From: Spirochaetaceae bacterium
GTDB taxonomy: Bacteria > Spirochaetota > Spirochaetia > Treponematales > Breznakiellaceae
Direction of reading: 5' to 3'
Assembly: GCA_031281945.1 (NCBI GenBank)
Contig: JAITER010000076.1
Location: 1 to 64,000 of the forward strand
Length of the DNA stretch: 64,000 bases
A model generated the notes under the pieces. That model saw only the letters and a list, made by a program, of their open reading frames with translations. It did not search any database and was not told the DNA's origin. Positions 1 to 64,000 of this stretch are shown in pieces; position 1 is the stretch's first letter; every line of letters begins with the position of its first letter. The position numbers and the translations under genes were made by a program.

Positions 1-70
1 AAACAAAACCACCCCCCCCCCCCACAAAACCCCCCCCATCCCCCCAACACCCCCCGGGGGGGGGGGGGCC
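1..70. repeat. Low-complexity C and G runs at the window edge
   Basis: The first 70 bases consist almost only of C runs (12-23, 30-37, 40-45, 50-55) separated by A-rich spacers, followed by a run of 13 G (56-68). Nothing codes here. The sudden loss of complexity just after the 3' end of the sugar transferase gene looks more like a contig end spoiled by homopolymer sequencing error than like biology, although a real G tract may lie underneath. Confidence 0.7.
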
Positions 71-92
71 ATTGCGGAGGGCCTGGCGCGTT

Positions 93-1535
93 TTAATAGG
101 CGCCTTTTCCGCCCAGAACTACGCCTATGGTTTTGTAAAGCACCCAGACGTCCAGCCAAATAGACCAGCTTCGCAGGTAGTACATATCAAAGGACGTCCT
201 ATCAAAATAATTGACGTCGGAACGTCCTGAAACCTGCCAAAGCCCCGTTAAACCAGGGGCCGTGGAAAAGATGCGGTCGAAGTTGCCGCCGAATTTTTTA
301 ACCTCATCCTCGTCCAGCGGTGGGCGGGGCCCTACAAGGCTCATCTCGCCTTTTAAGATGTTGATAAGTTGCGGGAATTCGTCAAGGCTTGTTTTGCGTA
401 AAAAAGCGCCTATTTTTGTAACCCTTGGATCATTTTTAATTTTCCGGTTTTCTTCCCATTCTTTGCGTTTTTCGGCGTCATTTTCGAGTATTTTTTGTAA
501 AAGTTCGGCGGAATTCTGATGCATAGACCTGAATTTATAAGCGTAAAACACTTTTCCGTTAGGCAGCAGCCGTTTGCTTTTGTATAAAACCGGCCCTTTT
601 GAAGAAATCTTTATTAAAAGAGCGATAAGCAGCAAAAAAGGCGAAATAACCAAACCGCCGAAAATAACGACGAATAAATCCAGGGCGCGTTTATACATTC
701 GATTCCACCACAATTGCAGGTGGTTTGTGCTTGCGAACCCCAGCATACCGTTAAAATCGCGTATATTCATCCAAATATTAGTTACATTCAAAAAAGACGG
801 CAAAAGAACGTTGTACCTAAAAGCCGAAACCGAACGCAAAAGCAAAGCCGAAAGTTCTTCTTCTTTTAGTTCCGGCATGGCCGCCATAGCCATCTTTAAA
901 TTAAGCTTTTTTACAAGATACGGGCCTAAAGACGTGTCTTTTATAACCGGAACGCCCTTGTATTCACTTATTGTGGATTTATCGTCCAATATAACCGCCG
1001 GAACGTAGGTTAAAGATTTATTTTCCAGGAGTTTGTCCACAAGCCGTTGGGCCAAAGGGCCGCAACCGTAAATTACAGCCGGAATGCCGCCCAGCTTTGT
1101 AAGGCGAAGCAAACGGCGCATAATTGAACGGCCCGAAAGTAAAATAAACGTTGAAAAAACAAAACTAATAAAAAAAGCCGCCGATATAAAATCAAATTCT
1201 TTGTCTTCTATGTACCGCGAAAAAATAATCCCGCAAAAAATTATGGCGCACCCCGTAATAAAATGCCGCAACTCTTCCGCCGGCGCCAAAGCTATGCCCG
1301 GGTAAAGCGCAAGCAACCAAAAAACAATAATAAAAATCGGCAGATAAGGCCAATAGGTGACGAAAGAGCGGAAATTTATAGAACCCATATCGTAAATGTT
1401 TATTATAAAAAAACCAACGCCAAAAGAAACCATTACGGATATTAGGTCTGATATAATCATTGCGATAATGTTATACGCGGAAGTAGTGCGGTTAAAGCGT
1501 TTTTTATACCAAAGTTCAAATTCGTCAAGCGTCAT
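93..1535 (-). CDS. Undecaprenyl-phosphate sugar-1-phosphate transferase (WbaP/EpsE-like)
   Basis: Membrane enzyme expected to transfer a sugar-1-phosphate from a nucleotide sugar to undecaprenyl phosphate, the first step of exopolysaccharide or O-unit synthesis. The 480 residues contain about four N-terminal membrane helices (about 20-135), a CoA-binding-like Rossmann region (about 150-215) and the bacterial sugar transferase domain from residue 282. Conserved landmarks are KRALDLF (282-288), KFRSM (334-338), DEFPQL (385-390) and GPRPP (402-406). This is the long polyprenyl glycosylphosphotransferase architecture. The ATG at 1535 has no Shine-Dalgarno; a TTAAAT box lies 6 nt upstream (1542-1547), compatible with a leaderless transcript. 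The sugar substrate cannot be read from sequence. It is the last gene before the low-complexity edge, so the rest of any polysaccharide cluster is not visible. Confidence 0.9.
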   Translation of the reverse strand: MTLDEFELWYKKRFNRTTSAYNIIAMIISDLISVMVSFGVGFFIINIYDMGSINFRSFVTYWPYLPIFIIVFWLLALYPGIALAPAEELRHFITGCAIIFCGIIFSRYIEDKEFDFISAAFFISFVFSTFILLSGRSIMRRLLRLTKLGGIPAVIYGCGPLAQRLVDKLLENKSLTYVPAVILDDKSTISEYKGVPVIKDTSLGPYLVKKLNLKMAMAAMPELKEEELSALLLRSVSAFRYNVLLPSFLNVTNIWMNIRDFNGMLGFASTNHLQLWWNRMYKRALDLFVVIFGGLVISPFLLLIALLIKISSKGPVLYKSKRLLPNGKVFYAYKFRSMHQNSAELLQKILENDAEKRKEWEENRKIKNDPRVTKIGAFLRKTSLDEFPQLINILKGEMSLVGPRPPLDEDEVKKFGGNFDRIFSTAPGLTGLWQVSGRSDVNYFDRTSFDMYYLRSWSIWLDVWVLYKTIGVVLGGKGAY

Positions 1536-1680
1536 AAAAATATTTAACTCTAACGTTATCTTTTTTAACGGCCTTTTACAAGAACGTCAATAAAAAACCC
1601 TTCGCGTAAAAATCCAAAGGAAGCGCGGATTGGATTTGGTGAATTTGTAAACAGGTATGTAAAAAAGTCATTTTTTGGTT

Positions 1681-1686
1681 TATAAT
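1681..1686 (+). promoter_or_regulatory. -10 box of ilvD
   Basis: A perfect TATAAT ends 8 nt before the ilvD ATG at 1695, and no ribosome binding site lies between them. Transcription should start at or within a base or two of the ATG. The -35 region is weak (TGTAAA at 1658-1663, 17 nt spacing). Confidence 0.6.
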
Positions 1687-1694
1687 CTTAAACT

Positions 1695-3359
1695 ATGAAA
1701 AGTGACGCGGTAAAAAAAGGACGTGCGAAAGCGCCGCACCGTTCGTTGTTTAAAGCGCTTGGATTTATAGACGAAGAATTCGAAAAGCCCCTCATAGGGA
1801 TAGCGGTTTCTAAAAGCGAAATAGTTCCAGGGCATATTCATTTAGACGCGGTGGCCGAGCGCGCGGCGGACGGAGTGCGTATGGCGGGCGGCGTTCCGGT
1901 TCAATTTCCCGTAATAGGCGTTTGCGACGGAATAGCCATGGGGCATGACGGCATGAGATATTCGCTGGTTACACGTGAACTTATAGCGGATTCAATTGAA
2001 TGTATGGCTTTAGCCCACGCCTTGGACGCCCTTATTTTTATACCGAACTGCGACAAAATCATTCCGGGTATGCTCATGGCCTGCGCTCGTTTAAACCTGC
2101 CTTCCGCGTTTGTTTCAGGAGGCCCCATGCTCGCCGGACGCTCGCGCTCCGGCAAGGCGTTAAGCCTTACAACAATATTCGAGGCTGTGGGGGCAGTAAG
2201 CTCAGGGGCCATGAGCGAAGAAGCCCTTTCGGAGCTGGAAGAGACGGCCTGTCCGGGTTGCGGCTCATGTTCAGGGATGTTCACCGCCAACTCAATGAAC
2301 TGCGTTACGGAGGCGCTTGGCATGGCGCTTCCGGGAAACGGAACGGCGCCCGCCGTCATGGCGGAGCGCCTGCGCCTGGCGAAAAAGACGGGCTTCCAAA
2401 TAATGGACGTGTTAAAAAAAGACGTTCGTCCCAAAGATATACTTACACGGGGCGCTTTTATGAACGCGCTCGCGCTGGATATGGCGCTCGGCTGTTCCAC
2501 AAACACAGCGTTGCATCTTCCGGCCATAGCGCGCGAAGCCGGCTTCACCCTTGATTTAAAACTGCTAAACGAAGTAAGCGCCAAAACGCCCAATCTTTGC
2601 CGCCTAGCGCCCGCAAGCGAAACGCCGATAGAAGACCTTCACGCGGCGGGCGGCGTAAGCGCCGTTTTAGCCGAACTCGCCAAAAAAAACCTGCTAAATT
2701 TAGAAGAACGCACAATTTACGGCGTTTTGGGCGATTCTGTAAAAAACGCGGCGAACTACAACGAAAACATAATCCGCCCCATAGATAAGCCTTATTCGGC
2801 CACAGGCGGCCTGGCCGCCCTGTGGGGCAACCTGGCGCCGGACGGTTGCGTAGTAAAACAAAGCGCGGTGGCGCCGTCTATGCTAAAGCACGAAGGCCCG
2901 GCGCGCGTTTTTAACGGCGAAGACGACGCTTTCGCGGCCATTACAGGCGGCCTTATAAAAGCCGGAGACGTTGTGGTTATACGCTACGAAGGCCCCCGAG
3001 GCGGGCCGGGCATGAAGGAAATGCTGGCCCCAACAGCGGCGCTAGCCGGAATGGGCCTTGACGACAAGGTCGCGCTTATTACGGACGGGCGGTTTTCCGG
3101 AGCTACAAAAGGCGCCGCCATAGGCCACGTCTCGCCGGAAGCCGCGGACGGCGGTGTTATAGCGCTAGTGCAAGAAGGCGACCGTATAGCCATAGACGTC
3201 CCGCAAAGAAGCATATCAGTTTTAATAAGCGAAGAAGATATTAAAAAACGTAAAGCCCTCTGGAAGCCGGTTTCACGCAAAGTAAGCGGGTATCTAGCCC
3301 GTTACGCGAAATCTGTAGGCTCGGCGGCCGGCGGCGCGGTCTTTATAAACCAGGATTAA
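1695..3359 (+). CDS. ilvD: Dihydroxy-acid dehydratase
   Basis: IlvD dehydrates 2,3-dihydroxy-isovalerate and 2,3-dihydroxy-3-methylvalerate to the 2-oxoacid precursors of valine, leucine and isoleucine, using an iron-sulfur cluster and Mg. The 554 residues match the usual length (about 550-560). The N-terminus MKSDAVKKG followed by APHRSL is the family start, which fixes the ATG. Cluster cysteines sit in [12 protein letters not shown] and in [12 protein letters not shown]; the C-terminal GRFSGATKG is also typical. It stands alone on the plus strand, with no other ilv or leu gene in the window. Its product 2-oxoisovalerate is also the likely substrate of the ferredoxin oxidoreductase encoded at 60-63 kb. 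Start and stop are both clear. Confidence 0.97.
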
Positions 3360-3543
3360 AAAGCGCGTTTTTATGAGTTTTCACCGGTAAAACCACATAA
3401 AAACCGGCGAGTCCGCGCGCTAAAGCCGTAACGCGCGGCGCGGCCCGCGGAACTGGCGGAGGCGTTCTGGTTTCCATGAACGTTTCTTTTTTGAGCGCCG
3501 CGGGATGCGGAACTGGTTGATCAAAACACAAAAAGGAGTTGGC

Positions 3544-6500
3544 ATGAAAAAACACCCAACATTTGAATTTCATATAGCGCGGGAAATTCGAGACGAATAC
3601 AAAATAAATAAAACTTTATTTTCAATAACAGGCGATGTTATTTTCGCGGATTTTAAAACCGCGAGAGATCTCGCGTTTCGTATATCAACGACCCCCGCCT
3701 CCGACGGAAAAAAACGCAGCGTAAAAGCCGGCGACCTTATCGCCATGGGCCTTATAGACGAAATTCTGCACTACATGATCTTTTTATACCGCTCCCAGGG
3801 GAAAAACGATGTTTTTATAACCGCGTTAAACCGTTTTAAAGAAAAGACCGGCGAAAACCAAACGGAAAATTTGCTTTCTTCTTTTTGCGAGTTTTTCCCT
3901 CCCAGAGCCGTATACGGCGAGGGTGAAACCGTACAAAACTACCTTAACGGGCAGGAAGCGGGATACAGCCGCCGGCCTATGACGGTGGAAGAAATTTTAT
4001 TGCTTTTTTTGGCCAACTTAAACGCCGCGTTCAACCCTTTTAAGTTTTTCTTTGACGATCAAAAACTAAAAAAAGAAACTGTTTACGAAAAAGCGATGGC
4101 GGAATTAAAAACGCACCTGTCTTCTTTACCGTCTTTAGCCGGAACTTCTCAAAGCTTGTGGGATTTACTTCGCGCGCCGGCCCTAGCCTCCTCCACGCTT
4201 ACAGGCCAGCTTCGATGGATGATGGAAAACTGGGGAAGTTATTTAGGCCGCTTCATCTCCCGTCTGCATACAAGCATTGATATAATAGCCGAAGAAGAAA
4301 AACCAAATTGGTTTGGCGCCCCTGGGCCCTCGGAAGTTTACGATTTCGGTTATCTGGCCTCGGAATACGAGCGTTTTTCCAGCGACCGTGAATGGATGCC
4401 AAGTTGTGTTATTATAGCTAAAAGCACGCTTGTATGGCTGGATCAGTTAAGCAAGCTGTACAAACGCGATATAAAGCGCCTGGACCAAATACCGGACGAG
4501 GCGATAGACGAACTTTCGCGCCGGGGCTTTACGGGCCTTTGGCTTATAGGCCTTTGGGAGCGGAGCCGGGCCTCGCGCGTCATAAAACAGTGGAAGGGAA
4601 ACAGCGAAGCCGCGGCCAGCGCGTACAGCCTTTACGACTACAACATAGCGGAAGAACTCGGCGGCTGGAACGCCTTGTTCAATTTACGCGACAGATGCGC
4701 CCGCCGCGGCGTGCGGCTTGGCAGCGACATGGTTCCAAACCACACCGGAATAGACTCCCGCTGGATTATGGAAAACCCCGACAGATTTTTACAGCTCGAT
4801 TACCCGCCTTTTCCAGGATACACGTACAATTCCGGCAACCTTTCAGCCGATGAAAACATAGTTGTTCAAATAGAAGACCACTACTACGACAATTCCGATT
4901 GCGCCGTTGTTTTTCATCACTACGACAAACGCTCAGGCCGCAGGCGTTACATCTACCACGGCAACGACGGAACGTCCATGCCCTGGAACGACACCGCTCA
5001 AATTGATTTCTTAAACCCGGAAGCCCGCGAGGCCGTAATTCAAACTATTATCGAGGTTTGCAGGCAGTTCCCTATAGTGCGTTTTGACGCGGCCATGACT
5101 CTCGCTAAAAAACATATACAACGGCTTTGGTATCCTGAGGGCGGAAAAGGCGGAGGCATAGCAAGCCGCGCCGAACATTCCATAAGCACGGAAGAATTCA
5201 ACGCCCGCATCCCAAACGAATTTTGGCGCGAAGTGGTTGACCGTTGCGCGCGGGAGGCGCCGGACACGCTTCTTTTGGCGGAAGCGTTTTGGATGATGGA
5301 AGGCTATTTTGTGCGCACCTTGGGAATGCACCGCGTTTACAACAGCGCGTTTATGAATATGCTCAAAAAAGAAGAAAATCAAAAATACCGCGAAACAATA
5401 AAAAACACTTTACAGTTCGATCCTGAAATCCTTAAACGGTTTGTAAACTTTATGAACAACCCCGATGAAGACACCGCCGTAGCCCAGTTCGGCAAAGGCG
5501 ATAAATATATAGCGGTTTGCGTTCTTATGGTTACTATGCCCGGCCTCCCTATGTTCGGCCACGGTCAAATTGAAGGCTTTGAAGAAAAATACGGCATGGA
5601 ATACAGAAAGGCTTACCGCGATGAAACGCCCGACCAACTCCTTGTGGAGCGCCACGAAAAAGAAATCTTTCCGCTTATGAAAAAACGCTATATTTTTTCA
5701 GGGTCTACGAACTTCTTTTTGTTTGATTTTTGGGCTGAAGGAAATTGCGTAAATGAAAATGTTTTCGCGTACACAAACAGGGCTGGCGAAGAAAAATCAC
5801 TTGTTTTTGTAAATAATTCTTACAGGGAGGCTTCCGGCTGGATTAAAGAAAGCCCTGTGGACGCGCCTCAAAAAGAAGGCGGTTTTAGACGCGATTCTCT
5901 AGCCCAGGCGCTTCTTTTACACAACGAAGCGCCTTATTTCATCCTTATGCGCGAGCATAGGACGAACCGCTGGTTTATCAGATCCAGCAAAGAAATCCAC
6001 GAAAAAGGCCTTTTTGTAATCCTTAAAGGTTACGAAGCGCAGGTTTATTTGGATTTCCAGGAGGTGCGCGATGAAGAATTCAATACATGGGCGCGTCTTA
6101 ACGCGGAAACCAAAGGCGCTTCTTTTTCCTCGCCGGATGAAGCTTTGCGCGATATGTTGCTGGGGCCTTTATACGGCGCCTTTTTTAAAGCGGTTGACGC
6201 TTATGTCAACGGCGTTGGCGCTTACGCAAACGGCGCGGAATACGAAAAAGAAACGCTTTCTTTTTATAAAGAAGCCGTCCTTTTTATGAACGGAACCCCT
6301 TCTTTCCTTTCCTACCACTCGCTTTACGCCGAAACAGACGGCCCCGGCGCCCCGGAAACCGGCGTAAAACAACAAACTGAAAAAACCGCCTCTCAAAAAA
6401 AGAGCGGCGCGGCCCCTTCCGCAAGGGAAATTGAAAAAAAAGAGATTTCACATGAGATTTTACAAAAAGAATTTAACGCCTTTTTAAAAACAATCAAATT

Positions 6501-7047
6501 CCACGATAAAGCGCCGGAGAGCGCCGGCGAAAAAGAAGCAAAAGCGCGCGCTTTTGCTTTTGCGATTTTGTACGTCCTGGAAAGCGTTAAAGGAACCGGC
6601 GCCTTAAAAAAAGACGCGCCGCTTGTTTGCGAACATTTTTATTTAGACAAAAAACTCTCCCTTTTGCCGCAAAACACGGCGCCTTCAAACTTTAAAACGC
6701 AAAAAACCGCTCAAACCGTTAAATTCCTTTTTAAAAACCTGGCCTCGCCTAAAAAAAAATCACCGGCTTCGTTTAAAGACGCCGCTTCTTTACTCGATTT
6801 CTTAAAAGGCTTTATCAATAAAAACCGCGCCGATCCATCTTTTAAAGAGCTTTTTGGCATAAACGTCTTTGAGGGAACCGTATATTTTAACAAAGAATGT
6901 TTTGAATATTTTCTTGAAACAACGCAGCCATTCCTTTCCGCCTTTGTTCCAGAAAACCTTTTTAAAAAAGCTTTAAATGGATTTAAAAAGGCTTGCGAAA
7001 AATCAGATTATAAATTGGAAAACTTCATAAAAAATCTGGATTTTTAA
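3544..7047 (+). CDS. Very large GH13 alpha-amylase-family protein
   Basis: An alpha-glucan-active enzyme (hydrolase or transferase) of 1167 residues. The ATG at 3544 is chosen because AAAGGAG lies just upstream; an in-frame start at 3505 lacks this. The catalytic barrel occupies roughly residues 290-720. GH13 region I is DMVPNHTG (D395, H400), region II RFDAAM (R513, nucleophile D515), region III LLLAEAFW (acid/base E580) and region IV NNPDEDT (D641 or D643), so the triad is intact. About 290 N-terminal residues and 400 C-terminal residues match no domain I recognise; the C-terminal part is Lys/Ala-rich and helical. No signal peptide is visible, so a cytoplasmic role in glycogen or maltodextrin turnover is likely. 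Ordinary amylases have 450-700 residues. Subfamily and product are not assignable. A strong terminator follows. Confidence 0.88.
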   Translation: MKKHPTFEFHIAREIRDEYKINKTLFSITGDVIFADFKTARDLAFRISTTPASDGKKRSVKAGDLIAMGLIDEILHYMIFLYRSQGKNDVFITALNRFKEKTGENQTENLLSSFCEFFPPRAVYGEGETVQNYLNGQEAGYSRRPMTVEEILLLFLANLNAAFNPFKFFFDDQKLKKETVYEKAMAELKTHLSSLPSLAGTSQSLWDLLRAPALASSTLTGQLRWMMENWGSYLGRFISRLHTSIDIIAEEEKPNWFGAPGPSEVYDFGYLASEYERFSSDREWMPSCVIIAKSTLVWLDQLSKLYKRDIKRLDQIPDEAIDELSRRGFTGLWLIGLWERSRASRVIKQWKGNSEAAASAYSLYDYNIAEELGGWNALFNLRDRCARRGVRLGSDMVPNHTGIDSRWIMENPDRFLQLDYPPFPGYTYNSGNLSADENIVVQIEDHYYDNSDCAVVFHHYDKRSGRRRYIYHGNDGTSMPWNDTAQIDFLNPEAREAVIQTIIEVCRQFPIVRFDAAMTLAKKHIQRLWYPEGGKGGGIASRAEHSISTEEFNARIPNEFWREVVDRCAREAPDTLLLAEAFWMMEGYFVRTLGMHRVYNSAFMNMLKKEENQKYRETIKNTLQFDPEILKRFVNFMNNPDEDTAVAQFGKGDKYIAVCVLMVTMPGLPMFGHGQIEGFEEKYGMEYRKAYRDETPDQLLVERHEKEIFPLMKKRYIFSGSTNFFLFDFWAEGNCVNENVFAYTNRAGEEKSLVFVNNSYREASGWIKESPVDAPQKEGGFRRDSLAQALLLHNEAPYFILMREHRTNRWFIRSSKEIHEKGLFVILKGYEAQVYLDFQEVRDEEFNTWARLNAETKGASFSSPDEALRDMLLGPLYGAFFKAVDAYVNGVGAYANGAEYEKETLSFYKEAVLFMNGTPSFLSYHSLYAETDGPGAPETGVKQQTEKTASQKKSGAAPSAREIEKKEISHEILQKEFNAFLKTIKFHDKAPESAGEKEAKARAFAFAILYVLESVKGTGALKKDAPLVCEHFYLDKKLSLLPQNTAPSNFKTQKTAQTVKFLFKNLASPKKKSPASFKDAASLLDFLKGFINKNRADPSFKELFGINVFEGTVYFNKECFEYFLETTQPFLSAFVPENLFKKALNGFKKACEKSDYKLENFIKNLDF

Positions 7048-7068
7048 CGCCGCGCAAACGCCCGATTT

Positions 7069-7101
7069 AAAAAAGCCTTCGTTTATCACGGAGGCTTTTT
7101 T
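7069..7101 (+). terminator. Rho-independent terminator after the GH13 gene
   Basis: AAAAAAGCCT (7069-7078) pairs perfectly with AGGCTTTTTT (7092-7101) around a 13-nt loop, 22 bases after the stop codon. The ascending A run makes it usable in both directions, serving the convergent coiled-coil gene as well. Confidence 0.85.
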
Positions 7102-7211
7102 ATGTAAAAACCTATATAAACAGGAATTTAGCGTAAAGAAGGGTTGGTTAAATCGTTTCTTGATTAAAGGTTGCGCCGCACAACGCAAAGAGTAAAAGGG
7201 ACAGGGCGCCG

Positions 7212-10200
7212 CTACTCGCGTTCCGGCAGTTCCAGTATCAACTGCACTTCGGCTATGGATATGTTGAGGCTTTGCGATATTTCGGAATCCGTCCAGCCTT
7301 TACGCTTTAACGCGCGCACAGATTCCTGGGTTTGAATCGAAGACCCGCTCCCTGAGCTTGAAGCCGCGCTTCTAATTCCTCCAGAGGCGGCTCCAAACGC
7401 TTTAATCTGGCCTTTCACCTGTTTGTATTTTTCATCAAGGCGCGTTTCTATGTCGGCGAGCCATTGCCTGGCTTTTTGCATTTGCGCTATACGGTCTTCA
7501 ATATTCGAAATCTCTTCGTCAAGGTTTGAAACTTTATCAGAAACTAAAACGGCTTTTTTGTTTTCTTCGTTAACCAAAGAAAGAGAGTCTTTTATCGCGG
7601 CGAGTTCTTTTTCTATTTGCGAGACATCTTCTTTAAAGTTCGCGGTTTTCTTTTCGGTTTCTTCCAGCGCTTTAAAGTTTGAATCTATGCGTTCCGCGGT
7701 CGCGTCCAGGGTGAATTTTTTCTTCTCTATTCTTTGATATTTTTCTTCCACATCGTTAAGAGAGCCGCCCAACTGTTTAAATTTGATTTCAAGCTCCTGC
7801 AAAAGATCGTTGGAGCCGGTAACCTCGGCGAGCTTTTCTTCCACAGACCTGGACGTCTGCAAAAGCCTGTTAAAATTCTTTTCTATAAGCGTTATGCGGC
7901 CTTCTTCCGTAAGAAAATGCTGCATTTTCGCGTTAACATCGTCCTCCAGCCGCCTTATTTTAGAGAACTGAGTCTCAAGCCGCTCGACTTCGGCTTTGCG
8001 CTGATCAAGACGCTCCATTTCATTTTTAAGGTCGTCTATTTTTTTGTTTAAATCTTCTTTCATTTCAAAAGATTTATCTATTAATTTTGATTGATTGTAG
8101 AATTCTTCTATACGGGCGGAAGCGGCGCTAATTGATTCTTTTAATTCTTTCGCGAAAGATTCCGTATGCGCTATTATTTCAGCTTTATCGTCCAGGACTT
8201 CTTTTCTTATTTTTTCTACGGCCGCCGTAAAACGCTCCAGCTTCTTTTCGCCTTTTTCGGAAACTTCCTTACTTTTTTCAAACAAGCCGTCTATCATTTT
8301 TGAGGCCGCCGAAATACCGGCGTTATATTTTTCGGTCTCTTCGTTTATTTTAATTTCAACAAGGGCCGTAAAATCCGCGATTTTTTTATCTACGCCGGAG
8401 TTTAGCGCTTTTATTTTTTGCTCGTATTCGTCTTCACAACGCTCGATTTTTTGTTTTAAGCCTTCTTCCAATTTTTCCGCTTCTTTTTTGGCGCTCTCGG
8501 TTTTGGCCGTAATTTCCGCCGTTCTTTCTTCAATTTGAGTTTTTAAGGATTTAAGCGCCGCCTCAAAATCAGTTTTGTAAACTTTAAGAGCGCTGTTGTT
8601 TTGAACCGTATGTTGCGCTATCACCGCCTTTAACTCTATTTCCGCGTTGCTTTTCGCGTCGTCAAGGCCGGTTTCCATTTGTTTTTTTAGTTGTTCCACA
8701 GATTCATCCACAAGGCGCATTTCATCCCGTATGCCGTTTTCAAACAACGCGGTTTCATCTTTTAAGCGGTTAAGGTCGGACACGAAGCGGTTTTCAATTT
8801 CGGACATATTCCGCCTCCAGTTTTCCGTTGAATTTATTTCCGCGCTTCTGTAGCCGGCTTCGGTTTCTTTTTGCAGGGCCTGCAACCTTTCGGACGCTTC
8901 TTCCATCCATTCGTTAAAAGCCGAGTCAATTTTTTCTTTGCGCTTCTGCAAACCGGCGGTAAATTCTTCTTCGTAAATCGAAAGCTTTTTGCTTACGTTC
9001 ATGGCGGCTTCGGTTTTAATCTTCGCGACGCCCGCCGTTACGCTCTCTATTTTCGCCGCTGTTTCGTTTATGGAAGAAGCCCATTGTTCGTTAAGGGCTT
9101 CCCGTTTTTCTTTTTCAAGCTCTTCAAACTTTGCGTAATCCGCGGCTATCCTGTTTGTAACGGAATCTATATGGCTTCGCAGTTCATCTTCCAGGGCCAT
9201 AGCGTCTTCAGCTATAGCGCTAAGATTCTTGTAACGCTCATCCTGCGTTTTTGAATATTCTTCCAAAAGTTCATCGGCGGTTTTAAGCGCATCTTCTTTC
9301 GCGTTTTGCGCGCGCCTTTCCATTTCGCACGAAATCTCGTCGAGCTGTTCCATAACGCTTTCTTTTTGTTTTATCGCAAGCTCTTCTATTTCTTTAGCGG
9401 CGGCCGCGGCGAAAGAACGCGCGCCGGCCGACGCCTCTTTAGCTTGCTCGCAGGAAGAAAGCGCGTCTTCCCTGGCGGAAATGGTGATTTCCTGTATGGC
9501 CGATAAAGTTTCATCCCGCAAGCGAATCCAGGAATCAAAACGTTTTAGCGCGTCTTCTTCTATTTCGTCCGCCCTGGCGTTTATGTCTTTTTTCAACCCC
9601 TCGGCGTTTTTGGCGCATTCAACGCTTAAATCGCGCAATTTTTCCTCCGCGTCTTCTTTAAGCGCCTCCATTTTCGCGGAAATATCTTTTTTAAGCGCCT
9701 CCCATTTTTCAACTTCCTGTTTAACAGATTCTGTTACGCCGTCCATATCCGCTTTCCATTGTTTGTTTTGATCTTCCTTTTGGGCTGTCAGGGCGGCGGT
9801 TTCATGCTGGAGCCTCTCGAAAGATGAGGCGAATTTTTTGGAGACGTCCTCTATACGCTCGTTGGAGCCGTCGAACAAAGAAGTGATTTTTTTATCTACG
9901 GATAAACTTAATTTTTTGCTTCTTTCTTCGGCCTCTTGCAGCAGTTTTTCAAACATATCGTTTTCTATGCCGCTGGCTCTCTCGCCGGCTTTATTCGCCA
10001 CATCACGCAAAAGGCCGCTTATATCCCGCATATCTTTTTCGACATTGGCTTTCCGTTCCGCTTCGGCTTTTTCTATCTCCAGGCGCTGTTCTTTTACGTT
10101 TTTTTCGATTGTTTCGCAGCGCCCCAAAACTTTTTTTTCAATGCTTTCCGCCTCGGACGCCAGTTCCGAAATCGCGCGTTTAACAGGCTCCAACAAAACT

Positions 10201-10742
10201 TGCGCGCTTTCTTCTATCGAAGCCGCTGATTTTTCTATTGAATCGATTACGCTTTCTTCTATCCGGCCTTTCATTCCAGAAATTCTGTTCTCTAGTTGGT
10301 CAATCGCGTTCTTTACAAAAGTGATTTTCCCGGACGCGTCTTCCACAAAAACAGATTCTTCTTCTATCCGTAAAAGATTCGTTTGCACGCGATCCGTCAT
10401 GGAGGACAGTTCTTTTATGCAATCATCGTATTCCCGCACCTTTAAGCCCAAAGCGTCCAGAACAAGCGATTTTTCATTTAAAGAGGCGAGGGAAGAATTT
10501 ATGCTTTCTTTTAATTTTTTGGCGGCGTCAACTTCTACTTTTAAATTTACGCCCCAGTCGCGAACGGATTTTTCTTTTTCTTTTACATAATCAGAAAGTT
10601 CTGTTTTTAACTGTTCTTTTAATTGCTTTCCGTAATCTCTCGCCCTGTCTAATTTACGGTTTCCTTTATCCAGCCAGCGTGTAAGCACAAAAAAAAGAAA
10701 CATTATTAGAAGCGTTAGAAGATTTCCAAGCGTAAAAACCAC
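7212..10742 (-). CDS. Giant membrane-anchored coiled-coil protein, spirochaete type
   Basis: This 1176-residue protein has one N-terminal membrane helix (residues 5-23, sequence LGNLLTLLIMFLFFVL). Nearly 1080 residues of Lys/Glu/Ala-rich coiled coil follow, with regular heptads and no enzyme motif. A Ser/Gly-rich linker (about 1105-1130) leads to a C-terminal helix-turn-helix-like segment (VRALKRKGWTDSEISQSLN and onward, about 1135-1170). The predicted topology is inner-membrane anchor with a long cytoplasmic rod. I recall a conserved spirochaete family of this shape, named SpiroCoCo and linked to motility; the match is from memory and unverified. The start is GTG with AGGA 6 nt upstream, and it lies 3 nt after the stop of the HAD gene at 10746, so the two are probably cotranscribed. 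A cytoskeletal or flagellum-organising role is inference. Confidence 0.8.
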   Translation of the reverse strand: MVFTLGNLLTLLIMFLFFVLTRWLDKGNRKLDRARDYGKQLKEQLKTELSDYVKEKEKSVRDWGVNLKVEVDAAKKLKESINSSLASLNEKSLVLDALGLKVREYDDCIKELSSMTDRVQTNLLRIEEESVFVEDASGKITFVKNAIDQLENRISGMKGRIEESVIDSIEKSAASIEESAQVLLEPVKRAISELASEAESIEKKVLGRCETIEKNVKEQRLEIEKAEAERKANVEKDMRDISGLLRDVANKAGERASGIENDMFEKLLQEAEERSKKLSLSVDKKITSLFDGSNERIEDVSKKFASSFERLQHETAALTAQKEDQNKQWKADMDGVTESVKQEVEKWEALKKDISAKMEALKEDAEEKLRDLSVECAKNAEGLKKDINARADEIEEDALKRFDSWIRLRDETLSAIQEITISAREDALSSCEQAKEASAGARSFAAAAAKEIEELAIKQKESVMEQLDEISCEMERRAQNAKEDALKTADELLEEYSKTQDERYKNLSAIAEDAMALEDELRSHIDSVTNRIAADYAKFEELEKEKREALNEQWASSINETAAKIESVTAGVAKIKTEAAMNVSKKLSIYEEEFTAGLQKRKEKIDSAFNEWMEEASERLQALQKETEAGYRSAEINSTENWRRNMSEIENRFVSDLNRLKDETALFENGIRDEMRLVDESVEQLKKQMETGLDDAKSNAEIELKAVIAQHTVQNNSALKVYKTDFEAALKSLKTQIEERTAEITAKTESAKKEAEKLEEGLKQKIERCEDEYEQKIKALNSGVDKKIADFTALVEIKINEETEKYNAGISAASKMIDGLFEKSKEVSEKGEKKLERFTAAVEKIRKEVLDDKAEIIAHTESFAKELKESISAASARIEEFYNQSKLIDKSFEMKEDLNKKIDDLKNEMERLDQRKAEVERLETQFSKIRRLEDDVNAKMQHFLTEEGRITLIEKNFNRLLQTSRSVEEKLAEVTGSNDLLQELEIKFKQLGGSLNDVEEKYQRIEKKKFTLDATAERIDSNFKALEETEKKTANFKEDVSQIEKELAAIKDSLSLVNEENKKAVLVSDKVSNLDEEISNIEDRIAQMQKARQWLADIETRLDEKYKQVKGQIKAFGAASGGIRSAASSSGSGSSIQTQESVRALKRKGWTDSEISQSLNISIAEVQLILELPERE

Positions 10743-10745
10743 AGT

Positions 10746-11465
10746 TTATCCTAACACAAAAGCCTCTAATTGACGATAGCTGGAAAATATAAAATCTGGT
10801 TTTTTATCTCCAGCGGCTTTCGCTTTAGATTTTAGAAAAGGATCGGATGTTATAAGAGCGGCCTTCATGCCGGCGTTTTTCGCGCCGCCTACGTCGTATT
10901 TAAGGCTGTTGCCAACGAACAATATACGCTCCGGCGGGGAATCCAAACGTTTTACCAATTCCAAAAAAGAAAGGGGCGCGGGTTTTAACATCCCCTCCTC
11001 TTCCGAGCATATTTCAGCGTCCCAAAGGCCGTCCAGCCCAAGGTTGTTTAATTTTAGCCCCAGCGGAAAATCCGACAAAACCGCGGTTTTTTTACCGTTT
11101 TCGCGTATCTTCTTGATGGTTTGTTTGACGCCTTCGTAAAGTTCAACCTTTTTAAAAATAGACTCCCACCTGCGGTAAATGCGGCTCTGGGCCTGATTGT
11201 AGACCGTTTCCGCGTCTTTTTTTAGGATTCGCGCCATAATTTCGCTTTGAATCCTGTAAAAATCTTGTTTTGGAGGCTTTTCATCCGCTGAAGGCGATTC
11301 GTATATTTTTTTTTGATGTTTTCTGATGGCGCTGCGCGCCAGCCCAAAAGAAGCGATAAGCGGCCAATCCAGCGGTAAAAAGGGTAAAAGCCGGATGTAG
11401 AAACGGTAATTCGGGTAAAGCGTACCGTCTACATCGAAAGCCGCCGCGTCAAATTTATCTTTCAT
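10746..11465 (-). CDS. HAD-superfamily phosphatase
   Basis: A 239-residue haloacid-dehalogenase hydrolase. Motif I is FDVDGTLYP (nucleophile Asp about 10, acid/base Asp about 12), motif II is AVLSDFP and the C-terminal motif is ILFVGNSLKYDVGGAKNAGM, with a helical cap between motifs I and II. Such proteins dephosphorylate small phosphometabolites; the substrate cannot be predicted. A perfect TATAAT (11474-11479) ends 8 nt before the ATG, which has no Shine-Dalgarno, so the message is probably leaderless. The stop codon lies 3 nt before the GTG of the coiled-coil gene, suggesting a two-gene transcript. Confidence 0.88.
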   Translation of the reverse strand: MKDKFDAAAFDVDGTLYPNYRFYIRLLPFLPLDWPLIASFGLARSAIRKHQKKIYESPSADEKPPKQDFYRIQSEIMARILKKDAETVYNQAQSRIYRRWESIFKKVELYEGVKQTIKKIRENGKKTAVLSDFPLGLKLNNLGLDGLWDAEICSEEEGMLKPAPLSFLELVKRLDSPPERILFVGNSLKYDVGGAKNAGMKAALITSDPFLKSKAKAAGDKKPDFIFSSYRQLEAFVLG

Positions 11466-11499
11466 CCCAAAAAATTATAACCAAAAGCGCCAAAAAACG

Positions 11500-11901
11500 C
11501 TACTTGGCCTGACAGCTCCGGCAGACTCCGCTAAATGTAATAACATGATTTTTTACAGCAAACCCGCGCGCGTCGCCCGCGCTTTTGTTTAGAGTCTCCA
11601 TGTAACCGATATGGGCGTCCATAACGGAGCCGCAAATTTCGCACCTTATATGGTAGTGCGGATCAAGCCTTCCGTCGTAACGTATAACGCCTTCCGCGGT
11701 TCCGGCGGAAAGGGAGGAAATTTTTCCGTCTTCAGTTAAAATTTGAAGATTTCGGTAGACCGTCGCCAAACTAATTCTTTTTTCGTCCGCGCGCGGTTCT
11801 TTTTCTCGCAAATACTCGTAAACCTCCTGCGCGGTAGGGTGGTTAAGCCTTATAACGGCTTTTAGCACCGCGCCCCTTTGCTTCGTAGATCTTCTTTCCA
11901 C
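11500..11901 (-). CDS. Fur-family regulator, PerR type
   Basis: A 133-residue metal-dependent repressor. The winged helix includes HPTAQEVYEYL and the recognition helix ISLATVYRNL. The regulatory metal site is suggested by YDGRLDPHYH, and the structural zinc site by CEIC and CRSC. The residue after CGSVM is Asp, as in the peroxide sensor PerR, rather than the Glu usual in Fur; this favours peroxide sensing through iron. The start is GTG, fixed by GGGAGG 6 nt upstream. The gene lies divergently from iscS with 243 bp between, so control of the iron-sulfur genes is possible, but I could not find a convincing Per box there. Confidence 0.85.
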   Translation of the reverse strand: MERRSTKQRGAVLKAVIRLNHPTAQEVYEYLREKEPRADEKRISLATVYRNLQILTEDGKISSLSAGTAEGVIRYDGRLDPHYHIRCEICGSVMDAHIGYMETLNKSAGDARGFAVKNHVITFSGVCRSCQAK

Positions 11902-12144
11902 AGACGCCTCCCGCCAACAGATTCGCCGGCAACCTTATACGCCGTTATTATAGCCGTTTATAAGCCGGCGGATAAGCGGCGGATGACGGCTAAAACGGCG
12001 CCATCGGCGCGCCGGATTATCCGCCGCGTTTACAAAAACACTCAGGCCTTTATTTTTTCCAGAAAACTTGAAATTCACACTTAAATACTTAAACATCTGG
12101 ATATTATAGCTTCAAAAGTTATATTATTAGTTTAAGAGGAATCA

Positions 12145-13341
12145 ATGAAAAAACGTATTTACCTTGACTATAACGCGACTACGCCTATAAGCGAAGAGGT
12201 AAAGTCAAAAATAATAGAAAGCCTTTCTTTATACGGCAACGCTTCCAGTATGCATGAAAGCGGAAGGACGGCCCGCCGTCAAATAGAAGAGGCGCGGCGC
12301 CATGCGGCGGCTTTAATAGGGGCGAAAGAAAGCGAAATTATTTTTACCTCCGGCGGCTCGGAATCCAACAACACGGTGTTCGAAACAATGCGCGCCGTTA
12401 TTTTTGACGGCGAAAAACGCCCGGAGCGCGCGGAAATAATAACTACGGAAATTGAGCATCCGTGCGTATTGAATGCGGCGCGCCGGCTAAAAAACATGGG
12501 CGTAAAAGTCGTTTTCCTTCCCGTAGACGAAGAAGGAAAGATAAAAATGGAAGAATACAGGAATGCGTTAAACGAAAAAACGCTTCTTGTTTCAATAATG
12601 ACGGCCAACAATGAAATCGGCGTAATTCAAGACATGAAAGAAATTTCATCTTTGGCGAAAGAAGCGGGGGCGTTGCTCCATACGGACGCCGTTCAGGCGG
12701 CGGGGAAAATCCCAATAAACGTGGATGAGCTTAAAATCGACTACCTTACAATGTCTTGCCATAAAATTTACGGGCCTAAAGGCGTAGGCGCCCTTTACAA
12801 ACGGAAAGGCGCTCCGCTGTCTCCGCTAGTTCACGGCGGCCATCAAGAAGACGGCTACAGAGCCGGCACCTACAACAACTCCGGCATTATAGCGTTTGGA
12901 GCGGCGGCGCAAGACGCCTTAAAAAAACTGCCGGAATATGGAAAGACCATGGGCGCTTTACGCGAAAAGCTCATGAACGGCCTTTTGGAAAGGGTTCCGA
13001 CAATAAAAATAAACGGCCCGAAAACCGGCGTTCTGCCTAACACGCTTAACGTGTCTTTTCCAGGAGCGGAAGGCGAGGCTATTTTGCTTTCGCTGGATAT
13101 ACAGGGAATAGAGGCGTCCACCGGTTCCGCGTGCGCTTCCGGCAGCCTGGACCCGTCTCATGTGCTTATGGCTATCGGCGTATGGCCGGAACTGGCCCAC
13201 GGTTCCATACGCTTTAGTTTAGGTTGGGGGATTACGGAGGAAGACATAGACTATGTGCTGGAAACCGTCCCGCCCATCATTAAAAGATTGCGTTCTATGT
13301 CCACAATAGCCTGTTGCACTATAAGCGAAAAAATTAAATAG
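12145..13341 (+). CDS. Cysteine desulfurase (IscS/NifS)
   Basis: This pyridoxal-phosphate enzyme removes sulfur from cysteine and passes it as persulfide to a scaffold. The 398 residues begin with the family signature IYLDYNATTP. The PLP lysine lies in MSCHKIYGPKG, the substrate-binding TDAVQAAG is present, and the catalytic cysteine is in STGSACASGS, followed by SHVLMAIG; the loop is of the IscS/NifS type, not SufS. The ATG has GAGG 7 nt upstream. It is followed by a NifU-like scaffold gene 171 bp downstream, so the two make a minimal cluster-assembly locus; no hscA, hscB, fdx or suf gene is nearby. The C-terminal tail (CCTISEKIK) is slightly unusual. Confidence 0.95.
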   Translation: MKKRIYLDYNATTPISEEVKSKIIESLSLYGNASSMHESGRTARRQIEEARRHAAALIGAKESEIIFTSGGSESNNTVFETMRAVIFDGEKRPERAEIITTEIEHPCVLNAARRLKNMGVKVVFLPVDEEGKIKMEEYRNALNEKTLLVSIMTANNEIGVIQDMKEISSLAKEAGALLHTDAVQAAGKIPINVDELKIDYLTMSCHKIYGPKGVGALYKRKGAPLSPLVHGGHQEDGYRAGTYNNSGIIAFGAAAQDALKKLPEYGKTMGALREKLMNGLLERVPTIKINGPKTGVLPNTLNVSFPGAEGEAILLSLDIQGIEASTGSACASGSLDPSHVLMAIGVWPELAHGSIRFSLGWGITEEDIDYVLETVPPIIKRLRSMSTIACCTISEKIK

Positions 13342-13378
13342 AGGCGCCCGGAAGCCACGGTTTGCGGGCGGGCATAAG

Positions 13379-13415
13379 TTTTGCGCTTTTGCGTTAAAAA
13401 CGTAAAGGCGCAAAA
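13379..13415 (+). promoter_or_regulatory. Long hairpin between iscS and nifU
   Basis: TTTTGCGC (13379-13386) pairs with GCGCAAAA (13408-13415), and the helix continues inward for nine more pairs (two of them G-T) to an AAA loop, about 17 bp in all. It lies 37 nt after the iscS stop and about 97 nt before nifU. No T run follows, so it is not a standard terminator; RNA processing, differential stability or attenuation are alternatives. Confidence 0.6.
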
Positions 13416-13512
13416 TAAAACAAACCGTCTAAATCCGGGAAACCGCCGGGCGGACGTTTTTATTTAGAACCCCGCGTTTTAGCGGGCGTTCTTGTTTTTA
13501 GGAGATTTTAAA

Positions 13513-14100
13513 ATGGATTGGTTATATTCAGACGTGGTGAAAGACCACTTTACAAACCCGCGCAACGTGCTTATGGAAGAAGAAGCGAATTATCCCTGCG
13601 ATGGAAGGGGGCAAACCGGCAACATCAGGTGCGGCGACCAAATGCTTATGCTGTTGCGCATAAAAGACGACGTCATTACGGACGCGCGGTGGAAAACCTA
13701 CGGTTGCGCAAGCGCCATAGCCTCCACAAGCATGCTTTCAGAAATGATAAAAGGGATGCACATAAAAGACGCTTATCAAATAAAACCTGAAGACCTCGTA
13801 AAAAAACTGGAGGGTCTGCCGGATTCAAAACTTCATTGTTCGGTGCTGGGGGACAAAGCTCTTAGGGCCGCCATAGACGACTATCTGGAAAAAACCGGAC
13901 GCCAGAATTTGTACAAGGTTAAGGCGGTGGAAATCTGCCATTGTTTAGGAGTCACCGACAAAGATATAGAAGCCGCGTTTCAAAACGGGGCGCGCGATTG
14001 GAACGGCTTGCAAAAAGCCACCAAAATAGGAACCGGTTGCGGCGAATGTAAGCAAAAGGCTATTGATGCGCTTCACTCGCTGGAGCATATTTTAGGTTAG
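13513..14100 (+). CDS. NifU-like iron-sulfur scaffold (IscU domain plus BFD-like [2Fe-2S] domain)
   Basis: Scaffold on which the desulfurase product is built into clusters. The ATG at 13513 is preferred over an in-frame start seven codons earlier because AGGAG lies 8 nt upstream. In 195 residues there is an N-terminal IscU domain with its three ligand cysteines (GNIRCGD, YGCASAIAS, LHCSVLG). A BFD-like [2Fe-2S] module follows, with cysteines in ICHC and CGEC near residues 140-185. The C-terminal Nfu domain of classical nitrogen-fixation NifU is missing, giving the two-domain form common in anaerobes. It pairs with iscS upstream and is followed 9 nt later by a thioesterase gene, so they are probably cotranscribed. 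Confidence 0.92.
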   Translation: MDWLYSDVVKDHFTNPRNVLMEEEANYPCDGRGQTGNIRCGDQMLMLLRIKDDVITDARWKTYGCASAIASTSMLSEMIKGMHIKDAYQIKPEDLVKKLEGLPDSKLHCSVLGDKALRAAIDDYLEKTGRQNLYKVKAVEICHCLGVTDKDIEAAFQNGARDWNGLQKATKIGTGCGECKQKAIDALHSLEHILG

Positions 14101-14109
14101 AGCGCTTAT

Positions 14110-14517
14110 ATGACGTCAAAATTCACTTTAAAAGTGCGCACTTATGAATGCGACGGCTATAATCATGTAAACAACGCAAATTACCTCAACTACTTGGAAC
14201 AGGCGAGGTATGAATTTTTAAAAGACATAAACTTTGATTACAAAAGTTTTGTCGCGGAGGGTTGCGGTTTATACATAGCCAAAATAGAAATCGAATATAA
14301 AAAACCGGCTTTTGTGGATGATGAAATAGTTATAGAAAGCCGACCCTTAAAAAAGGGCGCGGTAAGCGGCGTAATCGAGCAAAAAATAACGCGCGGAAAA
14401 GAAGAAATCGCCTTTGCGCGGGTAACCTGGGCTTCGGTGGACGCGAGCGGGCGGCCCGCGAAACTTCCCGCCTTATACGACCTGGCTGGCCTTCACCCTT
14501 ACGGCGCAAACCCGTAA
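14110..14517 (+). CDS. Hotdog-fold acyl-CoA thioesterase (4-hydroxybenzoyl-CoA thioesterase-like)
   Basis: A 135-residue single hotdog domain. The N-terminal signature RTYECDGYNHVNNANYLNYLEQAR contains the family Asp, followed by HVNN and the central helix. This is the YbgC / 4-hydroxybenzoyl-CoA thioesterase group, which hydrolyses short or medium acyl-CoA esters in the cytoplasm. The substrate is unknown. The gene begins 9 nt after nifU, probably on the same message, although no functional link to iron-sulfur assembly is evident. Confidence 0.88.
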   Translation: MTSKFTLKVRTYECDGYNHVNNANYLNYLEQARYEFLKDINFDYKSFVAEGCGLYIAKIEIEYKKPAFVDDEIVIESRPLKKGAVSGVIEQKITRGKEEIAFARVTWASVDASGRPAKLPALYDLAGLHPYGANP

Positions 14518-14659
14518 CGGGAAAACAAAGCGTGTGTTTTTTAAACGCCGTGTATATAAAATTAAGGCCGTCCGCGCAAATTCCGCTTAACCCTGTTAAA
14601 AAGGCTAAACGCGCCGCCCGCGCCGCAACGCTTTCTATATTGAAAGGCGAAAATTAAAA

Positions 14660-15010
14660 ATGGAAAAAAAATTTAAACCTGCCGTTAAAACTTTTTTGCT
14701 TTCTAACGGAGAAAGCGGGGCTTCATTTTTTGGGCCTGGAATGATGCGTCTTTTGGACGAAATAGATAAAACAAAGAACGTAAGAAAATCTTGCGAAAAT
14801 ATGGGGATGTCGTACAGCAAGGGCTGGAAGCTGTTGCGCGCGGTGGAAGAATGCGCGGGTTTTCCGGTTACGGAAAGGCGGCAGGGCGGGAAAGGCGGCG
14901 GAGAAGCCCGCCTTACCAGTAAAGGGAAAGACTTTTTGGAAAAATACCGTGATTTTTCCAAAAAATGCGAGAAAGAAGCGTCTCGCGTTTTTAATGAAAT
15001 TTGGAGTTGA
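14660..15010 (+). CDS. ModE-like winged-helix DNA-binding protein without molybdate domain
   Basis: A 116-residue protein equal to the N-terminal DNA-binding half of ModE. Key segments are LLDEIDKTKNVRKSCENMGMSYSKGW (helix-turn-helix) and a glycine-rich wing (RRQGGKGGGEARLT) followed by a C-terminal helix. The two TOBE/MOP domains that bind molybdate in E. coli ModE are absent. Such short forms are common in anaerobes and often accompany molybdenum or tungsten enzymes, but none are encoded nearby apart from an FmdE-like protein 39 kb away. Its stop codon lies 2 nt before the ATG of the protease lipoprotein, whose ribosome binding site is inside this gene. Confidence 0.85.
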   Translation: MEKKFKPAVKTFLLSNGESGASFFGPGMMRLLDEIDKTKNVRKSCENMGMSYSKGWKLLRAVEECAGFPVTERRQGGKGGGEARLTSKGKDFLEKYRDFSKKCEKEASRVFNEIWS

Positions 15011-15012
15011 AA

Positions 15013-16896
15013 ATGAAAGCTTTAAAAACGAAGACCCGTTTCCAAAAAATAAATTATTATAAGCCCGTCGTATTCTTTGTTTGTTTTTCATGTTTTTCTT
15101 GCGCTTCAGACGGAGACGCGCGCTCAAAAAACCAAAACCGCCTTGAACCGCCTCCCCCTAAAACATTGAATTTACGGCTTAACGACATAGAAAAAGCGCT
15201 TCCAGAAGACCCCGCCAGGGCTTTGCATTTGGCCGGCGTTTTTAGCGAAATTTATGGAACGGGCGGCGGGAAAGAAGGCGCGGGGAATTTCCTTGAAGAC
15301 GAAGCGGAAAAACTGGAAAAGTTAAAAACTGAAGCGTTGGAGCAACTTAAAACGATGCAAAAAACGGCGATAAACGAAGAACGCTGGGACGACGCCGCCT
15401 CTTTCGCCCGCTCGCTTTCCGCGCTGAATGTTTCCGTGGAAAATTCAGGGGACGAAGCCGTTTTTCTTTTGGCCGAAGCAAAATCCTACTTGCGGGAAGG
15501 CAAAAATCTAAACGCCTTTTTATACGCGTTCCGTTCAAACGAAATATCGGATGTAAGCGGCGAGGACGCGCTTTTGTTCCTTGAACGGGCGGTGGAGGAA
15601 AAACAAAGAGGAACCGCCGCTTATTTCCTTGCGGCGGCCATTAAAGCGGGGGCCGAGCCGCCGCCGTCCGCCGTCTCTTTCGCGAAAAAGACGGATTCCG
15701 CGCAAGATATGATAAAAGGCGTAGCGACAGTCCTTGTGGACAGAGGCATAAAAATTGAAAGGGGCATGGGAACGCCGGACAGGGTGTTAGGCTCCGCTTT
15801 TTTTGTGGATTCTTCAGGGCTTCTTATAACAAATTATCATGTTATAGCAAGCGAAGTAGACCCAACCTACAACGGTTATTCCAAAATGTGGATTAGAACC
15901 GGCGATTCAAGCAGCCCTAGGATTCCGGCGCGGGTGATCGGCTGGGATAAAACGATGGATTTAGCCCTAATAAAAACAGAAATTAAAAGCGAATATGTTT
16001 TTTCAATTATAGATTACGCTTCGCCGGCTGTGGGAGAAACAGTTTTGGCCATAGGTTCGCCGGGCGGCCTTGAAAAAACCGTTACAAGCGGGATAGTTTC
16101 CGCGCTTGGCCGGCGCTTTTTACAAATAGGCGACGTTATACAAATAGACGCGGCTGTAAATCACGGGAATTCCGGCGGGCCGGTTATAGACGCCAAAGGC
16201 CGCCTGGTCGGGATAGTCTTTGCGGGGATAGAACAGTTTCAAGGCCTTAATTTCGCCGTTCCCGCGGTAAGATTAGCCTCCGCGCTTCCGGCTTTGATTA
16301 AAGGCGGCAAAGCCAAACGGCCCTGGCTAGGGCTTACGCTATCCGAATCCAGAAACGAAATAGAAGTTATTTATGTTTCGCCTTACACGCCGGCCTACGA
16401 ACAGCATTTACGTGAAGGGCTTTTTCTGCTGGAACTGGACGGGCGGCCTGTTACGCAGTCCGGCCGCAGCGGTTCCGTTGTGGCCGCGTTGCAAGATACG
16501 CTTTTTCCCCGCAGGCCGGGCGAGCTTGTAAGGACGCTCACATCGGACGGCAAAACCAGAATACTGCAAACCGCCGAGCGCCCGCCCCTGCCGCTGGCCG
16601 AGGCCGCGAAACTTGACACGCGGGAGCGCATGACGGCGCCGCTGTTCGGCATAATTTTAGAGCCGCTGGCCGGCGGTTTTTTAAGCCGGTCTTACATCAT
16701 AAAAAAAGTGGTGCGCGGCTCCATAGCCGATGAAGCGGGTTTAGCCCCGCGCGATCCGGTTTCCATACAGGGCCTTCAGATTGAAGAAAAAGAAGGTTAC
16801 GCGCTTTTAGACGTCAACGTAAAAAAACGTCTTTCTGGATACTTTGAAACCACCATGCGCCTTCCCGCGCCGCTGGATTCCCCGGACACGCTTTAA
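15013..16896 (+). CDS. Deg/HtrA-like serine protease, predicted lipoprotein
   Basis: A 627-residue trypsin-fold protease for envelope protein quality control. The ATG at 15013 is chosen over a TTG at 15001 because GGAG lies 6 nt upstream. The N-terminus is basic, then hydrophobic (VVFFVCFSCFSC), ending in cysteines that resemble a lipobox. About 220 residues of helical, charged sequence follow. The protease domain has His in LLITNYHVIAS, Asp in KTMDLALIKT and Ser in NHGNSGGPVID. A degenerate PDZ-like region starts at RPWLGLTL, and a second C-terminal module follows. The long N-terminal helical region is not part of ordinary DegP. Membrane attachment facing the periplasm is inferred. It probably shares a transcript with the upstream ModE-like gene. 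Confidence 0.88.
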   Translation: MKALKTKTRFQKINYYKPVVFFVCFSCFSCASDGDARSKNQNRLEPPPPKTLNLRLNDIEKALPEDPARALHLAGVFSEIYGTGGGKEGAGNFLEDEAEKLEKLKTEALEQLKTMQKTAINEERWDDAASFARSLSALNVSVENSGDEAVFLLAEAKSYLREGKNLNAFLYAFRSNEISDVSGEDALLFLERAVEEKQRGTAAYFLAAAIKAGAEPPPSAVSFAKKTDSAQDMIKGVATVLVDRGIKIERGMGTPDRVLGSAFFVDSSGLLITNYHVIASEVDPTYNGYSKMWIRTGDSSSPRIPARVIGWDKTMDLALIKTEIKSEYVFSIIDYASPAVGETVLAIGSPGGLEKTVTSGIVSALGRRFLQIGDVIQIDAAVNHGNSGGPVIDAKGRLVGIVFAGIEQFQGLNFAVPAVRLASALPALIKGGKAKRPWLGLTLSESRNEIEVIYVSPYTPAYEQHLREGLFLLELDGRPVTQSGRSGSVVAALQDTLFPRRPGELVRTLTSDGKTRILQTAERPPLPLAEAAKLDTRERMTAPLFGIILEPLAGGFLSRSYIIKKVVRGSIADEAGLAPRDPVSIQGLQIEEKEGYALLDVNVKKRLSGYFETTMRLPAPLDSPDTL

Positions 16897-16976
16897 CACG
16901 TTTCACCGCGCGCAACAGGCGGCGCGGCCTATTGAAACCATAAAAAAATCCCCGGCGTTTTTCGCTGACGCCGCAT

Positions 16977-17006
16977 TGTAACGGGCGGTTTTTAGCGGAA
17001 TATAAT
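16977..17006 (+). promoter_or_regulatory. Promoter of the BspA-like lipoprotein gene
   Basis: TTGTAA (16977-16982) and a perfect TATAAT (17001-17006) are separated by 18 nt. The start would be near 17013, giving a leader of about 50 nt. This leader contains AAGGAG (17025-17030) next to a GTG that opens a seven-codon frame ending at 17057. Confidence 0.6.
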
Positions 17007-17063
17007 TTCGCCTTAATCCGGCTCAAGGAGACCGTGTTTTCTGAACAAACGCAATAAAACAAA

Positions 17064-18431
17064 ATGAAATTTTATTTTTTCCACGCCATTATTTTAGCCT
17101 CGGCGCTATCCTGCGCGTCCCAGTCTTCTTTTACCGCCGCAGAGACGGAAGAAGACCTCAATTTCCGGGGGTTGATACGCGGGGCTCAGGATATAGCAAA
17201 GCCGGATTTTACGCAAAAGCCCAAAACCGAAGCGCGCATATCCCCAAAAACAAAATCAATAAAAGCCGGCGCCTTCGCGTACAACAAAATAAAAAAATTA
17301 ACGATTCCGCCTTCCGTAACATTCATAGGTAAAGGAGCCTTCGCTTTTAACGAAATTGAAGAATTAAAAGCGCCGCCTTTCATCACCGGAATAGGAGACT
17401 GGGCGTTTACCGGAAACAAAATAAAAAGTTTAACGCTTCCTGATGAACTGTCCAGCATAGGCAGTAAAACTTTTACAGGCAACGAAATTAAATCGGTAAA
17501 TCTGCCGCCGTCTTTAACACGCATAGGAAGCTATGCTTTCGCGTTAAACCTCCTGGAAGAAGCGTCCATACCGCGCGGCGTGCGCGTAATAGAAGCGTGG
17601 AGTTTCGCGGCGAACAAGATAGAAAAAATAACGCTTCCCGAAGGCCTTACAACGATAGAAAAAGGCGCTTTTTCACAAAACAGGATTAAAGAGGCCGCGT
17701 TTCCATCCTCGCTCTCCGTGATAGAAGACGGGGCTTTTTCCAAAAACGCCCTGCAAAAAGTAGACTTGCCGCAAAACGTGAAAATTCTTGGAGCAAGGGC
17801 TTTTTTTAAAAACGAAATAAAAGAATTAACCCTTTCAAAAAACATTTCCCGTATACCCGAAAAATGTTTCGCGCACAACAAAATAGAATCGGTTAAACTG
17901 CATGATGGAATTTCTTCAATACAAGCCGGAGCTTTTTTTGATAATAAAATTAACAATATAGTGATACCCGGCTCAGTTTCGGTTATAGGCGAAAGCGCGT
18001 TTGAAAAAAATGAACTTAAAACCGTGCGTTTCGCCAACGGAACCGTACGTGTAATTCAAAAAAGAGCGTTTGCGGACAATTTGATAGAAACCGTAAATAT
18101 ACCGGAAAGCGTATACAAAATTGAAGAAAGAGCTTTCGCAAACAATAAGATATCAAAAATAAGGACGCCGTATTCCGTGCGCGTCATAGGGGAAGGGGCT
18201 TTTGAAAACAATTCCATTTTAGCCGTAGAACTTCATAGCGAGATTCGTTCTTTGGGCGAAAAAGCTTTTTACGCAAATCCTATCGCCTCCATAAGGATTG
18301 GATCGGGGGTGAAATTCAAGGCGGAAGACCTGGGAATTTACGGCCCTTCTTTTTTTGAATTTTATGTTTCGCGCAACAAAAAGGGAGGGCTTTACGTTTA
18401 CAAAGAAGGCCGCTGGGAGGCCGCCCGTTAA
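17064..18431 (+). CDS. BspA-type leucine-rich-repeat lipoprotein
   Basis: A 455-residue surface or periplasmic protein. The N-terminus (MKFYFFHAIILASALSC) is a lipoprotein signal with lipobox ASALSC; acylation at Cys 17 is expected. From about residue 75 to 420 it is built of roughly 15 repeats of about 23 residues with consensus IPxSVxxIGxxAFxxNxIxxLxL, the LRR_5 type found in BspA of Tannerella and in treponemal surface proteins, where it mediates binding to host proteins or other bacteria. A short non-repeat C-terminal cap (FYVSRNKKGGLYVYKEGRW) follows. No ribosome binding site is adjacent to the ATG. The ligand is unknown. Confidence 0.9.
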   Translation: MKFYFFHAIILASALSCASQSSFTAAETEEDLNFRGLIRGAQDIAKPDFTQKPKTEARISPKTKSIKAGAFAYNKIKKLTIPPSVTFIGKGAFAFNEIEELKAPPFITGIGDWAFTGNKIKSLTLPDELSSIGSKTFTGNEIKSVNLPPSLTRIGSYAFALNLLEEASIPRGVRVIEAWSFAANKIEKITLPEGLTTIEKGAFSQNRIKEAAFPSSLSVIEDGAFSKNALQKVDLPQNVKILGARAFFKNEIKELTLSKNISRIPEKCFAHNKIESVKLHDGISSIQAGAFFDNKINNIVIPGSVSVIGESAFEKNELKTVRFANGTVRVIQKRAFADNLIETVNIPESVYKIEERAFANNKISKIRTPYSVRVIGEGAFENNSILAVELHSEIRSLGEKAFYANPIASIRIGSGVKFKAEDLGIYGPSFFEFYVSRNKKGGLYVYKEGRWEAAR

Positions 18432-18501
18432 ACCGGCGCACCTTTTACAAGAGCGCGTTAAAAGCCGCCGGACGCGGGAGAGGCGCCGTTAACAGCCGGC
18501 C

Positions 18502-18855
18502 TTAAGTTTCTTTTACAAGGGCGTCGATTTTTTGATTTAGAAAAAACGCCTCCTGTATCCCGCGATCGGCGTGGAAACGAAGCCGGGGCGCAACCCTTAC
18601 ACGCATGGATTTAAAAATCGTTTTTTGAATGAAGGGGGCCGCAGCCTGAAGCCCCGCCGCACCTTTCTCCGGCCCTTCTGCGGATTTAAAACTTGAAACA
18701 AATACATCGGCGTAGGATAAATCTTTTGAAACTTCCACGCGGGTGATAGAAATAAAAGAGTCTACACGCGGGTCTTTAACGCTTCCGTCTAAAATAAGAG
18801 AAGCGATTTTTTCTTGAATAAGATTCGCTAAACGAACCGGACGTCTTCCTGGCAT
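18502..18855 (-). CDS. rbfA: Ribosome-binding factor A
   Basis: RbfA helps 16S rRNA maturation in the 30S subunit. The 117 residues show the family start PGRRPVRLANLIQEKIASLI, the KH-fold segment VSKDLSYADVFVSSF and the C-terminal RVAPRLRFHADRGIQEAFFL. AAAGGA 8 nt before the ATG supports the start. The usual partners infB, nusA and truB are not adjacent; the gene stands alone between convergent and unrelated genes. Confidence 0.93.
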   Translation of the reverse strand: MPGRRPVRLANLIQEKIASLILDGSVKDPRVDSFISITRVEVSKDLSYADVFVSSFKSAEGPEKGAAGLQAAAPFIQKTIFKSMRVRVAPRLRFHADRGIQEAFFLNQKIDALVKET

Positions 18856-19023
18856 AATTTGTTCCTTTACAAATTTAAGCGCGCTTTTTTAAACGCGCGG
18901 TTCCTGGCGGCGGCTTTAAGGCGCGGTTTCGCAGGATTTTTAGTCATTGGGCTTTAAACTTGATAAACCGCAAAAACGCGGCTCCTAACTCGTTTTCCTA
19001 AAAAAAACTTAAAAAGGCGAAAG

Positions 19024-19887
19024 TTACAGCGATTCCCTTCCAAGAGGGCGGTCTATTTTTATTGTAAGCCCCAAATACTCCACTTTACGGTTTTCTATAA
19101 GAATTTGTATATTACGCACGTTAGGAAATTCCGTGGCGGTCCATACAATTTGACGCAACTGGCCGTAATAACCTTCCGCATCGTAATTGTTGAATAAAAA
19201 ATTTTCGTTAAAATTAAGATACGCCGTATGCCCTTGCACCCGTGCGCCCAAAAGTTTTACGCCGGATGGAATTAAAGTGGACGTCCCCGCCGCTTCTTCC
19301 TCGCGCGACAAGCCGGAAAGCAGGCTGGTTATGGCCGCGGAAAGCGGCGCCTGGGTTGAAGGCAACTCTCTTTTTACAGGCGACAGAAAGACCATGCCGC
19401 TTGAATCTATATTTACAAAATAAAGCGTCCGCTCCCGCGTATTTGGCGCCGCGCCTTCATTCGCGGACGCAACGGACGGGGCCGCGTCCGTGAACGTGAA
19501 AGTTTCGCTTAACGCTCCGTCGTCTGGATTTAAAAAACCGCCTGAATTTTCGCCCAAAAGATGCTGCTGCAACTCCGCCGGGTCGTCCGTGCCAAAAGGA
19601 AAGGCCGGGTCAAAAGGCAAAAGGCCGCTCCCGCCATAACCGCCTTCGCCGCTTGACTGACGATTAAAAATAGACGGCTCCGCAGGCGGGGCGGCTGTAG
19701 TTTCCGCCGGACGGTTTAGGAGACGGTCTAAAAACCGGGTGCTTTCCAGCGTTTCTTTTATTTTTGGAATATTTATAAAAAAAATAAAAATTATTACAAC
19801 AGAAAAAGAAAGCCAAAAAAGAAGGGCCGCCGGCGGCTTTTTTGACGGGTGTTTAGCAGGTTTGGCGTTTTTTCCGCTCGCTCTCAT
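19024..19887 (-). CDS. GerMN-domain membrane-anchored protein
   Basis: A 287-residue protein with a cytoplasmic basic N-terminus, one membrane helix (LLFWLSFSVVIIFIFF) and a low-complexity Pro/Gly/Ser linker. The C-terminal GerMN domain (about residues 155-280) contains RTLYFVNIDSSG, PLSAAITSLLSG, AYLNFNENF and ATEFPNVRNIQILIENRKVEYLG. GerMN domains occur in the spore protein GerM and in non-spore-forming bacteria in the periplasm, often near peptidoglycan enzymes; the exact role is unknown. I place the start at the ATG 19887, because TATCAT (19894-19899) ends 6 nt upstream with TTGTAT 18 nt further; a TTG at 19923 is the alternative. It diverges from the BatC-like gene across a compact double promoter. 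Confidence 0.82.
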   Translation of the reverse strand: MRASGKNAKPAKHPSKKPPAALLFWLSFSVVIIFIFFINIPKIKETLESTRFLDRLLNRPAETTAAPPAEPSIFNRQSSGEGGYGGSGLLPFDPAFPFGTDDPAELQQHLLGENSGGFLNPDDGALSETFTFTDAAPSVASANEGAAPNTRERTLYFVNIDSSGMVFLSPVKRELPSTQAPLSAAITSLLSGLSREEEAAGTSTLIPSGVKLLGARVQGHTAYLNFNENFLFNNYDAEGYYGQLRQIVWTATEFPNVRNIQILIENRKVEYLGLTIKIDRPLGRESL

Positions 19888-19923
19888 AAACCGATGATAC
19901 TTCGATTCGGCTTGCAGATACAA

Positions 19924-19952
19924 TTGCCGTCTTACGCCTGTAATGCTATATT
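19924..19952 (+). promoter_or_regulatory. Promoter of the BatC/BatD-like genes
   Basis: TTGCCG (19924-19929), 17 nt, TATATT (19947-19952), then 7 nt to a GTG start codon at 19960. The geometry is that of a housekeeping promoter whose transcription start coincides with the start codon. It overlaps the divergent gerMN promoter. Confidence 0.65.
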
Positions 19953-19959
19953 TATAAGA

Positions 19960-20565
19960 GTGCGAATACGTTGTTTCGTTTTATTTTTAGTCCTTTTATT
20001 TTGCTCATGCTCGGATTTTCGGGCCAAGATTTTAATTTCCGAAGGAAACGTATTTTACGCAAACGGCGACTACGCGCAAGCCGCGGGTTGTTTTTTTAAC
20101 GCCCTTCCATACAAAGGAACCGCCCCTTACGCCGAATACGCTATTGGAACTTCGTATCTTGCTATGGACGAGGGGGAAGCCGCCCTGTCGCACTTTATAA
20201 AAGCCGGAGAAGAAACGGCGGCGAAAAAAGAAAACCGCGAACTTTTGTACAGAATACGGTATAACACCGGCATAATCCACTTTCAAAACGGGGAGTACCT
20301 GGAAGCCGCTGAAGATTTTAAAAACGCGCTTCGTATAGAACCCTCCCGCATAGAAGCAAAACACAACCTTGAACTCAGCCTGCTTTCGGCGTACCGCAAA
20401 CAAGAACAGGCCAATGTACAATCAACTAGAACCGGCGGAATAACCGAAAACAAAACAGAATCCCGTTCCGGCGTCCTTTTGGATTTTATGCGCCAAAGAG
20501 AAGCCGAAAAATGGAAAAGTTTTGAATGGGACGGCCCTAACGGGGACGACTCGCCGGATTATTAG
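19960..20565 (+). CDS. Tetratricopeptide-repeat lipoprotein, BatC-like
   Basis: A 201-residue lipoprotein. I take the GTG at 19960 as start: it gives a textbook signal (MRIRC, then FVLFLVLLFCSC, lipid-modified Cys about 17) and sits exactly where the promoter predicts transcription to begin. An in-frame ATG at 19894 would place extra residues before the signal and overlap the divergent promoter. After the signal come about three tetratricopeptide repeats (residues about 20-140; for example GNVFYANGDYAQAAGCFF and NTGIIHFQNGEYLEAAEDF), then a polar tail. Its position 3 nt before the BatD-like gene, with the same strand and layout as aerotolerance operons, suggests BatC. The usual batA and batB genes are not in the window. 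Confidence 0.75.
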   Translation: MRIRCFVLFLVLLFCSCSDFRAKILISEGNVFYANGDYAQAAGCFFNALPYKGTAPYAEYAIGTSYLAMDEGEAALSHFIKAGEETAAKKENRELLYRIRYNTGIIHFQNGEYLEAAEDFKNALRIEPSRIEAKHNLELSLLSAYRKQEQANVQSTRTGGITENKTESRSGVLLDFMRQREAEKWKSFEWDGPNGDDSPDY

Positions 20566-20568
20566 CTT

Positions 20569-22140
20569 ATGTTCTACGTTAAACTCGCGAAATCTTATAA
20601 AACGCTATATTTTTTTATATCTTCCGGCTTTTTTCTTTTTCTTTTAATAAACCGGCCTATTTTCGCCCAGGAAGAAGATAGCGCAAAGCCTTTGGAAACG
20701 GCCATAGAAGTTTCCTCTTACGTGGTTAAAGAAAACGAGCCTTTTACAGTCACCATCAACGTTTATCATCCGTATCCGCAAGACGTAAAAGTAGAACCGC
20801 CGGATTTTTCCGGCGCTATTGTAATAGAAAGCGAGCGCGTGGAATCGGCCTTGTTTACGGAGGCAAATGAATCAACAACAAAAAAAGAATTTATAAAGAC
20901 CTCTGTCGTAATTTTTACGCTTATACCGGTAAAAAGCGGCCCCATACTGTTAGGGCCTTTTAAGATTGAAGCCGCCGGAAAAACGGCGGCTAGCTGGCCT
21001 TTGCAGATTTACGCGGAGGCGTCCTCCATCCCGCCCGCCCCTATTACACGTTGGGAACACCCGCAACGTATTTTCACCGGAGAAAAAGCCCTTGTAGAAC
21101 TTCATTTATTAAACGGCGAATCCGTAAAAACGTACGGCGAAAACGCGCCTTTCAACATAGAAACGCCGGAAAACGCGATTATAAACAGGGTTGCGCCAAA
21201 AAATCAGGACTCCTCCCCTTCCCGCTCAAAAATCGCGCTGTCTCTTTCCGTAATCCCGCTTTCCGCCGGAACGCTTATAATACGCGGGAAAAGCGCCTAC
21301 AACGGTTCAGTTTTCGACTTGCCGGAATTGCGCCTGTACGTAAACCAGCCGACCGGTAAAACAGGCGCGGAAGAAGCCTCTTACAGACGGAAAAGACTCG
21401 ACTTTTTGAACGCGCAAGGCGCATCTTCAACTCCCCTCCCCAAAGCGGCGGCGGCTGTGGAAGAGGCGCGGCTAAGGCCGGCTAAAGGCCCTGATTTTGA
21501 AAAAACGCTAAATAAAAAGCCGGCTTCTTTTTTTAAAAGTTACAAAGACGCCGTTTACGAAATAAAAAACCTTTGGCGTGAAAAAAAATACGCCGCCGCC
21601 CTATCCGTTGCAAGGCGTTATGAACGAAATTCTTTTTTGGGGCCGTTTTTACGCCCCGTAAGGGCCGCAATGGAAGAAAGTCTTGGTTTGGAAACAAATA
21701 CGGACAACGACGAAAAATGGAAGCCGCTTTCCCTCTACAAAGCCTTGCTGCTATTACAGGCGGCGTTTTGCTGCATACTGTTTTTACGCTTAAAACGCGC
21801 AAACGCGGCGGAAAAACTTTCACCGCTGGTTAAAGACGCCTCAAACGAGACTAAAAAGCAAAAAAAAAGCGGCTTTCAACAGTTTTTCATCTGTTTCATT
21901 CCAGCCGCGGCGCTCGCGGCGGCGGCTTTAGCGGGGCTTCTTATAAAAGAAAATGAAGCCGTTTTACGGGAAGCGCCCGCCTTCACGCTTCCTGAGAGTG
22001 TAAATGGTGAAAAATACGCTTTCCGGTTTAAAGAAGGCCAGTTTGTAAAAATAAAAGCGGAAACAAAAGACGCCCTTTACGCAATTACAACACGCGGGGA
22101 TTCCGGCTGGGTGCAAAAAGAAAAAGCTATACGTTTTTAA
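20569..22140 (+). CDS. BatD-like protein with BatE-like C-terminal part
   Basis: A 523-residue envelope protein. A signal segment (about 10-35) is followed by Ig-like beta domains with the BatD pattern (SYVVKENEPFTVTINVY near the start; PLSAGTLIIRGKSAY later). From about residue 320 the character changes: a helical TPR-like stretch (YKDAVYEIKNLWREKKYAAALSVARRYE), two membrane helices (KALLLLQAAFCCILFL and ICFIPAAALAAAALAGLLI) and a C-terminal SH3-like end (FKEGQFVKIKAETKD then GDSGWVQKEKAI). TPR plus two helices plus SH3 is what I recall for BatE, so this may be a BatD-BatE fusion. Bat proteins are linked to oxygen tolerance or envelope integrity, but their biochemical role is not settled. 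A strong terminator follows. Confidence 0.75.
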   Translation: MFYVKLAKSYKTLYFFISSGFFLFLLINRPIFAQEEDSAKPLETAIEVSSYVVKENEPFTVTINVYHPYPQDVKVEPPDFSGAIVIESERVESALFTEANESTTKKEFIKTSVVIFTLIPVKSGPILLGPFKIEAAGKTAASWPLQIYAEASSIPPAPITRWEHPQRIFTGEKALVELHLLNGESVKTYGENAPFNIETPENAIINRVAPKNQDSSPSRSKIALSLSVIPLSAGTLIIRGKSAYNGSVFDLPELRLYVNQPTGKTGAEEASYRRKRLDFLNAQGASSTPLPKAAAAVEEARLRPAKGPDFEKTLNKKPASFFKSYKDAVYEIKNLWREKKYAAALSVARRYERNSFLGPFLRPVRAAMEESLGLETNTDNDEKWKPLSLYKALLLLQAAFCCILFLRLKRANAAEKLSPLVKDASNETKKQKKSGFQQFFICFIPAAALAAAALAGLLIKENEAVLREAPAFTLPESVNGEKYAFRFKEGQFVKIKAETKDALYAITTRGDSGWVQKEKAIRF

Positions 22141-22178
22141 CATTCAAATTTAAGCGCTCAAAACACCGCGTGAATCCG

Positions 22179-22239
22179 AAGCCTTAAAAAGAGTTGTTTC
22201 CTTGCGCCCAGGCTTTCCGCGCAACTCTTTTTAAGGCTT
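22179..22239. terminator. Bidirectional terminator between batD-like and rnf genes
   Basis: AAGCCTTAAAAAGAGTTG (22179-22196) and its exact reverse complement (22222-22239) form an 18-bp perfect stem around a 25-nt loop, between two convergent operons. The stem is unusually long for a terminator, and A/T-rich flanks are present on both sides. Confidence 0.8.
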
Positions 22240-22265
22240 TTGGTTTTGGAAAAAAGGCCGAAGGC

Positions 22266-22886
22266 TTATTTTAACAGTATTTCGGTGACGGCGGTAAAAA
22301 TTAAAGAAAGAAGGCCGGCTGAAACCAGCATAATAGGGAGGCCCCGCATTGAAAGAGGAATTTTTTCTTTTGCGGTGCGGTTGCGAACCGCTTTAAGAAT
22401 TAATACGGCGAAAGGAACGCCAGAAAAAAATCCGGCGGCCGCAAAAACAGCTTCCAAAGAATTTGAAGCGAATTGTATGGTAAAGACTGACGCCGTAAAG
22501 ATAAAAATCGAATCGGAAACCGCTCTTAAAAAATAAGCGTTTTCCCCAGCGTATGGAACATTAACGGCGTCTTTTTCAACGGCTTCATCTTCCCGCGGGC
22601 CGCGTTTGAAAAAAGCTCTCACAAGGCTCCCAAAAACGCTGTAAAGTAAAAAAGAAAGCGGAAAAAGCAAAAAATAAACAAAAAATCCAAAAGAAAGCGG
22701 AAAAAGCGCGTAAACGGCGAAATGCCAAATAATTAGAACGGTGATGAACATGCAAATTTCACGCAATAGATATGAGCGCTTCCAGCCTTCCCATTCAAAA
22801 TAAAAATCGCGCAAACCTACGCCCATCTGCAACATTAGATTTAATGAAAAGCCGGAAAAGAAAACCAGCGCGGCGAAACCCGTCAT
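22266..22886 (-). CDS. RnfA-position integral membrane protein
   Basis: A 206-residue protein with about six membrane helices, last gene of the rnf-like operon, overlapping the preceding gene by 4 nt (ATGA). Position, size and topology fit RnfA, a core subunit of the ferredoxin:NAD oxidoreductase ion pump. Sequence resemblance is weak. The first helix (FAALVFFSGFSLNLMLQMGVGL) lacks the Cys-Pro motif that in RnfA/NqrE-type subunits helps hold the intramembrane iron-sulfur centre, and no cysteine is present in the whole protein. The central loop (FKRGPREDEAVEKDA) is long and charged. It may be a highly diverged RnfA that has lost the metal centre, or a replacement protein. Confidence 0.5.
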   Translation of the reverse strand: MTGFAALVFFSGFSLNLMLQMGVGLRDFYFEWEGWKRSYLLREICMFITVLIIWHFAVYALFPLSFGFFVYFLLFPLSFLLYSVFGSLVRAFFKRGPREDEAVEKDAVNVPYAGENAYFLRAVSDSIFIFTASVFTIQFASNSLEAVFAAAGFFSGVPFAVLILKAVRNRTAKEKIPLSMRGLPIMLVSAGLLSLIFTAVTEILLK

Positions 22887-23542
22887 TTTATTCCTTTTTG
22901 TTTATTTTTATTAGGATTGTCAAGCCTTCGTTTTATTATTCTTAAAAGGCTAAAAGCGTAGCCCAAAATTAAAAGCCCCCCGGAAGCGCTGGAAACAATG
23001 TGCGGCAGATGCGTTTCCCAGGCGTCCGCGTTAAAAAGTTCTATAATTTCACCGTTTTTTTCGTAAGGTAAAGACAGCGTTCCATAACCCAAAGGCTCAC
23101 GGATTAAAGCCGCCGCGACGGTTAAAATTCCTATCGAAAGAGCCGCGCGCAAAACCTCCGTAAACAGGCTTGAAATTTCGCGGTTTTCTTTTTCTTTTAT
23201 AAATCCGCCCAAACAAAAAACAGGCGCGGAAAACATTATAAGCAACCTGCACTCGCAAGCCAAAACAGGATTTATTATAAACCATAAAGTATAAAAAAGG
23301 TTGGCGGCGAAAGCCGAAATAATTACAACTATTAAATCCGCCCCAAAACGCGGCGTAATTTTTGAAAGCGCGTAACAAAGCCCCCGCGTAAAAGTGAACG
23401 TCCATAAAAGAGCCAAAACGCAAGTAAGCGCGTAAGCCATTCTAGAAGAAGCTAGGATTAGAATCATGGAAGAAGAAAGAAGCGAAAATGGCGCGGAAAT
23501 CCAAACATTCATCCATTTTTTTATAAAATCACCCATCACCAC
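22883..23542 (-). CDS. RnfE-like integral membrane protein
   Basis: A 219-residue protein with about six membrane helices. The segment IREPLGYGTLSLP resembles the RE...GsGTL pattern after the fifth helix in RnfA/RnfE and NqrD/NqrE proteins, which supports the assignment. The first helix (FSLLSSSMILILASSRMAYAL) lacks the usual Cys-Pro; the only cysteines are at TC, LC, ACEC and FC in later helices, so metal binding is uncertain. It overlaps the upstream RnfG-position gene by 7 nt and the downstream gene by 4 nt, so translation is tightly coupled. It would act in the inner membrane with the neighbouring subunits. Confidence 0.6.
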   Translation of the reverse strand: MVMGDFIKKWMNVWISAPFSLLSSSMILILASSRMAYALTCVLALLWTFTFTRGLCYALSKITPRFGADLIVVIISAFAANLFYTLWFIINPVLACECRLLIMFSAPVFCLGGFIKEKENREISSLFTEVLRAALSIGILTVAAALIREPLGYGTLSLPYEKNGEIIELFNADAWETHLPHIVSSASGGLLILGYAFSLLRIIKRRLDNPNKNKQKGIK

Positions 23543-24084
23543 GCGCTCCCGTTAAGCTTTTTTAAGATAAGCGCCGCCGCTTTTTCAATGCGCTTTTTTT
23601 GTATCGCGGTGTAGCCTTCGGGGCTTCTTTCCATAGCGATTTTAGCCGTTTTTGAAAGCGGCAAGAACACGTCCATTTTAGCCGAATCCGTAAAAACGGC
23701 GAAATACATGGTGAAAATTCCCTCGTAAAAAACAGGAAAAACAACGGCTAGATCACGGTTGTTCATTATGTACCATTTTCCGGCGGCCACCGCCGGGCCG
23801 GGCATACGCCAGGCTGGAAGAGGCCTGTCTATCAAAAGGCTGCTCCCTTCTTCGTCTAAAATACGGTTCACCATGAAAGAAATCTTGGCCTGTTTGGATT
23901 TTTCGGTTAAACCGCAAACAAGCGCGGATATTAAAAGAGCCGTCGTAATCCATATAGCGAATATAGACGGGTCGTTCAAATTTTTAAAAAAACGCCCCGC
24001 TCTTTTTAAAAAACCAAGAATTACGCGAAAAAACCATATCACTTTGTCTAAAATTTTTTGAACGTCTAAATCCATATTTCGCAT
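23536..24084 (-). CDS. RnfG-position membrane protein without flavin-attachment motif
   Basis: A 182-residue protein between the RnfD-like and RnfE-like genes, where rnfG normally lies. It has a basic amphipathic N-terminus, one membrane helix (IFAIWITTALLISALVCGL, about 42-60) and a periplasmic domain of about 120 residues containing YEGIFTMYFAVFTDSAKMDVFLPL. RnfG carries FMN on a threonine in an S(T)GAT motif; no such motif exists here. Either the subunit is extremely diverged and flavin-free, or an unrelated protein occupies the slot. It begins 58 nt after rnfD. Confidence 0.45.
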   Translation of the reverse strand: MRNMDLDVQKILDKVIWFFRVILGFLKRAGRFFKNLNDPSIFAIWITTALLISALVCGLTEKSKQAKISFMVNRILDEEGSSLLIDRPLPAWRMPGPAVAAGKWYIMNNRDLAVVFPVFYEGIFTMYFAVFTDSAKMDVFLPLSKTAKIAMERSPEGYTAIQKKRIEKAAALILKKLNGSAW

Positions 24085-24142
24085 CCAAAATCGAAAAATC
24101 CGGCGGCGGCTTCCGGTTCATTTTTGCTTCCGGCCGTAAAAT

Positions 24143-25198
24143 TCATGAAAAAGTCCGCCCGTCATGTTTCTTTCCATAAGCGGCGCAAGAACATCTGTAA
24201 ATTTTATTCGTTTCGTAGTCGCGTATAAGCGGGCAAAGCGCGTTCACCAAAAGAACCGCAAAAAACGCGCCGTATAATTCGCCGCTTATATAACGGAATA
24301 TAAAACTAAAAGCGGCGGCTAGTAAAACCGCAAACACTTTCCCGCCGTAAGATTTAGGGCCGGAAGCGGGATCCGCCGTAAGAAAAAAAGCCGCGACTAA
24401 AGTTCCGCCTGAAAAAAGGCAATAAAACATATCCCCTTCGTTCAAACCGCCGCCTTCGCCCAAAGCGCCGGCGATTTTTACCAAAGAAAGATAAAAAACC
24501 ATGTAAAGCGAGAAAAGCATTATGCGCCGCCCGTTAGCCAGAATAACCGCTCCCGCAACCAAAAGAGCCAAAACTCCCCTGCCGGCTATTATATCCGGCG
24601 AAGAAGACGCCAAAAAAGAGGTGAAAGAAAACGGAATCTCACACGAAAATATTTGAAAAACCGTTTTGTTAAAAAAACCAACGACGGCTTCCAAGCCGCG
24701 CTCCAAAAAAGGCTCCGCCGTAACAGAAACCGTTTCTATAGAGCCGTAAACTGTAATAGGCGATTCCGCAAGGGCTTCGTTAAAAGCTTCCTCCCATGAA
24801 AACCGCGCAAAAAGGAAACCCGCCGCCGCCGGATTTATCCAGTTTGACCCGAGCCCTCCAAAAGCGCCCTTTACTACGGCCATAGAAAAAAAAGCCGCAA
24901 AAAAAGCTAAAAGCGGATTTATGGCGTTTGGAAGCATAAGAGCTAAAACCAACCCGGAAGCCGCCGCGCTAAGATCATTTATAAAACGCTTGCGCCTTAA
25001 AATCGAAAGCAAAAATTCCGCTGAAACCGCCCCCAAAAGAGAAGCCGCGGCTATAACAAACGAAAACCCTCCGTCGCTTAAAGCCGATTGCGCTGTCACC
25101 AGCAACGCGCCTATAGCGATTAAAGCCATGCGGTTTGTTGTAAGAAGGGAAAAATTTAAAAGCGGCCTTTCAAAAAGCGTAATATCGCGTTCTTTCAT
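24143..25198 (-). CDS. rnfD: RnfD-like subunit of a Rnf/Nqr ion pump
   Basis: A 351-residue membrane protein with about nine helices. Family landmarks are GGLGSNWINPAAAGFLFARF (residues about 115-135), LMLPNAINPLLAFF, and FFLTADPASGPKSYGGK near residue 275. RnfD/NqrB normally bind FMN covalently at a threonine in SGAT between the middle helices; the corresponding stretch here reads TVYGSIETVSVT and lacks the motif. The ATG lies 3 nt after the rnfC stop codon. The C-terminus (IYRCSCAAYGKKHDG) is cysteine-containing and unusual. Role: membrane part of an electron-driven ion pump. Confidence 0.78.
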   Translation of the reverse strand: MKERDITLFERPLLNFSLLTTNRMALIAIGALLVTAQSALSDGGFSFVIAAASLLGAVSAEFLLSILRRKRFINDLSAAASGLVLALMLPNAINPLLAFFAAFFSMAVVKGAFGGLGSNWINPAAAGFLFARFSWEEAFNEALAESPITVYGSIETVSVTAEPFLERGLEAVVGFFNKTVFQIFSCEIPFSFTSFLASSSPDIIAGRGVLALLVAGAVILANGRRIMLFSLYMVFYLSLVKIAGALGEGGGLNEGDMFYCLFSGGTLVAAFFLTADPASGPKSYGGKVFAVLLAAAFSFIFRYISGELYGAFFAVLLVNALCPLIRDYETNKIYRCSCAAYGKKHDGRTFS

Positions 25199-25201
25199 CC
25201 G

Positions 25202-26605
25202 CTAATCCCCCTTAAACGCCGGATTTATTATAGTAGTGCAAAGAGGCAAATTCGAAGGGCAAACGGCCTCGCAACAGCCGCATCCATGACACTGCATTAC
25301 AAGCGAAGAAACTGAAAGCCCGTGCTTTTTACCGTTTATGTTTTTATAAATATCCTCCGGGTCCAGGCCTACGGGACAAACTTCCCTGCATTCTCCGCAG
25401 TTTATGCAATGATTCGCCGACAAATAACGGCGCGAAAGTTTGTTTTTTTTTCTGATTTTACCGGGAGTTCTTTCCTCGGAACGCAGATCCAGCACGCGCC
25501 TGGAATTCCAAAGCATATTGCCGGCGGAAAAAGTTTCGTTGGCCGCGGCGAAAACCGCGTAAGTTGTTTTTATTATAGGTTCGTCCAAGCTAAAAACAGC
25601 CCGGCCCATCATCGGAGAACCGTAGGCTACACGTTTTGGAGAGGCGCAACCGCCGCATTCTTTAAATACATCCGCTATCCGCGTCCCTAAACGGACGTTT
25701 ACAACGCGAGGTTCTTTTATGGCCGAACCGCCTATGGCGACGTAGCGGCTTAAAACAGGCCTGCGGTATTTTACGGCTGTATAAACCGCTTCCAAACTCG
25801 CGGGGCCGAGAAAAAGAAGAGACCCCAGGCGGCGGTTTTCTTTTTTTTCCGCCTGGCGCAACGCAAATGAAAGTTCCATTTTCCCGTGCTGAGGGTAGAG
25901 GTTGCTCACCTGTATGACAAAAGCTTCCGTTTCGCCGGATTTTTTTAATACATCCAGCAAATCAAAAGCTATATTTTTTTCGTTTGATGAAACCGATATA
26001 CAAATTTGATCCGCGCAGGCCGCTTTAGCGGCTATCAAAGCGCCTTCCGCCACCGCTTCCGTCTTTTCGCGGCACAAACAGTAGTCGGCGGCAAGCCAGG
26101 GGTCGTCAAAAACGCACCTCACCACCAAAGTCGCAACGCCGTTCACGCCGGTAAATTCACTAAAAATTTCAGTAAGAGGCGCCCCGCGCCCTTCCATCTC
26201 CACCACGCCGTATTCCGCCATAAGAGCCTGTATTTCAAAAGGCGAAAGGTCTTTCCACTCATGCCCGCGCGCTTCTTTTCCCAAAAGGCTGAAACGCCCT
26301 TCCAGCTTTATTACAACGGCGTCGTTGGTCATTTTTTCGGGCAACTTCCAGTTTACAAGCTGAACCACCTTTCCAGGTATGGGCGCGTGTATATTCGCGG
26401 AACCGGCTCCCTGAGAACGCGCTATAAGGCCGCCTTCCTCTACATGGTCTCCCACAGATACAACGGGATATGAATGAACGCCGTTATGTTGAATCATGGG
26501 TAAAACCGCGATTGGAGGCAGGAAAGAAAGAGAACTTTTTTCGGGAAGCGGCGCGGAATTATCGCTTAAATCTATACCGCCGCGTAGAAAAGAATACACC
26601 TTCAT
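25202..26605 (-). CDS. rnfC: RnfC-like electron-input subunit
   Basis: A 467-residue soluble subunit that would take electrons from or give them to NADH, using FMN and two [4Fe-4S] clusters. The N-terminal beta module (HNGVHSYPVVSVGDHVEEGG, ANIHAPIPGKVV) is typical, the central part is the NuoF-like flavin/NADH region (VNVRLGTRIADVFKECGG), and the C-terminus has two ferredoxin motifs with cysteines 400, 403, 406, 410 and 439, 442, 445, 449. It is the first gene of rnfC-D-G-E-A. RnfB, which normally contacts ferredoxin, is not encoded next to it or anywhere in the window. No strong promoter was identified in the 238-bp upstream region. Confidence 0.88.
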   Translation of the reverse strand: MKVYSFLRGGIDLSDNSAPLPEKSSLSFLPPIAVLPMIQHNGVHSYPVVSVGDHVEEGGLIARSQGAGSANIHAPIPGKVVQLVNWKLPEKMTNDAVVIKLEGRFSLLGKEARGHEWKDLSPFEIQALMAEYGVVEMEGRGAPLTEIFSEFTGVNGVATLVVRCVFDDPWLAADYCLCREKTEAVAEGALIAAKAACADQICISVSSNEKNIAFDLLDVLKKSGETEAFVIQVSNLYPQHGKMELSFALRQAEKKENRRLGSLLFLGPASLEAVYTAVKYRRPVLSRYVAIGGSAIKEPRVVNVRLGTRIADVFKECGGCASPKRVAYGSPMMGRAVFSLDEPIIKTTYAVFAAANETFSAGNMLWNSRRVLDLRSEERTPGKIRKKNKLSRRYLSANHCINCGECREVCPVGLDPEDIYKNINGKKHGLSVSSLVMQCHGCGCCEAVCPSNLPLCTTIINPAFKGD

Positions 26606-26843
26606 TGCTAAAATTGACTGTAACGGAAAAACCGGAAATGGTTAATGCCCTTAAATGTCCGTCAAAAGATAATATGACGCTTTTGTCATGTTGTTTTCTT
26701 AAATTGGGCGGGCGATAATCATAAAATCGAAAACATTTATTGTTTGACGGCTCCTAAATCATTCGCCGGCTGTTTAAAATTACGAAAACTTTTTAAAAAA
26801 CCGCCGCCCGCCGCCGCCCACGCCGCTCGGTCTTTTAAACGGG

Positions 26844-28226
26844 TTAAACGCCTTTAAAACGGCTTTTTAACGCCCGCCCGACAGCCTGAAAAACTTTAGG
26901 CGGCCTGCCTGACAAACCAAGCGCGGCCGCCGGCGGCGCGATTAAAAGAATAGCCAAACGGGAATCCTGAAAAAACGGCGGAAACATCGTTAAAACCGCC
27001 GCAAAAGAGGCGGCTATAAACACAAAAGCGTATATCACCGCGACCGCTTTTCGCGCCGCAAGCGATCTTTTCTTATTTTTTGTGAAGATCGCGATTAAAG
27101 ACATGACGCAAGCGGCCAGAAAAACCGGATTTACGAAAATCACGTTTATATTATTATATGTGTATATATGATTCGAAAAAAATGAAGCGTAACAAAGCGT
27201 CGTTCCTAAAACGCCGAACACAAAAGAAAAGACGGCGCAACAGGCGTAAAACGCGATAAAAGCCCATTTTATTTTTTTTATTGCGTATAAATAATTAAAA
27301 ATTAAAAACAAAACGGCCAAAAACATTCCAGCCGCCGCCGTTTGCGCGAAATAAGACGGCGGCGCGTCCAAAGCGAGGTTCCTGCCTGACGATATATTTA
27401 TAACTTCCACATTCGAAACAAGCCTTTCTTTGCTTCCGTCGTCCTTTTCAACAGTAAAATCTTCCAGGCCGCCGGCAAATTCCTGCGGCAAGTACATTTC
27501 ATCCGTTCTGGAAGACTCCGCGTCTATGCCGGCGCCCATAACAAAATTTAAAATCCAATACATAACCTGCGAAGGATAAAGATGGCGGTTCGCGTGTTCT
27601 CTCACCGTAAAACGGCCCTTTTCGTTGTTATAACGCGACAAAAAAGCTCCGTCCAGCACATCGTCCAAAAGCAAAAGAGGGCGCGTTACGCAATTGTCCG
27701 TGAATATTTTGTAATAATACCTGCGATTCTGCGGCAGGGCGTTCCATTCAAGAAAATCCAGCATCTTTTTTTTCTGAGCGGCGCTCAAATTAAGCGTGTA
27801 ATAAACGACGTCGCGGTTGTTGTTTATATACCAGCCTATATCGTATTTGGCGTCCCTCACCGTCATGGAATAATACCAGTTTCCGGCTATCAAATTAGAA
27901 AAAAAATTTTCTTCGTCAAATGAAAAGACGCCGTAGTCGTAAAACCGCGATTCTCCGGTAAAAGCGTCGTCGCAAATTATCCCTAAATGCCCCCACCACG
28001 AAAAGAAATCATCCCCCGGCCCTATCACAGCCGCTTTTATGGTAATCAAATCAAAACGGCTCTTTGGTTGATTCGCGGATGAGCCGTCATCTTCGCAAAA
28101 AACGCCGCGCTCAGGCGCCATGAAAATGAAAAAGAAGATGAGTAAAAAAACAACGCTTTTATTTCGCGCACCGGCCTTCTTTGTAAAGGAGGCGCGGTTT
28201 TTAAAAGGAATGCTATTCAGTTCCAA
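26844..28226 (-). CDS. DUF4105 membrane protein, Lnb-like
   Basis: A 460-residue protein with a signal segment (VVFLLIFFFIFM), a periplasmic domain (about 50-270) and about five C-terminal membrane helices. The DUF4105 signature is clear: SWWGHLGI near residue 75 and FTDNCVTRPLLLLDD near residue 185, together with WYINNNRDVVYY. The His and Cys in these motifs are the proposed catalytic pair of a papain-like fold. As I recall, Bacteroidetes proteins with this domain (Lnb) N-acylate lipoproteins; whether that applies in spirochaetes is unknown. The start is uncertain: a TTG at 28226 overlaps the upstream gene by 14 nt and lacks a good ribosome binding site. Coupled translation with the upstream secreted protein is likely. 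Confidence 0.72.
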   Translation of the reverse strand: MELNSIPFKNRASFTKKAGARNKSVVFLLIFFFIFMAPERGVFCEDDGSSANQPKSRFDLITIKAAVIGPGDDFFSWWGHLGIICDDAFTGESRFYDYGVFSFDEENFFSNLIAGNWYYSMTVRDAKYDIGWYINNNRDVVYYTLNLSAAQKKKMLDFLEWNALPQNRRYYYKIFTDNCVTRPLLLLDDVLDGAFLSRYNNEKGRFTVREHANRHLYPSQVMYWILNFVMGAGIDAESSRTDEMYLPQEFAGGLEDFTVEKDDGSKERLVSNVEVINISSGRNLALDAPPSYFAQTAAAGMFLAVLFLIFNYLYAIKKIKWAFIAFYACCAVFSFVFGVLGTTLCYASFFSNHIYTYNNINVIFVNPVFLAACVMSLIAIFTKNKKRSLAARKAVAVIYAFVFIAASFAAVLTMFPPFFQDSRLAILLIAPPAAALGLSGRPPKVFQAVGRALKSRFKGV

Positions 28227-29190
28227 GATTCATCACCACATAATCCACTATACTCCAAATATCGCCGTATTTTTTAAGATGGTATGTGTATCTTTTTTTT
28301 TCGGTGTACCCGCCCTGGTTAAAACGCTCTAAAACCACAACCGTTCCTTCTTCAGGGCCGTAAGAAGTCCTTTCTATCTCAAAACTGGACGGTATAGCCG
28401 ATATATCGCCGTCTATTATTGAATTCCGCATATCGTTCCTGAACCGTTCAACCATACGCGCCCTGCCCTCTTCGCTTTCCGAGCGGAAGCGTCTTTCACG
28501 GGCGGCGTCCCTTAAAAGCATTTGTTCCAAATCGATATACAAAAAGAATTTTTCCCATTGCGACTTCTGCCTGGCGGTGAGCGTAAAAGCCACCACCTCA
28601 TCAGGCGGGAGGCCCTCCCTTACAAGCTTCGCGTTGGTTTCAACGTCAAGCTGTTGCGGCAACCCGTCTTCGTCCACCAAAAGCGGCGGCCTCAAATTCA
28701 CGGTTAAGCGCGGAGAAACAAGGCAGTCTTCGCCGCCGCCGCTTCCATTCGCGTCTGAAAATGAAGCGTTGGCGTACAAACGGGGGTAAAATTTGGCCTG
28801 CGCGACGTACGAGCCGGGCTCCTTTATATCCGCAAAATCAAGCAGGTTCTCCACAAACAAAAAAGATTCGCCCGGCTCTATAGCCACATCGCGAAAAAAC
28901 ACCTGGCCGCTCCCGGCCCTGCGCGAAAGAAGATTGTCCGACGGCTCCACCGGACGGTTGCGCATAGTCCTTACGTCAAAATCCAGCGAAAAAATCCTAT
29001 CGCCGGCGAGCCGGAAATAAAAAGTGTTCGCCGAATTGTTTATAAGGCTAACCTGTATATAAATTGGATCTGTTCCCGAATAATACACTTTTTTGTTATA
29101 TAAACGTATGTTTAAATCCACGTCCGCGCAAAAAGCGTTAACGGCGGTAAAAACCGTCAAAAACGCCGCGCACAATATGTTTTTTTTCAT
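28213..29190 (-). CDS. Secreted protein of unknown function upstream of the DUF4105 gene
   Basis: A 325-residue protein. The ATG at 29190 is preferred over one seven codons upstream because GGGAGAGG lies between them at proper spacing. A cleavable signal (MKKNILCAAFLTVFTAVNAFCA) is followed by a beta-rich domain (DLNIRLYNKKVYYSGTDPIY, residues about 22-160) similar in style to Ig-like or DUF4384-type domains. A helical middle region (RDAARERRFRSESEEGRARMVERF) and a C-terminal beta part (VVVLERFNQGGYTEKKRYTYHL) complete it. I recognise no characterised family. Its gene overlaps the start of the DUF4105 gene, which suggests a shared envelope function. Confidence 0.7.
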   Translation of the reverse strand: MKKNILCAAFLTVFTAVNAFCADVDLNIRLYNKKVYYSGTDPIYIQVSLINNSANTFYFRLAGDRIFSLDFDVRTMRNRPVEPSDNLLSRRAGSGQVFFRDVAIEPGESFLFVENLLDFADIKEPGSYVAQAKFYPRLYANASFSDANGSGGGEDCLVSPRLTVNLRPPLLVDEDGLPQQLDVETNAKLVREGLPPDEVVAFTLTARQKSQWEKFFLYIDLEQMLLRDAARERRFRSESEEGRARMVERFRNDMRNSIIDGDISAIPSSFEIERTSYGPEEGTVVVLERFNQGGYTEKKRYTYHLKKYGDIWSIVDYVVMNLGTE

Positions 29191-29486
29191 TTTACGCCTC
29201 TCCCGTTTCATAATATCGGAAAAAAAAACGTTTTTGGACAGGCTTGCGGGTTTTGGCGTGAAAATTTCTGTGGACGATAAGCTATCCGCGCGGAAATTAG
29301 GGCGGTTTCAATTCGCCGTGCGGAAAAACGCACCAAATTCCGTTGCGAAAAGTTAAGCCCCCTCGACCCCCTAAAATTCAGCCTTTCTGGTGAGTCCGGG
29401 AGGCCGCGGGGTCGGAGCCGCCGCGCTTAACGCGGTTTTGCTACGCTAAGTTTTTGCGGACGATAAGCTACGCCGATAATAAGACA
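29191..29486. other. Intergenic region with 13-bp direct repeat
   Basis: These 296 bp between divergent genes hold no convincing gene. GGACGATAAGCTA occurs twice in direct orientation (29272-29284 and 29458-29470). The second copy overlaps the promoter of the glucosaminidase gene: TTGCGG at 29454-29459 and GATAAT at 29475-29480, the latter 6 nt before the ATG. A near-palindrome CTCGACCCC...GGGGTCGGAG lies around 29360-29420. Confidence 0.5.
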
Positions 29487-30089
29487 ATGAAACGCGCCTT
29501 TTGTTTTGGTTCTTTATTTTTAATCGTTTTCCTGTTTTATTCCTGCAAAACCCCGCCCAAAGCCCCGCCGCCCAGCGTAATCATTCCTCAAACGATTCTG
29601 GGAAGCGGCAAAGCTTCCCGCAACGTCATGGCGGCGTTTTTAACGCAAGCCAACCCTTCCGTCAACGCCAAAGACGCGCTGGACTTCGCCGCGTTATATA
29701 TAGAGGAGGCGGGCGCCGAGGGAGTAAATCATGACGTAGCTTTCGCGCAAATGTGCGTGGAAACAGGCTTTTTAAACTTCGGCGGCCTTGTTACGCCGGA
29801 TATGCACAATTATTGCGGGCTTGGCTCCATAGGACCCGGGACTCCGGGCGAAAGATTTCCCAGCCCCCGTATGGGAGTTAGGGCCCAAATTCAGCATTTA
29901 AAGGCTTACGCCACAAACGCGCCGCTTAACAAGGAGCTTGCGGATCCGCGTTACCACCTTGTAAAACGCGGAAGCGCCTCCTCTATAGACGATCTCGCGG
30001 GAAAATGGGCCGCCGACCCGGACTACGCGAAAAAAATAAAGCGCGTTTTAACCAGGCTTTACACTTTCCGCCGCAACGTAAGTTTTTAA
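29487..30089 (+). CDS. Glucosaminidase-domain (GH73-like) lipoprotein
   Basis: A 200-residue envelope peptidoglycan hydrolase. The ATG at 29487 starts a lipoprotein signal (MKRAFCFGSLFLIVFLFYSC) with lipobox FYSC. The mature domain has the glucosaminidase pattern: helix VNHDVAFAQMCVETGFLNFGG, containing the putative catalytic Glu, then HNYCGLGSIG, FPSPRMGVRAQIQHLKAYA and DLAGKWAADPDYAKKIKRVLTRL. It would cleave N-acetylglucosaminyl bonds in the cell wall. No ribosome binding site is present and a GATAAT box ends 6 nt upstream, so the transcript is probably leaderless. The 3' end overlaps the convergent Nudix gene by 4 nt. Confidence 0.87.
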   Translation: MKRAFCFGSLFLIVFLFYSCKTPPKAPPPSVIIPQTILGSGKASRNVMAAFLTQANPSVNAKDALDFAALYIEEAGAEGVNHDVAFAQMCVETGFLNFGGLVTPDMHNYCGLGSIGPGTPGERFPSPRMGVRAQIQHLKAYATNAPLNKELADPRYHLVKRGSASSIDDLAGKWAADPDYAKKIKRVLTRLYTFRRNVSF

Positions 30090-30649
30090 AGAGCGCTTTC
30101 TTTGCTCATTCTGTAAAAGTGCAACGCGGCGGCCATAAAAACGTGTATGTAAGGCGGCCTTCCCATATCGCGGAACACTTCTTCTTCGCGCCGCCTTTCC
30201 ACGGAGACGTATTCGTCCTCGTCCAAACGCTGTTCGCCGTCAAAAATCAGGTCTTCCGCCAAAAAAAAATGCAACCTGTTGCTCATAATCGCGGGATTCG
30301 GGCTTACTTCGGCTATTTTGGTGAATTTAAGCGCCAAAAAACCTGTTTCTTCACGCAATTCCCGCTTCGCCCCGGCCTCGACTTCCTCGCCTTCTTCAAT
30401 GACGCCGCCTGGAAATTCCAGGCTTTCACGGGACGCGCCGTGCCGCCATTGGCGAACCATCAAAAATTCACGGCCTAAATCGCCGTCCAAAACCGGAATT
30501 ATAACCGCCCACTCTTTGCTTTCGATAACCGTAAATCTGGACGGGCCGGTTTTTTCATCCGGCGGCGCGCAGAGGGTTTCCGACACATTAAAGACTCTGG
30601 ATTCAAACTTTTTTTTGCGTTCAATTTCGCGCCAGGCGATTTTTTCCAT
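30086..30649 (-). CDS. Nudix hydrolase, ADP-ribose pyrophosphatase type
   Basis: A 187-residue cytoplasmic enzyme. The Nudix box GGVIEEGEEVEAGAKRELRE followed by ETGF is complete (G, E, RE and EE residues all present), and the flanking FRVxVRQ-like strand (FLMVRQWRHGASRESLEFPGG) is typical of ADP-ribose / NDP-sugar pyrophosphatases. It converts ADP-ribose to AMP and ribose-5-phosphate or clears related metabolites. It lies 3 nt downstream of the pseudouridine synthase gene and is probably cotranscribed. The 3' end overlaps the convergent glucosaminidase gene. Confidence 0.9.
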   Translation of the reverse strand: MEKIAWREIERKKKFESRVFNVSETLCAPPDEKTGPSRFTVIESKEWAVIIPVLDGDLGREFLMVRQWRHGASRESLEFPGGVIEEGEEVEAGAKRELREETGFLALKFTKIAEVSPNPAIMSNRLHFFLAEDLIFDGEQRLDEDEYVSVERRREEEVFRDMGRPPYIHVFMAAALHFYRMSKESAL

Positions 30650-30652
30650 TTT

Positions 30653-31417
30653 TTACTCCGATTGCGGCTCAAGTTCAAGAGCGCTGCTAAAGCCGTTTAT
30701 TTTTTTCATTTGATTTAAAAGGGCTTTCATATCCCTGGGAAGAGGGGCTTCAAAGGCGAGCGGGAAATCTTCATCAGGGAAAGGGTTTTTTAAAAAAACC
30801 AATTTTTCCGCGTGCAACGCCGTCCGGCTTATAATGGGCCTTTCGTTAAAAGCGTCCCCCCTCCAGCCGCGCTTCATTTGGGAAAGAAAAACGGGTTTTT
30901 CGCTTCCGTAAAGCGAATCGCAAACTACCGGATGTTTCAAAAACGCGAGCGTGGAACGTATCTGATGGGTGCGCCCTGTAAGAGGATGCGCGTAAACGGC
31001 GCTATAGTTCCCGGCGCGCGCCGCCATTTTAAAGCGCGTAACCGACTTTTTGCCGCGGAACCGGTCTACTATAGTTTGCCCTTTCTTGTTGCCGTCCGGC
31101 AAAAGATTAAGCGTTATCTCAGTCTCGCGCCAGGAAGGGGCGCCGTGAACCACCGCTATGTATGTTTTTTCCACCAAATGGTTTTGAAAACAAAGGCATA
31201 AGGCCCTGTGAGCCTCCCGCGTCTTGGCGAAAATTACAAGTCCGGACGTTCCTTTGTCTATGCGGTGAACCACATAAATTTTTTGAGCGAACATTTTACT
31301 TAAAGGCTTGCAATCCGTCTCATGGCGCTCAGGCGTAGTTGAAAGCCCGGAAGCTTTGTTCACCACTATTGCGGATCCGTTTTCAAAAACAATTGAAAAC
31401 GGCTCGTTCTTTTTCAT
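30653..31417 (-). CDS. RluA-family pseudouridine synthase
   Basis: A 254-residue RNA-modifying enzyme. The catalytic motif HRIDKGTSGLVIFAKT contains the conserved Asp. GRTHQIRSTLAFLKHPVVCDSLYG is the second family motif, and ALHAEKLVF follows. It starts directly with the catalytic domain (IVFENGSAIVVNKASGLSTTP) and lacks the N-terminal S4 domain of RluC and RluD, so it resembles the RluA/TruC-size members. The target uridine in rRNA or tRNA is not predictable. It is followed by the Nudix gene. Confidence 0.92.
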   Translation of the reverse strand: MKKNEPFSIVFENGSAIVVNKASGLSTTPERHETDCKPLSKMFAQKIYVVHRIDKGTSGLVIFAKTREAHRALCLCFQNHLVEKTYIAVVHGAPSWRETEITLNLLPDGNKKGQTIVDRFRGKKSVTRFKMAARAGNYSAVYAHPLTGRTHQIRSTLAFLKHPVVCDSLYGSEKPVFLSQMKRGWRGDAFNERPIISRTALHAEKLVFLKNPFPDEDFPLAFEAPLPRDMKALLNQMKKINGFSSALELEPQSE

Positions 31418-31553
31418 CGCCGCATTATCGCATGACGGGGCTTTTTTTTCCAGCCTTTTTTGGTAAAAATATCAACGGCGTTTTACCGGATTATCCGGAT
31501 TATATGGAAAATCTATATTTTTAACCAAAAACGCCTGATTAAAGGGGGACTCA

Positions 31554-32855
31554 ATGATTAAAAGGGTTGATTTTTTTAAACTCGCGCAAAATGGAACCAG
31601 CGTCCGCCGCGAGGCGGCGGCTGGAATCACCACATTCATCACCATGGCTTACATTTTAGCGGTGAATCCTTTGATGATGGGAGCTATAGGCGACGGCATG
31701 ACGGCCGGAGCCGTATTTACGGCGACGGCTTTAGCCTCGGCCATAGCGTCCATCGCAATGGCTTTTTTGGCGAATCTGCCCATAGCGCTGGCTCCAGGCA
31801 TGGGGCTTAACGCTTTTTTTACTTACACGGTCGTGTTCGGCATGGGTTGTTCGTGGCAAACGGCTTTAACGGCGGTTTTTTTGGAAGGCGTTATTTTTAT
31901 ATTGCTTTCTTTAGTAAACGTGCGCGAGGCCATCATCAACACCATCCCGGCCACTCTAAAAAAATCCGTAGCCGTGGGGATAGGTTTTTTTATAGCCCTT
32001 ATAGGCCTGGAAAACGCCAAAATTGTGGTGGATTCAGCTACTCTAGTTACTATGGGTTCTTTTTCCGATAAAAACGCCCTGCTTGGCGTAATAGGGTTCG
32101 CCATAATAGCGGTTCTTTATATAAGAAAAACGCCGGGCGGCATTTTACTGGGCATGATAATAACCACAATAATAGGGATTCCAATGGGAATTACGATAAT
32201 TCCTGAAGGTTTTAAACCTGTAAGTTTGCCGGACGCGCCGCTTTTCGCCAAATTCGACTTTTCGCAAATTTTAACGCTTAAATTTTTAATCATAATGTTC
32301 ACCTTTCTTTTTACGGATATATTCGACACAATAGGCACCCTTGTAGGCGTTACTTCCCAGGCCGGTCTTTTAGACAAAAACGGGAAGATACCCCGCGTTA
32401 AGCAAGCGCTCCTGGCCGACGCCGTTGGAACCGTAAGCGGCGCCGCGCTTGGAACTTCCACCGTAACAAGCTATGTTGAATCGGCGGCGGGCGTCGCGGC
32501 GGGCGGCAGAACCGGGTTGACGGCCCTGGTTACAGGCGGCCTTTTTCTGGCCTCCCTGGTTTTAGGCCCCGTTTTTCTGCTTGTCCCAAGCGCGGCCACA
32601 GCTTCGGCGCTTCTTTTTGTGGGTTTTTTAATGATTTCGCCCATTACAGAAATAGATTTTAAAGACCCATCCGAGGGGATACCGGCTTTTCTTACCATAG
32701 CGTCCATGCCTTTCTTCTATTCGATAGCGGACGGAATAGCGGCGGGCGTAATTTCTTACACGGTTTTGAAATTGGCGAAAGGCGATTTTAAAAAACTTAA
32801 CGTCGCGACCGCCGCGCTTTGCGTGGTGTTTATAATTCATTTCGCGTTAAAATAA
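31554..32855 (+). CDS. NCS2-family purine permease (AzgA/PbuG type)
   Basis: A 433-residue inner-membrane transporter with about 12-14 helices. It begins with the family pattern VRREAAAGITTFITMAYILAVNP, has the GMGLNAFFTYTVV substrate motif, and GTSTVTSYVESAAGVAAGGRTGLTAL in the later half. These are the adenine/hypoxanthine/guanine permeases related to AzgA and PbuG, driven by proton symport. AAAGGGGG 6 nt before the ATG supports the start. Three purine biosynthesis genes (purF, purC, purM) lie in the same window but not in the same operon. No purine riboswitch was found upstream. Confidence 0.92.
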   Translation: MIKRVDFFKLAQNGTSVRREAAAGITTFITMAYILAVNPLMMGAIGDGMTAGAVFTATALASAIASIAMAFLANLPIALAPGMGLNAFFTYTVVFGMGCSWQTALTAVFLEGVIFILLSLVNVREAIINTIPATLKKSVAVGIGFFIALIGLENAKIVVDSATLVTMGSFSDKNALLGVIGFAIIAVLYIRKTPGGILLGMIITTIIGIPMGITIIPEGFKPVSLPDAPLFAKFDFSQILTLKFLIIMFTFLFTDIFDTIGTLVGVTSQAGLLDKNGKIPRVKQALLADAVGTVSGAALGTSTVTSYVESAAGVAAGGRTGLTALVTGGLFLASLVLGPVFLLVPSAATASALLFVGFLMISPITEIDFKDPSEGIPAFLTIASMPFFYSIADGIAAGVISYTVLKLAKGDFKKLNVATAALCVVFIIHFALK

Positions 32856-32893
32856 CGCCGCGTCTTTTTCAAGTTTATCACCGTAGTTTTAGC

Positions 32894-33030
32894 AGCCGTA
32901 AAGAAATAACATGACTATTTGGTCGTGTTATTTCTTTATTGCGCAAGCAATTAGAATAAAATACGGCGCGTTTTATTCTTTTACGGCTCCTTGCGCGGCA
33001 AGCGCAAGGTAATAAACGGCTCTTTCGCCG
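32894..33030. other. Multi-hairpin intergenic element A
   Basis: Five helices crowd 137 bp between the permease and ECF genes. Stem 1 (32899-32938) has about 17 bp with an ATTT loop. A small TTGC-GCAA-GCAA hairpin sits at 32939-32950. Stem 3 pairs 32953-32961 with 32971-32979 perfectly. AGCCGT (32894-32899) pairs with ACGGCT (32983-32988), closing all three into a junction. CCTTGCGC (32989-32996) then pairs with GCGCAAGG (33002-33009). No T run follows, so it is not simply a terminator. It could be a structured RNA or a palindromic repeat element. Confidence 0.55.
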
Positions 33031-33071
33031 CTTCCCGCCCTACGCCAATCTAGACAAATAATCTTATTAAC

Positions 33072-33077
33072 TATATT
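33072..33077 (+). promoter_or_regulatory. -10 box of the ECF S-component gene
   Basis: TATATT ends 8 nt before the ATG at 33086; TAGACA (33051-33056) is a plausible -35 at 15 nt spacing. There is no Shine-Dalgarno, so the transcript is probably leaderless. Confidence 0.55.
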
Positions 33078-33085
33078 TTTTTACT

Positions 33086-33703
33086 ATGATTTCTTCAAAA
33101 ATAAGAAAAATGGCGGTGGCTGGAGCGCTTTCCGCTGTAAGTTTGGTTTTGATGGTTACCGGTCTTGGGCTTATTCCGCTTCCTTTCGTCTCTCTTACAA
33201 TCATGCACGTTCCGGTCATAATAGGCGCCGTTTTGGAAGGCCCTATTGTGGGGCTTTTTTGCGGCGCCTTATTCGGCGTTTTCACCTTGATACGCGCGGC
33301 TGTGGCCGCCACCACCGAAGCGGACATGGCTTTTATCAACCCGCTTATATCTGTTTTGCCGCGGCTCTTTATAGGGCCGGCCGCCTACTTTGTTTACACA
33401 CTTGTAAGAGGGCGCAAAAAAGAAGAAGCGGCGGACGTCAAAGCCGAAAAAAAATGGGCTTTTAGGGAAACGCTTGCGAGCGCGGCGGCGGGCGTTGCGG
33501 GAAGCCTTACAAACACCGTTCTGGTTTTAGGAGCTCTGGCTGTTTCTAAAATAATTCCCTGGATGGTGCTAATCACAATTGCGGCTACAAACGGTCTTTT
33601 TGAAGCGGCTTTCGCGGGTATACTATGCGCCGCGGTCGTTACGGCCTGGAAGCGAATTCCAAGAACGGGTAAATCAAAACTAAGCCGTATTTCCGAAAAC
33701 TAA
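33086..33703 (+). CDS. ECF-transporter substrate-binding (S) component
   Basis: A 205-residue membrane protein with about six helices. The N-terminal half (LVLMVTGLGLIPLPFVSLTIMHVPVIIGAVLEGPIVGLFCGALFGV) is characteristic of S components that bind a vitamin and dock to the ECF energy module. The ligand cannot be read; the group includes pantothenate, riboflavin and folate carriers. A charged loop (RGRKKEEAADVKAEKKW) between helices 4 and 5 is unusual in length. No EcfA or EcfT gene is nearby, so it would use a shared module encoded elsewhere. It lies downstream of the multi-hairpin element and ends at a strong terminator. Confidence 0.85.
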   Translation: MISSKIRKMAVAGALSAVSLVLMVTGLGLIPLPFVSLTIMHVPVIIGAVLEGPIVGLFCGALFGVFTLIRAAVAATTEADMAFINPLISVLPRLFIGPAAYFVYTLVRGRKKEEAADVKAEKKWAFRETLASAAAGVAGSLTNTVLVLGALAVSKIIPWMVLITIAATNGLFEAAFAGILCAAVVTAWKRIPRTGKSKLSRISEN

Positions 33704-33741
33704 CCTTTCTTCATTCCTTTCTTCATTCCAACAACGCGATT

Positions 33742-33779
33742 AAAAAAGCGGCGCGAAAACAGTTTTCCGCCGCTTTTTT
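33742..33779. terminator. Bidirectional terminator between ECF S and GH3 genes
   Basis: AAAAAAGCGGCG (33742-33753) and CGCCGCTTTTTT (33768-33779) are exact reverse complements around a 14-nt loop, placed between two convergent genes. Confidence 0.88.
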
Positions 33780-33812
33780 TACGCCCAAAAACGGCGCGCT
33801 CTCCGGCCTTTG

Positions 33813-35465
33813 TTAATGTTTTAGTTTGAAAGGGAGGGAGCCGGAAGGATTAAACCGCCCCGCAAGGGCCGAAAAACCGGCGACGAGCGATTCGTAAGAA
33901 TCGGAGTAAACGGCCACCGCCGCGTCCACCCACGAGGCCTGTTCCAGGAGCGCGGGGCTTAACACGGAAAGCACGATTATACGTTTTCCAAGAGGCCTAA
34001 AAGAGCGCAAAACCTGTATTCCTTCCTCATTGGAAAGGTAAAGAATTATTGTATCCGATGATTGGGCGCGGCGCATTAGGTCTCCGTTTACAGGAGCCGT
34101 ATACCAGTAGGCGGCGGCTCCATCAAAAGTCCTTTTACCCAGTGCGAAAAAATCCAGGTTTTGACCGGCCAGAAGCACAGAGCCGGCGTTTTTTACGCTT
34201 AACGGCAACGTTTCATTCGAATTTTTAATAACGGTTACAGAACGCGCCGCCAAATCCTGAAAAAACACGGAGCCTTCCGCTCCCGGCAAACTTTCGCGCA
34301 CTTCTTTTAAATCAGGATAAAGGGGGGCCGCGTTTTCATCTTTTAAATAGCGTAGTTTTACAAGCAGTACGCGAAAAGCCGATTCCCGCACGCGGCTACT
34401 GAAAACTTCATCGTTTTTTACGGAATATAGCAGGCTCACCCACACCGCCTCATCCAAAGCCGGCGTTTGCGACGTCATAATCACGTCGTTTCCGGCTAAA
34501 ATAGCCTGCCGCGCCGCCCTGGATAAACTGCCGGCGCTCATTATGGCGCCGTTCATCATTAAATCGTCTGTAATGATAAGGCCGTTAAATCCTATTTTCT
34601 CACGTAAAATAGTCTGCAAAAACCACGGCGAAAGGCTCGCCGGCGTGTCTTTTGATTGCGTTTGCGGGAAAGCGATATGCCCGCTCATAATGGCCGGAAC
34701 GCCGTTTTTGGCGAGCATACGATAAGGCACGAGCTCTCTTTCCCAAAGAACGTCAAAAGGAGCGTTTATTTCGGGCAATACGCCGTGCGAATCCAGGGCC
34801 GTGTCTCCATGCCCTGGGAAATGTTTGGCGGTGGGTATTATACCGGCCTTTTCCTGCCCTCTGGCAAAGGCTATGCCGAAAAGACCGGCGTTTTCGGGTA
34901 CATCGCCGAAGGAGCGCGGGCCTATTAAAACGGAGCCGTGGTTTGTGTAAAGGTCTACGGTCGGGGCGAAATTCATGTTTATCCCCAAAACTCGAAGTTC
35001 TTTGCCTATGTAAAGGCCGCTACGGTAAGCGTCTTCTGGAAAACCGGACGCGCCTATAGCCATTGAACCCGGCGTCTGGCTGGTTTGGCCTTTTACGTGG
35101 CGCACCAGGCCGCCTTCCTGGTCTGTGGCCACCAAAAGCGGTATGTTGAACCGGCTTTGGACGGAAAGCTTCTGAAAGCCGCTTATGGTTTGGGCGAGCC
35201 GCTCCGTATCGGCGGAATTCCAGCCGAAAACTTTTACTCCGCCCAAATTGCGGCGCTTTATCCATTCCGTAATCGCCGGCTCCGGGCCCGACTCCCATTC
35301 CTTCCAGCCGAACATGAACAGTTGCGCCAGCGCCTCTTCGTCCGTCATCGCTTCCACAATGGAACGGGCTAAGATTTCAGGATTTTCCGGGTCGTTAAAA
35401 TCAAGTGAAAAAGACGAAACGGAAAAAAAAACAAAAAAACAAAAAAACCAGGCGGCGTTTTTCAT
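33813..35465 (-). CDS. GH3 beta-N-acetylhexosaminidase, NagZ-like, exported
   Basis: A 550-residue glycosidase. An N-terminal signal (AAWFFCFFVFFSVSSFS) indicates export, unlike cytoplasmic NagZ of Gram-negatives. The GH3 barrel has DQEGGLVRHVKG, FAPTVDLYT, AKHFPGHGDTALDSHG and the nucleophile segment IITDDLMMNG. The Asp-Ser-His motif after FPGHG is the acid/base dyad of NagZ-type hexosaminidases, which remove GlcNAc from muropeptides. A second alpha/beta domain follows (VLLAGQNLDFFALGK onward), so it is the long two-domain form. It probably serves peptidoglycan recycling, as do the glucosaminidase at 29.5 kb and the lytic transglycosylase at the window end. It starts 9 nt after lon. Confidence 0.9.
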   Translation of the reverse strand: MKNAAWFFCFFVFFSVSSFSLDFNDPENPEILARSIVEAMTDEEALAQLFMFGWKEWESGPEPAITEWIKRRNLGGVKVFGWNSADTERLAQTISGFQKLSVQSRFNIPLLVATDQEGGLVRHVKGQTSQTPGSMAIGASGFPEDAYRSGLYIGKELRVLGINMNFAPTVDLYTNHGSVLIGPRSFGDVPENAGLFGIAFARGQEKAGIIPTAKHFPGHGDTALDSHGVLPEINAPFDVLWERELVPYRMLAKNGVPAIMSGHIAFPQTQSKDTPASLSPWFLQTILREKIGFNGLIITDDLMMNGAIMSAGSLSRAARQAILAGNDVIMTSQTPALDEAVWVSLLYSVKNDEVFSSRVRESAFRVLLVKLRYLKDENAAPLYPDLKEVRESLPGAEGSVFFQDLAARSVTVIKNSNETLPLSVKNAGSVLLAGQNLDFFALGKRTFDGAAAYWYTAPVNGDLMRRAQSSDTIILYLSNEEGIQVLRSFRPLGKRIIVLSVLSPALLEQASWVDAAVAVYSDSYESLVAGFSALAGRFNPSGSLPFKLKH

Positions 35466-35474
35466 TTTTTTATT

Positions 35475-37868
35475 TTAATCTGGAAAAGCCAAAGCTATAA
35501 TTTCGTCAAAAGTTTCCACCGGATGAAATTCTATTCCGTTTTTTACATAATCCGGCGCTTCATCAAGGTCGCGGGTGTTTTGTTTGGGAATTATCACCCG
35601 TTTAACTTTATTCCGTTTAGCGGCTATTGTTTTCTCTTTTAACCCGCCTATAGGCAGCACTTTGCCGGTGAGACTCAACTCGCCGGTCATAGCTAGATTC
35701 TGGGAGGCGGCGCGTTTTATAAAAAGGCTTATAAGGGCTACCGCCATAGTAACGCCCGCCGAAGGGCCGTCTTTCGGCGTAGCGCCTTCCGGTATGTGCA
35801 GATGCACATGGTTTCTTTCAAACCATTTTGGATTCACATCGTATTTTTCGCAAACCACCTTGCGCGCCACAGTCATGGCGATGGCGGCTGATTCTTTCAT
35901 TACATCTCCCATTTTGCCGGTTAAGGTAAAGCCGCTTTTCCCCGCGACGGAAGCGGCCTCGATAACAAGAACGTCCCCGCCCATGCTCGTCCACGCCAAA
36001 CCCAGCGCAGTCCCCTCTTCCTCGGCTTTTTTAAAAACGCCTTCCGGGAAAAAAGGTTTTCCCAAATAAGTTTCTATAAGGGTTTTATCAACGGTGAATT
36101 TTTGAATTTCGGCCTTGCGTGAAGCCTCCGTCTTTTTGCTTTTTTCAGGAAGCTCCGTTTCTTCTTTTTCGACCAGTTCTTTAGCCAATTTACGATGGAT
36201 TTTATCCATGTTTTTCTCAAAATTCCGCACGCCGGCTTCGCGCGCGTAGCTGTTGGCTATGAACAAAAAAGCGTCTTTTGTGTATTTTACTTGACTTTGC
36301 TTTAAACCGTTTTTTTCAAGGCTTTTTGGAAGAAGGTAACGCCGCGCTATTTCCAGTTTTTCCGAGTCTATATAGCCGGGTATATCTATAATTTCCATGC
36401 GGTCTATTAAAGGAAGCGGAACCCCGTCCAGCGTATTCGCGGTAAGGATGAAAAACACGCGCGATATATCAAAAGGAAGGTCTAAATAATGGTCGCGAAA
36501 AGTTACGTTTTGTTCCGGATCTAAAACTTCCAAAAGAGCGCTCGCGGGATCGCCTGATACGCCGGCCCCCATTTTGTCTATTTCATCCAGCATAAAGACA
36601 GGATCTTTGGTTTTAACAGTTTTAAGGCCCTGTATTATTTTACCGGGAAGGGCGCCTATGTAAGTTCTACGATGCCCTTTAATTTCGGCCACATCTCTTA
36701 TGCCGCCGACTGAGAAACGGTAAAATTGTTTGCTCATGGCCCTGGCTATAGACCGCCCCACGGAAGTTTTTCCAACGCCGGGCGGCCCCAAAAGACAGAT
36801 TATCGTTCCTTTGCTGTCTTTTCGCAGTTTTCTTACCGCCAGATGCTCCACAATCCTGGCTTTGACGTCTTTTAGCCCGTAGTGATCTTTTTCCAGCACG
36901 GCGGCGGCGGTTTTTAGGTTGAATTCCTCAGGCGGGGGGGCGTCCCAGGGCAGAGCCGCTATCCAGTCCAGGTAGTTCCTAGTAATAGCAAATTCAGGCG
37001 AGCGGGGGTCGATGGACGCGAATTTCGCCAATTCTTCGTCCACGGCGGCCTTCACCTCCCCTTCAAAATTAAAGCCTTTCAACTTTTCGGCAAGGCGGTC
37101 GTATTCGGAAGCTTCTTCCTCGTAAGAAGGGCCTAATTCTTTTTTTATAGCTTTAAGCTCTTCCTTTAGAAAATATTCCCGCTGGCTTTTTTTTATTTTA
37201 TCGTTTATTTCTTTTTGGATGCGAGTTTTAATTCGCATAATGTCTTGTTCTTTTTTTATGTAAATAAGGACTTGCTCCATCCGTTTTTTTACATTCAAAA
37301 TTTCCAGCACTTTTTGCTGTTTCGCCCTGTCTATATTAAGAATGCTTACGATAAAATCCGCGATTTTTCCAGGATGATCTATATTCACCATGTTAAGGCG
37401 CATTTCTTCCGAAAAAAGCGGGTTGTTTTCTGATATAACCTTCATTTCGCTTATCAGCGCCCTGGTAAGAGCCTTCGTTTCGCTGGAAGAATCGGATTCT
37501 TCCTCAAGGTACTGCACAGCGGCTATCATAGGGTCGCTTTCGCGCAACGTCTTTTTTATTTTGAAACGTTTAAGGGTGGTGATAAAAATGTTAAGGCCGC
37601 CGTCCGGCAGGTTGATTTTTTTAACTATTTTAGCCGCGGTGCCAACTTTATATAAATCACTTATAGTTTCCGGGCGGGAATCGCGGCGGGCCAGTACAAG
37701 CCCTATAATAGCGCTGGAAGACGCGCTTTCTTCGATTAACTTTACGTCGGGCGGGTTGCCTATTAATATAGGGGTTAACACTCCTGGGAAAATAGGCCGG
37801 CCTGTAAGGGGAATAATCGGCAGTTTAGGCGGCAAAACATAGTCTATCGGCATTATTTCATCTGACAC
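35475..37868 (-). CDS. lon: ATP-dependent protease Lon
   Basis: A 797-residue AAA+ protease degrading damaged and regulatory proteins in the cytoplasm. The GTG at 37868 is the start, as GGAGG lies 6 nt upstream; a more upstream in-frame ATG has no such site. The domains are the N-terminal substrate-binding domain (PIIPLTGRPIFPG onward), an AAA+ module with Walker A GPPGVGKTS and FMLDEIDKMG, and a C-terminal protease domain with the catalytic Ser in PKDGPSAGVT and Lys in LTGKVLPIGGLKEK. A charged insert (KSKKTEASRKAEIQK) lies just before the protease domain. The exported GH3 gene follows 9 nt downstream. Confidence 0.97.
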   Translation of the reverse strand: MSDEIMPIDYVLPPKLPIIPLTGRPIFPGVLTPILIGNPPDVKLIEESASSSAIIGLVLARRDSRPETISDLYKVGTAAKIVKKINLPDGGLNIFITTLKRFKIKKTLRESDPMIAAVQYLEEESDSSSETKALTRALISEMKVISENNPLFSEEMRLNMVNIDHPGKIADFIVSILNIDRAKQQKVLEILNVKKRMEQVLIYIKKEQDIMRIKTRIQKEINDKIKKSQREYFLKEELKAIKKELGPSYEEEASEYDRLAEKLKGFNFEGEVKAAVDEELAKFASIDPRSPEFAITRNYLDWIAALPWDAPPPEEFNLKTAAAVLEKDHYGLKDVKARIVEHLAVRKLRKDSKGTIICLLGPPGVGKTSVGRSIARAMSKQFYRFSVGGIRDVAEIKGHRRTYIGALPGKIIQGLKTVKTKDPVFMLDEIDKMGAGVSGDPASALLEVLDPEQNVTFRDHYLDLPFDISRVFFILTANTLDGVPLPLIDRMEIIDIPGYIDSEKLEIARRYLLPKSLEKNGLKQSQVKYTKDAFLFIANSYAREAGVRNFEKNMDKIHRKLAKELVEKEETELPEKSKKTEASRKAEIQKFTVDKTLIETYLGKPFFPEGVFKKAEEEGTALGLAWTSMGGDVLVIEAASVAGKSGFTLTGKMGDVMKESAAIAMTVARKVVCEKYDVNPKWFERNHVHLHIPEGATPKDGPSAGVTMAVALISLFIKRAASQNLAMTGELSLTGKVLPIGGLKEKTIAAKRNKVKRVIIPKQNTRDLDEAPDYVKNGIEFHPVETFDEIIALAFPD

Positions 37869-38019
37869 AGAACCTCCAAAAATACAAAACGCGCCTTTAC
37901 GCGCTTTTACAACACAAACGGCTCGCAGGCGCACCGCCCTAATGCGGCGTTTATTAACGCGCGCAAAACCTCTCGCGCGATATAATTTTCGCGGGTTTTA
38001 CGCGGAAATTTTCCAGGCG

Positions 38020-40512
38020 TTAAGCCAAAAACTCGGCGAGCCTGCGGTATGTTAAATTAACCACGTTCTTTTTTTCCACATCTACGTTTTCGCCAAGCTC
38101 GTCTATTAAAGTTTCAAGCGCGGCTACGCTTTCGTTTAACGCCGAATGAAACCTTTTTGAACAGGAAAGGCGGAAGCCGCCGCCTGGAACGCAGGAAAAG
38201 TATAAAAAACCCAAGGTTTTTCCGCCGTAACGCCTTAAAGCCGGCTGCAGCAGATAGGCCGCGACGCCTAAAATTTCATCAAGGTCTTTTTGGGCGTAAT
38301 ATATCTTTTTACCGTTCCATTGGCGTTTTAAAGCCCCGTCTACGTCTATTTTTGGAACTATGGACAAAATCACGTTTACTTTTTCGCCGTCCAAAAGAAT
38401 ATATTTTTCCTGTATCGTCACCACGCCTTTTAGGTTTTTGAACAAAACGTTGTAGTCTTCGCCCTTTACCTGACGCAGTTTTTCCCACTCCAAAATCGCT
38501 TTTTTACGGCCTTTTTCGTTTTGCAACTCAAAAACTTCCGCGCCTATTTTTATGCTGTTCGTCCAATCCCTTTTAATTTTCGCGGGCGGCTCTTTAGACG
38601 AAAGCTTTCCGAACACGTTCCTAGGCTCAAACCTTTCCAGAACGCCGCCGCCCAGCCTTTTTAGCACATTTTTAGATATGGGGGACACAGAGCTTGCGTA
38701 CATACGCCCCGTGCGTATAATTTCTCCGGCCACTATATATTCCGGATCCATTTTGAACATGAAAGAACCCGGATGTATTAAAATTTTACCGGCGGTGAGG
38801 CTTTTGTAAATTTCCCTGCCCTGCCTTACGCAGACAAATTGTATAAGGCCTTTCGCTACGGCGCTAAGATAATCGTCCGTAGGGCCGCCTGAAAGTATGG
38901 GAACGCCCATTTCGCTTACAACGGCTTCCAACTGGGCCTCCACGTTGTAAATTTCCTGCATGGCTTTTTCGTCCAAAAAGTATTTTTCGCAGAATTTTTC
39001 ACGCGAAGGCGCCTGCGCGTAAGCCTCGTACAGTTTTAGGTATGAAACAAAATCGCCGTGAGGGTCTCTAAAAAAGTGATGCGCTTTACGCGCGTCGGTT
39101 TCGCTTCCAGGCGGCAACAGGTATGGGCTTTGCGTAGACAAAAAAGCCGCCGCTATAATGGTTTCGCGCACAACGGAAGGGTATTTAAGCACGGCTTCCA
39201 CTATTATTCTGGACTGGCGAGGAGAAAGCGGGAATTTAGTCATCATGGCGCCCGTTTTGGACAGGCTGTTGTCCGGCTCAAGCGCGTCCAGCATATTCAG
39301 CGTTTCTATAGCCGATATAAGGCCCTCATGTCCGGGCGGCGAAATAAAATCAAACTGCTCAAAGTCTGTTATGCCTAAATCCGCCATGCGCAAAACAACC
39401 TCGCTTAAATCGGTGCGGTATATTTCTTCCGCGGTAAAGAGGGGGCGGCCCTCAAAATCGCGGCGCGTGTACAAACGGTAGCAAATTCCCGCCTGCGTCC
39501 TGCCGGCCCTCCCCTTGCGTTGAGCCGCCGAAGCTTTGGAAATAGGGCCTTCCACCAGGCTGGAGGTGAAAGTGCGCGGATTGTAAAAATTAAGCTTGGA
39601 AAGGCCGCAATCTATCACCGACGTCACCCCGTCTATGGTGACAGAAGTTTCGGCTATGTTTGTTGAAAGAACGATTTTAGTTTTACCCCAGGGCGCTTTT
39701 TCAAAAACGCGCTCCTGTTCTTCCTTTCCAAGCCTGCCGTAAAGCGGGACTACGTGCGTTTTTTTACCCAAAGGCGAGGCGTAAAGCAACGAGGCGCAAT
39801 CTTTTATCATTTTTTCGCCAGGCAAAAACACGAGTATGTCGCCCTGCCTTTTTTCGCTTAAAATCCTGTCTATTATGGCGGATATTTTTTTTAGCAAAAG
39901 CTCATTTGCTTCCAGGTAGCCTGAGCCGCTCTCCGGCGGGTCGTAAACAAGCGTCACCGGATAATTCACCGCGTCTATTTTTACTATGGGGCATTCCCAA
40001 AAATAAGCTGAAAAAACGGCGGCGTTTATGGTGGCCGAAGAAACTATAACTTTAAAATCGCGGCGCGCCGACAAAACCCGTTTTAAAAGCCCCAAAATGA
40101 AATCTATTGTAAGGCTGCGCTCGTGGGCTTCGTCAACAATAACGCAGGAATATCTGGAAAGGTAGGCGTCCTTTTTCATTTCCTGAAGCAGTATGCCGTC
40201 CGTCATAATTTTTATTTTGGTTTCCGGCGTAGTGGCGTCCGCGAAACGCATTTTATAACCCACAACCTGGCTGGAAGACGCCCCGCTCATTTGGCGCGTA
40301 ATAAATTCGGATATGGAGAGGGCGGCTATACGCCGCGGCTGGGTTACGCCTATAATCCCGCTCGCCGAAAAGCCCGCTTCATACAGAATAACCGGAAGCT
40401 GTGTTGTTTTACCCGACCCGGTAGGGCTTTCGAGCACTATCACTTGATTTTCTTTTAACGCCTGTAAAATTAAATCCCGGCTCTGATACACCGGGAGGTT
40501 TTCGTATTTCAT
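38020..40512 (-). CDS. DEAH-box RNA helicase, HrpA-like
   Basis: An 830-residue ATP-dependent helicase. Motif I is ESPTGSGKTTQLP, motif II DEAHERS, motif III SSATINA and motif VI QRKGRAGRTQAG; the HA2 and OB-fold regions follow (YRTDLSEVVLRMADLGI, then DDYLSAVAKGLIQFV). The size is near HrpB, but motifs such as RPLFTAEEIYRTDLSE resemble HrpA. The likely role is RNA remodelling or mRNA processing. The ATG overlaps the stop codon of the HD-GYP gene by one base (TAATG), indicating coupled translation. Confidence 0.92.
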   Translation of the reverse strand: MKYENLPVYQSRDLILQALKENQVIVLESPTGSGKTTQLPVILYEAGFSASGIIGVTQPRRIAALSISEFITRQMSGASSSQVVGYKMRFADATTPETKIKIMTDGILLQEMKKDAYLSRYSCVIVDEAHERSLTIDFILGLLKRVLSARRDFKVIVSSATINAAVFSAYFWECPIVKIDAVNYPVTLVYDPPESGSGYLEANELLLKKISAIIDRILSEKRQGDILVFLPGEKMIKDCASLLYASPLGKKTHVVPLYGRLGKEEQERVFEKAPWGKTKIVLSTNIAETSVTIDGVTSVIDCGLSKLNFYNPRTFTSSLVEGPISKASAAQRKGRAGRTQAGICYRLYTRRDFEGRPLFTAEEIYRTDLSEVVLRMADLGITDFEQFDFISPPGHEGLISAIETLNMLDALEPDNSLSKTGAMMTKFPLSPRQSRIIVEAVLKYPSVVRETIIAAAFLSTQSPYLLPPGSETDARKAHHFFRDPHGDFVSYLKLYEAYAQAPSREKFCEKYFLDEKAMQEIYNVEAQLEAVVSEMGVPILSGGPTDDYLSAVAKGLIQFVCVRQGREIYKSLTAGKILIHPGSFMFKMDPEYIVAGEIIRTGRMYASSVSPISKNVLKRLGGGVLERFEPRNVFGKLSSKEPPAKIKRDWTNSIKIGAEVFELQNEKGRKKAILEWEKLRQVKGEDYNVLFKNLKGVVTIQEKYILLDGEKVNVILSIVPKIDVDGALKRQWNGKKIYYAQKDLDEILGVAAYLLQPALRRYGGKTLGFLYFSCVPGGGFRLSCSKRFHSALNESVAALETLIDELGENVDVEKKNVVNLTYRRLAEFLA

Positions 40513-41642
40513 TAATTAACCTGCAATTCCTGAATTTCTTCCTCTGTAAGGATGTTGGTGATGTATATGCTTCTTCTTTCCGTAACAATAATTCTATTTT
40601 TACCGTCCACGGTTTGCTCGTCAAAAACCTGAACTATTGGATTACGCGAATCATCAGGATTGACGTCTATCACCTGCGCTTTTTTTTTGTTGGAAAGCAT
40701 TACAAACTGGCCTATGGGGTAGATTGAAAGCGAGCGCAACATATGGTTCAGCACGTTTTCATCGTATTTTTTGCCTTCGTTTCTTAGAAGGCGCAACATT
40801 CCGTGGTAGCCGTCCTCAGACTTTTTGTGCGGCCTTTTCGTGGTTATAGCCTCGTAGGAACAGGCGACCGCTATTATTTTTGAGTAAAGGCCTATCGCGT
40901 TTCCACGCAATTTATACGGGTAGCCGGAGCCGTTTTCCCGCTCGTGATGTTCCAAAGCCGGAGCGCAAACCGCCATTGGAAAATCGTTCATTTTTAGTAT
41001 TTCATAGCCTATTTTTGGGTGCGCGTATATTAAATCCTGCTCCTCCGGTTTTAAGCTTCCTTTTCCAAGATAAATGTAAGGCGGAAGGCGGGTCATGCCT
41101 ATCTCGTGCAAAAGCGCGGCGACTCCCAACTCTATAAGTTTGTGGGCCGGGAGCTTCATCGACATCCCTATTATAACAGAAATGACGGCGCTTTTCACCG
41201 CGTGGGATATCAAAAAGTCCTCGTCGCTTACTTCCGCCACGTTTTTTTGAATCTGCAGAAGAAAGCGCCTGTTTTTTCCTATTTCTTCTATCATTTCTTT
41301 TATTTTTTCCGCCGCGTCGTAAAACCGCAGAGGCTGTTTTACGGCGGCCTTTTCCAGCGCCGCGCCCGTCCATTGCTGCAACCCGGCGTAGTAACGTTCA
41401 GCTTCCTTCACTTTTTCCGCGTCATTTAAAACAAAATGACGTTCTTCTTCGCCGCCGCCGCTGTAATAACCTTGCGGCTCTCCGGCGCTGCTTACAACGG
41501 TGAAATCCCATTCTTTAAGAAGTGAAATAAAATCTTCGGTGATTTTTATTTCAGGGCTCGCTAAAATGAAGTTTTCATCCAGCATAAGAGGAGCGGAAAA
41601 AAAATGATTTAACGGAATATCTTTTACTTCGTATTCTTTCAT
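40512..41642 (-). CDS. HD-GYP-domain protein with altered HD pair
   Basis: A 376-residue signalling protein. An N-terminal helical region (1-140) resembles the domain often preceding HD-GYP. The HD-GYP domain spans about 140-310: first metal His in SHAVKSA (147), HPKIGYEIL (His 208), and HHERENGSGYP (232-242). The name-giving HD pair reads HEIGM (His 179, Glu 180) instead of HDIGK, and the Asp before G-x-GYP is Asn. Active HD-GYP enzymes hydrolyse cyclic di-GMP; the changed ligands make activity doubtful, leaving a sensor or altered phosphodiesterase as options. Upstream of the helicase gene, overlapping by one base. Confidence 0.85.
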   Translation of the reverse strand: MKEYEVKDIPLNHFFSAPLMLDENFILASPEIKITEDFISLLKEWDFTVVSSAGEPQGYYSGGGEEERHFVLNDAEKVKEAERYYAGLQQWTGAALEKAAVKQPLRFYDAAEKIKEMIEEIGKNRRFLLQIQKNVAEVSDEDFLISHAVKSAVISVIIGMSMKLPAHKLIELGVAALLHEIGMTRLPPYIYLGKGSLKPEEQDLIYAHPKIGYEILKMNDFPMAVCAPALEHHERENGSGYPYKLRGNAIGLYSKIIAVACSYEAITTKRPHKKSEDGYHGMLRLLRNEGKKYDENVLNHMLRSLSIYPIGQFVMLSNKKKAQVIDVNPDDSRNPIVQVFDEQTVDGKNRIIVTERRSIYITNILTEEEIQELQVN

Positions 41643-41760
41643 AATTTAATTTCGCCAACCGGAAGGCTTGCTTTATTACATCTGACGATGGAATCAGACG
41701 GGCGCGGCTCGCCTTTGGGATTGCGTTTTAAATTAATCATACAACTTTACAACGATGCTT

Positions 41761-43197
41761 TCAATCGCCGTCTATTTCTTTTTCGAACAAGTCTTTATCC
41801 AGGGCTTCGTCTATTTGCACCGGGTAATCGCCGCTAAAACAGGCCCGGCAAAGGCCTCGGAAACATCCGCAGGCTATCTTTTCCAAAGAATCTATCGAAA
41901 GATAGCCCAAAGAATCGGCTCCTATAATGCTTTTAATTTCAAAAAGCGTATGTTTATAGGCTATAAGATTTTCGCTCGCGTCTATATCCGTGCCAAAATA
42001 ACAGGGATACAAAAACGGAGGGCAGGAAAGCCTTACATGAACTTCGCGCGCGCCAGAGTCCCGCAACGCTTTTATTATCCTCATGCTTGTGGTTCCCCGG
42101 ACTATCGAATCGTCCACCATAACGACGCGCTTGCCCATAACCGCGGAATTTATGGGGTTTAATTTTATGCGCACGGCGGCTTCTCTTTCGCAGGCGTCAG
42201 GCGATATAAAAGTGCGGCCTATGTATTTGTTTTTTAAAAAACCAAAATCAAAAGGTATGCCGCTTTCTCTGGAAAAACCCAAAGCGGCGTCCAGGCCGGA
42301 ATCCGGCACTCCTATTACGACGTCCGCTTCCGCCGGATGCTCTTTCGCAAGAAGCTCCCCGGCTTTAAGCCTGGCTTCGTGAACGGATACGCCGTCTATT
42401 ATTGAATCCGAGCGGGCGAAATAAACGTATTCAAAAACGCACAGCGATGATTTTTTACCGCAATGTGTTTTTATGGATTTAACTCCGTCTTCGCTCACAA
42501 CGACTATTTCGCCGGGCTCTATATCCCGCTCAAAAACGGCGCCTACGGCGGAAAGCGCCGCGCTTTCACTCGCGAACACCACCGAATTTCCCAAAGTTCC
42601 CATGCAAAGAGGCCGGAAGCCGTTTGGATCGCGCACCGCGATTAACTTACGTTTGCTCATCATTACAAGGCTGAAGGCGCCTTTCAAAAGCGGCGCCGAC
42701 TTTTCCACGGCTTCCTCTATTGAGGCGGAAGTTATACGCTCGCGCACTATCGTATAAACTATCGCTTCCGTATCGCTTGAGGTGTGAAAAATACCGCCCT
42801 GCATTTCCAAAGCCCGGCGCAAACTGGCGGCGTTGGTCAGGTTGCCGTTGTGCGCCAGGGCTATAGAGCCTTTAATATGTTTGGCTACGAAAGGCTGGAC
42901 GTTCACCCTGCGGTTTAGGCCTGTGGTTCCGTAGCGGACGTGGGCCACCGCGATACGCCCGCCGCCGTTGTCGCCTAAAGCATCCAGGGCGCTTTCCGTA
43001 AAGACGCTTCCGACAAGGCCTTTGTCCCGGCGGCTTGAAATGCCCGTTTCCGAATTCACCGCTATACCGCAACTTTCCTGCCCCCGGTGCTGAAGCGCGT
43101 AAAGCCCCGTGTAACAGATTCTGGCGATGCGCCTGTACGTATGGGCGTCTGATTTAGCCGCGTATACCGCGAAAAGCCCGCATTCTTCGTGTATCAT
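41761..43197 (-). CDS. purF: Amidophosphoribosyltransferase
   Basis: PurF makes 5-phosphoribosylamine from PRPP and glutamine, the first committed step of purine synthesis. The 478 residues start MIHEECGLFAVY; after removal of the short propeptide Cys 6 becomes the catalytic N-terminus. The PRPP loop is VVMVDDSIVRGTTS. C-terminal cysteines (CYFG, CGCFRGLCRACF) bind the [4Fe-4S] cluster of the Bacillus-type enzyme. No ribosome binding site precedes the ATG and a TTAAAT box is 5 nt upstream, so this message may be leaderless. It follows purC on the same strand after 117 bp. Confidence 0.96.
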   Translation of the reverse strand: MIHEECGLFAVYAAKSDAHTYRRIARICYTGLYALQHRGQESCGIAVNSETGISSRRDKGLVGSVFTESALDALGDNGGGRIAVAHVRYGTTGLNRRVNVQPFVAKHIKGSIALAHNGNLTNAASLRRALEMQGGIFHTSSDTEAIVYTIVRERITSASIEEAVEKSAPLLKGAFSLVMMSKRKLIAVRDPNGFRPLCMGTLGNSVVFASESAALSAVGAVFERDIEPGEIVVVSEDGVKSIKTHCGKKSSLCVFEYVYFARSDSIIDGVSVHEARLKAGELLAKEHPAEADVVIGVPDSGLDAALGFSRESGIPFDFGFLKNKYIGRTFISPDACEREAAVRIKLNPINSAVMGKRVVMVDDSIVRGTTSMRIIKALRDSGAREVHVRLSCPPFLYPCYFGTDIDASENLIAYKHTLFEIKSIIGADSLGYLSIDSLEKIACGCFRGLCRACFSGDYPVQIDEALDKDLFEKEIDGD

Positions 43198-43314
43198 AAT
43201 TAATTTAACTGATTTCTGAAAAAGGCGTTTACCAGGCGCCGCAAGGTTAAAAGATAAAAAAACATATTTTAAGGCGCGTTCCGGCGCGTGAAATTTTTAC
43301 AGGGGCGAATAAAT

Positions 43315-44025
43315 TCAGCAACCTAAAAGACGTTTTAAAACCTCGTTGTAGGCTTCGTTTACGCCGCCCAAATCCAGCCGGAAACGGTCTTTGTCCAGTT
43401 TCTCACCCGTTTTTAAATCCCAAAAACGGCAAGTGTCGGGGGATATTTCATCGGCGAGTATAACGTCTCCGCAAGGCAGACGCCCGAATTCAAGTTTAAA
43501 ATCTATAAGACGGACCCCCGCTTCTTTAAGATGTTCTGAAAGCGTTTCGTTTATTTTAAATGAATAGGCGGCTATTTTTTCCAGTTCTTCACTGGAAGCC
43601 CAACCCATAGCCGCTATGTGGTAATCGTTCACCATCGGGTCTCCCAAAGCGTCGTCTTTGTAGCAGTATTCCAGCACTGTTTTAGACAACGGCGTTCCTT
43701 CTTCCAGGCCGAGCCTTTTGGCGAGGCTTCCCGCGGCTATGTTGCGAACAATCACCTCTAGCGGAATTATTTTTACAAGCTTAACAAGCGTTTCCGAAGG
43801 GCTTAATTCTTTTACAAAATGCGTGGGGACGCCGGCTTTTTCCAGAATTTGCATTAAATGATTGGTTATACGGTTGTTTATAACGCCTTTTCCGGTTATA
43901 ACGCTTTTTTTTACGCCGTTTCCGGCGGTGACGTCGTCTTTATATTCAACGATCAAAAGATCGCCGTCGTCAACGGCGAATACTTTTTTTGCTTTGCCTT
44001 CGTAAAGCTGATTTTTTTTTAGCAC
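43315..44025 (-). CDS. purC: SAICAR synthase
   Basis: PurC condenses CAIR with aspartate in purine synthesis. The true start is the GTG at 44025: GGAG lies 5 nt upstream, and the protein then begins [16 protein letters not shown] as in the family, 236 residues in all. A longer open frame reaching 44157 would run through the tRNA gene and is rejected. Motifs include [30 protein letters not shown], and the C-terminal DFKLEFG and [14 protein letters not shown]. It lies 25 nt downstream of tRNA-Val and is probably transcribed from the tRNA promoter. Confidence 0.96.
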
Positions 44026-44050
44026 TGCTTCTCCAAAAATAATTTTGTTT

Positions 44051-44124
44051 TGGGCGCGCAGGGATTCGAACCCCGGACATCCACGGTGTAAACGTGGCGC
44101 TCTAACCAGCTGAGCTACGCGCCC
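44051..44124 (-). tRNA. tRNA-Val (anticodon TAC)
   Basis: On the minus strand the 7-bp acceptor stem is GGGCGCG/CGCGCCC, the D arm contains GCTCAGCTGGTTAGAGC, the anticodon arm CCACG-TTTACAC-CGTGG gives anticodon TAC (valine GTA codons) and the T arm contains GGTTCGAATCC. The discriminator is A. The CCA end is not encoded. All stems pair without mismatch. Confidence 0.96.
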
Positions 44125-44159
44125 AAAACAAAAACCGCCGCACACGCAACGGCGCAATA

Positions 44160-44188
44160 ATACTGCCCCTAAAAGCCTGTATTGTCAA
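44160..44188 (-). promoter_or_regulatory. Promoter of tRNA-Val and purC
   Basis: On the minus strand a perfect TTGACA (44188-44183) is followed after 17 nt by CAGTAT, which overlaps TATTAT (44162-44157). The GC-rich discriminator TGCGCCG just after it is typical of stable-RNA promoters under growth-rate control. It lies about 35 nt before the tRNA and is the best -35 seen in the window. Confidence 0.7.
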
Positions 44189-44234
44189 TCGCCGCCATTT
44201 AAAAAAGACGGTTGGAATATTCCGCTTTTTGCTT

Positions 44235-44852
44235 TTACAGCCTGCCGCTCATTTTTCTGGAAATTTCCGCGGCGCGGGGCGGCGGCATATTTTCGTTCAT
44301 AAGCCAAACTGAAACCATGGAGGCCGTTCCCTCCCGGGCCGCGATTTCCTCCACCTTTTTAAAAAGGTCTATTATTTCCTGGTCGTCCATAGCCGTTATT
44401 ATGCGCACCGCCGCATCAGGCGGCATATTGGTAAGGTAGGAGGCGAACTGTTCTACGCTTTCGTCTTTCGCTTCCTGCGCGGATTTCGCGGCGTTAAGAG
44501 AGTTTTCCCTGTCGTCCAGATTTTTCTGGCGATCTTCCAGTTCGGCGGCCATCTGCGCGATTTCATCTTTTTGAGTTTTAAGCGAGCTTTCAACTTTATC
44601 CAGCTCCGCGTTGCGAAGGTCTAAGCCTTCGATAAGGACGGCGAGCCTTTCGGAATCCAGGTTTATCATCACGCCTTTTTCCGCGCCTTTTTGGGTGCGG
44701 CGGTTTAGGCCCAACAATTTGTAAACGGGAGACAGAACGGTTTTTACGTCTATCACGTTTAAATAATCAAACCATACAAGCCCGCCGGCCGCAATCATAA
44801 TGATTAAAATGAGAAGGATTATAGATTTTCCAAAATTTTTTCCTAAAGCCAT
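44235..44852 (-). CDS. flbB: FlbB-like periplasmic flagellar collar protein (MotE-like)
   Basis: A 205-residue protein with an N-terminal membrane helix (IILLILIIMIAAGGLVWF), a coiled coil (residues about 75-130) and a MgtE-N/MotE-like helical domain (YLTNMPPDAAVRIITAMDDQEIIDLFKKV, then NMPPPRAAEISRKMSG). Length and layout match what I recall of spirochaete FlbB, a base protein of the periplasmic flagellar collar that helps stator assembly. The match is from memory. It starts 3 nt after rnz and is probably cotranscribed with it. No other flagellar gene is in the window. Confidence 0.68.
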   Translation of the reverse strand: MALGKNFGKSIILLILIIMIAAGGLVWFDYLNVIDVKTVLSPVYKLLGLNRRTQKGAEKGVMINLDSERLAVLIEGLDLRNAELDKVESSLKTQKDEIAQMAAELEDRQKNLDDRENSLNAAKSAQEAKDESVEQFASYLTNMPPDAAVRIITAMDDQEIIDLFKKVEEIAAREGTASMVSVWLMNENMPPPRAAEISRKMSGRL

Positions 44853-44855
44853 TTT

Positions 44856-45782
44856 TTAATCCGCGTATTCTATTGGATGAACCGCCCTATCCCTGGAAAG
44901 AACCGACCGGGGGAAAATTTTTTGGGCTTCGCGCAACAATTCTTTTAACTCCCGCTCGGCATAGCGCGGGCTGTAGTGTATCAACGCAAGCTTTTTAACG
45001 CGCGCGTCCCTGGCTATAAAGGCGGCCTGTTCGCTGGTCATGTGTTTTTTATCCCTCGCGTCGTCTTCAATTTCGCGAGTGAACATACCCTCGCACACCA
45101 AAAAATCCGAGCCTTCAACTTCCTCGGCTATTCTCGGAAAATAAAGCGTATCGGTTACGAAGGAAAACTTGCGCCCGCTTCTTTTTTCACCCATTATGTC
45201 GCCGGGCGTTACGGTTTTTCCGTTTTCGAGCGTTATGGTTTCCCCGCGCTGCAAACGGGACCAAAGCGGCCCTTGCGGAACGCCTAGATTCAGCGCCTTT
45301 TCCGGATGAAATTCCCCCGGCCTTTCGTATTCTTCCAGCGTGTAACCCATGCAAGGTTTTGTATGCTTAAGCGGGAAACAGCGCACATGAAAATCTTCCG
45401 CCTGGTAGACAATTTGCGCTTCCGTAATTTCTTTTACGATTATTTCATAATTTATATACATATCCAGAACGCGCCTGCTTGTTTCTATGTACTCGGCTAT
45501 GCGCGGAGGGCCGAATATGTACAAAGGTTCGGCGCGGTCCACCTGCGAGGACAGCATAAGGATGCCGGGGATTCCGGTAACATGGTCGGCGTGAGTGTGG
45601 CTTATAAAAATCGCGGATATTTTTTTCCAGCGCAGGTTAAGGCGGCGCAGGCTCACCTGCGTCCCTTCTCCGCCGTCAAACAAAAAAAGTTCGCCTTCGC
45701 GGCGCAACAGCACGGAAGTAAGATGCCGGTTGGGTAAAGGCGCCATTCCACCGCAACCCAGTATAAACGCTTCAAAATTCAC
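44856..45782 (-). CDS. rnz: Ribonuclease Z
   Basis: A 308-residue metallo-beta-lactamase-fold endonuclease that trims tRNA precursors at the 3' side of the discriminator. The zinc motif is ISHTHADHVTG, preceded by LFDGGEGTQVSLRR; further ligands are in FPLKHTKP, FVTDT and LIHYSPRY. This is the tRNase Z form, with KHMTSEQAAFIA before the last His. It matters here because the tRNA-Val gene encodes no CCA end. It is followed by flbB. Confidence 0.94.
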   Translation of the reverse strand: MNFEAFILGCGGMAPLPNRHLTSVLLRREGELFLFDGGEGTQVSLRRLNLRWKKISAIFISHTHADHVTGIPGILMLSSQVDRAEPLYIFGPPRIAEYIETSRRVLDMYINYEIIVKEITEAQIVYQAEDFHVRCFPLKHTKPCMGYTLEEYERPGEFHPEKALNLGVPQGPLWSRLQRGETITLENGKTVTPGDIMGEKRSGRKFSFVTDTLYFPRIAEEVEGSDFLVCEGMFTREIEDDARDKKHMTSEQAAFIARDARVKKLALIHYSPRYAERELKELLREAQKIFPRSVLSRDRAVHPIEYAD

Positions 45783-46170
45783 CGCTTGATGATAGCGTTT
45801 TTAGGTTGAATTTTCAACATGGGCCGTCCGCTTCCAGATAGGAAATCGCCCGGCGGCTTAAAGCCGCTTTTTAACTAAAACAGGCGTTAATGCGGCCCTT
45901 TGTGATTTAAACCGGCGCGCCGCATAGCGGAACGGTGAAGACATTATTTAAAAAAAGATTTAATATTAATTTTGTTCAATTTTTTAAAGTCCGCGGATTT
46001 TTAAAAAACTTTGTAGAGGGGCGTTTTAAAAAACACGGTTTCTAAATAATTCACCTTTTCGTCCGCGCTGGAATAAAACAATTCAGCCGTTTTTTTGCGC
46101 GGTCGCGGAAAACTGAAAGTCCCGCCCAAACCAAACCGGTTTTAGGCGGCGGAGCGATTAGGAGTAAATC
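45783..46170. other. Intergenic region between rnz and chemoreceptor genes
   Basis: In 388 bp I see no gene. A GCGGC-TTAAA-GCCGC hairpin followed by TTTTT lies near 45856-45875 and reads as a weak terminator on the plus strand. An A/T-rich patch (about 45950-46000) probably holds the chemoreceptor promoter, but no clear -35/-10 pair is visible. Confidence 0.4.
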
Positions 46171-48282
46171 TTGCCAAAACTAACTTTACAAAAACTCTCT
46201 TTAGCTTCCATGTTGTCTATTGTAACTTTGCTCGAACTAATGGGCGTAACGGCGCTGGTTATAATTATTTCTTTGGTTCCATTCCGCAAACTAGCGGCTT
46301 CCAAAGTTGAGGATTATATAAACGAAAGCGTACTCCATTTACGGGACGAAATTAACGCCCAATTATACAATCACACAAACCTTTTAGCCCATGTGGAGAT
46401 AAGCTCCATCCCCTACATGAACAAAAAACCGGTTGACAGAAACGCGCTCAGCGCCCATTTTGATGAAATGCAATCCACGCTTGAAAACGTAATGATGATT
46501 TACAGCACGAACAACGTGCGGTGGAACGGGCCCGGCGGCTGGTGCGCGGCGAGCGTCGGCTGGATTCCAAACGCGGACTGGGACAACACAAAACGCTCCT
46601 GGTTTAACGACGCGAAAAACGCCGGCGGAAAAATCATATTCACAGACCCGTACATAGACGCCGCCACTGGAAACCTGATTTTCGCTATGGCGAAAACCGT
46701 TTTCGACCCGAAAACCGGCGAAGACCTGGGAGTTATATCCGAAAATGTTTCTATTTCCACTCTAACGGCGCTGGCTAACGCTCAAAAATCCATACCGGAA
46801 ATGAAAAGCTACATTCTGCATAAAACCGGGCTTTACATAACGCACGACGACGCGAGTTTTGTTATGCGCGAGGATTTTTTTAAAGATAAAAATTTTGAAA
46901 ACTTACGCGCCGGCGTGCTTTCCGGCTTCGCTTTTAGGGGCGAAAGCGGCGAATATATAATTTATTCGGACGTAATCCCCGCAGCCGACTGGCGCATAGT
47001 TTCCGTGCTTCCCTCGTCCGCCTTTTTAAACGAAATAAACCGGATAGCGGCCGTTTCCGCCGTTCTGGCGTTTATATACATGGTGATCATCGCTGTAATT
47101 ACGTTTATTGTAATGCGGCGCATAATTAAGCCGATTTCCATAGCGGCGTCTTTCTTAAAAGAAATTTCGGAGGACTCAGGGGACCTCACCAAAACTCTCG
47201 AAATAACGGCCAAAAACGAAATAGGCGACATGGCGTTTTATTTCAACAGCACCATGAAAAGAATTAAAAACATGGTTAAAACAATAAAAGACATATCCGA
47301 AAAACTAAACAAAACAGGCCGGGATCTTGCGCAAAACACAAGCAACGCGGCGTCTTCGGTGTATCATATAAGTTCCGCCGTCAAGAATATTTCCACAAAA
47401 ACGAAAGACCAGCAGGAAAGCGTAAGCCAAACCAACTTAACTATGGAACATTTGGCTTCCGCCATAAAAAATCTGGGGGCCCTGGTTGAAAAACAATCGG
47501 AAGAGACGTTGCGTTCCAACGCCGCCATAGAAAGAATGATTGAAAGCGTTAAATCCGTAACTAGAACAGTGAACGGAAACACCGAAAACATCAAAGACCT
47601 TACAGCCGCGTCCGAAGTTGGAAGATCCGAACTTAACGAGGCGTGCGCGAATATAAAAGAGGTCGCCGTTGAGTCGGAAGGGCTTTTGCGCATCAACTCC
47701 GTGATAAAAACACTGGCCAGTCAAACGAATCTGCTTGCGATGAACGCCGCGATAGAAGCCGCCCACGCCGGGGAGGCCGGAAAAGGATTTTCGGTGGTGG
47801 CCGAAGAAATACGCAAACTCGCCGAAAGTTCCGAAGGGCAATCAAAAATAATAAGCTCGACGTTAAAAAAGATGCGCGATTCCATCGAAAAAACGAACCT
47901 GGTTACAGCCGGCGTTCTAAACAAGTTTGAGGCGATTGGCTCTGGAGTAAACTCCGTTTCCAGGCAGTCGCTAGCGGTGGGCGCCGCTATGGAGGAGCAG
48001 GATAAAGTCAGCCGTCAAATGCAGGAAGCCTCAAAAAGCCTAGCCGCCATAAGCGAAGGCGTAAAAGCCGGCGCCAGGGAAATGCTGGAAGACAGCGCCG
48101 GCGTCATCGCGGAAAGCCGCAAACTGGGAGAAATGACGCTGGGAATAATAGAAAACATAAGCGAAATCAGCCGCGAAATATCAGGAATAGACGAATCGGT
48201 CGGCGTGGTGAAGAATGTAAGCGTCCAAAACAAAGAAACGATAGAAACGCTTGTGGAAGAAGCCTCGCGCTTCAAAATCTAA
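46171..48282 (+). CDS. Methyl-accepting chemotaxis protein
   Basis: A 703-residue chemoreceptor. The start is TTG with AGGAG 6 nt upstream. A first membrane helix (about 15-38) precedes a periplasmic dCache-like sensor domain ([56 protein letters not shown]). The second membrane helix is near 290-318, followed by HAMP and a long coiled-coil signalling domain. Its tip ([21 protein letters not shown] then [11 protein letters not shown], about 515-550) contacts CheA and CheW. The WFNDA/TDPYID pattern suggests a small-molecule ligand such as an amino acid, but the ligand is unknown. The C-terminus lacks a CheR-tethering pentapeptide. Confidence 0.94.
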
Positions 48283-48337
48283 AGGCCGGTGGTTTAACGC
48301 GGCTTTTTGCGCCGGCGCGGCCTTTTACAGCCTTTTG

Positions 48338-49387
48338 TTACGCCAGTTCGACGCCCTGGCAGCCGCTGGTTACGGTTCCAAGCGCGTAGGCGGCCTCCCC
48401 CGCCTGGTTTAACTCATCGAGCGCTTTTTCCAGGTCTTTTTCTTTAACAATTAAAACCATGCCTACGCCCATGTTAAACGTGTTAAACATATCCCGGGGC
48501 GAAACTCCGCCTTCCGCCGCTATTAAATCAAATATGGGCGGCGTTCTTACGGCGCTTTTTTGAATCAGAGCCTGTTTTCCGGCGGGAAGAACGCGGGGTA
48601 TGTTTTCGTAAAAACCGCCCCCTGTAATATGGGCGGCGCCTAAAATTTCCACCTTTTTAGCCAGAGCAAGAACTGTTTTTACATATATTTTTGTCGGGGT
48701 GATAAGTTCTTCGCCAAGCGTTTTACCTAAAACGTCCACGCGAGAGCCCAATCTTTGCAAAGCGTCCGGGGAGGAGAGCGAAAAAATCTTTCGTATAAGC
48801 GAAAATCCGTTTGAGTGAACGCCGGAGGAAGGAAGCGCGATTATGGCGTCGCCCTCCTTTATTTTAGAAGGCTCCGGAAGGCGGGTTTTATCCGCCAAAC
48901 CCACCGCGAAACCAGCCAGGTCGTATTCACCGTTTGCGTAAAAAGACGGCATTTCCGCCGTTTCGCCACCTATAAGAGAACAGCCGGCCTGTACGCAACC
49001 GTCCGCCACGCCGCTTACAACCGCCTCTATTTTTTGCGGCGTTATTTTGTCGCAAGCTATATAATCCAGAAAAAACAACGGGGCGGCGAATGAACATACG
49101 ACGTCGTTTACGCACATGGCCACGCAGTCGATTCCAACCGTGTCATGCTTGTCCAGCAAAAAAGCCAATTTTAACTTCGTGCCCACCCCGTCCGCGCCGC
49201 TTACAAGCGCCGGTTCTTTTAAGCCGCTAAAATCCGGCGTAAAAACCCCGCCAAATCCCCCCAAACCTCCTGTAAAACCGTCCGTCCGCGCCCTTTCCAC
49301 GTGTTTTTTAATCAAATCCACAGCCTTGTAACCCGCGGTTACGTCTACGCCGCTTTCTTTATATTTTTCGCTAAAACTGTTTTTCAT
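48338..49387 (-). CDS. purM: Phosphoribosylformylglycinamidine cyclo-ligase
   Basis: PurM (AIR synthase) closes the imidazole ring in purine synthesis. The 349 residues contain YKESGVDVTAGYKAVDLIK, GTKLKLAF, GGETAEMPSFY, GVHSNGFSLIRK and HITGGGFYENIPRVLP. It is separate from purC and purF, 4 kb away on the same strand. The ATG lacks a ribosome binding site; TATTCT (49396-49401) ends 8 nt upstream, so the transcript is probably leaderless. A run of 14 G on the coding strand (49437-49424) lies at or just upstream of the expected -35 position. Confidence 0.96.
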   Translation of the reverse strand: MKNSFSEKYKESGVDVTAGYKAVDLIKKHVERARTDGFTGGLGGFGGVFTPDFSGLKEPALVSGADGVGTKLKLAFLLDKHDTVGIDCVAMCVNDVVCSFAAPLFFLDYIACDKITPQKIEAVVSGVADGCVQAGCSLIGGETAEMPSFYANGEYDLAGFAVGLADKTRLPEPSKIKEGDAIIALPSSGVHSNGFSLIRKIFSLSSPDALQRLGSRVDVLGKTLGEELITPTKIYVKTVLALAKKVEILGAAHITGGGFYENIPRVLPAGKQALIQKSAVRTPPIFDLIAAEGGVSPRDMFNTFNMGVGMVLIVKEKDLEKALDELNQAGEAAYALGTVTSGCQGVELA

Positions 49388-49423
49388 TTAAAAAAAGAAT
49401 AGAGTTTTAAAGGGTAATTTTCG

Positions 49424-49437
49424 CCCCCCCCCCCCCC
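49424..49437. repeat. 14-base C/G homopolymer in the purM-ligA promoter region
   Basis: Fourteen consecutive C on the plus strand, 95 nt before ligA and 36 nt before purM (as G on the purM strand). Such tracts change length by slippage. In Treponema pallidum, G tracts near promoters modulate tpr gene expression. Confidence 0.85.
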
Positions 49438-49496
49438 ACTCCTAAGCCTGGCGGAACGCCGCCCAATCTCGCATGACGCAACACGCTCTTTGAGTA

Positions 49497-49525
49497 TTGC
49501 GGTAAACCCGCGCCGCTTACATAAT
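49497..49525 (+). promoter_or_regulatory. Promoter of ligA
   Basis: TTGCGG (49497-49502), 17 nt, CATAAT (49520-49525), then 6 nt to the ATG at 49532. The geometry places the transcription start on the A of the ATG; no Shine-Dalgarno is present. Confidence 0.65.
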
Positions 49526-49531
49526 TAGGCG

Positions 49532-51520
49532 ATGAAGAACAAAAAACGCATAATCGAATTGGAAAACCTTATAATTCGCCACCAAATTCTATATTACGGA
49601 GGCGAAGCTGAAATAAGCGACGCGGAGTTTGACGCCCTTTGGGACGAACTAAAAAAAATAGCGCCGCAAAGCCCTGTTTTAGAGCGCGTAGGATCAGAAT
49701 TTCCCGCTTTTAACGGCGGGAAAATGGAAAACACGGAAAGAGACGCCGATGGATTTCCAAAAGCGCGTCATATTATACCAATGGGCAGCCAGGAAAAAGC
49801 CGCTAACGAGGAAGAATTCCGCGTTTGGGCCGAAAAAACCGCCGCCGCGCAATTCGTGGTTCAGCACAAACTGGACGGCGCCAGCCTTGAGTTGCAGTAC
49901 CAAAAAGGGCTTTTGCAAAAAGCCGTAACGCGCGGAGACGGCTTGATTGGAGACCAAATTACATCCAACGCGCTAAAAATGAACGGCGTTATAGCCAATC
50001 TCAACTGCGGCTTTACAGGCGGGGTGCGCGGCGAAGTCGTTATGACGCGCGAAATATGGAAAACCAAGTACAAAGACAAAGCGAATTGCAGGAACGCGGC
50101 CAACGGGCTTATGCGGCGCAAAAACGGGGATGAGTGTGAAAACCTCATGTTTATAAGCTACGACGCCGCCAAACCGGAAGACGAAGCTTTTTTTACGGAC
50201 GAAAACCAAAAAATAGAATGGCTTAAAGAAAAAGGTTTTTACACGCCTCCCAGCCTAATTTTTGATTCGGCGGAAAAAATAATTGAATACAGGAACGAAA
50301 CTGCGGAAAACAGGGATTCCATACCTTACGACATAGACGGGATCGTTGTAAAAGACCTTGTTACAGACTCAGAAGACCTTCGAAAAAACAGGCCGGAAAA
50401 ACAAATCGCTTTTAAATTTTCACTTTTAGAGGCTGTAAGCGTTCTTAGGGAAGTTGAATGGAGCGAAAGCGGCTGCACTTACACGCCGATTGGAATAGTG
50501 GATCCGGTGCGCATTTCCGGAACCACCGTAAAGCGCGCCAATCTGAACAACCCGGCTTCGATAAGGGCGCTGGGATTAAAAATAGGGCTGCCTGTAATTA
50601 TTGTAAAACGCGGCGAGATAATACCCAAAATAGAGGGCCTTGCGCAAGAATATTTAGAAAAATACACGCACTCAAAAGATGTGCGCGAAATTGAAAATCC
50701 GTCCGTTTGCCTTTCTTGCGGCGCGCAACTTAAGGATGAAGGGACGCGCCTTTACTGCCCTAACACTTCCTGCCCAAAAAGAATCTTGCACAGGCTGCAA
50801 AAATGGGCGTCGGTTATGGATATACAGGAAGCGGGTGAAAAACTTATTGAACAGCTTTTTAAAAAAGGGCGCGTGCGTTCAATTCATGATCTTTATACGC
50901 TTGAAACTGAAGAATTGGCCGGATACGACCGCATGGGGGAAGTTTCCGCGGCAAAAGTTATACGCAATATAAGGGCGGTCGGCGAAGTGAGCCTTTCGCG
51001 TTTCGCGGCGGGTTTTGATTTGGAAGGCGTGGGGGAGCTTATTTTTGAAAAGGCCGTGGAAGCCGGTTTTGACGCCCTGGAAAAACTTAGGGAAGCGGAA
51101 GAAGACGCCCTGGCCCAGGCCTACGGCATAGGTAGCGTAACCGCTAAAACCATAAAAGACGGGCTTTTAGAAACAAAAGAAGACATGGACGCGACGCTTG
51201 CGCTGGGTTTTGTAAAGATTAAAAAACCAAAGGAGGGCGGCGAAAGCGAGCGTTTAAAGGGCCTTTCTTTTTGTTTTACAGGCGAATTAAAAAAATTAAA
51301 AAGAAGCGAAGCCGAAAATCTCGCGCGCCGTAACGGAGGCTTGGTAAAATCTTCCGTTGTAAAAGATTTATCTTTTTTAGTTACAAACACCCCTCTATCC
51401 GGCTCGTCTAAAAACAAGAAAGCGCAAAAATTAAATGTTAAAATAATTAGCGAAGAAGAATTCTTTTCAAAAATAGAAGAGGGCGGAAAAAAACCGCTCA
51501 ATAATAACGGTGAGGCATGA
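49532..51520 (+). CDS. ligA: NAD-dependent DNA ligase
   Basis: LigA seals nicks in replication and repair using NAD. The 662 residues show all domains. Domain Ia is YYGGEAEISDAEFDALWDEL. The adenylation domain has the active-site Lys in HKLDGASLELQY and RGDGLIGDQITSN. An OB fold and a four-cysteine zinc finger (CLSCGAQL, CPNTSCPKR) follow. Helix-hairpin-helix repeats and a C-terminal BRCT (LKGLSFCFTGELKKLKRSEA) complete it. The gene diverges from purM, and its last 4 nt overlap the next gene. Confidence 0.96.
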   Translation: MKNKKRIIELENLIIRHQILYYGGEAEISDAEFDALWDELKKIAPQSPVLERVGSEFPAFNGGKMENTERDADGFPKARHIIPMGSQEKAANEEEFRVWAEKTAAAQFVVQHKLDGASLELQYQKGLLQKAVTRGDGLIGDQITSNALKMNGVIANLNCGFTGGVRGEVVMTREIWKTKYKDKANCRNAANGLMRRKNGDECENLMFISYDAAKPEDEAFFTDENQKIEWLKEKGFYTPPSLIFDSAEKIIEYRNETAENRDSIPYDIDGIVVKDLVTDSEDLRKNRPEKQIAFKFSLLEAVSVLREVEWSESGCTYTPIGIVDPVRISGTTVKRANLNNPASIRALGLKIGLPVIIVKRGEIIPKIEGLAQEYLEKYTHSKDVREIENPSVCLSCGAQLKDEGTRLYCPNTSCPKRILHRLQKWASVMDIQEAGEKLIEQLFKKGRVRSIHDLYTLETEELAGYDRMGEVSAAKVIRNIRAVGEVSLSRFAAGFDLEGVGELIFEKAVEAGFDALEKLREAEEDALAQAYGIGSVTAKTIKDGLLETKEDMDATLALGFVKIKKPKEGGESERLKGLSFCFTGELKKLKRSEAENLARRNGGLVKSSVVKDLSFLVTNTPLSGSSKNKKAQKLNVKIISEEEFFSKIEEGGKKPLNNNGEA

Positions 51521-52248
51521 CAACTAAAAAAACAAAAAAAACGGCGTCAAAAGCAAGAACGCCGGAGCTAAAAAAAAATATTTTTATTTTTTTATTTTTT
51601 ACGGTTTTAAATTTAGCGGCGGCGCAAGACGCTTTGCGCGGCGAGGTGCGCATTGACTCCGAGCCTGTTTACGCGCTGGAATTCGGCGTAGAACTCCCGT
51701 TAAGCGCCGCCGGCGCGCTTAAATGGGCGGCGGAAGAAGCCGCGCTTTCTTATTCGGCGATGATTTACGGCTGGAATTTTGATTACAAAATAGGAGACGC
51801 CTCGCGCTCCATAGCCGAAGATTTTAATCTGACGCCTAACGGCGCCGTAAACCCCTCCGGCGCAAACCTAAAAATGGAAACCCCTGTAAAAGAAGGCGGA
51901 TATTTTTTGATTTGGAGCGATTACAAATTGACGAAAGACCAGGCGTTGCGGTTCGCTTCGTGGAAAACCGCCGGAATAAGGGAGGTGCAGTCTTCCGGGA
52001 GCGGCGCGCTTACAGGGAAGGCGGGGAACGACTCGTTTGTCATGGTAAAAAGGGCCGCGCTTGAAGACGCCGCAAAAAACGCCGTGCGGGCGGCGTTGCG
52101 CGATAAATATACAAACCGTCCCAAAAACGCGCGCGGCAAGGCGGCTTTATCCGCGTTTCCGGTTTATAGAATAGAAGGCGGGCGCTGGGAAGCCTCGGCC
52201 CGTTTTCGCGTTAAGCTGGAAGAAACCGGCGGCTATGGGGTGTACTAA
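51517..52248 (+). CDS. Exported protein of unknown function coupled to ligA
   Basis: A 243-residue protein starting inside the ligA stop codon (ATGA overlap). A Lys-rich N-terminus precedes a signal sequence (IFIFLFFTVLNLAAAQ), so the mature protein should start near residue 37 and be periplasmic or secreted. The body contains ALEFGVELPLSAAGALKWAAEEAAL, YGWNFDYKIGD and a C-terminal YRIEGGRWEASARFRVKL; no cysteine or enzyme motif is evident. I do not recognise a family. Coupling to ligA may be only an accident of compact packing. Confidence 0.65.
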   Translation: MTTKKTKKTASKARTPELKKNIFIFLFFTVLNLAAAQDALRGEVRIDSEPVYALEFGVELPLSAAGALKWAAEEAALSYSAMIYGWNFDYKIGDASRSIAEDFNLTPNGAVNPSGANLKMETPVKEGGYFLIWSDYKLTKDQALRFASWKTAGIREVQSSGSGALTGKAGNDSFVMVKRAALEDAAKNAVRAALRDKYTNRPKNARGKAALSAFPVYRIEGGRWEASARFRVKLEETGGYGVY

Positions 52249-52307
52249 AAAACACAGCGTGCGGCCTGGTTTTTAGTTAAAGCGCGGGAAAAAAAGCAAC
52301 AGCGCTC

Positions 52308-53642
52308 CTAAATTACGTTTTTTGAACGCCATTTTCCGCGTTTCCATCTTGTTGTAAAAATCACGGCGCGAAAGAAAAAGTCCAGCCCCATGCCTATCCA
52401 CACGGAAAGGCCCTCAAAACCAAAAACATACGCGCATAGGTACGAACTGCTTATACGCACAAACCACATGGTGCATACGGCGCTTATCATTACAAACTTA
52501 ACGTCTCCCGCGGCCCGCAGGGCGTTTGGAAGGGCGAAGCTTAAAGGCCAGGCTATGGAAGACGTTATACAGTGCAAAGTAAGGTATTTTTGCGTTAGAG
52601 CCACCGTTTCACTTTGCAAATTAAAAAGTTTAAGCCACATATCCATGCACAATAGATTCATAATGTTAAGCGACACTATTACTATATATGTAAGCCTAAT
52701 AAGCCTAAAAGTCCAAAGTTTAGCGCCTTCGTAATCTTTCGCGCCCAAACATTGTCCGGTTATGGTAAGAATCGCCATGCCAAAGCCTGTGCCGGGCATA
52801 TACACAAAAGAGGCTATAGCCCCTGTTACGGCGTTAGCGGCTATGGCCGCGGTTCCAAAATCAGTCACCAGCCGCGCAAGCAGTATTTTTCCAAACTGAA
52901 AAAGCGAGCTTTCCACCGCCGCCGGAACGCCTATTCTTAATATTTTTTTTATCGCCAAAGCGTCCAGCTTTGTTTTGTGTATATTTTCAGGATATATAGG
53001 CGCGTATTTATCTTTACATTGCAGAATGAAGATAAGAACGCAGCCGGCTATCCTGCAAATAAGCGTACTCGCCGCGGCTCCGGCCACGCCTGTTTTTAAC
53101 ACGATGATAAAAATCCAGTTAAAAATTATATTTATAACATTCATAAAAACAGCGGTGAACATGGGGATTCTGCTGTTTCCCATAGCCCTAAAAAGAGACG
53201 CGCTGGATGTGTACAAAGCGAAAAACGGAAAGCTTAAAGATGTTATGCGAAAGTAAACGCGCGCGTTTTGCGTCACTTCATCTTCCATTTTTCCGTAAGC
53301 GGCGTATAGAATATATTTATAAAATATAAGCGTCACAACCATAAGAAAAACAGAAAGGACCGTATTCGCGAGCATCATTTGTTTTGAAGACGCGGCGCAA
53401 TTTTTCGAGTCTTTTCTGCCTATATACTGGCTGGCCACAACGGATCCCCCCGTAGCCAGGGCGGTGAATATAATAATTAAAAGCTGGTTTATTTGATCAA
53501 CCAAAGAAACGCCCGAAACCGCGGCCTCTCCCGCCGAGCTCACCATAACCGTATCCACAATTCCTATCGTAACGGCAAGCAGTTGTTCCACAATCAAAGG
53601 CCAAAGAAGGGCTCTTACAGTTTTATTATTCCATTCAGTCAT
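52308..53642 (-). CDS. MATE-family efflux transporter
   Basis: A 444-residue inner-membrane antiporter with about 12 helices in two related halves. Typical segments are LLWPLIVEQLLAVTIGIVDTVMVSSAGEAAVSGVSLVDQ near the start, and GVPAAVESSLFQFGKILLARLV with GMAILTITGQCLGAKDYEGAK in the second half. It exports cationic drugs or metabolites with Na or proton exchange. Of two close ATG codons the second (53642) has AAGGA at proper spacing. It is a single gene without a linked regulator. Confidence 0.93.
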   Translation of the reverse strand: MTEWNNKTVRALLWPLIVEQLLAVTIGIVDTVMVSSAGEAAVSGVSLVDQINQLLIIIFTALATGGSVVASQYIGRKDSKNCAASSKQMMLANTVLSVFLMVVTLIFYKYILYAAYGKMEDEVTQNARVYFRITSLSFPFFALYTSSASLFRAMGNSRIPMFTAVFMNVINIIFNWIFIIVLKTGVAGAAASTLICRIAGCVLIFILQCKDKYAPIYPENIHKTKLDALAIKKILRIGVPAAVESSLFQFGKILLARLVTDFGTAAIAANAVTGAIASFVYMPGTGFGMAILTITGQCLGAKDYEGAKLWTFRLIRLTYIVIVSLNIMNLLCMDMWLKLFNLQSETVALTQKYLTLHCITSSIAWPLSFALPNALRAAGDVKFVMISAVCTMWFVRISSSYLCAYVFGFEGLSVWIGMGLDFFFRAVIFTTRWKRGKWRSKNVI

Positions 53643-53708
53643 CAACATCCTTTTGGTTAAAACAACCGGAAACAGGCGCCGTTTTTGGGGTTTATCAACC
53701 CCAAAAGC

Positions 53709-54263
53709 CTATTCGCCGGTTTTAAGTTTATAGTACGAAAAGCCGGCGCAACTTTTACAAAGCGCTTTTCCGTCTTTTATTATATGCCTTGAATCTGTAA
53801 TCATTTCACCGCAGAGGCCGCATTCAATTTTTTCAACCGGCTTTCCCGGCGCCTCGCAGGGCGGGAAAGGTATTTCAACTTCTTCCACTTTAAAAAGTTC
53901 TTCATCGGTTAAAGCGGCGAAATATTCAAGCAAATTTACATTAGCCGGAGCGTTCACCCAGCCTATGCTGGATACGCGCACGGCGCGAGAGGTTCGCAGG
54001 TCTAAAAAAGAAGCCGCGGATTTTCCGTAATCTTTATGTTTTAAACGCCGTTTACCAAGTTTACATCCCGTAACGGTGGATACGGCGTCCGATAAACACC
54101 GGTCGCTTTCCACAAACACCACAAGATCGCGGTATTTTTGAGGCTCTTCCAGAGCCAGTTTTCTAACTCCCAGCCTGGCCATGCGCACGCCCAGTATTTG
54201 GCCCGCGCAAATATGCCCGTGATACAAAGCGGCTTCTTTTAAGTCTTCTTCAAACGTTTTCAT
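53709..54263 (-). CDS. FmdE-like protein with C-terminal zinc ribbon
   Basis: A 184-residue protein of the FmdE family, named after subunit E of molybdenum formylmethanofuran dehydrogenase but widespread in anaerobes without that enzyme. The signature HGHICAGQILGVRMA is near residue 15, SDRCLSDAVSTVTGCKLGKR follows, and the C-terminus is a zinc ribbon (CGLCGEMITDSRHI then CKSC). Conserved His and Cys residues suggest metal binding. The substrate and partner are unknown; roles in molybdenum or formate metabolism are only suggested by family name. No ribosome binding site was found; a TAACAT box lies 6 nt before the ATG. Confidence 0.85.
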   Translation of the reverse strand: MKTFEEDLKEAALYHGHICAGQILGVRMARLGVRKLALEEPQKYRDLVVFVESDRCLSDAVSTVTGCKLGKRRLKHKDYGKSAASFLDLRTSRAVRVSSIGWVNAPANVNLLEYFAALTDEELFKVEEVEIPFPPCEAPGKPVEKIECGLCGEMITDSRHIIKDGKALCKSCAGFSYYKLKTGE

Positions 54264-54477
54264 TTTAGGATGTTACAACCTTTGTAAAAAAGCCTCTATC
54301 CAAGCTTGGCGTGGGAATCATGTTGTTTTTTTAATTTCCGCGTCCGCCGGAATGATTTCCGCCGCCGCCGCAACCGCCGCGCAAGCGTTTGAATAAAGCA
54401 AACGCAAAAAATCGCGTCAAAAATAAAAAACTGTTAAAAACAGCAGTCTCGTCTTCAAATTCGGCGATAAAAACGCT

Positions 54478-55296
54478 ATGATTTCTGTTGTGGAAATACA
54501 GGAACCGGAAAACGAATTTGACGGCGAAGCTGAAGAGAACTCTTCCAAACTTAGTTACAGGCTGGGAGAATTTGAAGGGCCTTTAGACCTTCTTCTCTAT
54601 TTAATTAAAAAAAATGAAGTGAACATCTACGACATACCAGTTTCGCAGATCACCGAACAATACCTTTACTATTTGCGTTTCGCGACACGCTTTGATTTGG
54701 ACGATTTATCCGATTTTCACCTTATGGCGGCCAACTTGCTGCTTATAAAAAGCCGTATGCTTTTACCCGTTGAATACACCATAGACGATGAAATTGAAGA
54801 CCCCAGAGAAAAACTTGTGGAAAAACTCATTGAATATCAAAAATTCAAAAAGCTTTCACTCCTTATGGAAGAAAAGGAAAAAGAAGCCGAATGGGTGATA
54901 GAACGTAAAAAAATCCAGCGCACGCTTCCTTTCGACAACAATGAGCCGAACGTATGGCAAAAATTGGACGTGTGGGATTTACTTAAAACTTTTTCCGCCC
55001 TTACAAACAACAGCCTTACTTCAGAACGGGTTATGGATTTAAGAGAAGAAGTGTCTATAAACGAAAAACTTACGCTTCTTAATGAACTTATGGAAACTAA
55101 AAAAGAATGTTTTTTCACCGATTTAATTATAAAATCCGATTCGCTTATGGAAATAGTCTGCGCGTTTTTGGCGGTGCTGGAAGCTGTAAAATATAAAATG
55201 ATAGTTATATTTCAAAACAAGCTGTTTGGCGACGTTTTAATAAGGCCGGGTGAAAATCCCGCCAAAGTCCAGCCGGAGAGCGGCGCGCAAAATTAA
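54478..55296 (+). CDS. scpA: Segregation and condensation protein A
   Basis: ScpA is the kleisin that bridges SMC heads in the bacterial condensin. The 272 residues contain the N-terminal SMC-neck-binding part (YRLGEFEGPLDLLLYLIKKNEVNIYDIPVSQITEQYL), the middle LLLIKSRMLLP and a C-terminal winged helix (VCAFLAVLEAVKYKMIVIFQ). No Shine-Dalgarno precedes the ATG; GATAAA (54466-54471) ends 6 nt upstream, suggesting a leaderless message. A small CTGTT-AAA-AACAG hairpin lies at 54431-54443. scpB follows after 15 nt. Confidence 0.96.
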   Translation: MISVVEIQEPENEFDGEAEENSSKLSYRLGEFEGPLDLLLYLIKKNEVNIYDIPVSQITEQYLYYLRFATRFDLDDLSDFHLMAANLLLIKSRMLLPVEYTIDDEIEDPREKLVEKLIEYQKFKKLSLLMEEKEKEAEWVIERKKIQRTLPFDNNEPNVWQKLDVWDLLKTFSALTNNSLTSERVMDLREEVSINEKLTLLNELMETKKECFFTDLIIKSDSLMEIVCAFLAVLEAVKYKMIVIFQNKLFGDVLIRPGENPAKVQPESGAQN

Positions 55297-55311
55297 AAAC
55301 AATAAAAACAA

Positions 55312-55863
55312 ATGGAGATAAAATTGAGCAAGGAAACCGCGCTTATTGAAACCGTCTTATATTTAGAATGCGACCCAATAGATGAAGACGCCATAAGCCG
55401 CATCACCGGTTTAGCCAAAAACGTGGTGGAAATTTGTTTAAGCGAGCTGTCTCAAAGGTGCGAACAGGAAGATTGCGGCCTGGAAATCACGCGGCTGGGA
55501 GGCGGCGTCATGCTCGCCCCCAAAAAAGAATACTGGGACGCGCTAAAAGAGCGCTACGGTAAAAAAAACGAGGCCCGCTTATCCCGCGCGGCCATGGAGA
55601 CGCTGGCTATAATAGCGTATTCACAGCCCATTACACGCAACGAAATTGAAGCTATACGCGGCGTTTCCGCCGACAACATGATGCGCATACTTTTGGAACG
55701 CTCCCTTATTAAAGAAACCGGTAAAAAAGACATACCCGGCCACCCTATTCAGTACGGCACCACAAAAGAATTTTTGCGCTTATTTCGCTTAAACAGCATA
55801 GGCGATCTTCCAAAACTGGATAAAGACGAAGCGGAACGTTTTGAATTAAGCACGGAAGAATAA
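55312..55863 (+). CDS. scpB: Segregation and condensation protein B
   Basis: ScpB binds ScpA as a dimer and completes the SMC condensin. The 183 residues contain IETVLYLECDPIDEDAISRITG, the helix-turn-helix SRAAMETLAIIAYSQPITRNEIEAIRG and the wing GHPIQYGTTKEFLRLF. Two starts compete: the ATG at 55312 without ribosome binding site, and an in-frame TTG at 55324 with GGAG 8 nt upstream; the second may be the real one. The end faces the jag gene, with a GC-rich hairpin (55872-55898) between them. Confidence 0.94.
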   Translation: MEIKLSKETALIETVLYLECDPIDEDAISRITGLAKNVVEICLSELSQRCEQEDCGLEITRLGGGVMLAPKKEYWDALKERYGKKNEARLSRAAMETLAIIAYSQPITRNEIEAIRGVSADNMMRILLERSLIKETGKKDIPGHPIQYGTTKEFLRLFRLNSIGDLPKLDKDEAERFELSTEE

Positions 55864-55921
55864 ATGGGCCGGCGCCGCGGGGCGAAACCACGCGGCGCGG
55901 CTTCCGCGGACGGCGGCGGTT

Positions 55922-56650
55922 TTATTTTTGGTAGAAAACCCGAACCTGTTTTAAACCGCCGTCCCCCTCGCTTTTCGTGGATACGTCTCCCATGTCGCTC
56001 AACGCGGTGTGTATCAAACGGCGGTCAAAAGGATTCATCGGCTCTAAAAGCACGGAGGTTTTACTCCGCCTAACCCTTTCCGCGGCCCGCAACGCTATGC
56101 GCACCAGCGCTTCCTCCCGCCTTGTACGGTAATCTTCGCAGTCCAGTATTACGCGAACCGGCGTATCTCCGTTTTTGGCGGCGTAGTTGCTAATTAAAAG
56201 TTGAAGAGCGTCCAAAGTCCGGCCTTTTCTGCCGATTAAAATTGAAGAATCTGACGAGATTATATCAAGTGTAAGTTTGTTTTCATCGCGGTAAATAATT
56301 TTTATCGCCACATTTTTATGGCCCATAAGGATTAAGATTTGCTTTCCAAAATCAATCAGGCTTTTTTCAAAATCGTTTTGAGGTTCTAAAGGCAAAGCGC
56401 TTTTCTTTTGTCCGCCGCCTGAGGGGGGGTCTTTTTTGAAATCACGTTTTACTTTCAACGGCGCCGCTTCTTTCTCCGGCAGAATGTCGTCGCCGGTGTG
56501 AATCTTCAGTTTTACATAACCTTTCCTGAACAAACCGCCCTTCTGCGATTCCAGAATTTCAACGTCAAAACAATCTTGTTCAAGTCCTAATTCTTTAATA
56601 GCCCTGTCAATAGTCTCTTTTTCGGTATGGCCTTCAAATTCGTACGTCAT
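55922..56650 (-). CDS. jag: Jag/KhpB (EloR) RNA-binding protein
   Basis: A 242-residue RNA-binding protein that in Firmicutes acts with KhpA in cell elongation and small-RNA control. It has the N-terminal Jag domain (EFEGHTEKETIDRAIKELGLE), a Lys/Pro-rich linker with a glycine cluster, a type-II KH domain (ISSDSSILIGRKGRTLDALQ) and a C-terminal R3H domain (EALVRIALRAAERVRR, NPFDRRLIHTALSD). TAGGAG 8 nt before the ATG supports the start. It is the last gene of the rpmH-rnpA-yidD-yidC-jag order, but 255 bp separate it from yidC, so it may have its own promoter. Confidence 0.93.
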   Translation of the reverse strand: MTYEFEGHTEKETIDRAIKELGLEQDCFDVEILESQKGGLFRKGYVKLKIHTGDDILPEKEAAPLKVKRDFKKDPPSGGGQKKSALPLEPQNDFEKSLIDFGKQILILMGHKNVAIKIIYRDENKLTLDIISSDSSILIGRKGRTLDALQLLISNYAAKNGDTPVRVILDCEDYRTRREEALVRIALRAAERVRRSKTSVLLEPMNPFDRRLIHTALSDMGDVSTKSEGDGGLKQVRVFYQK

Positions 56651-56905
56651 ACAAAACTCCTAAACTTAGAAAACTTTAACGCGCAATCCAAAAAATGGAA
56701 TACACTCCCGGAACGCCCGAATCAGCTTTTAATTTTATGGAAACCCGCAAAACTCAAATTTTTTACGGGTTTTATCGCTCCATTAATGGAATCGCGTTTG
56801 CGTTATTTAAAGGCGCCTTAAAAAAACCTATAAGCTTTGCGGCGCCATCAATCACATTTTATCCAAAAACGCCCGAAAGACTCGCCCGCGGCGTCAAACT
56901 CACGA

Positions 56906-58717
56906 TTATTTTCTTTTTCTCTTTTTCGGCGGCGTTACTTTTTGAACCGTTTGCTGGTTTTTCGCCGCCGCCTCCGCCCTTTTCGCTTTTAAATATCTAT
57001 TTAAGACAAGCTGCTGTACTATCGTAAGGACATTGCTCGCGATCCAGTAAACGGAAAGGCCGGAAGGCATATTGTACAAAATAAAGAAAAACATCACCGG
57101 CATAACATATAACATAATCTTCATCTGCGGATTCATAGCCGCGTCCGGCGTTTGGTTTACTTTTGTATATAAAAGTTGCGAGCCTACATACAAAAACGGC
57201 AGGAGCCTTATATCGCTCCATCCAAGGATTGGAATTTGAAAATCGAAGTGCAAAATCGATTCGGGGCGGGAAAGATCCGGTATCCAGCCCGGAATAAAGA
57301 GAGCGTTGCGCAAATCAAAATGATTATTAAAAAGATTGTACATCGCTATAAATATTGGAAACTGAATCAACATGGGCAAACAGCCGGACATTGGGTTGTA
57401 CTTTTCTTTTTTATAAAACGCGGCGAGCTCCGCGTTTAGTTTTTGCGGGTTGCCTTTGTATTTTTCCTGCAATTCCTTCATTTTTGGAGCCAAGGCCTGC
57501 ATACGCAACGTGCCTTCGGAACTTTTTTTTGTAAGCGGGAAAAGAAGTATTTTTACAAGAAGAGTTAGTAAAATAATCGCTACGCCGTAGTTTGGAACCA
57601 GTTTGTAAAAAAGATAAAGCATCCATTTTAGAACCGCTTCCAGCGGCGTGAAAACGCCCCAAAAACCACTGGCGTTGGCCAAAATTTCCATGCGCCGGTC
57701 TGAAAGTTTGTAAGCGTTGTTCGCGTTGTCGTATATAGCCAGAGCCTTTTGCGTTTTAGGGCCTAAATAAAATTTAAATGAATCAGTCGTCTTGCTGGCC
57801 TTGACGACCGGCCTTTCAATAAAAAGACGGGCGCTTTGGCTTATGCCGGGCTCAGGCGGCTGCTGCGAAAAGATAAACGTGTACGGAGTTTCGTCCGGCA
57901 AAGCGAAAAAAGCAAAATATTTTCCGGCTATAGCCGCCCAGGAAACATGGGAATTTATAACGGCGTCCGATCCGGCGGTTACTTTTTGCTGTTTTTGCTT
58001 GCCTTCTATAAAAGTATGGTAGCGCCTAAATTCGCTGCGTTCATCAATTACATCGAATGAAGGCCCTATCTGCGGGCCGAAATACAGCGTATACGTCTTC
58101 CCGTCAAAGTTTGGAAGTATAGGCGAGGAGGAGCCGCCGGCGGCGAAGGATTCCACCGTTATATCAAGCGTGAACATATATTCATTGGGTTGTAAGGCGT
58201 AACGTTTTGTAATGCGAAAAGCGCCCTTCTCGCCGCTCTCAAAAGTCTGAACAAAATCTTTTGAAAATTCAATTTCGGTTCCTGAGATTTTTTTCATCTT
58301 AAAAACCGCGTCCGTAAGCGGGGCGTTTTTATCTCCGAAAGAAAGTCCGAAAGCCCTGGGCTTTTGAGTCCCGGAAAGCAACATTTCCACATAGCCTTCC
58401 GAATCGGAATGTTCTTTTAGTTTGAAAGACGTCATCTCGCCGCCCCTGCTTGAAAATTCAACTTCCGCAAGATTGGTTTCCAGCGTTACATATTCTTCTT
58501 TAAGCTCATCTTCCAGCGCGGAGCCGTCTCCAAAAATTCCAGGCGCGGGCTGCGCTCGCGGCGCCGGAACGCCGGAAACAGGCGGCGTTCCGGCGTCTTG
58601 CGAAATCTCCGTCCGTTGTTGCGCAACCGGAGGCGTAAAAAAAGAGTATTGGATTAAATAAAACGCCGTAATTACAACAATCGAAAGAGTTATCGCCAAT
58701 ATTGTATTTTTTTCCAT
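56906..58717 (-). CDS. yidC: Membrane protein insertase YidC
   Basis: YidC inserts and folds inner-membrane proteins, alone or with SecYEG. The 603 residues have an N-terminal membrane helix, a large periplasmic domain of the Gram-negative type (about 60-360, preceded by a Pro/Ala-rich linker), and the conserved C-terminal five-helix core. The core includes GVAIILLTLLVKILLFPLTKKS with its Arg/Lys-rich loop, NPMSGCLPMLIQFPIFIAMYNLF and MPSGLSVYWIASNVLTIVQQ. The basic C-terminal tail (PPKKRKRK) favours ribosome contact. It is 3 nt downstream of yidD in the order rpmH-rnpA-yidD-yidC. Confidence 0.97.
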   Translation of the reverse strand: MEKNTILAITLSIVVITAFYLIQYSFFTPPVAQQRTEISQDAGTPPVSGVPAPRAQPAPGIFGDGSALEDELKEEYVTLETNLAEVEFSSRGGEMTSFKLKEHSDSEGYVEMLLSGTQKPRAFGLSFGDKNAPLTDAVFKMKKISGTEIEFSKDFVQTFESGEKGAFRITKRYALQPNEYMFTLDITVESFAAGGSSSPILPNFDGKTYTLYFGPQIGPSFDVIDERSEFRRYHTFIEGKQKQQKVTAGSDAVINSHVSWAAIAGKYFAFFALPDETPYTFIFSQQPPEPGISQSARLFIERPVVKASKTTDSFKFYLGPKTQKALAIYDNANNAYKLSDRRMEILANASGFWGVFTPLEAVLKWMLYLFYKLVPNYGVAIILLTLLVKILLFPLTKKSSEGTLRMQALAPKMKELQEKYKGNPQKLNAELAAFYKKEKYNPMSGCLPMLIQFPIFIAMYNLFNNHFDLRNALFIPGWIPDLSRPESILHFDFQIPILGWSDIRLLPFLYVGSQLLYTKVNQTPDAAMNPQMKIMLYVMPVMFFFILYNMPSGLSVYWIASNVLTIVQQLVLNRYLKAKRAEAAAKNQQTVQKVTPPKKRKRK

Positions 58718-58720
58718 AAA

Positions 58721-59008
58721 TTAAAATCCTTGATTTTTCCGCTTTGGAAGCGGGACAGGGTCGTAACCGCCGTCATTAAACGGATGGCAACGCAAAAAAC
58801 GCCCGGCGGCAAGACGGAAACCGCCTATAAAACCGTGTATTTTTATCGCTTGATAGGCGTATTCGGAACAACTGGGGTAAAACCTGCATACTGAAGGTTT
58901 ATGCGGCGAAATCGCGGTTTGGTAAAAACGTATTAAAAGACTGGCGCAAAAAGCTGGGATTTTTTTTAACGCGCTCAAAGCTTTGAGTTCATTTTTTTTA
59001 AGCATCAT
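58721..59008 (-). CDS. yidD: Membrane protein insertion efficiency factor YidD
   Basis: A 95-residue membrane-associated protein that helps YidC. The signature [32 protein letters not shown], with its two conserved cysteines and an amphipathic helix before it, is followed by [25 protein letters not shown]. The ATG overlaps the rnpA stop by 4 nt. An N-terminal extension of about 20 residues ([20 protein letters not shown]) is slightly longer than usual. Confidence 0.96.
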
Positions 59009-59382
59009 TGTTCAAAACGCCTTATAGGGTTTAGAAATAACCCCGCGCTTACAAACAACTTTGTAAGCTGCTCCAAACGACCCGAAAGCCGTATGCCTTC
59101 TACGGGATAAACCAGCAAAACAAGATCACTGCCTGTTTTTAGACCGCCGCGAAGAAGGCGGTAAGCCTCGCGGCTTAAACGCCGGGCGCGATTACGCTTT
59201 ACAGCGGTTCCGAACTTTCGCGCAAATGTAAAAGCTATACGATTGTAATCCAGAAAATTGCTTTTGTAAAAAAGCGCGGCCCCGGAACAAGCGGCCTTTT
59301 TCCCTTTTTTGAACACGGCGCTGATTTCCAACCGTGATTTAAGCCTTTCCCTGGAAGGAAAAAGGCTTTTTTGATACGGCAA
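59005..59382 (-). CDS. rnpA: Ribonuclease P protein component
   Basis: RnpA binds the catalytic RNase P RNA and aids 5' maturation of tRNA. The 125 residues include the start [24 protein letters not shown], the central [25 protein letters not shown] (the RNR motif) and [24 protein letters not shown]. The start is TTG at 59382, 4 nt after the rpmH stop codon; no better codon exists. The RNase P RNA gene was not found in this window. Confidence 0.94.
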
Positions 59383-59386
59383 ATTT

Positions 59387-59542
59387 TTAGTATGGCTTCT
59401 TTTCGTTAGAAGCCGTAAGCTTACGGCGCCCTTTAGCGCGGCGGCGCTTTAACACAAGCCGCCCGCCCCTGGTCGCCATACGCGCCCTAAATCCGAACTT
59501 GCGGTTTCGTTTTACCTTGCTTGGTTGATACGTCCGTTTCAT
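59387..59542 (-). CDS. rpmH: Ribosomal protein L34
   Basis: Short gene read directly from the minus strand: 51 residues, [19 protein letters not shown] at the start, then [20 protein letters not shown] and a [11 protein letters not shown] tail. L34 is normally 44-50 residues and highly basic, so length and composition fit. AAGGAG lies 9 nt before the ATG, and a TATAGT box further upstream (near 59560-59565) is a likely -10. It heads the rpmH-rnpA-yidD-yidC cluster; the usual divergent dnaA is absent. Confidence 0.97.
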
Positions 59543-59788
59543 GGACTTTTGCTCCTTAAACTATAGTTTCGCGCAAAACAAGCATAACAACGCCTGAGCG
59601 CGGCAAATAACAAGATTTGAATCTATTTTAGAATATGGCAAAGACGCCTTTTAGTCAACCTGCCTTTTGCTTAAAACCAGAGATTATATTTCCAGATATA
59701 AAAGGCGGCCTGCATTTTTAAAAATGGGAGATAGCGTTTTTAGCCGCGCCTGTTTTGCGCCGTCTAAAAGCTTTAACCGTTAAAAGAC

Positions 59789-59828
59789 GCGGGGCTTAAA
59801 AAACGTAAAATCATTTTTTAAGCCCCGC
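59789..59828. terminator. Strong bidirectional terminator downstream of the vor operon
   Basis: GCGGGGCTTAAAAAA (59789-59803) pairs with its exact reverse complement (59814-59828), a 15-bp stem. It would stop transcription of the vor operon (minus strand) before rpmH, although it lies about 230 nt after the gamma gene. Confidence 0.7.
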
Positions 59829-59871
59829 CCGATTTCGGCGCGAGCGTAAACCCGCGCCGAAAATAAAGGGT

Positions 59872-59943
59872 GTTAATACCGCAGGGCAAGCCCTGCACCC
59901 GCCGCCTGCGGCGGCTTCCGCGGCAAGCCGCGGGGTATTAAAC
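59872..59943. repeat. Multi-hairpin intergenic element B
   Basis: TTAATACC (59873-59880) and GGTATTAA (59934-59941) close a junction with three perfect inner hairpins: GCAGGG-CAAG-CCCTGC (59881-59896), a CCGCCG/CGGCGG stem (59899-59914) and CCGCGG-CAAG-CCGCGG (59918-59933). The helices are adjacent with only 2-4 unpaired bases between them. Confidence 0.65.
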
Positions 59944-60056
59944 CATAGGCTCTTAGAGCCTCCGTTTCCTCACTCGCTCGATCATGCCCGCGCAAGCACG
60001 GCCGCGATCTCGCTCCGTTCGTCAATAAAAAGCGCCGCAAATTGAAAAAACGGCTT

Positions 60057-60611
60057 TTACGCCGGAGTCAACGCGGTTTCCGCGGCGTCGAAGCCGGCGC
60101 GTATCGCGCTTATGTTAAGCGGTAAAAATTTGTGTTTGTCGTTGGTAAAGTATGTTTGGAGTATGTTTTCTATTTTGTTTAGGGCCAAAGCGCCTGTAAG
60201 ACGGGCCAAAGCGCCCAGGGCGGCCATGTTGGTGAAACGAGCGCCGCCTATTTTTTGCGCTATATCCTGAAGCGGCAAATAAAAAAGGCGTATGTCTTTG
60301 CGCGAGGGCTTTTCTTTTATCAAACTGGAATTAGCCAGTAAAATCCCGCCCTGCTTCAACGCCCGCTCGCAAACTGGAAGCGCCTCCGCCGACATCGCGA
60401 CGGCTGAATCGGCTTCGTTTACAAGAGGGCTTGCTATTTCACCGGAAGAAACGACTACGTTGGCCTGGGAAGCCCCGCCGCGTTTTTCAGCGCCGTAAGC
60501 CGGAAAAAAACTTACGTTTTTCCCCTCTTTTAGACCGCAATACACCCAGATTTGCCCGAGCGAAATGATTCCCTGCCCGCCAAAACCGGCAAAAAAAGAT
60601 TTTTCTATCAT
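60057..60611 (-). CDS. 2-oxoacid:ferredoxin oxidoreductase, gamma subunit
   Basis: A 184-residue subunit carrying the pyruvate/ketoisovalerate oxidoreductase gamma domain: FFAGFGGQGIISLGQIW, FFPAYGAEKRGGASQANVVVS and NMAALGALARLTGAL. The ATG at 60611 has AGGAG 8 nt upstream and is preferred over a codon three positions earlier. It is the last gene of the operon ferredoxin-alpha-beta-gamma, 125 bp after the beta gene. Together they form the VOR/KOR-type four-subunit enzyme that oxidises a branched or dicarboxylic 2-oxoacid to its CoA ester and reduces ferredoxin. Confidence 0.92.
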   Translation of the reverse strand: MIEKSFFAGFGGQGIISLGQIWVYCGLKEGKNVSFFPAYGAEKRGGASQANVVVSSGEIASPLVNEADSAVAMSAEALPVCERALKQGGILLANSSLIKEKPSRKDIRLFYLPLQDIAQKIGGARFTNMAALGALARLTGALALNKIENILQTYFTNDKHKFLPLNISAIRAGFDAAETALTPA

Positions 60612-60736
60612 CCCTAACACTCCTATAAAAATTTTCGCTTTTTTAAAAGCGGTTTATACTAAAATAAAATCATTAGAAAAACTTAAGTTTTCTAAACAAC
60701 CGCCGCCGCGGGAGGTTTTCCGTTTTGAAACAAGCT

Positions 60737-61489
60737 TTACGCGTCAATCGTGTTCTTGATTTCGCCTAACGGAAAAATTTCAAACATTTTTTCCTCAATC
60801 CATTTAAGGGAAGAAACCGGATCCAGACCCCAGTTTGTAGGGCAGGGAGATAGAATTTCCACAATGGTTGAGCCTACGCCGTTCATTTGCGCCAGAAACG
60901 CTTTGCGTATATATGTTTTAAGACGGCGTATATTAGACGGGCTGTTCACCGCGCCGCGCGCTATATAGCGCGTCCCTTCCAAAGCGGAAAGCAACTCCGC
61001 CATGCGAACCGGGTACCCCATGCCGGCTTCCGCCGGGTCTCTGCCGAAAGGTGCTGTGGACGCCTTTTGCCCCACAAGAGTGGTCGGCGCCATTTGACCG
61101 CCCGTCATGCCGTAAATAGCGTTGTTCACAAAAATAGTGGTGAACAACTCGCCCCTGTTAGCCGCGTGCAAGGCTTCGGCGGCGCCTATAGCGGCGAAAT
61201 CGCCGTCCCCCTGGTAACACACAACAAGATGATCTTTTAAAACCCGCTTAATCCCGGTAGCCGCGGCTGGAGTGCGTCCGTGCGGCGGCTGAACCGAATC
61301 GCAGTTAAAATCCAGATCCATCCAAATAGCGCAACCAACCGGATTGGTAATAACGGTTTTTTCCCGCATTCCAAGCTCGTCAATAAGTTCAGCCGTTACG
61401 CGCTGTATTATCCCATGACCGCAACCAGCGCAATATTTTGTTTGATGGGCCAAAAAAGCTTCCGGCCTTTTATATTTTATTTTTTCCAT
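60737..61489 (-). CDS. 2-oxoacid:ferredoxin oxidoreductase, beta subunit (TPP-binding)
   Basis: A 250-residue thiamine-diphosphate-binding subunit. YCAGCGHGIIQRV binds a cluster or cofactor, GDGDFAAIGAAEALHAANRGE followed by FVNNAIYGMTGGQMAPTT is the TPP/Mg motif, and HGRTPAAATGIK is typical of VOR/KOR beta subunits. The ATG lies 12 nt from GGAGG, a wide spacing shared with the alpha gene. It follows alpha by 25 nt. Confidence 0.93.
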   Translation of the reverse strand: MEKIKYKRPEAFLAHQTKYCAGCGHGIIQRVTAELIDELGMREKTVITNPVGCAIWMDLDFNCDSVQPPHGRTPAAATGIKRVLKDHLVVCYQGDGDFAAIGAAEALHAANRGELFTTIFVNNAIYGMTGGQMAPTTLVGQKASTAPFGRDPAEAGMGYPVRMAELLSALEGTRYIARGAVNSPSNIRRLKTYIRKAFLAQMNGVGSTIVEILSPCPTNWGLDPVSSLKWIEEKMFEIFPLGEIKNTIDA

Positions 61490-61514
61490 AAAATCTCACG
61501 GCCTCCGCCCGTTT

Positions 61515-62618
61515 TCAACCATTTTTTAGCGAAAGTTCTTTAATCCGCCGGAATATTTCTTCTTCGCCGGGAACAAGGCCGCCGCTGCATCCAAAAAAAT
61601 GAACCGGAGTATTGCGCCCGTAATCATAAAGTGAAAGTTTGACGTCCTCAATCATCTGCCCCTGGCTCATTTCCACAACCAAAACAGGTTTGCCGTCAAT
61701 AAAATTTGACAGCGCGCGGGAAGGAAAAGGCCAAAGCGTGATAGGCCTAAAGATAGAGACGCGAATCCCGCTTTTTTGGGCCAAAAGACGCGCTCCAAGA
61801 GCGGACCTAAAAGAAGAGCCGTAAGCCGCTATTACAATATCAGCTTCGCCTCCTTCCGCCGGAATCGCTTCAAAACGGGTCTCTTCATCCGCTATTTTCC
61901 CGTACCGCGCAAAACGTTTTTTTGTAATATCGTTAAGTTCAACAGCGTCAAGATGAAGCGAAGTGATGTGCCTGGGGGCGCGATTTTCCCCGCCGCCTAC
62001 GGCCCATTCTTTTTTCGCGGCGGCCAAAACCGGCGAAAACGGCTTTTCCGGCGGCAAAACCACGCCTTCCATCATTTGCCCTATAAGGCCGTCCGCCAAA
62101 AGCAATGCGGGAACCCGCCACTTGGCCGTGAGCTCAAAAGCCAGAAATGTAAGATCGGCGCATTCCTGCACGCTTTTGGGGGCCAGAACTACGCAACGGT
62201 AATCGCCATGCCCCCCGCCCCGCGTGCTTTGGAAATAATCGCTTTGCGCCGGAGCTATGGAACCCAGGCCCGGCCCGCCCCGGCATACATTTACAAGGAC
62301 GAAAGGCACGTCGGCCCCCGCCGCGTAGCTTACGCCCTCCTGTTTAAGGCTCACCCCCGGGCTTGAGGAACTCGTCATGGCACGGGAGCCGGCGGACGCG
62401 GCGCCGTACACCATGTTCACCGCGGCCACCTCGCTTTCCGCCTGAATAAAAACCCTGCCCGCGCTCAACATACGGCGGGCCATATAAGCGGTTATCTCGT
62501 TTTGCGGGGTTATTGGGTAACCGGCGTAAAAACCGCAACCGGCCCTAAAGGCGGCCTCGGCTATGGCCTCGTTGCCCTTCATTAAAACCTTCGCCCCTTC
62601 TTCTGTATTTTCCGGCAT
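61515..62618 (-). CDS. vorB: 2-oxoisovalerate:ferredoxin oxidoreductase, alpha subunit (VorB-like)
   Basis: A 367-residue alpha subunit. VLMKGNEAIAEAAFRAGC, FYAGYPITPQNEITAYMARR, QAESEVAAVNMVYGAASAG, MTSSSSPGVSLKQEG and RGGGHGDYRCVVLAP closely follow the VorB pattern, which supports branched-chain 2-oxoacids (3-methyl-2-oxobutanoate) as substrate, though 2-oxoglutarate enzymes are related. The ATG at 62618 is chosen: it follows the ferredoxin stop by one base and has GGAGG 12-13 nt upstream. An in-frame TTG eight codons earlier is less likely. Confidence 0.88.
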   Translation of the reverse strand: MPENTEEGAKVLMKGNEAIAEAAFRAGCGFYAGYPITPQNEITAYMARRMLSAGRVFIQAESEVAAVNMVYGAASAGSRAMTSSSSPGVSLKQEGVSYAAGADVPFVLVNVCRGGPGLGSIAPAQSDYFQSTRGGGHGDYRCVVLAPKSVQECADLTFLAFELTAKWRVPALLLADGLIGQMMEGVVLPPEKPFSPVLAAAKKEWAVGGGENRAPRHITSLHLDAVELNDITKKRFARYGKIADEETRFEAIPAEGGEADIVIAAYGSSFRSALGARLLAQKSGIRVSIFRPITLWPFPSRALSNFIDGKPVLVVEMSQGQMIEDVKLSLYDYGRNTPVHFFGCSGGLVPGEEEIFRRIKELSLKNG

Positions 62619-62619
62619 T

Positions 62620-62844
62620 TTAAGAAGCGCCCTCCGTTTCAAAAACAGTTATACATATATCTGGACACATTACATAACAGGAGCCGCAGGCGACGCAGCC
62701 GCCGCCCGCGGCGCGCGCCGCGAAAACGCCTTGTTTGTTTGGAATTTCAGCCGGTTCTATTACTTTCGCGGGGCAAACAGATATGCAAAGATAGCAACCC
62801 TTGCATTTTTCGCCGTCAATTTCTATTCTGCCTTTCTTTGCCAT
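62620..62844 (-). CDS. Ferredoxin-type subunit of the 2-oxoacid oxidoreductase
   Basis: A 74-residue protein with two [4Fe-4S] motifs: CKGCYLCISVCP (residues about 14-25) and CVACGSCYVMCP (about 50-61). It heads the operon and passes electrons from the TPP enzyme to soluble ferredoxin. The ATG at 62844 (MAKKGRIEIDGEKCKG) is the family start; an earlier in-frame ATG adds 14 unlike residues. No clear ribosome binding site precedes it. Confidence 0.9.
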   Translation of the reverse strand: MAKKGRIEIDGEKCKGCYLCISVCPAKVIEPAEIPNKQGVFAARAAGGGCVACGSCYVMCPDICITVFETEGAS

Positions 62845-63053
62845 TCTATTATGTAAGACACCCGCCGCCGGATATAAGTTGCACATTTTTTATTTAAACT
62901 GAAAAACCCGCCTGAAAAACGGGAGGCGGCGCGGAGCTCAGGCGCGAACCCGCTCCGGGGGTGAAAACGCGCCGTCTATGATGAATAATTTGTTTGAAAG
63001 CTGGAAGTTTTCGCGGCCTCTAACTACGCCGGCCTAAAGATTTTAAGCGCAAT

Positions 63054-64000
63054 TTACGGGATTATCAAATTGCGGCCCACGCTTAAAACCGCGTCCATCT
63101 CTATGCCGTTGGCTTCGGCCAGGCTTTTTACTGAAACGCCGTACCTGCGGGCTATGCCGTATAAAGTATCGCCGGAACGCACCGTGCATACGGAACCCTG
63201 GTTTTCACCGCCAGGGCGCGGCGCCTCCCGCAACTCTTCCGGCGCGAAAGAAGGCGCGGGCGGAACGTCCTTTAACGCGGGTATTAAAAGCCGGCTTCCG
63301 GGAATAAGCCTTCTGGCGTTAACGGAAGGGTTTTGGTTTTCTATAGCCGGCACGCTTACGCCGTAATACAACGCCAAAGCGGAAAGCGTATCGCCGTGTT
63401 TTATAATGTGTATGTAATGCTTAACTAAAGGCAAATCTTCGCGTTCTAGAACGGACGCCGCCGCCTGCGCGTCTTTTTTTCGCACTTTAAGCTTATAATC
63501 ATCCGCCAAAGAAGACGGCGGCGGGCTTACGTTTAAAAGCAACTCCGTGTTGGCGCTACGCAATTCGTCTTTATCCAAACCGGCTAAATCGGCTAAAACC
63601 CGTAAATCAACCTGTTTTTTTAACGGAATAAGCGTCCATTCGTACACCTCGTTTGAATAACCAGGCTCCAATCCGGCGCGGCGCGGACAAGACGTTATAT
63701 AATAAACCGCCATTAATTTTGGAATGTACGCGGACGTTTCCTTTTTTAATTTATTTCTATTGTTAAGCTCCCAGTAATCTTTAATTCCAGTCTGCTTTAT
63801 TACACGCGACATTTCTCCGGCGCCGCAGTTGTAAGCCGCGACTGCGAGGAGCCAATCGCCGAACGTCTTATAATTTTCCTGCAATTTGGAAAGAGCGGCG
63901 AGAGTCGATTTATAAAAGTCGCGCCTTTCATCAACCCATTCGTTTATTTGCATATACGGCTTAATGCTGTTTTTCATGAATTGCCACATGCCGCCCGCGC
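63054..64000 (-). CDS. LysM-containing lytic transglycosylase, MltD-like (5' end missing)
   Basis: At least 314 residues, running off the window on the 5' side, so the catalytic Glu and any signal peptide are not seen. The visible part has the end of the SLT domain (GGMWQFM, NEWVDERRDFYKSTLAALSKL, DWLLAVAAYNCGAGEMSRVIKQ), a linker, and two LysM domains (HIIKHGDTLSALALYYGVS near 200 and TVRSGDTLYGIARRYGVS near 270) that bind peptidoglycan. The layout matches MltD, which cleaves peptidoglycan strands in the periplasm. No terminator was seen in the 209 bp between it and the vor operon. Confidence 0.9.
   Translation of the reverse strand, partial: AGGMWQFMKNSIKPYMQINEWVDERRDFYKSTLAALSKLQENYKTFGDWLLAVAAYNCGAGEMSRVIKQTGIKDYWELNNRNKLKKETSAYIPKLMAVYYITSCPRRAGLEPGYSNEVYEWTLIPLKKQVDLRVLADLAGLDKDELRSANTELLLNVSPPPSSLADDYKLKVRKKDAQAAASVLEREDLPLVKHYIHIIKHGDTLSALALYYGVSVPAIENQNPSVNARRLIPGSRLLIPALKDVPPAPSFAPEELREAPRPGGENQGSVCTVRSGDTLYGIARRYGVSVKSLAEANGIEMDAVLSVGRNLIIP

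Follow-up and report, generated by a model that had tools for sequence, protein, structure and literature searches.

What does an Rnf-like membrane complex do when the parts that would carry electrons through it appear to be missing? The question is raised by an operon in a 64,000-nucleotide stretch of DNA from a Spirochaetaceae bacterium (contig JAITER010000076.1, positions 1 to 64,000; hereafter the window). The original prediction, made from the letters alone, was that the operon lacks RnfB and the flavin-attachment motifs, and that the central electron wire of the usual pump is lost or rebuilt while the complex is maintained.

A second, divergent Rnf operon

The predicted gene order, C-D-G-E-A, was borne out: five genes lie on the minus strand from 26605 to 22266 (Table 1), separated by gaps of 3 and 58 nt and overlaps of 7 and 4 nt. 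Pfam identifies C and D as Rnf proteins and gives only weak rnfA matches for A, and there is no Pfam or NCBIfam match for G or E. Promoter and terminator scans gave results at chance level. The operon holds no sixth gene and no rnfB, as predicted, but the gene is not missing from the cell. A complete, ordinary rnfCDGEAB operon, to which the genome's RnfB belongs, lies on another contig (C31), and apbE is also encoded; the search for rnfB and ApbE elsewhere in the genome thus found both. The window operon is therefore a second paralogue rather than a degraded sole copy, and a “reduced Rnf” here does not imply a cell without a working Rnf. We refer to canonical Rnf as Rnf1 and to the divergent, window-type paralogue as Rnf2. 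Misassembly or a frameshift was considered and rejected, because the operon was found again in about 110 fetched loci. A contig scan with the single D protein gave no match; a scan with a C profile did.

Table 1. Genes and sequence features of the Rnf2 operon (window coordinates)
Feature	Positions	Strand	Evidence
rnfC2, 467-aa RnfC-like protein with RnfC_N barrel, Nuo51-like domain, SLBB and two 4Fe-4S sets; other sequence in place of the FMN/NADH loops	25202..26605	-	Pfam, TIGR01945; PDB RnfC profile match E 3.9e-72; residue table
rnfC2 residues 133-143, GVVEMEGRGAP, where the canonical GMGGAGFP FMN/NADH loop sits	26177..26209	-	residue table
rnfC2 residues 164-170, CVFDDPW, where canonical (N/D)GAECEPY sits; FDDPW invariant in the window's family	26096..26116	-	residue table
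rnfC2 residues 315-320, KECGGC; C317 an Rnf2 signature	25646..25663	-	Cys in 44/46 Rnf2 loci, one gap
rnfC2 first 4Fe-4S ligand set, CINCGECREVCP	25373..25408	-	four Cys in 46/46 Rnf2 loci
rnfC2 second 4Fe-4S ligand set, CHGCGCCEAVCP	25256..25291	-	four Cys in 46/46 Rnf2 loci
rnfD2, 351-aa RnfD-like protein that retains the riboflavin-pocket residues but not the covalent-FMN Thr	24143..25198	-	PF03116 E 7.1e-44; PDB RnfD profile match E 6.4e-34; residue table
rnfD2 residues 119-124, NWINPA; N122 = A. woodii N123 (riboflavin contact)	24827..24844	-	alignment; PMC11889175
rnfD2 residues 151-156, YGSIET, in the loop expected to hold the flavinylated SGAT	24731..24748	-	residue table, alignment
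rnfD2 residues 274-279, TADPAS; D276 = A. woodii D249 (riboflavin contact)	24362..24379	-	alignment; PMC11889175
rnfG2 position, 182-aa protein with long helices at the N terminus plus a small beta domain; fold RnfG-like, no FMN motif	23536..24084	-	AlphaFold pLDDT 90.6; top structural matches RnfG, Z 6.1, 5.9, 5.4
rnfE2, 219-aa membrane protein resembling RnfE/NqrD, starting at GTG; without cluster Cys-1 but with the RE..G motif	22883..23542	-	hhalign 97% to RnfE; 13/13 best Foldseek matches RnfE/NqrD/NqrE/RnfA
rnfA2, 206-aa membrane protein resembling RnfA/NqrE, without either cluster Cys	22266..22886	-	TIGR01943 E 1.5e-8; hhalign 98.4% to RnfA

Cofactor sites kept and lost

The residue tables cover 46 Rnf2 loci: 29 of the window's own family (f1), seven of family f3 and ten of the more distant families f4/f5. 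RnfC, taken for orthodox at first, is not. Both of its FMN/NADH-binding loops, GGAGFP and ECEPY, show almost no variation among 29 Rnf1 sequences but are replaced in all f1 and f3 Rnf2 loci; in the window protein a newly invariant CVFDDPWLAADY motif takes their place. Both [4Fe-4S] ligand sets are present, with eight of eight cysteines in the window and in every one of the 46 loci.

In D, the absence of SGAT (the protein reads TVYGSIET at residues 149-156) extends to the homologues, none of which has SGAT or DxxSGxT in an alignment of 40 sequences (the window's and 39 others). The FMN-linked threonine is present in 30/30 Rnf1, 9/10 f4/f5, 0/7 f3 and, scored by alignment position, 2/29 f1 sequences. 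Fifteen of 29 relatives have a serine at this position (GSPL), in a loop that aligns poorly, and ApbE can use serine (PMC12052999), so to judge from the sequence a residual covalent flavin on D is possible. The two riboflavin contacts fared differently: the equivalent of N123 is found at 46/46 Rnf2 loci, and that of D249 is D or E in 29/29 members of the window's family (in the 40-sequence alignment, N 40/40 and D/E 40/40, respectively). As some f3 members have lost the D249 equivalent, the riboflavin site is not universal across Rnf2.

The G-position protein contains no FMN-binding [S/T]GA[S/T] motif, as had been noted, and has no Pfam FMN_bind match; two stray matches to the motif are the only ones among 66 homologues. 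RnfG chains rank at the top for its predicted structure in VIA-align, but at Z of only 5.4-6.1. Because profile-profile comparison with RnfG was not significant and Foldseek returned no match under E 0.001 (E about 0.7), its homology rests on gene position and the VIA-align ranking, and we regard it as a putative RnfG, by a weak fold match.

The claim that A has no cysteine was mistaken, as C45 is present, though not at a cluster position. For E, the reported lack of the first-helix cysteine holds: none of its five cysteines (41, 56, 96, 98 and 110) is the Cys-1 ligand. These A/E cluster cysteines are fixed in Rnf1 and mixed in f4/f5, and f1 lacks both A cysteines and E Cys-1. Many non-ligand residues of A, E and D are kept, as are their folds.

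Graded loss among relatives and in Treponema pallidum

Of 59 genomes from the order, 58 encode an RnfD; most have two, one canonical (about 340-370 bits) and one divergent (in the window's family, about 145-200 bits). Rnf2 is found throughout the order, beside canonical Rnf in most relatives examined; termite-gut relatives carry a normal and a stripped complex side by side. Among the carriers of the Rnf2 operon is a cultivable relative, Breznakiella homolactica. The RnfC tree separates Rnf1 from Rnf2 with support of 100/100. The five-gene order is conserved at 7/7 f3 loci and, with few exceptions, at the 29 loci of the window's family. RnfB occurs at 7/10 f4/f5 loci and 0/36 f1/f3 loci, and since the distant families also keep the D threonine and some cysteines, the loci form a graded series of losses, whose intermediates are tied to the reduced forms by shared flanking genes. 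Loss has been accompanied by re-fixation: 12 columns in C and 14 in D have become fixed anew, which indicates new constraint.

The only Rnf of a genome assigned to T. pallidum (TP0151-like) is of the Rnf2 type; that genome has no normal Rnf. It resembles the other Rnf2 loci in having no RnfB and no FMN threonine on D, in keeping the Fe-S cysteines of C and the ECGG signature of C317, and in its GH57-like neighbor. It differs in being the sole Rnf of its genome, in its low sequence identity, in having Glu at the D249 equivalent and in a more diverged G position; its A and E proteins contain many cysteines. The literature describes this complex as an “atypical/noncanonical RNF”, a flavin-dependent pump powering motility and uptake (PMC7512555, PMC11371664). 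However, a complex of a type that has neither RnfB nor an NADH site, and that lacks both the covalent FMNs and the ligands of the A/E cluster, should be unable to work as the known pump.

What the stripped complex may do, and how it compares

The idea of a lost or rebuilt wire in a maintained complex thus stands, and more than 100 related loci lend it further weight. The original prediction is otherwise only partly supported: one of the two observations named as refuting it, a normal complex with rnfB elsewhere in the genome, was made, and it overlooked the loss of the NADH/FMN site of RnfC, the kept D pocket and C clusters, and the graded intermediates. From the ligands lost, we infer that Rnf2 could not run the known U-shaped path from ferredoxin to NAD+, or the Na+ pumping coupled to it.

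The explanation that we favor, at a probability of roughly 60%, is a conserved second paralogue that lost its cofactors stepwise and now acts at the membrane, facing the cytosol, as an electron relay or redox switch. The ancestor would have been an ordinary six-subunit Rnf-type operon. In steps, C would have been stripped of its NADH/FMN site, A and E of their [2Fe-2S] ligands, and D and G of their covalent FMN sites, and RnfB would have gone altogether. What remained on a still recognizable C-D-G-E-A scaffold would be the pair of [4Fe-4S] clusters in C plus, within the window's family, D's riboflavin pocket. The likeliest course is that ferredoxin or flavodoxin, as a soluble donor in the cytosol, would exchange electrons only with these clusters and this riboflavin, making Rnf2 a membrane-anchored Fe-S/riboflavin relay or switch on an inherited scaffold.

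A rebuilt pump is the foremost alternative, although an unlikely one. Rnf2 would still couple electron transfer to ion transport, using non-covalent flavins or relocated Fe-S ligands and a donor or acceptor other than NAD+. Non-covalent flavins or new cysteine ligands are possible, the full membrane scaffold, two Fe-S clusters and (in the window's family) riboflavin residues are kept, C has newly invariant cysteines and acidic residues (C164, C317, FDDPW), and Rnf2 is the one version left in T. pallidum, for which a pump has been postulated (PMC7512555). However, no column of A reaches at least 30% cysteine and just one of E does so, in about a third of the sequences; the FMN loop of D is of variable length, and many relatives lack it; and divergence of A and E far outpaces that seen in Rnf1 (identity 33% vs. 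71% for E, 32% vs. 74% for A).

It is also conceivable, though unlikely, that the scaffold was repurposed, with the cytosolic Fe-S clusters and riboflavin gating an alternate-access membrane transporter or a signaling complex in place of a redox ion pump; T. pallidum, with only Rnf2, would then have no Rnf-type ion pump at all. A non-redox or redox-gated transporter or scaffold, in which D and the alternate-access A/E pair transport a substrate or tether a partner and the C clusters act only as a sensor, seems about as unlikely. The cross-membrane redox sites are all gone, yet the A/E/D folds persist, and NqrA is a precedent for duplication with loss of redox cofactors (PMC12174285); against this, the strong constraint on the riboflavin residues and eight Fe-S cysteines argues for some electron transfer, and no transport phenotype is known. 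Decay toward loss is very improbable: A, E, D and C do evolve faster than the Rnf1 counterparts encoded alongside them, but the reading frames are intact, gene order is conserved across the family, the Fe-S cysteines, N123 and re-fixed residues are invariant in about 40 distant relatives, and Rnf2 is retained in the reduced 1.14-Mb genome of T. pallidum.

Normal, intermediate and stripped complexes together offer a natural gradient along which to ask which components of Rnf pumping requires and what a wire-less scaffold does. Canonical Rnf (ferredoxin:NAD+ oxidoreductase, RnfCDGEAB; 7zc6, 9eri, 8ahx) shares the order C-D-G-E-A with Rnf2, as well as RnfC and RnfD by sequence, RnfE and RnfA by profile and fold, possibly G by a weak fold match, the Fe-S sets of C and the riboflavin residues of D. 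Rnf2 differs in lacking RnfB, the FMN/NADH loops of C, the Thr-FMN on D and G and the A/E cluster cysteine set, and in its much faster-evolving A and E. In Acetobacterium woodii, Fd:NAD+ activity is lost in mutants that lack any one of the B8 cluster, the AE1 cluster, the FMN-G site and the riboflavin site (PMC11889175). Our literature search on RnfB-less Rnf complexes found none described of the Rnf2 type. The NQR/RNF-like partial systems (eLife 2021, PMC8238504) likewise have an RnfD-type membrane protein within an incomplete set of Rnf genes, but there RnfD is fused to an NAD-binding domain and has flavinylated partners; Rnf2 has neither, its D carrying PF03116 only, with no NqrF-type fusion. 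Assignment to NQR itself was rejected, given no NqrF and two Fe-S sets in C. Na+-NQR (NqrABCDEF) also arose from a duplicated rnf operon minus rnfB, with NqrA losing its redox cofactors (PMC12174285), but it gained NqrF and kept its FMNs and membrane 2Fe-2S cluster. Rnf2, without NqrF, has the opposite pattern: C keeps its Fe-S clusters, and the membrane wire is lost.

The window operon and its canonical counterpart

The window operon comprises five ORFs in the order C-D-G-E-A, encoding proteins of 467, 351, 182, 219 (from a GTG start) and 206 aa, and of the four junctions between genes, two are gaps (3 and 58 nt) and two are overlaps (7 and 4 nt). In Pfam and NCBIfam searches, C matched RnfC_N, the Nuo51 FMN-binding domain, SLBB and 4Fe-4S domains, D matched NQR2_RnfD_RnfE (7.1e-44), A weakly matched TIGR01943 (rnfA), and G and E had no match. 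Profile comparison relates E to RnfE (97%) and A to RnfA (98.4%). The best 13 Foldseek hits of the E model (pLDDT 78) were all RnfE, NqrD, NqrE or RnfA chains, with E-values above 0.01. For the G model (pLDDT 90.6), VIA-align placed RnfG of C. tetanomorphum (Z 6.1), A. woodii (5.9) and A. vinelandii (5.4) at the top, although these Z scores are modest and the Foldseek scores for this protein are also weak; Borrelia BB0365 (IpLA7/p22, 6r1g) matched at Z 5.7, level with RnfG.

Around the operon, an Lnb_N domain membrane protein (PF13387, 2.1e-18) adjoins it on the same strand, and genes for a TPR protein and a BatD protein converge on rnfA2, ending just 3′ of it. A 455-aa secreted-looking protein composed, on visual inspection, of BspA-like leucine-rich repeats is also encoded in the window.

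Coordinates of the operon, neighboring genes and related features
Feature	Sequence	Positions	Strand
rnfC2-D2-G2-E2-A2 operon	window	26605-22266	minus
G protein (modeled)	window	23536-24084	minus
Lnb_N domain protein	window	26844-28226	minus
TPR and BatD proteins	window	19849-22140	plus
Leucine-rich protein	window	17064-18431	
GH57-like gene	L047	2431-4332	
GH57-like gene	L048	1695-3578	
GH57-like gene	L083	492-2462	
~500-aa protein 5′ of rnfC2	L048	7611-9068	
~500-aa protein 5′ of rnfC2	L083	7500-9089	
~500-aa protein 5′ of rnfC2	L081	1128-2636	
RnfD	G045	173952-174851	

RnfD was found in 58 of 59 genomes of the order. Most have one copy scoring ~340-370 bits (canonical, Rnf1) and a second, which in the window's family scores ~145-200 bits (Rnf2). 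In the window's genome, Rnf1 is a normal rnfC-D-G-E-A-B operon on another contig (C31, locus L013), with intact RnfC loops (GMGGAGFP and ECEGY), RnfD GGTGATPLG, RnfG ITAATISS and RnfE and RnfA Cys pairs; one ApbE is encoded on C14. The original prediction was of a reduced Rnf without RnfB or flavin motifs. The genome does hold rnfB within a normal complex, but this RnfB does not rescue the window operon, because the window subunits themselves lack the ligands.

Cofactor sites across the order

A further scan of GTDB species genomes, this one using the C profile, gave 200 related stretches, and 80 loci were fetched, including that of Breznakiella homolactica. For the residue inventory, positions are numbered as in the A. 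woodii structure (PMC11889175). The eight 4Fe-4S cysteines of RnfC are present in 29/29 Rnf1 and 46/46 Rnf2 sequences. The FMN/NADH loops are gone in the window's family (f1) and in the family (f3) that includes the T. pallidum-like genome, and largely gone in two other families of the order (f4/f5). In f1, newly invariant residues occupy these positions instead (the E in GIVEM and CVFDDPWLAADY). The description of RnfC as orthodox is therefore incorrect. The ECGG cysteine C317 is shared by 10/10 f4/f5, 6/7 f3 and 28/28 f1 sequences (one further f1 row is gapped); C. tetanomorphum RnfC has Ala at this position.

In RnfD, FMN-Thr156 is Thr in 30/30 Rnf1, 9/10 f4/f5, 0/7 f3 and 2/29 f1 sequences by an alignment that is uncertain in this loop; in 15 of the 29 f1 sequences the residue is a Ser within GSPL, and some others have no such loop. 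The riboflavin contact N123 is Asn throughout Rnf1 and Rnf2, and D249 is Asp in Rnf1 and f4/f5, Asp or Glu in 29/29 f1, and mixed in the long-branched f3 sequences. RnfE Cys-1 and Cys-2 are fixed in Rnf1 (Cys-2 gapped in two rows); in Rnf2 the respective counts are 5/10 and 6/10 (f4/f5), 2/7 and 0/7 (f3), and 0/28 and 11/28 (f1). RnfA Cys-1 is found in 22/22 Rnf1 sequences, 21 of which end before Cys-2 (retrieval of some canonical loci was incomplete); in Rnf2 each Cys occurs in 6/10 f4/f5 sequences and in none from f3 or f1. Window RnfA does have one cysteine, C45, a small correction to the claim that it has none. A further Rnf-type operon (L060, contig C124 of genome G018) has a very divergent C-like protein, His for N123 in D, and intact E and A Cys motifs.

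Gene neighborhood and divergence

The order C-D-G-E-A is kept in nearly all f1 loci and in f3. By motif search, RnfB follows A in 7/10 f4/f5 Rnf2 operons and 0/36 f1/f3 loci; for eight genomes, domain searches of the whole genome support the absences. A GH57-like gene (PF03065, PF09095) lies just 3′ of rnfA2 (or rnfB2) at 38/46 Rnf2 loci, overlapping rnfA2 in the T. pallidum-like locus, and a ~500-aa protein lacking a Pfam match is encoded directly 5′ of rnfC2 in most. Because both flanking genes are common to all groups, they link the intermediate and the reduced operons. The window's genome has them on other contigs, with a relative of the ~500-aa protein on C20.

The RnfC tree (midpoint rooted, with long branches) splits Rnf1 from Rnf2 with 100/100 support; f1 and f3 are supported groups, and f4/f5 are weakly grouped. 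Mean identities in the same 13 genomes for Rnf1 and Rnf2, respectively, are 0.65 and 0.51 (C), 0.63 and 0.46 (D), 0.71 and 0.33 (E), and 0.74 and 0.32 (A). Of the Rnf1-invariant columns, f1 keeps 39/111 in C, 27/110 in D and 6/86 in E, and has re-fixed 12 in C and 14 in D to another residue. Because of these comparisons, C and D look re-purposed and A and E relaxed, rather than the whole simply decaying.

Predicted working, and Treponema pallidum

Electrons in Rnf pass from RnfB via the A/E 2Fe-2S cluster, FMN-G, FMN-D, riboflavin-D, Fe-S-C and FMN-C to NAD+. In A. woodii, Fd:NAD+ activity is lost when mutation removes cluster B8, cluster AE1, the FMN-G site or the riboflavin site (PMC11889175). 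In Rnf2 of the window's family, all that remains of this path is riboflavin-D (by its residues) and Fe-S-C (by its cysteines). Judging from these sequences, the known Rnf reaction and pumping very probably cannot run. The remaining two sites would probably form a cytosol-facing relay or redox switch, which is their simplest use. That Rnf2 is a rebuilt pump or a redox-gated transporter is less likely.

We infer that G045, a single 1,139,633-bp contig, is T. pallidum, on a basis that includes gene position; its one RnfD matches TP0151, and a variant at 174,174 has been assigned to tp0151 (PMC7162541). A whole-genome domain search of G045 found no RnfB-type FeS domain, and its two FMN_bind proteins are both encoded away from the Rnf operon. 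In that operon, D lacks the FMN-Thr and has N and E as riboflavin contacts, A and E lack ligands at the cluster positions, and C has lost the FMN/NADH loops and kept the Fe-S cysteines. Published models give T. pallidum an atypical flavin-dependent Rnf pump (PMC7512555, PMC11371664).
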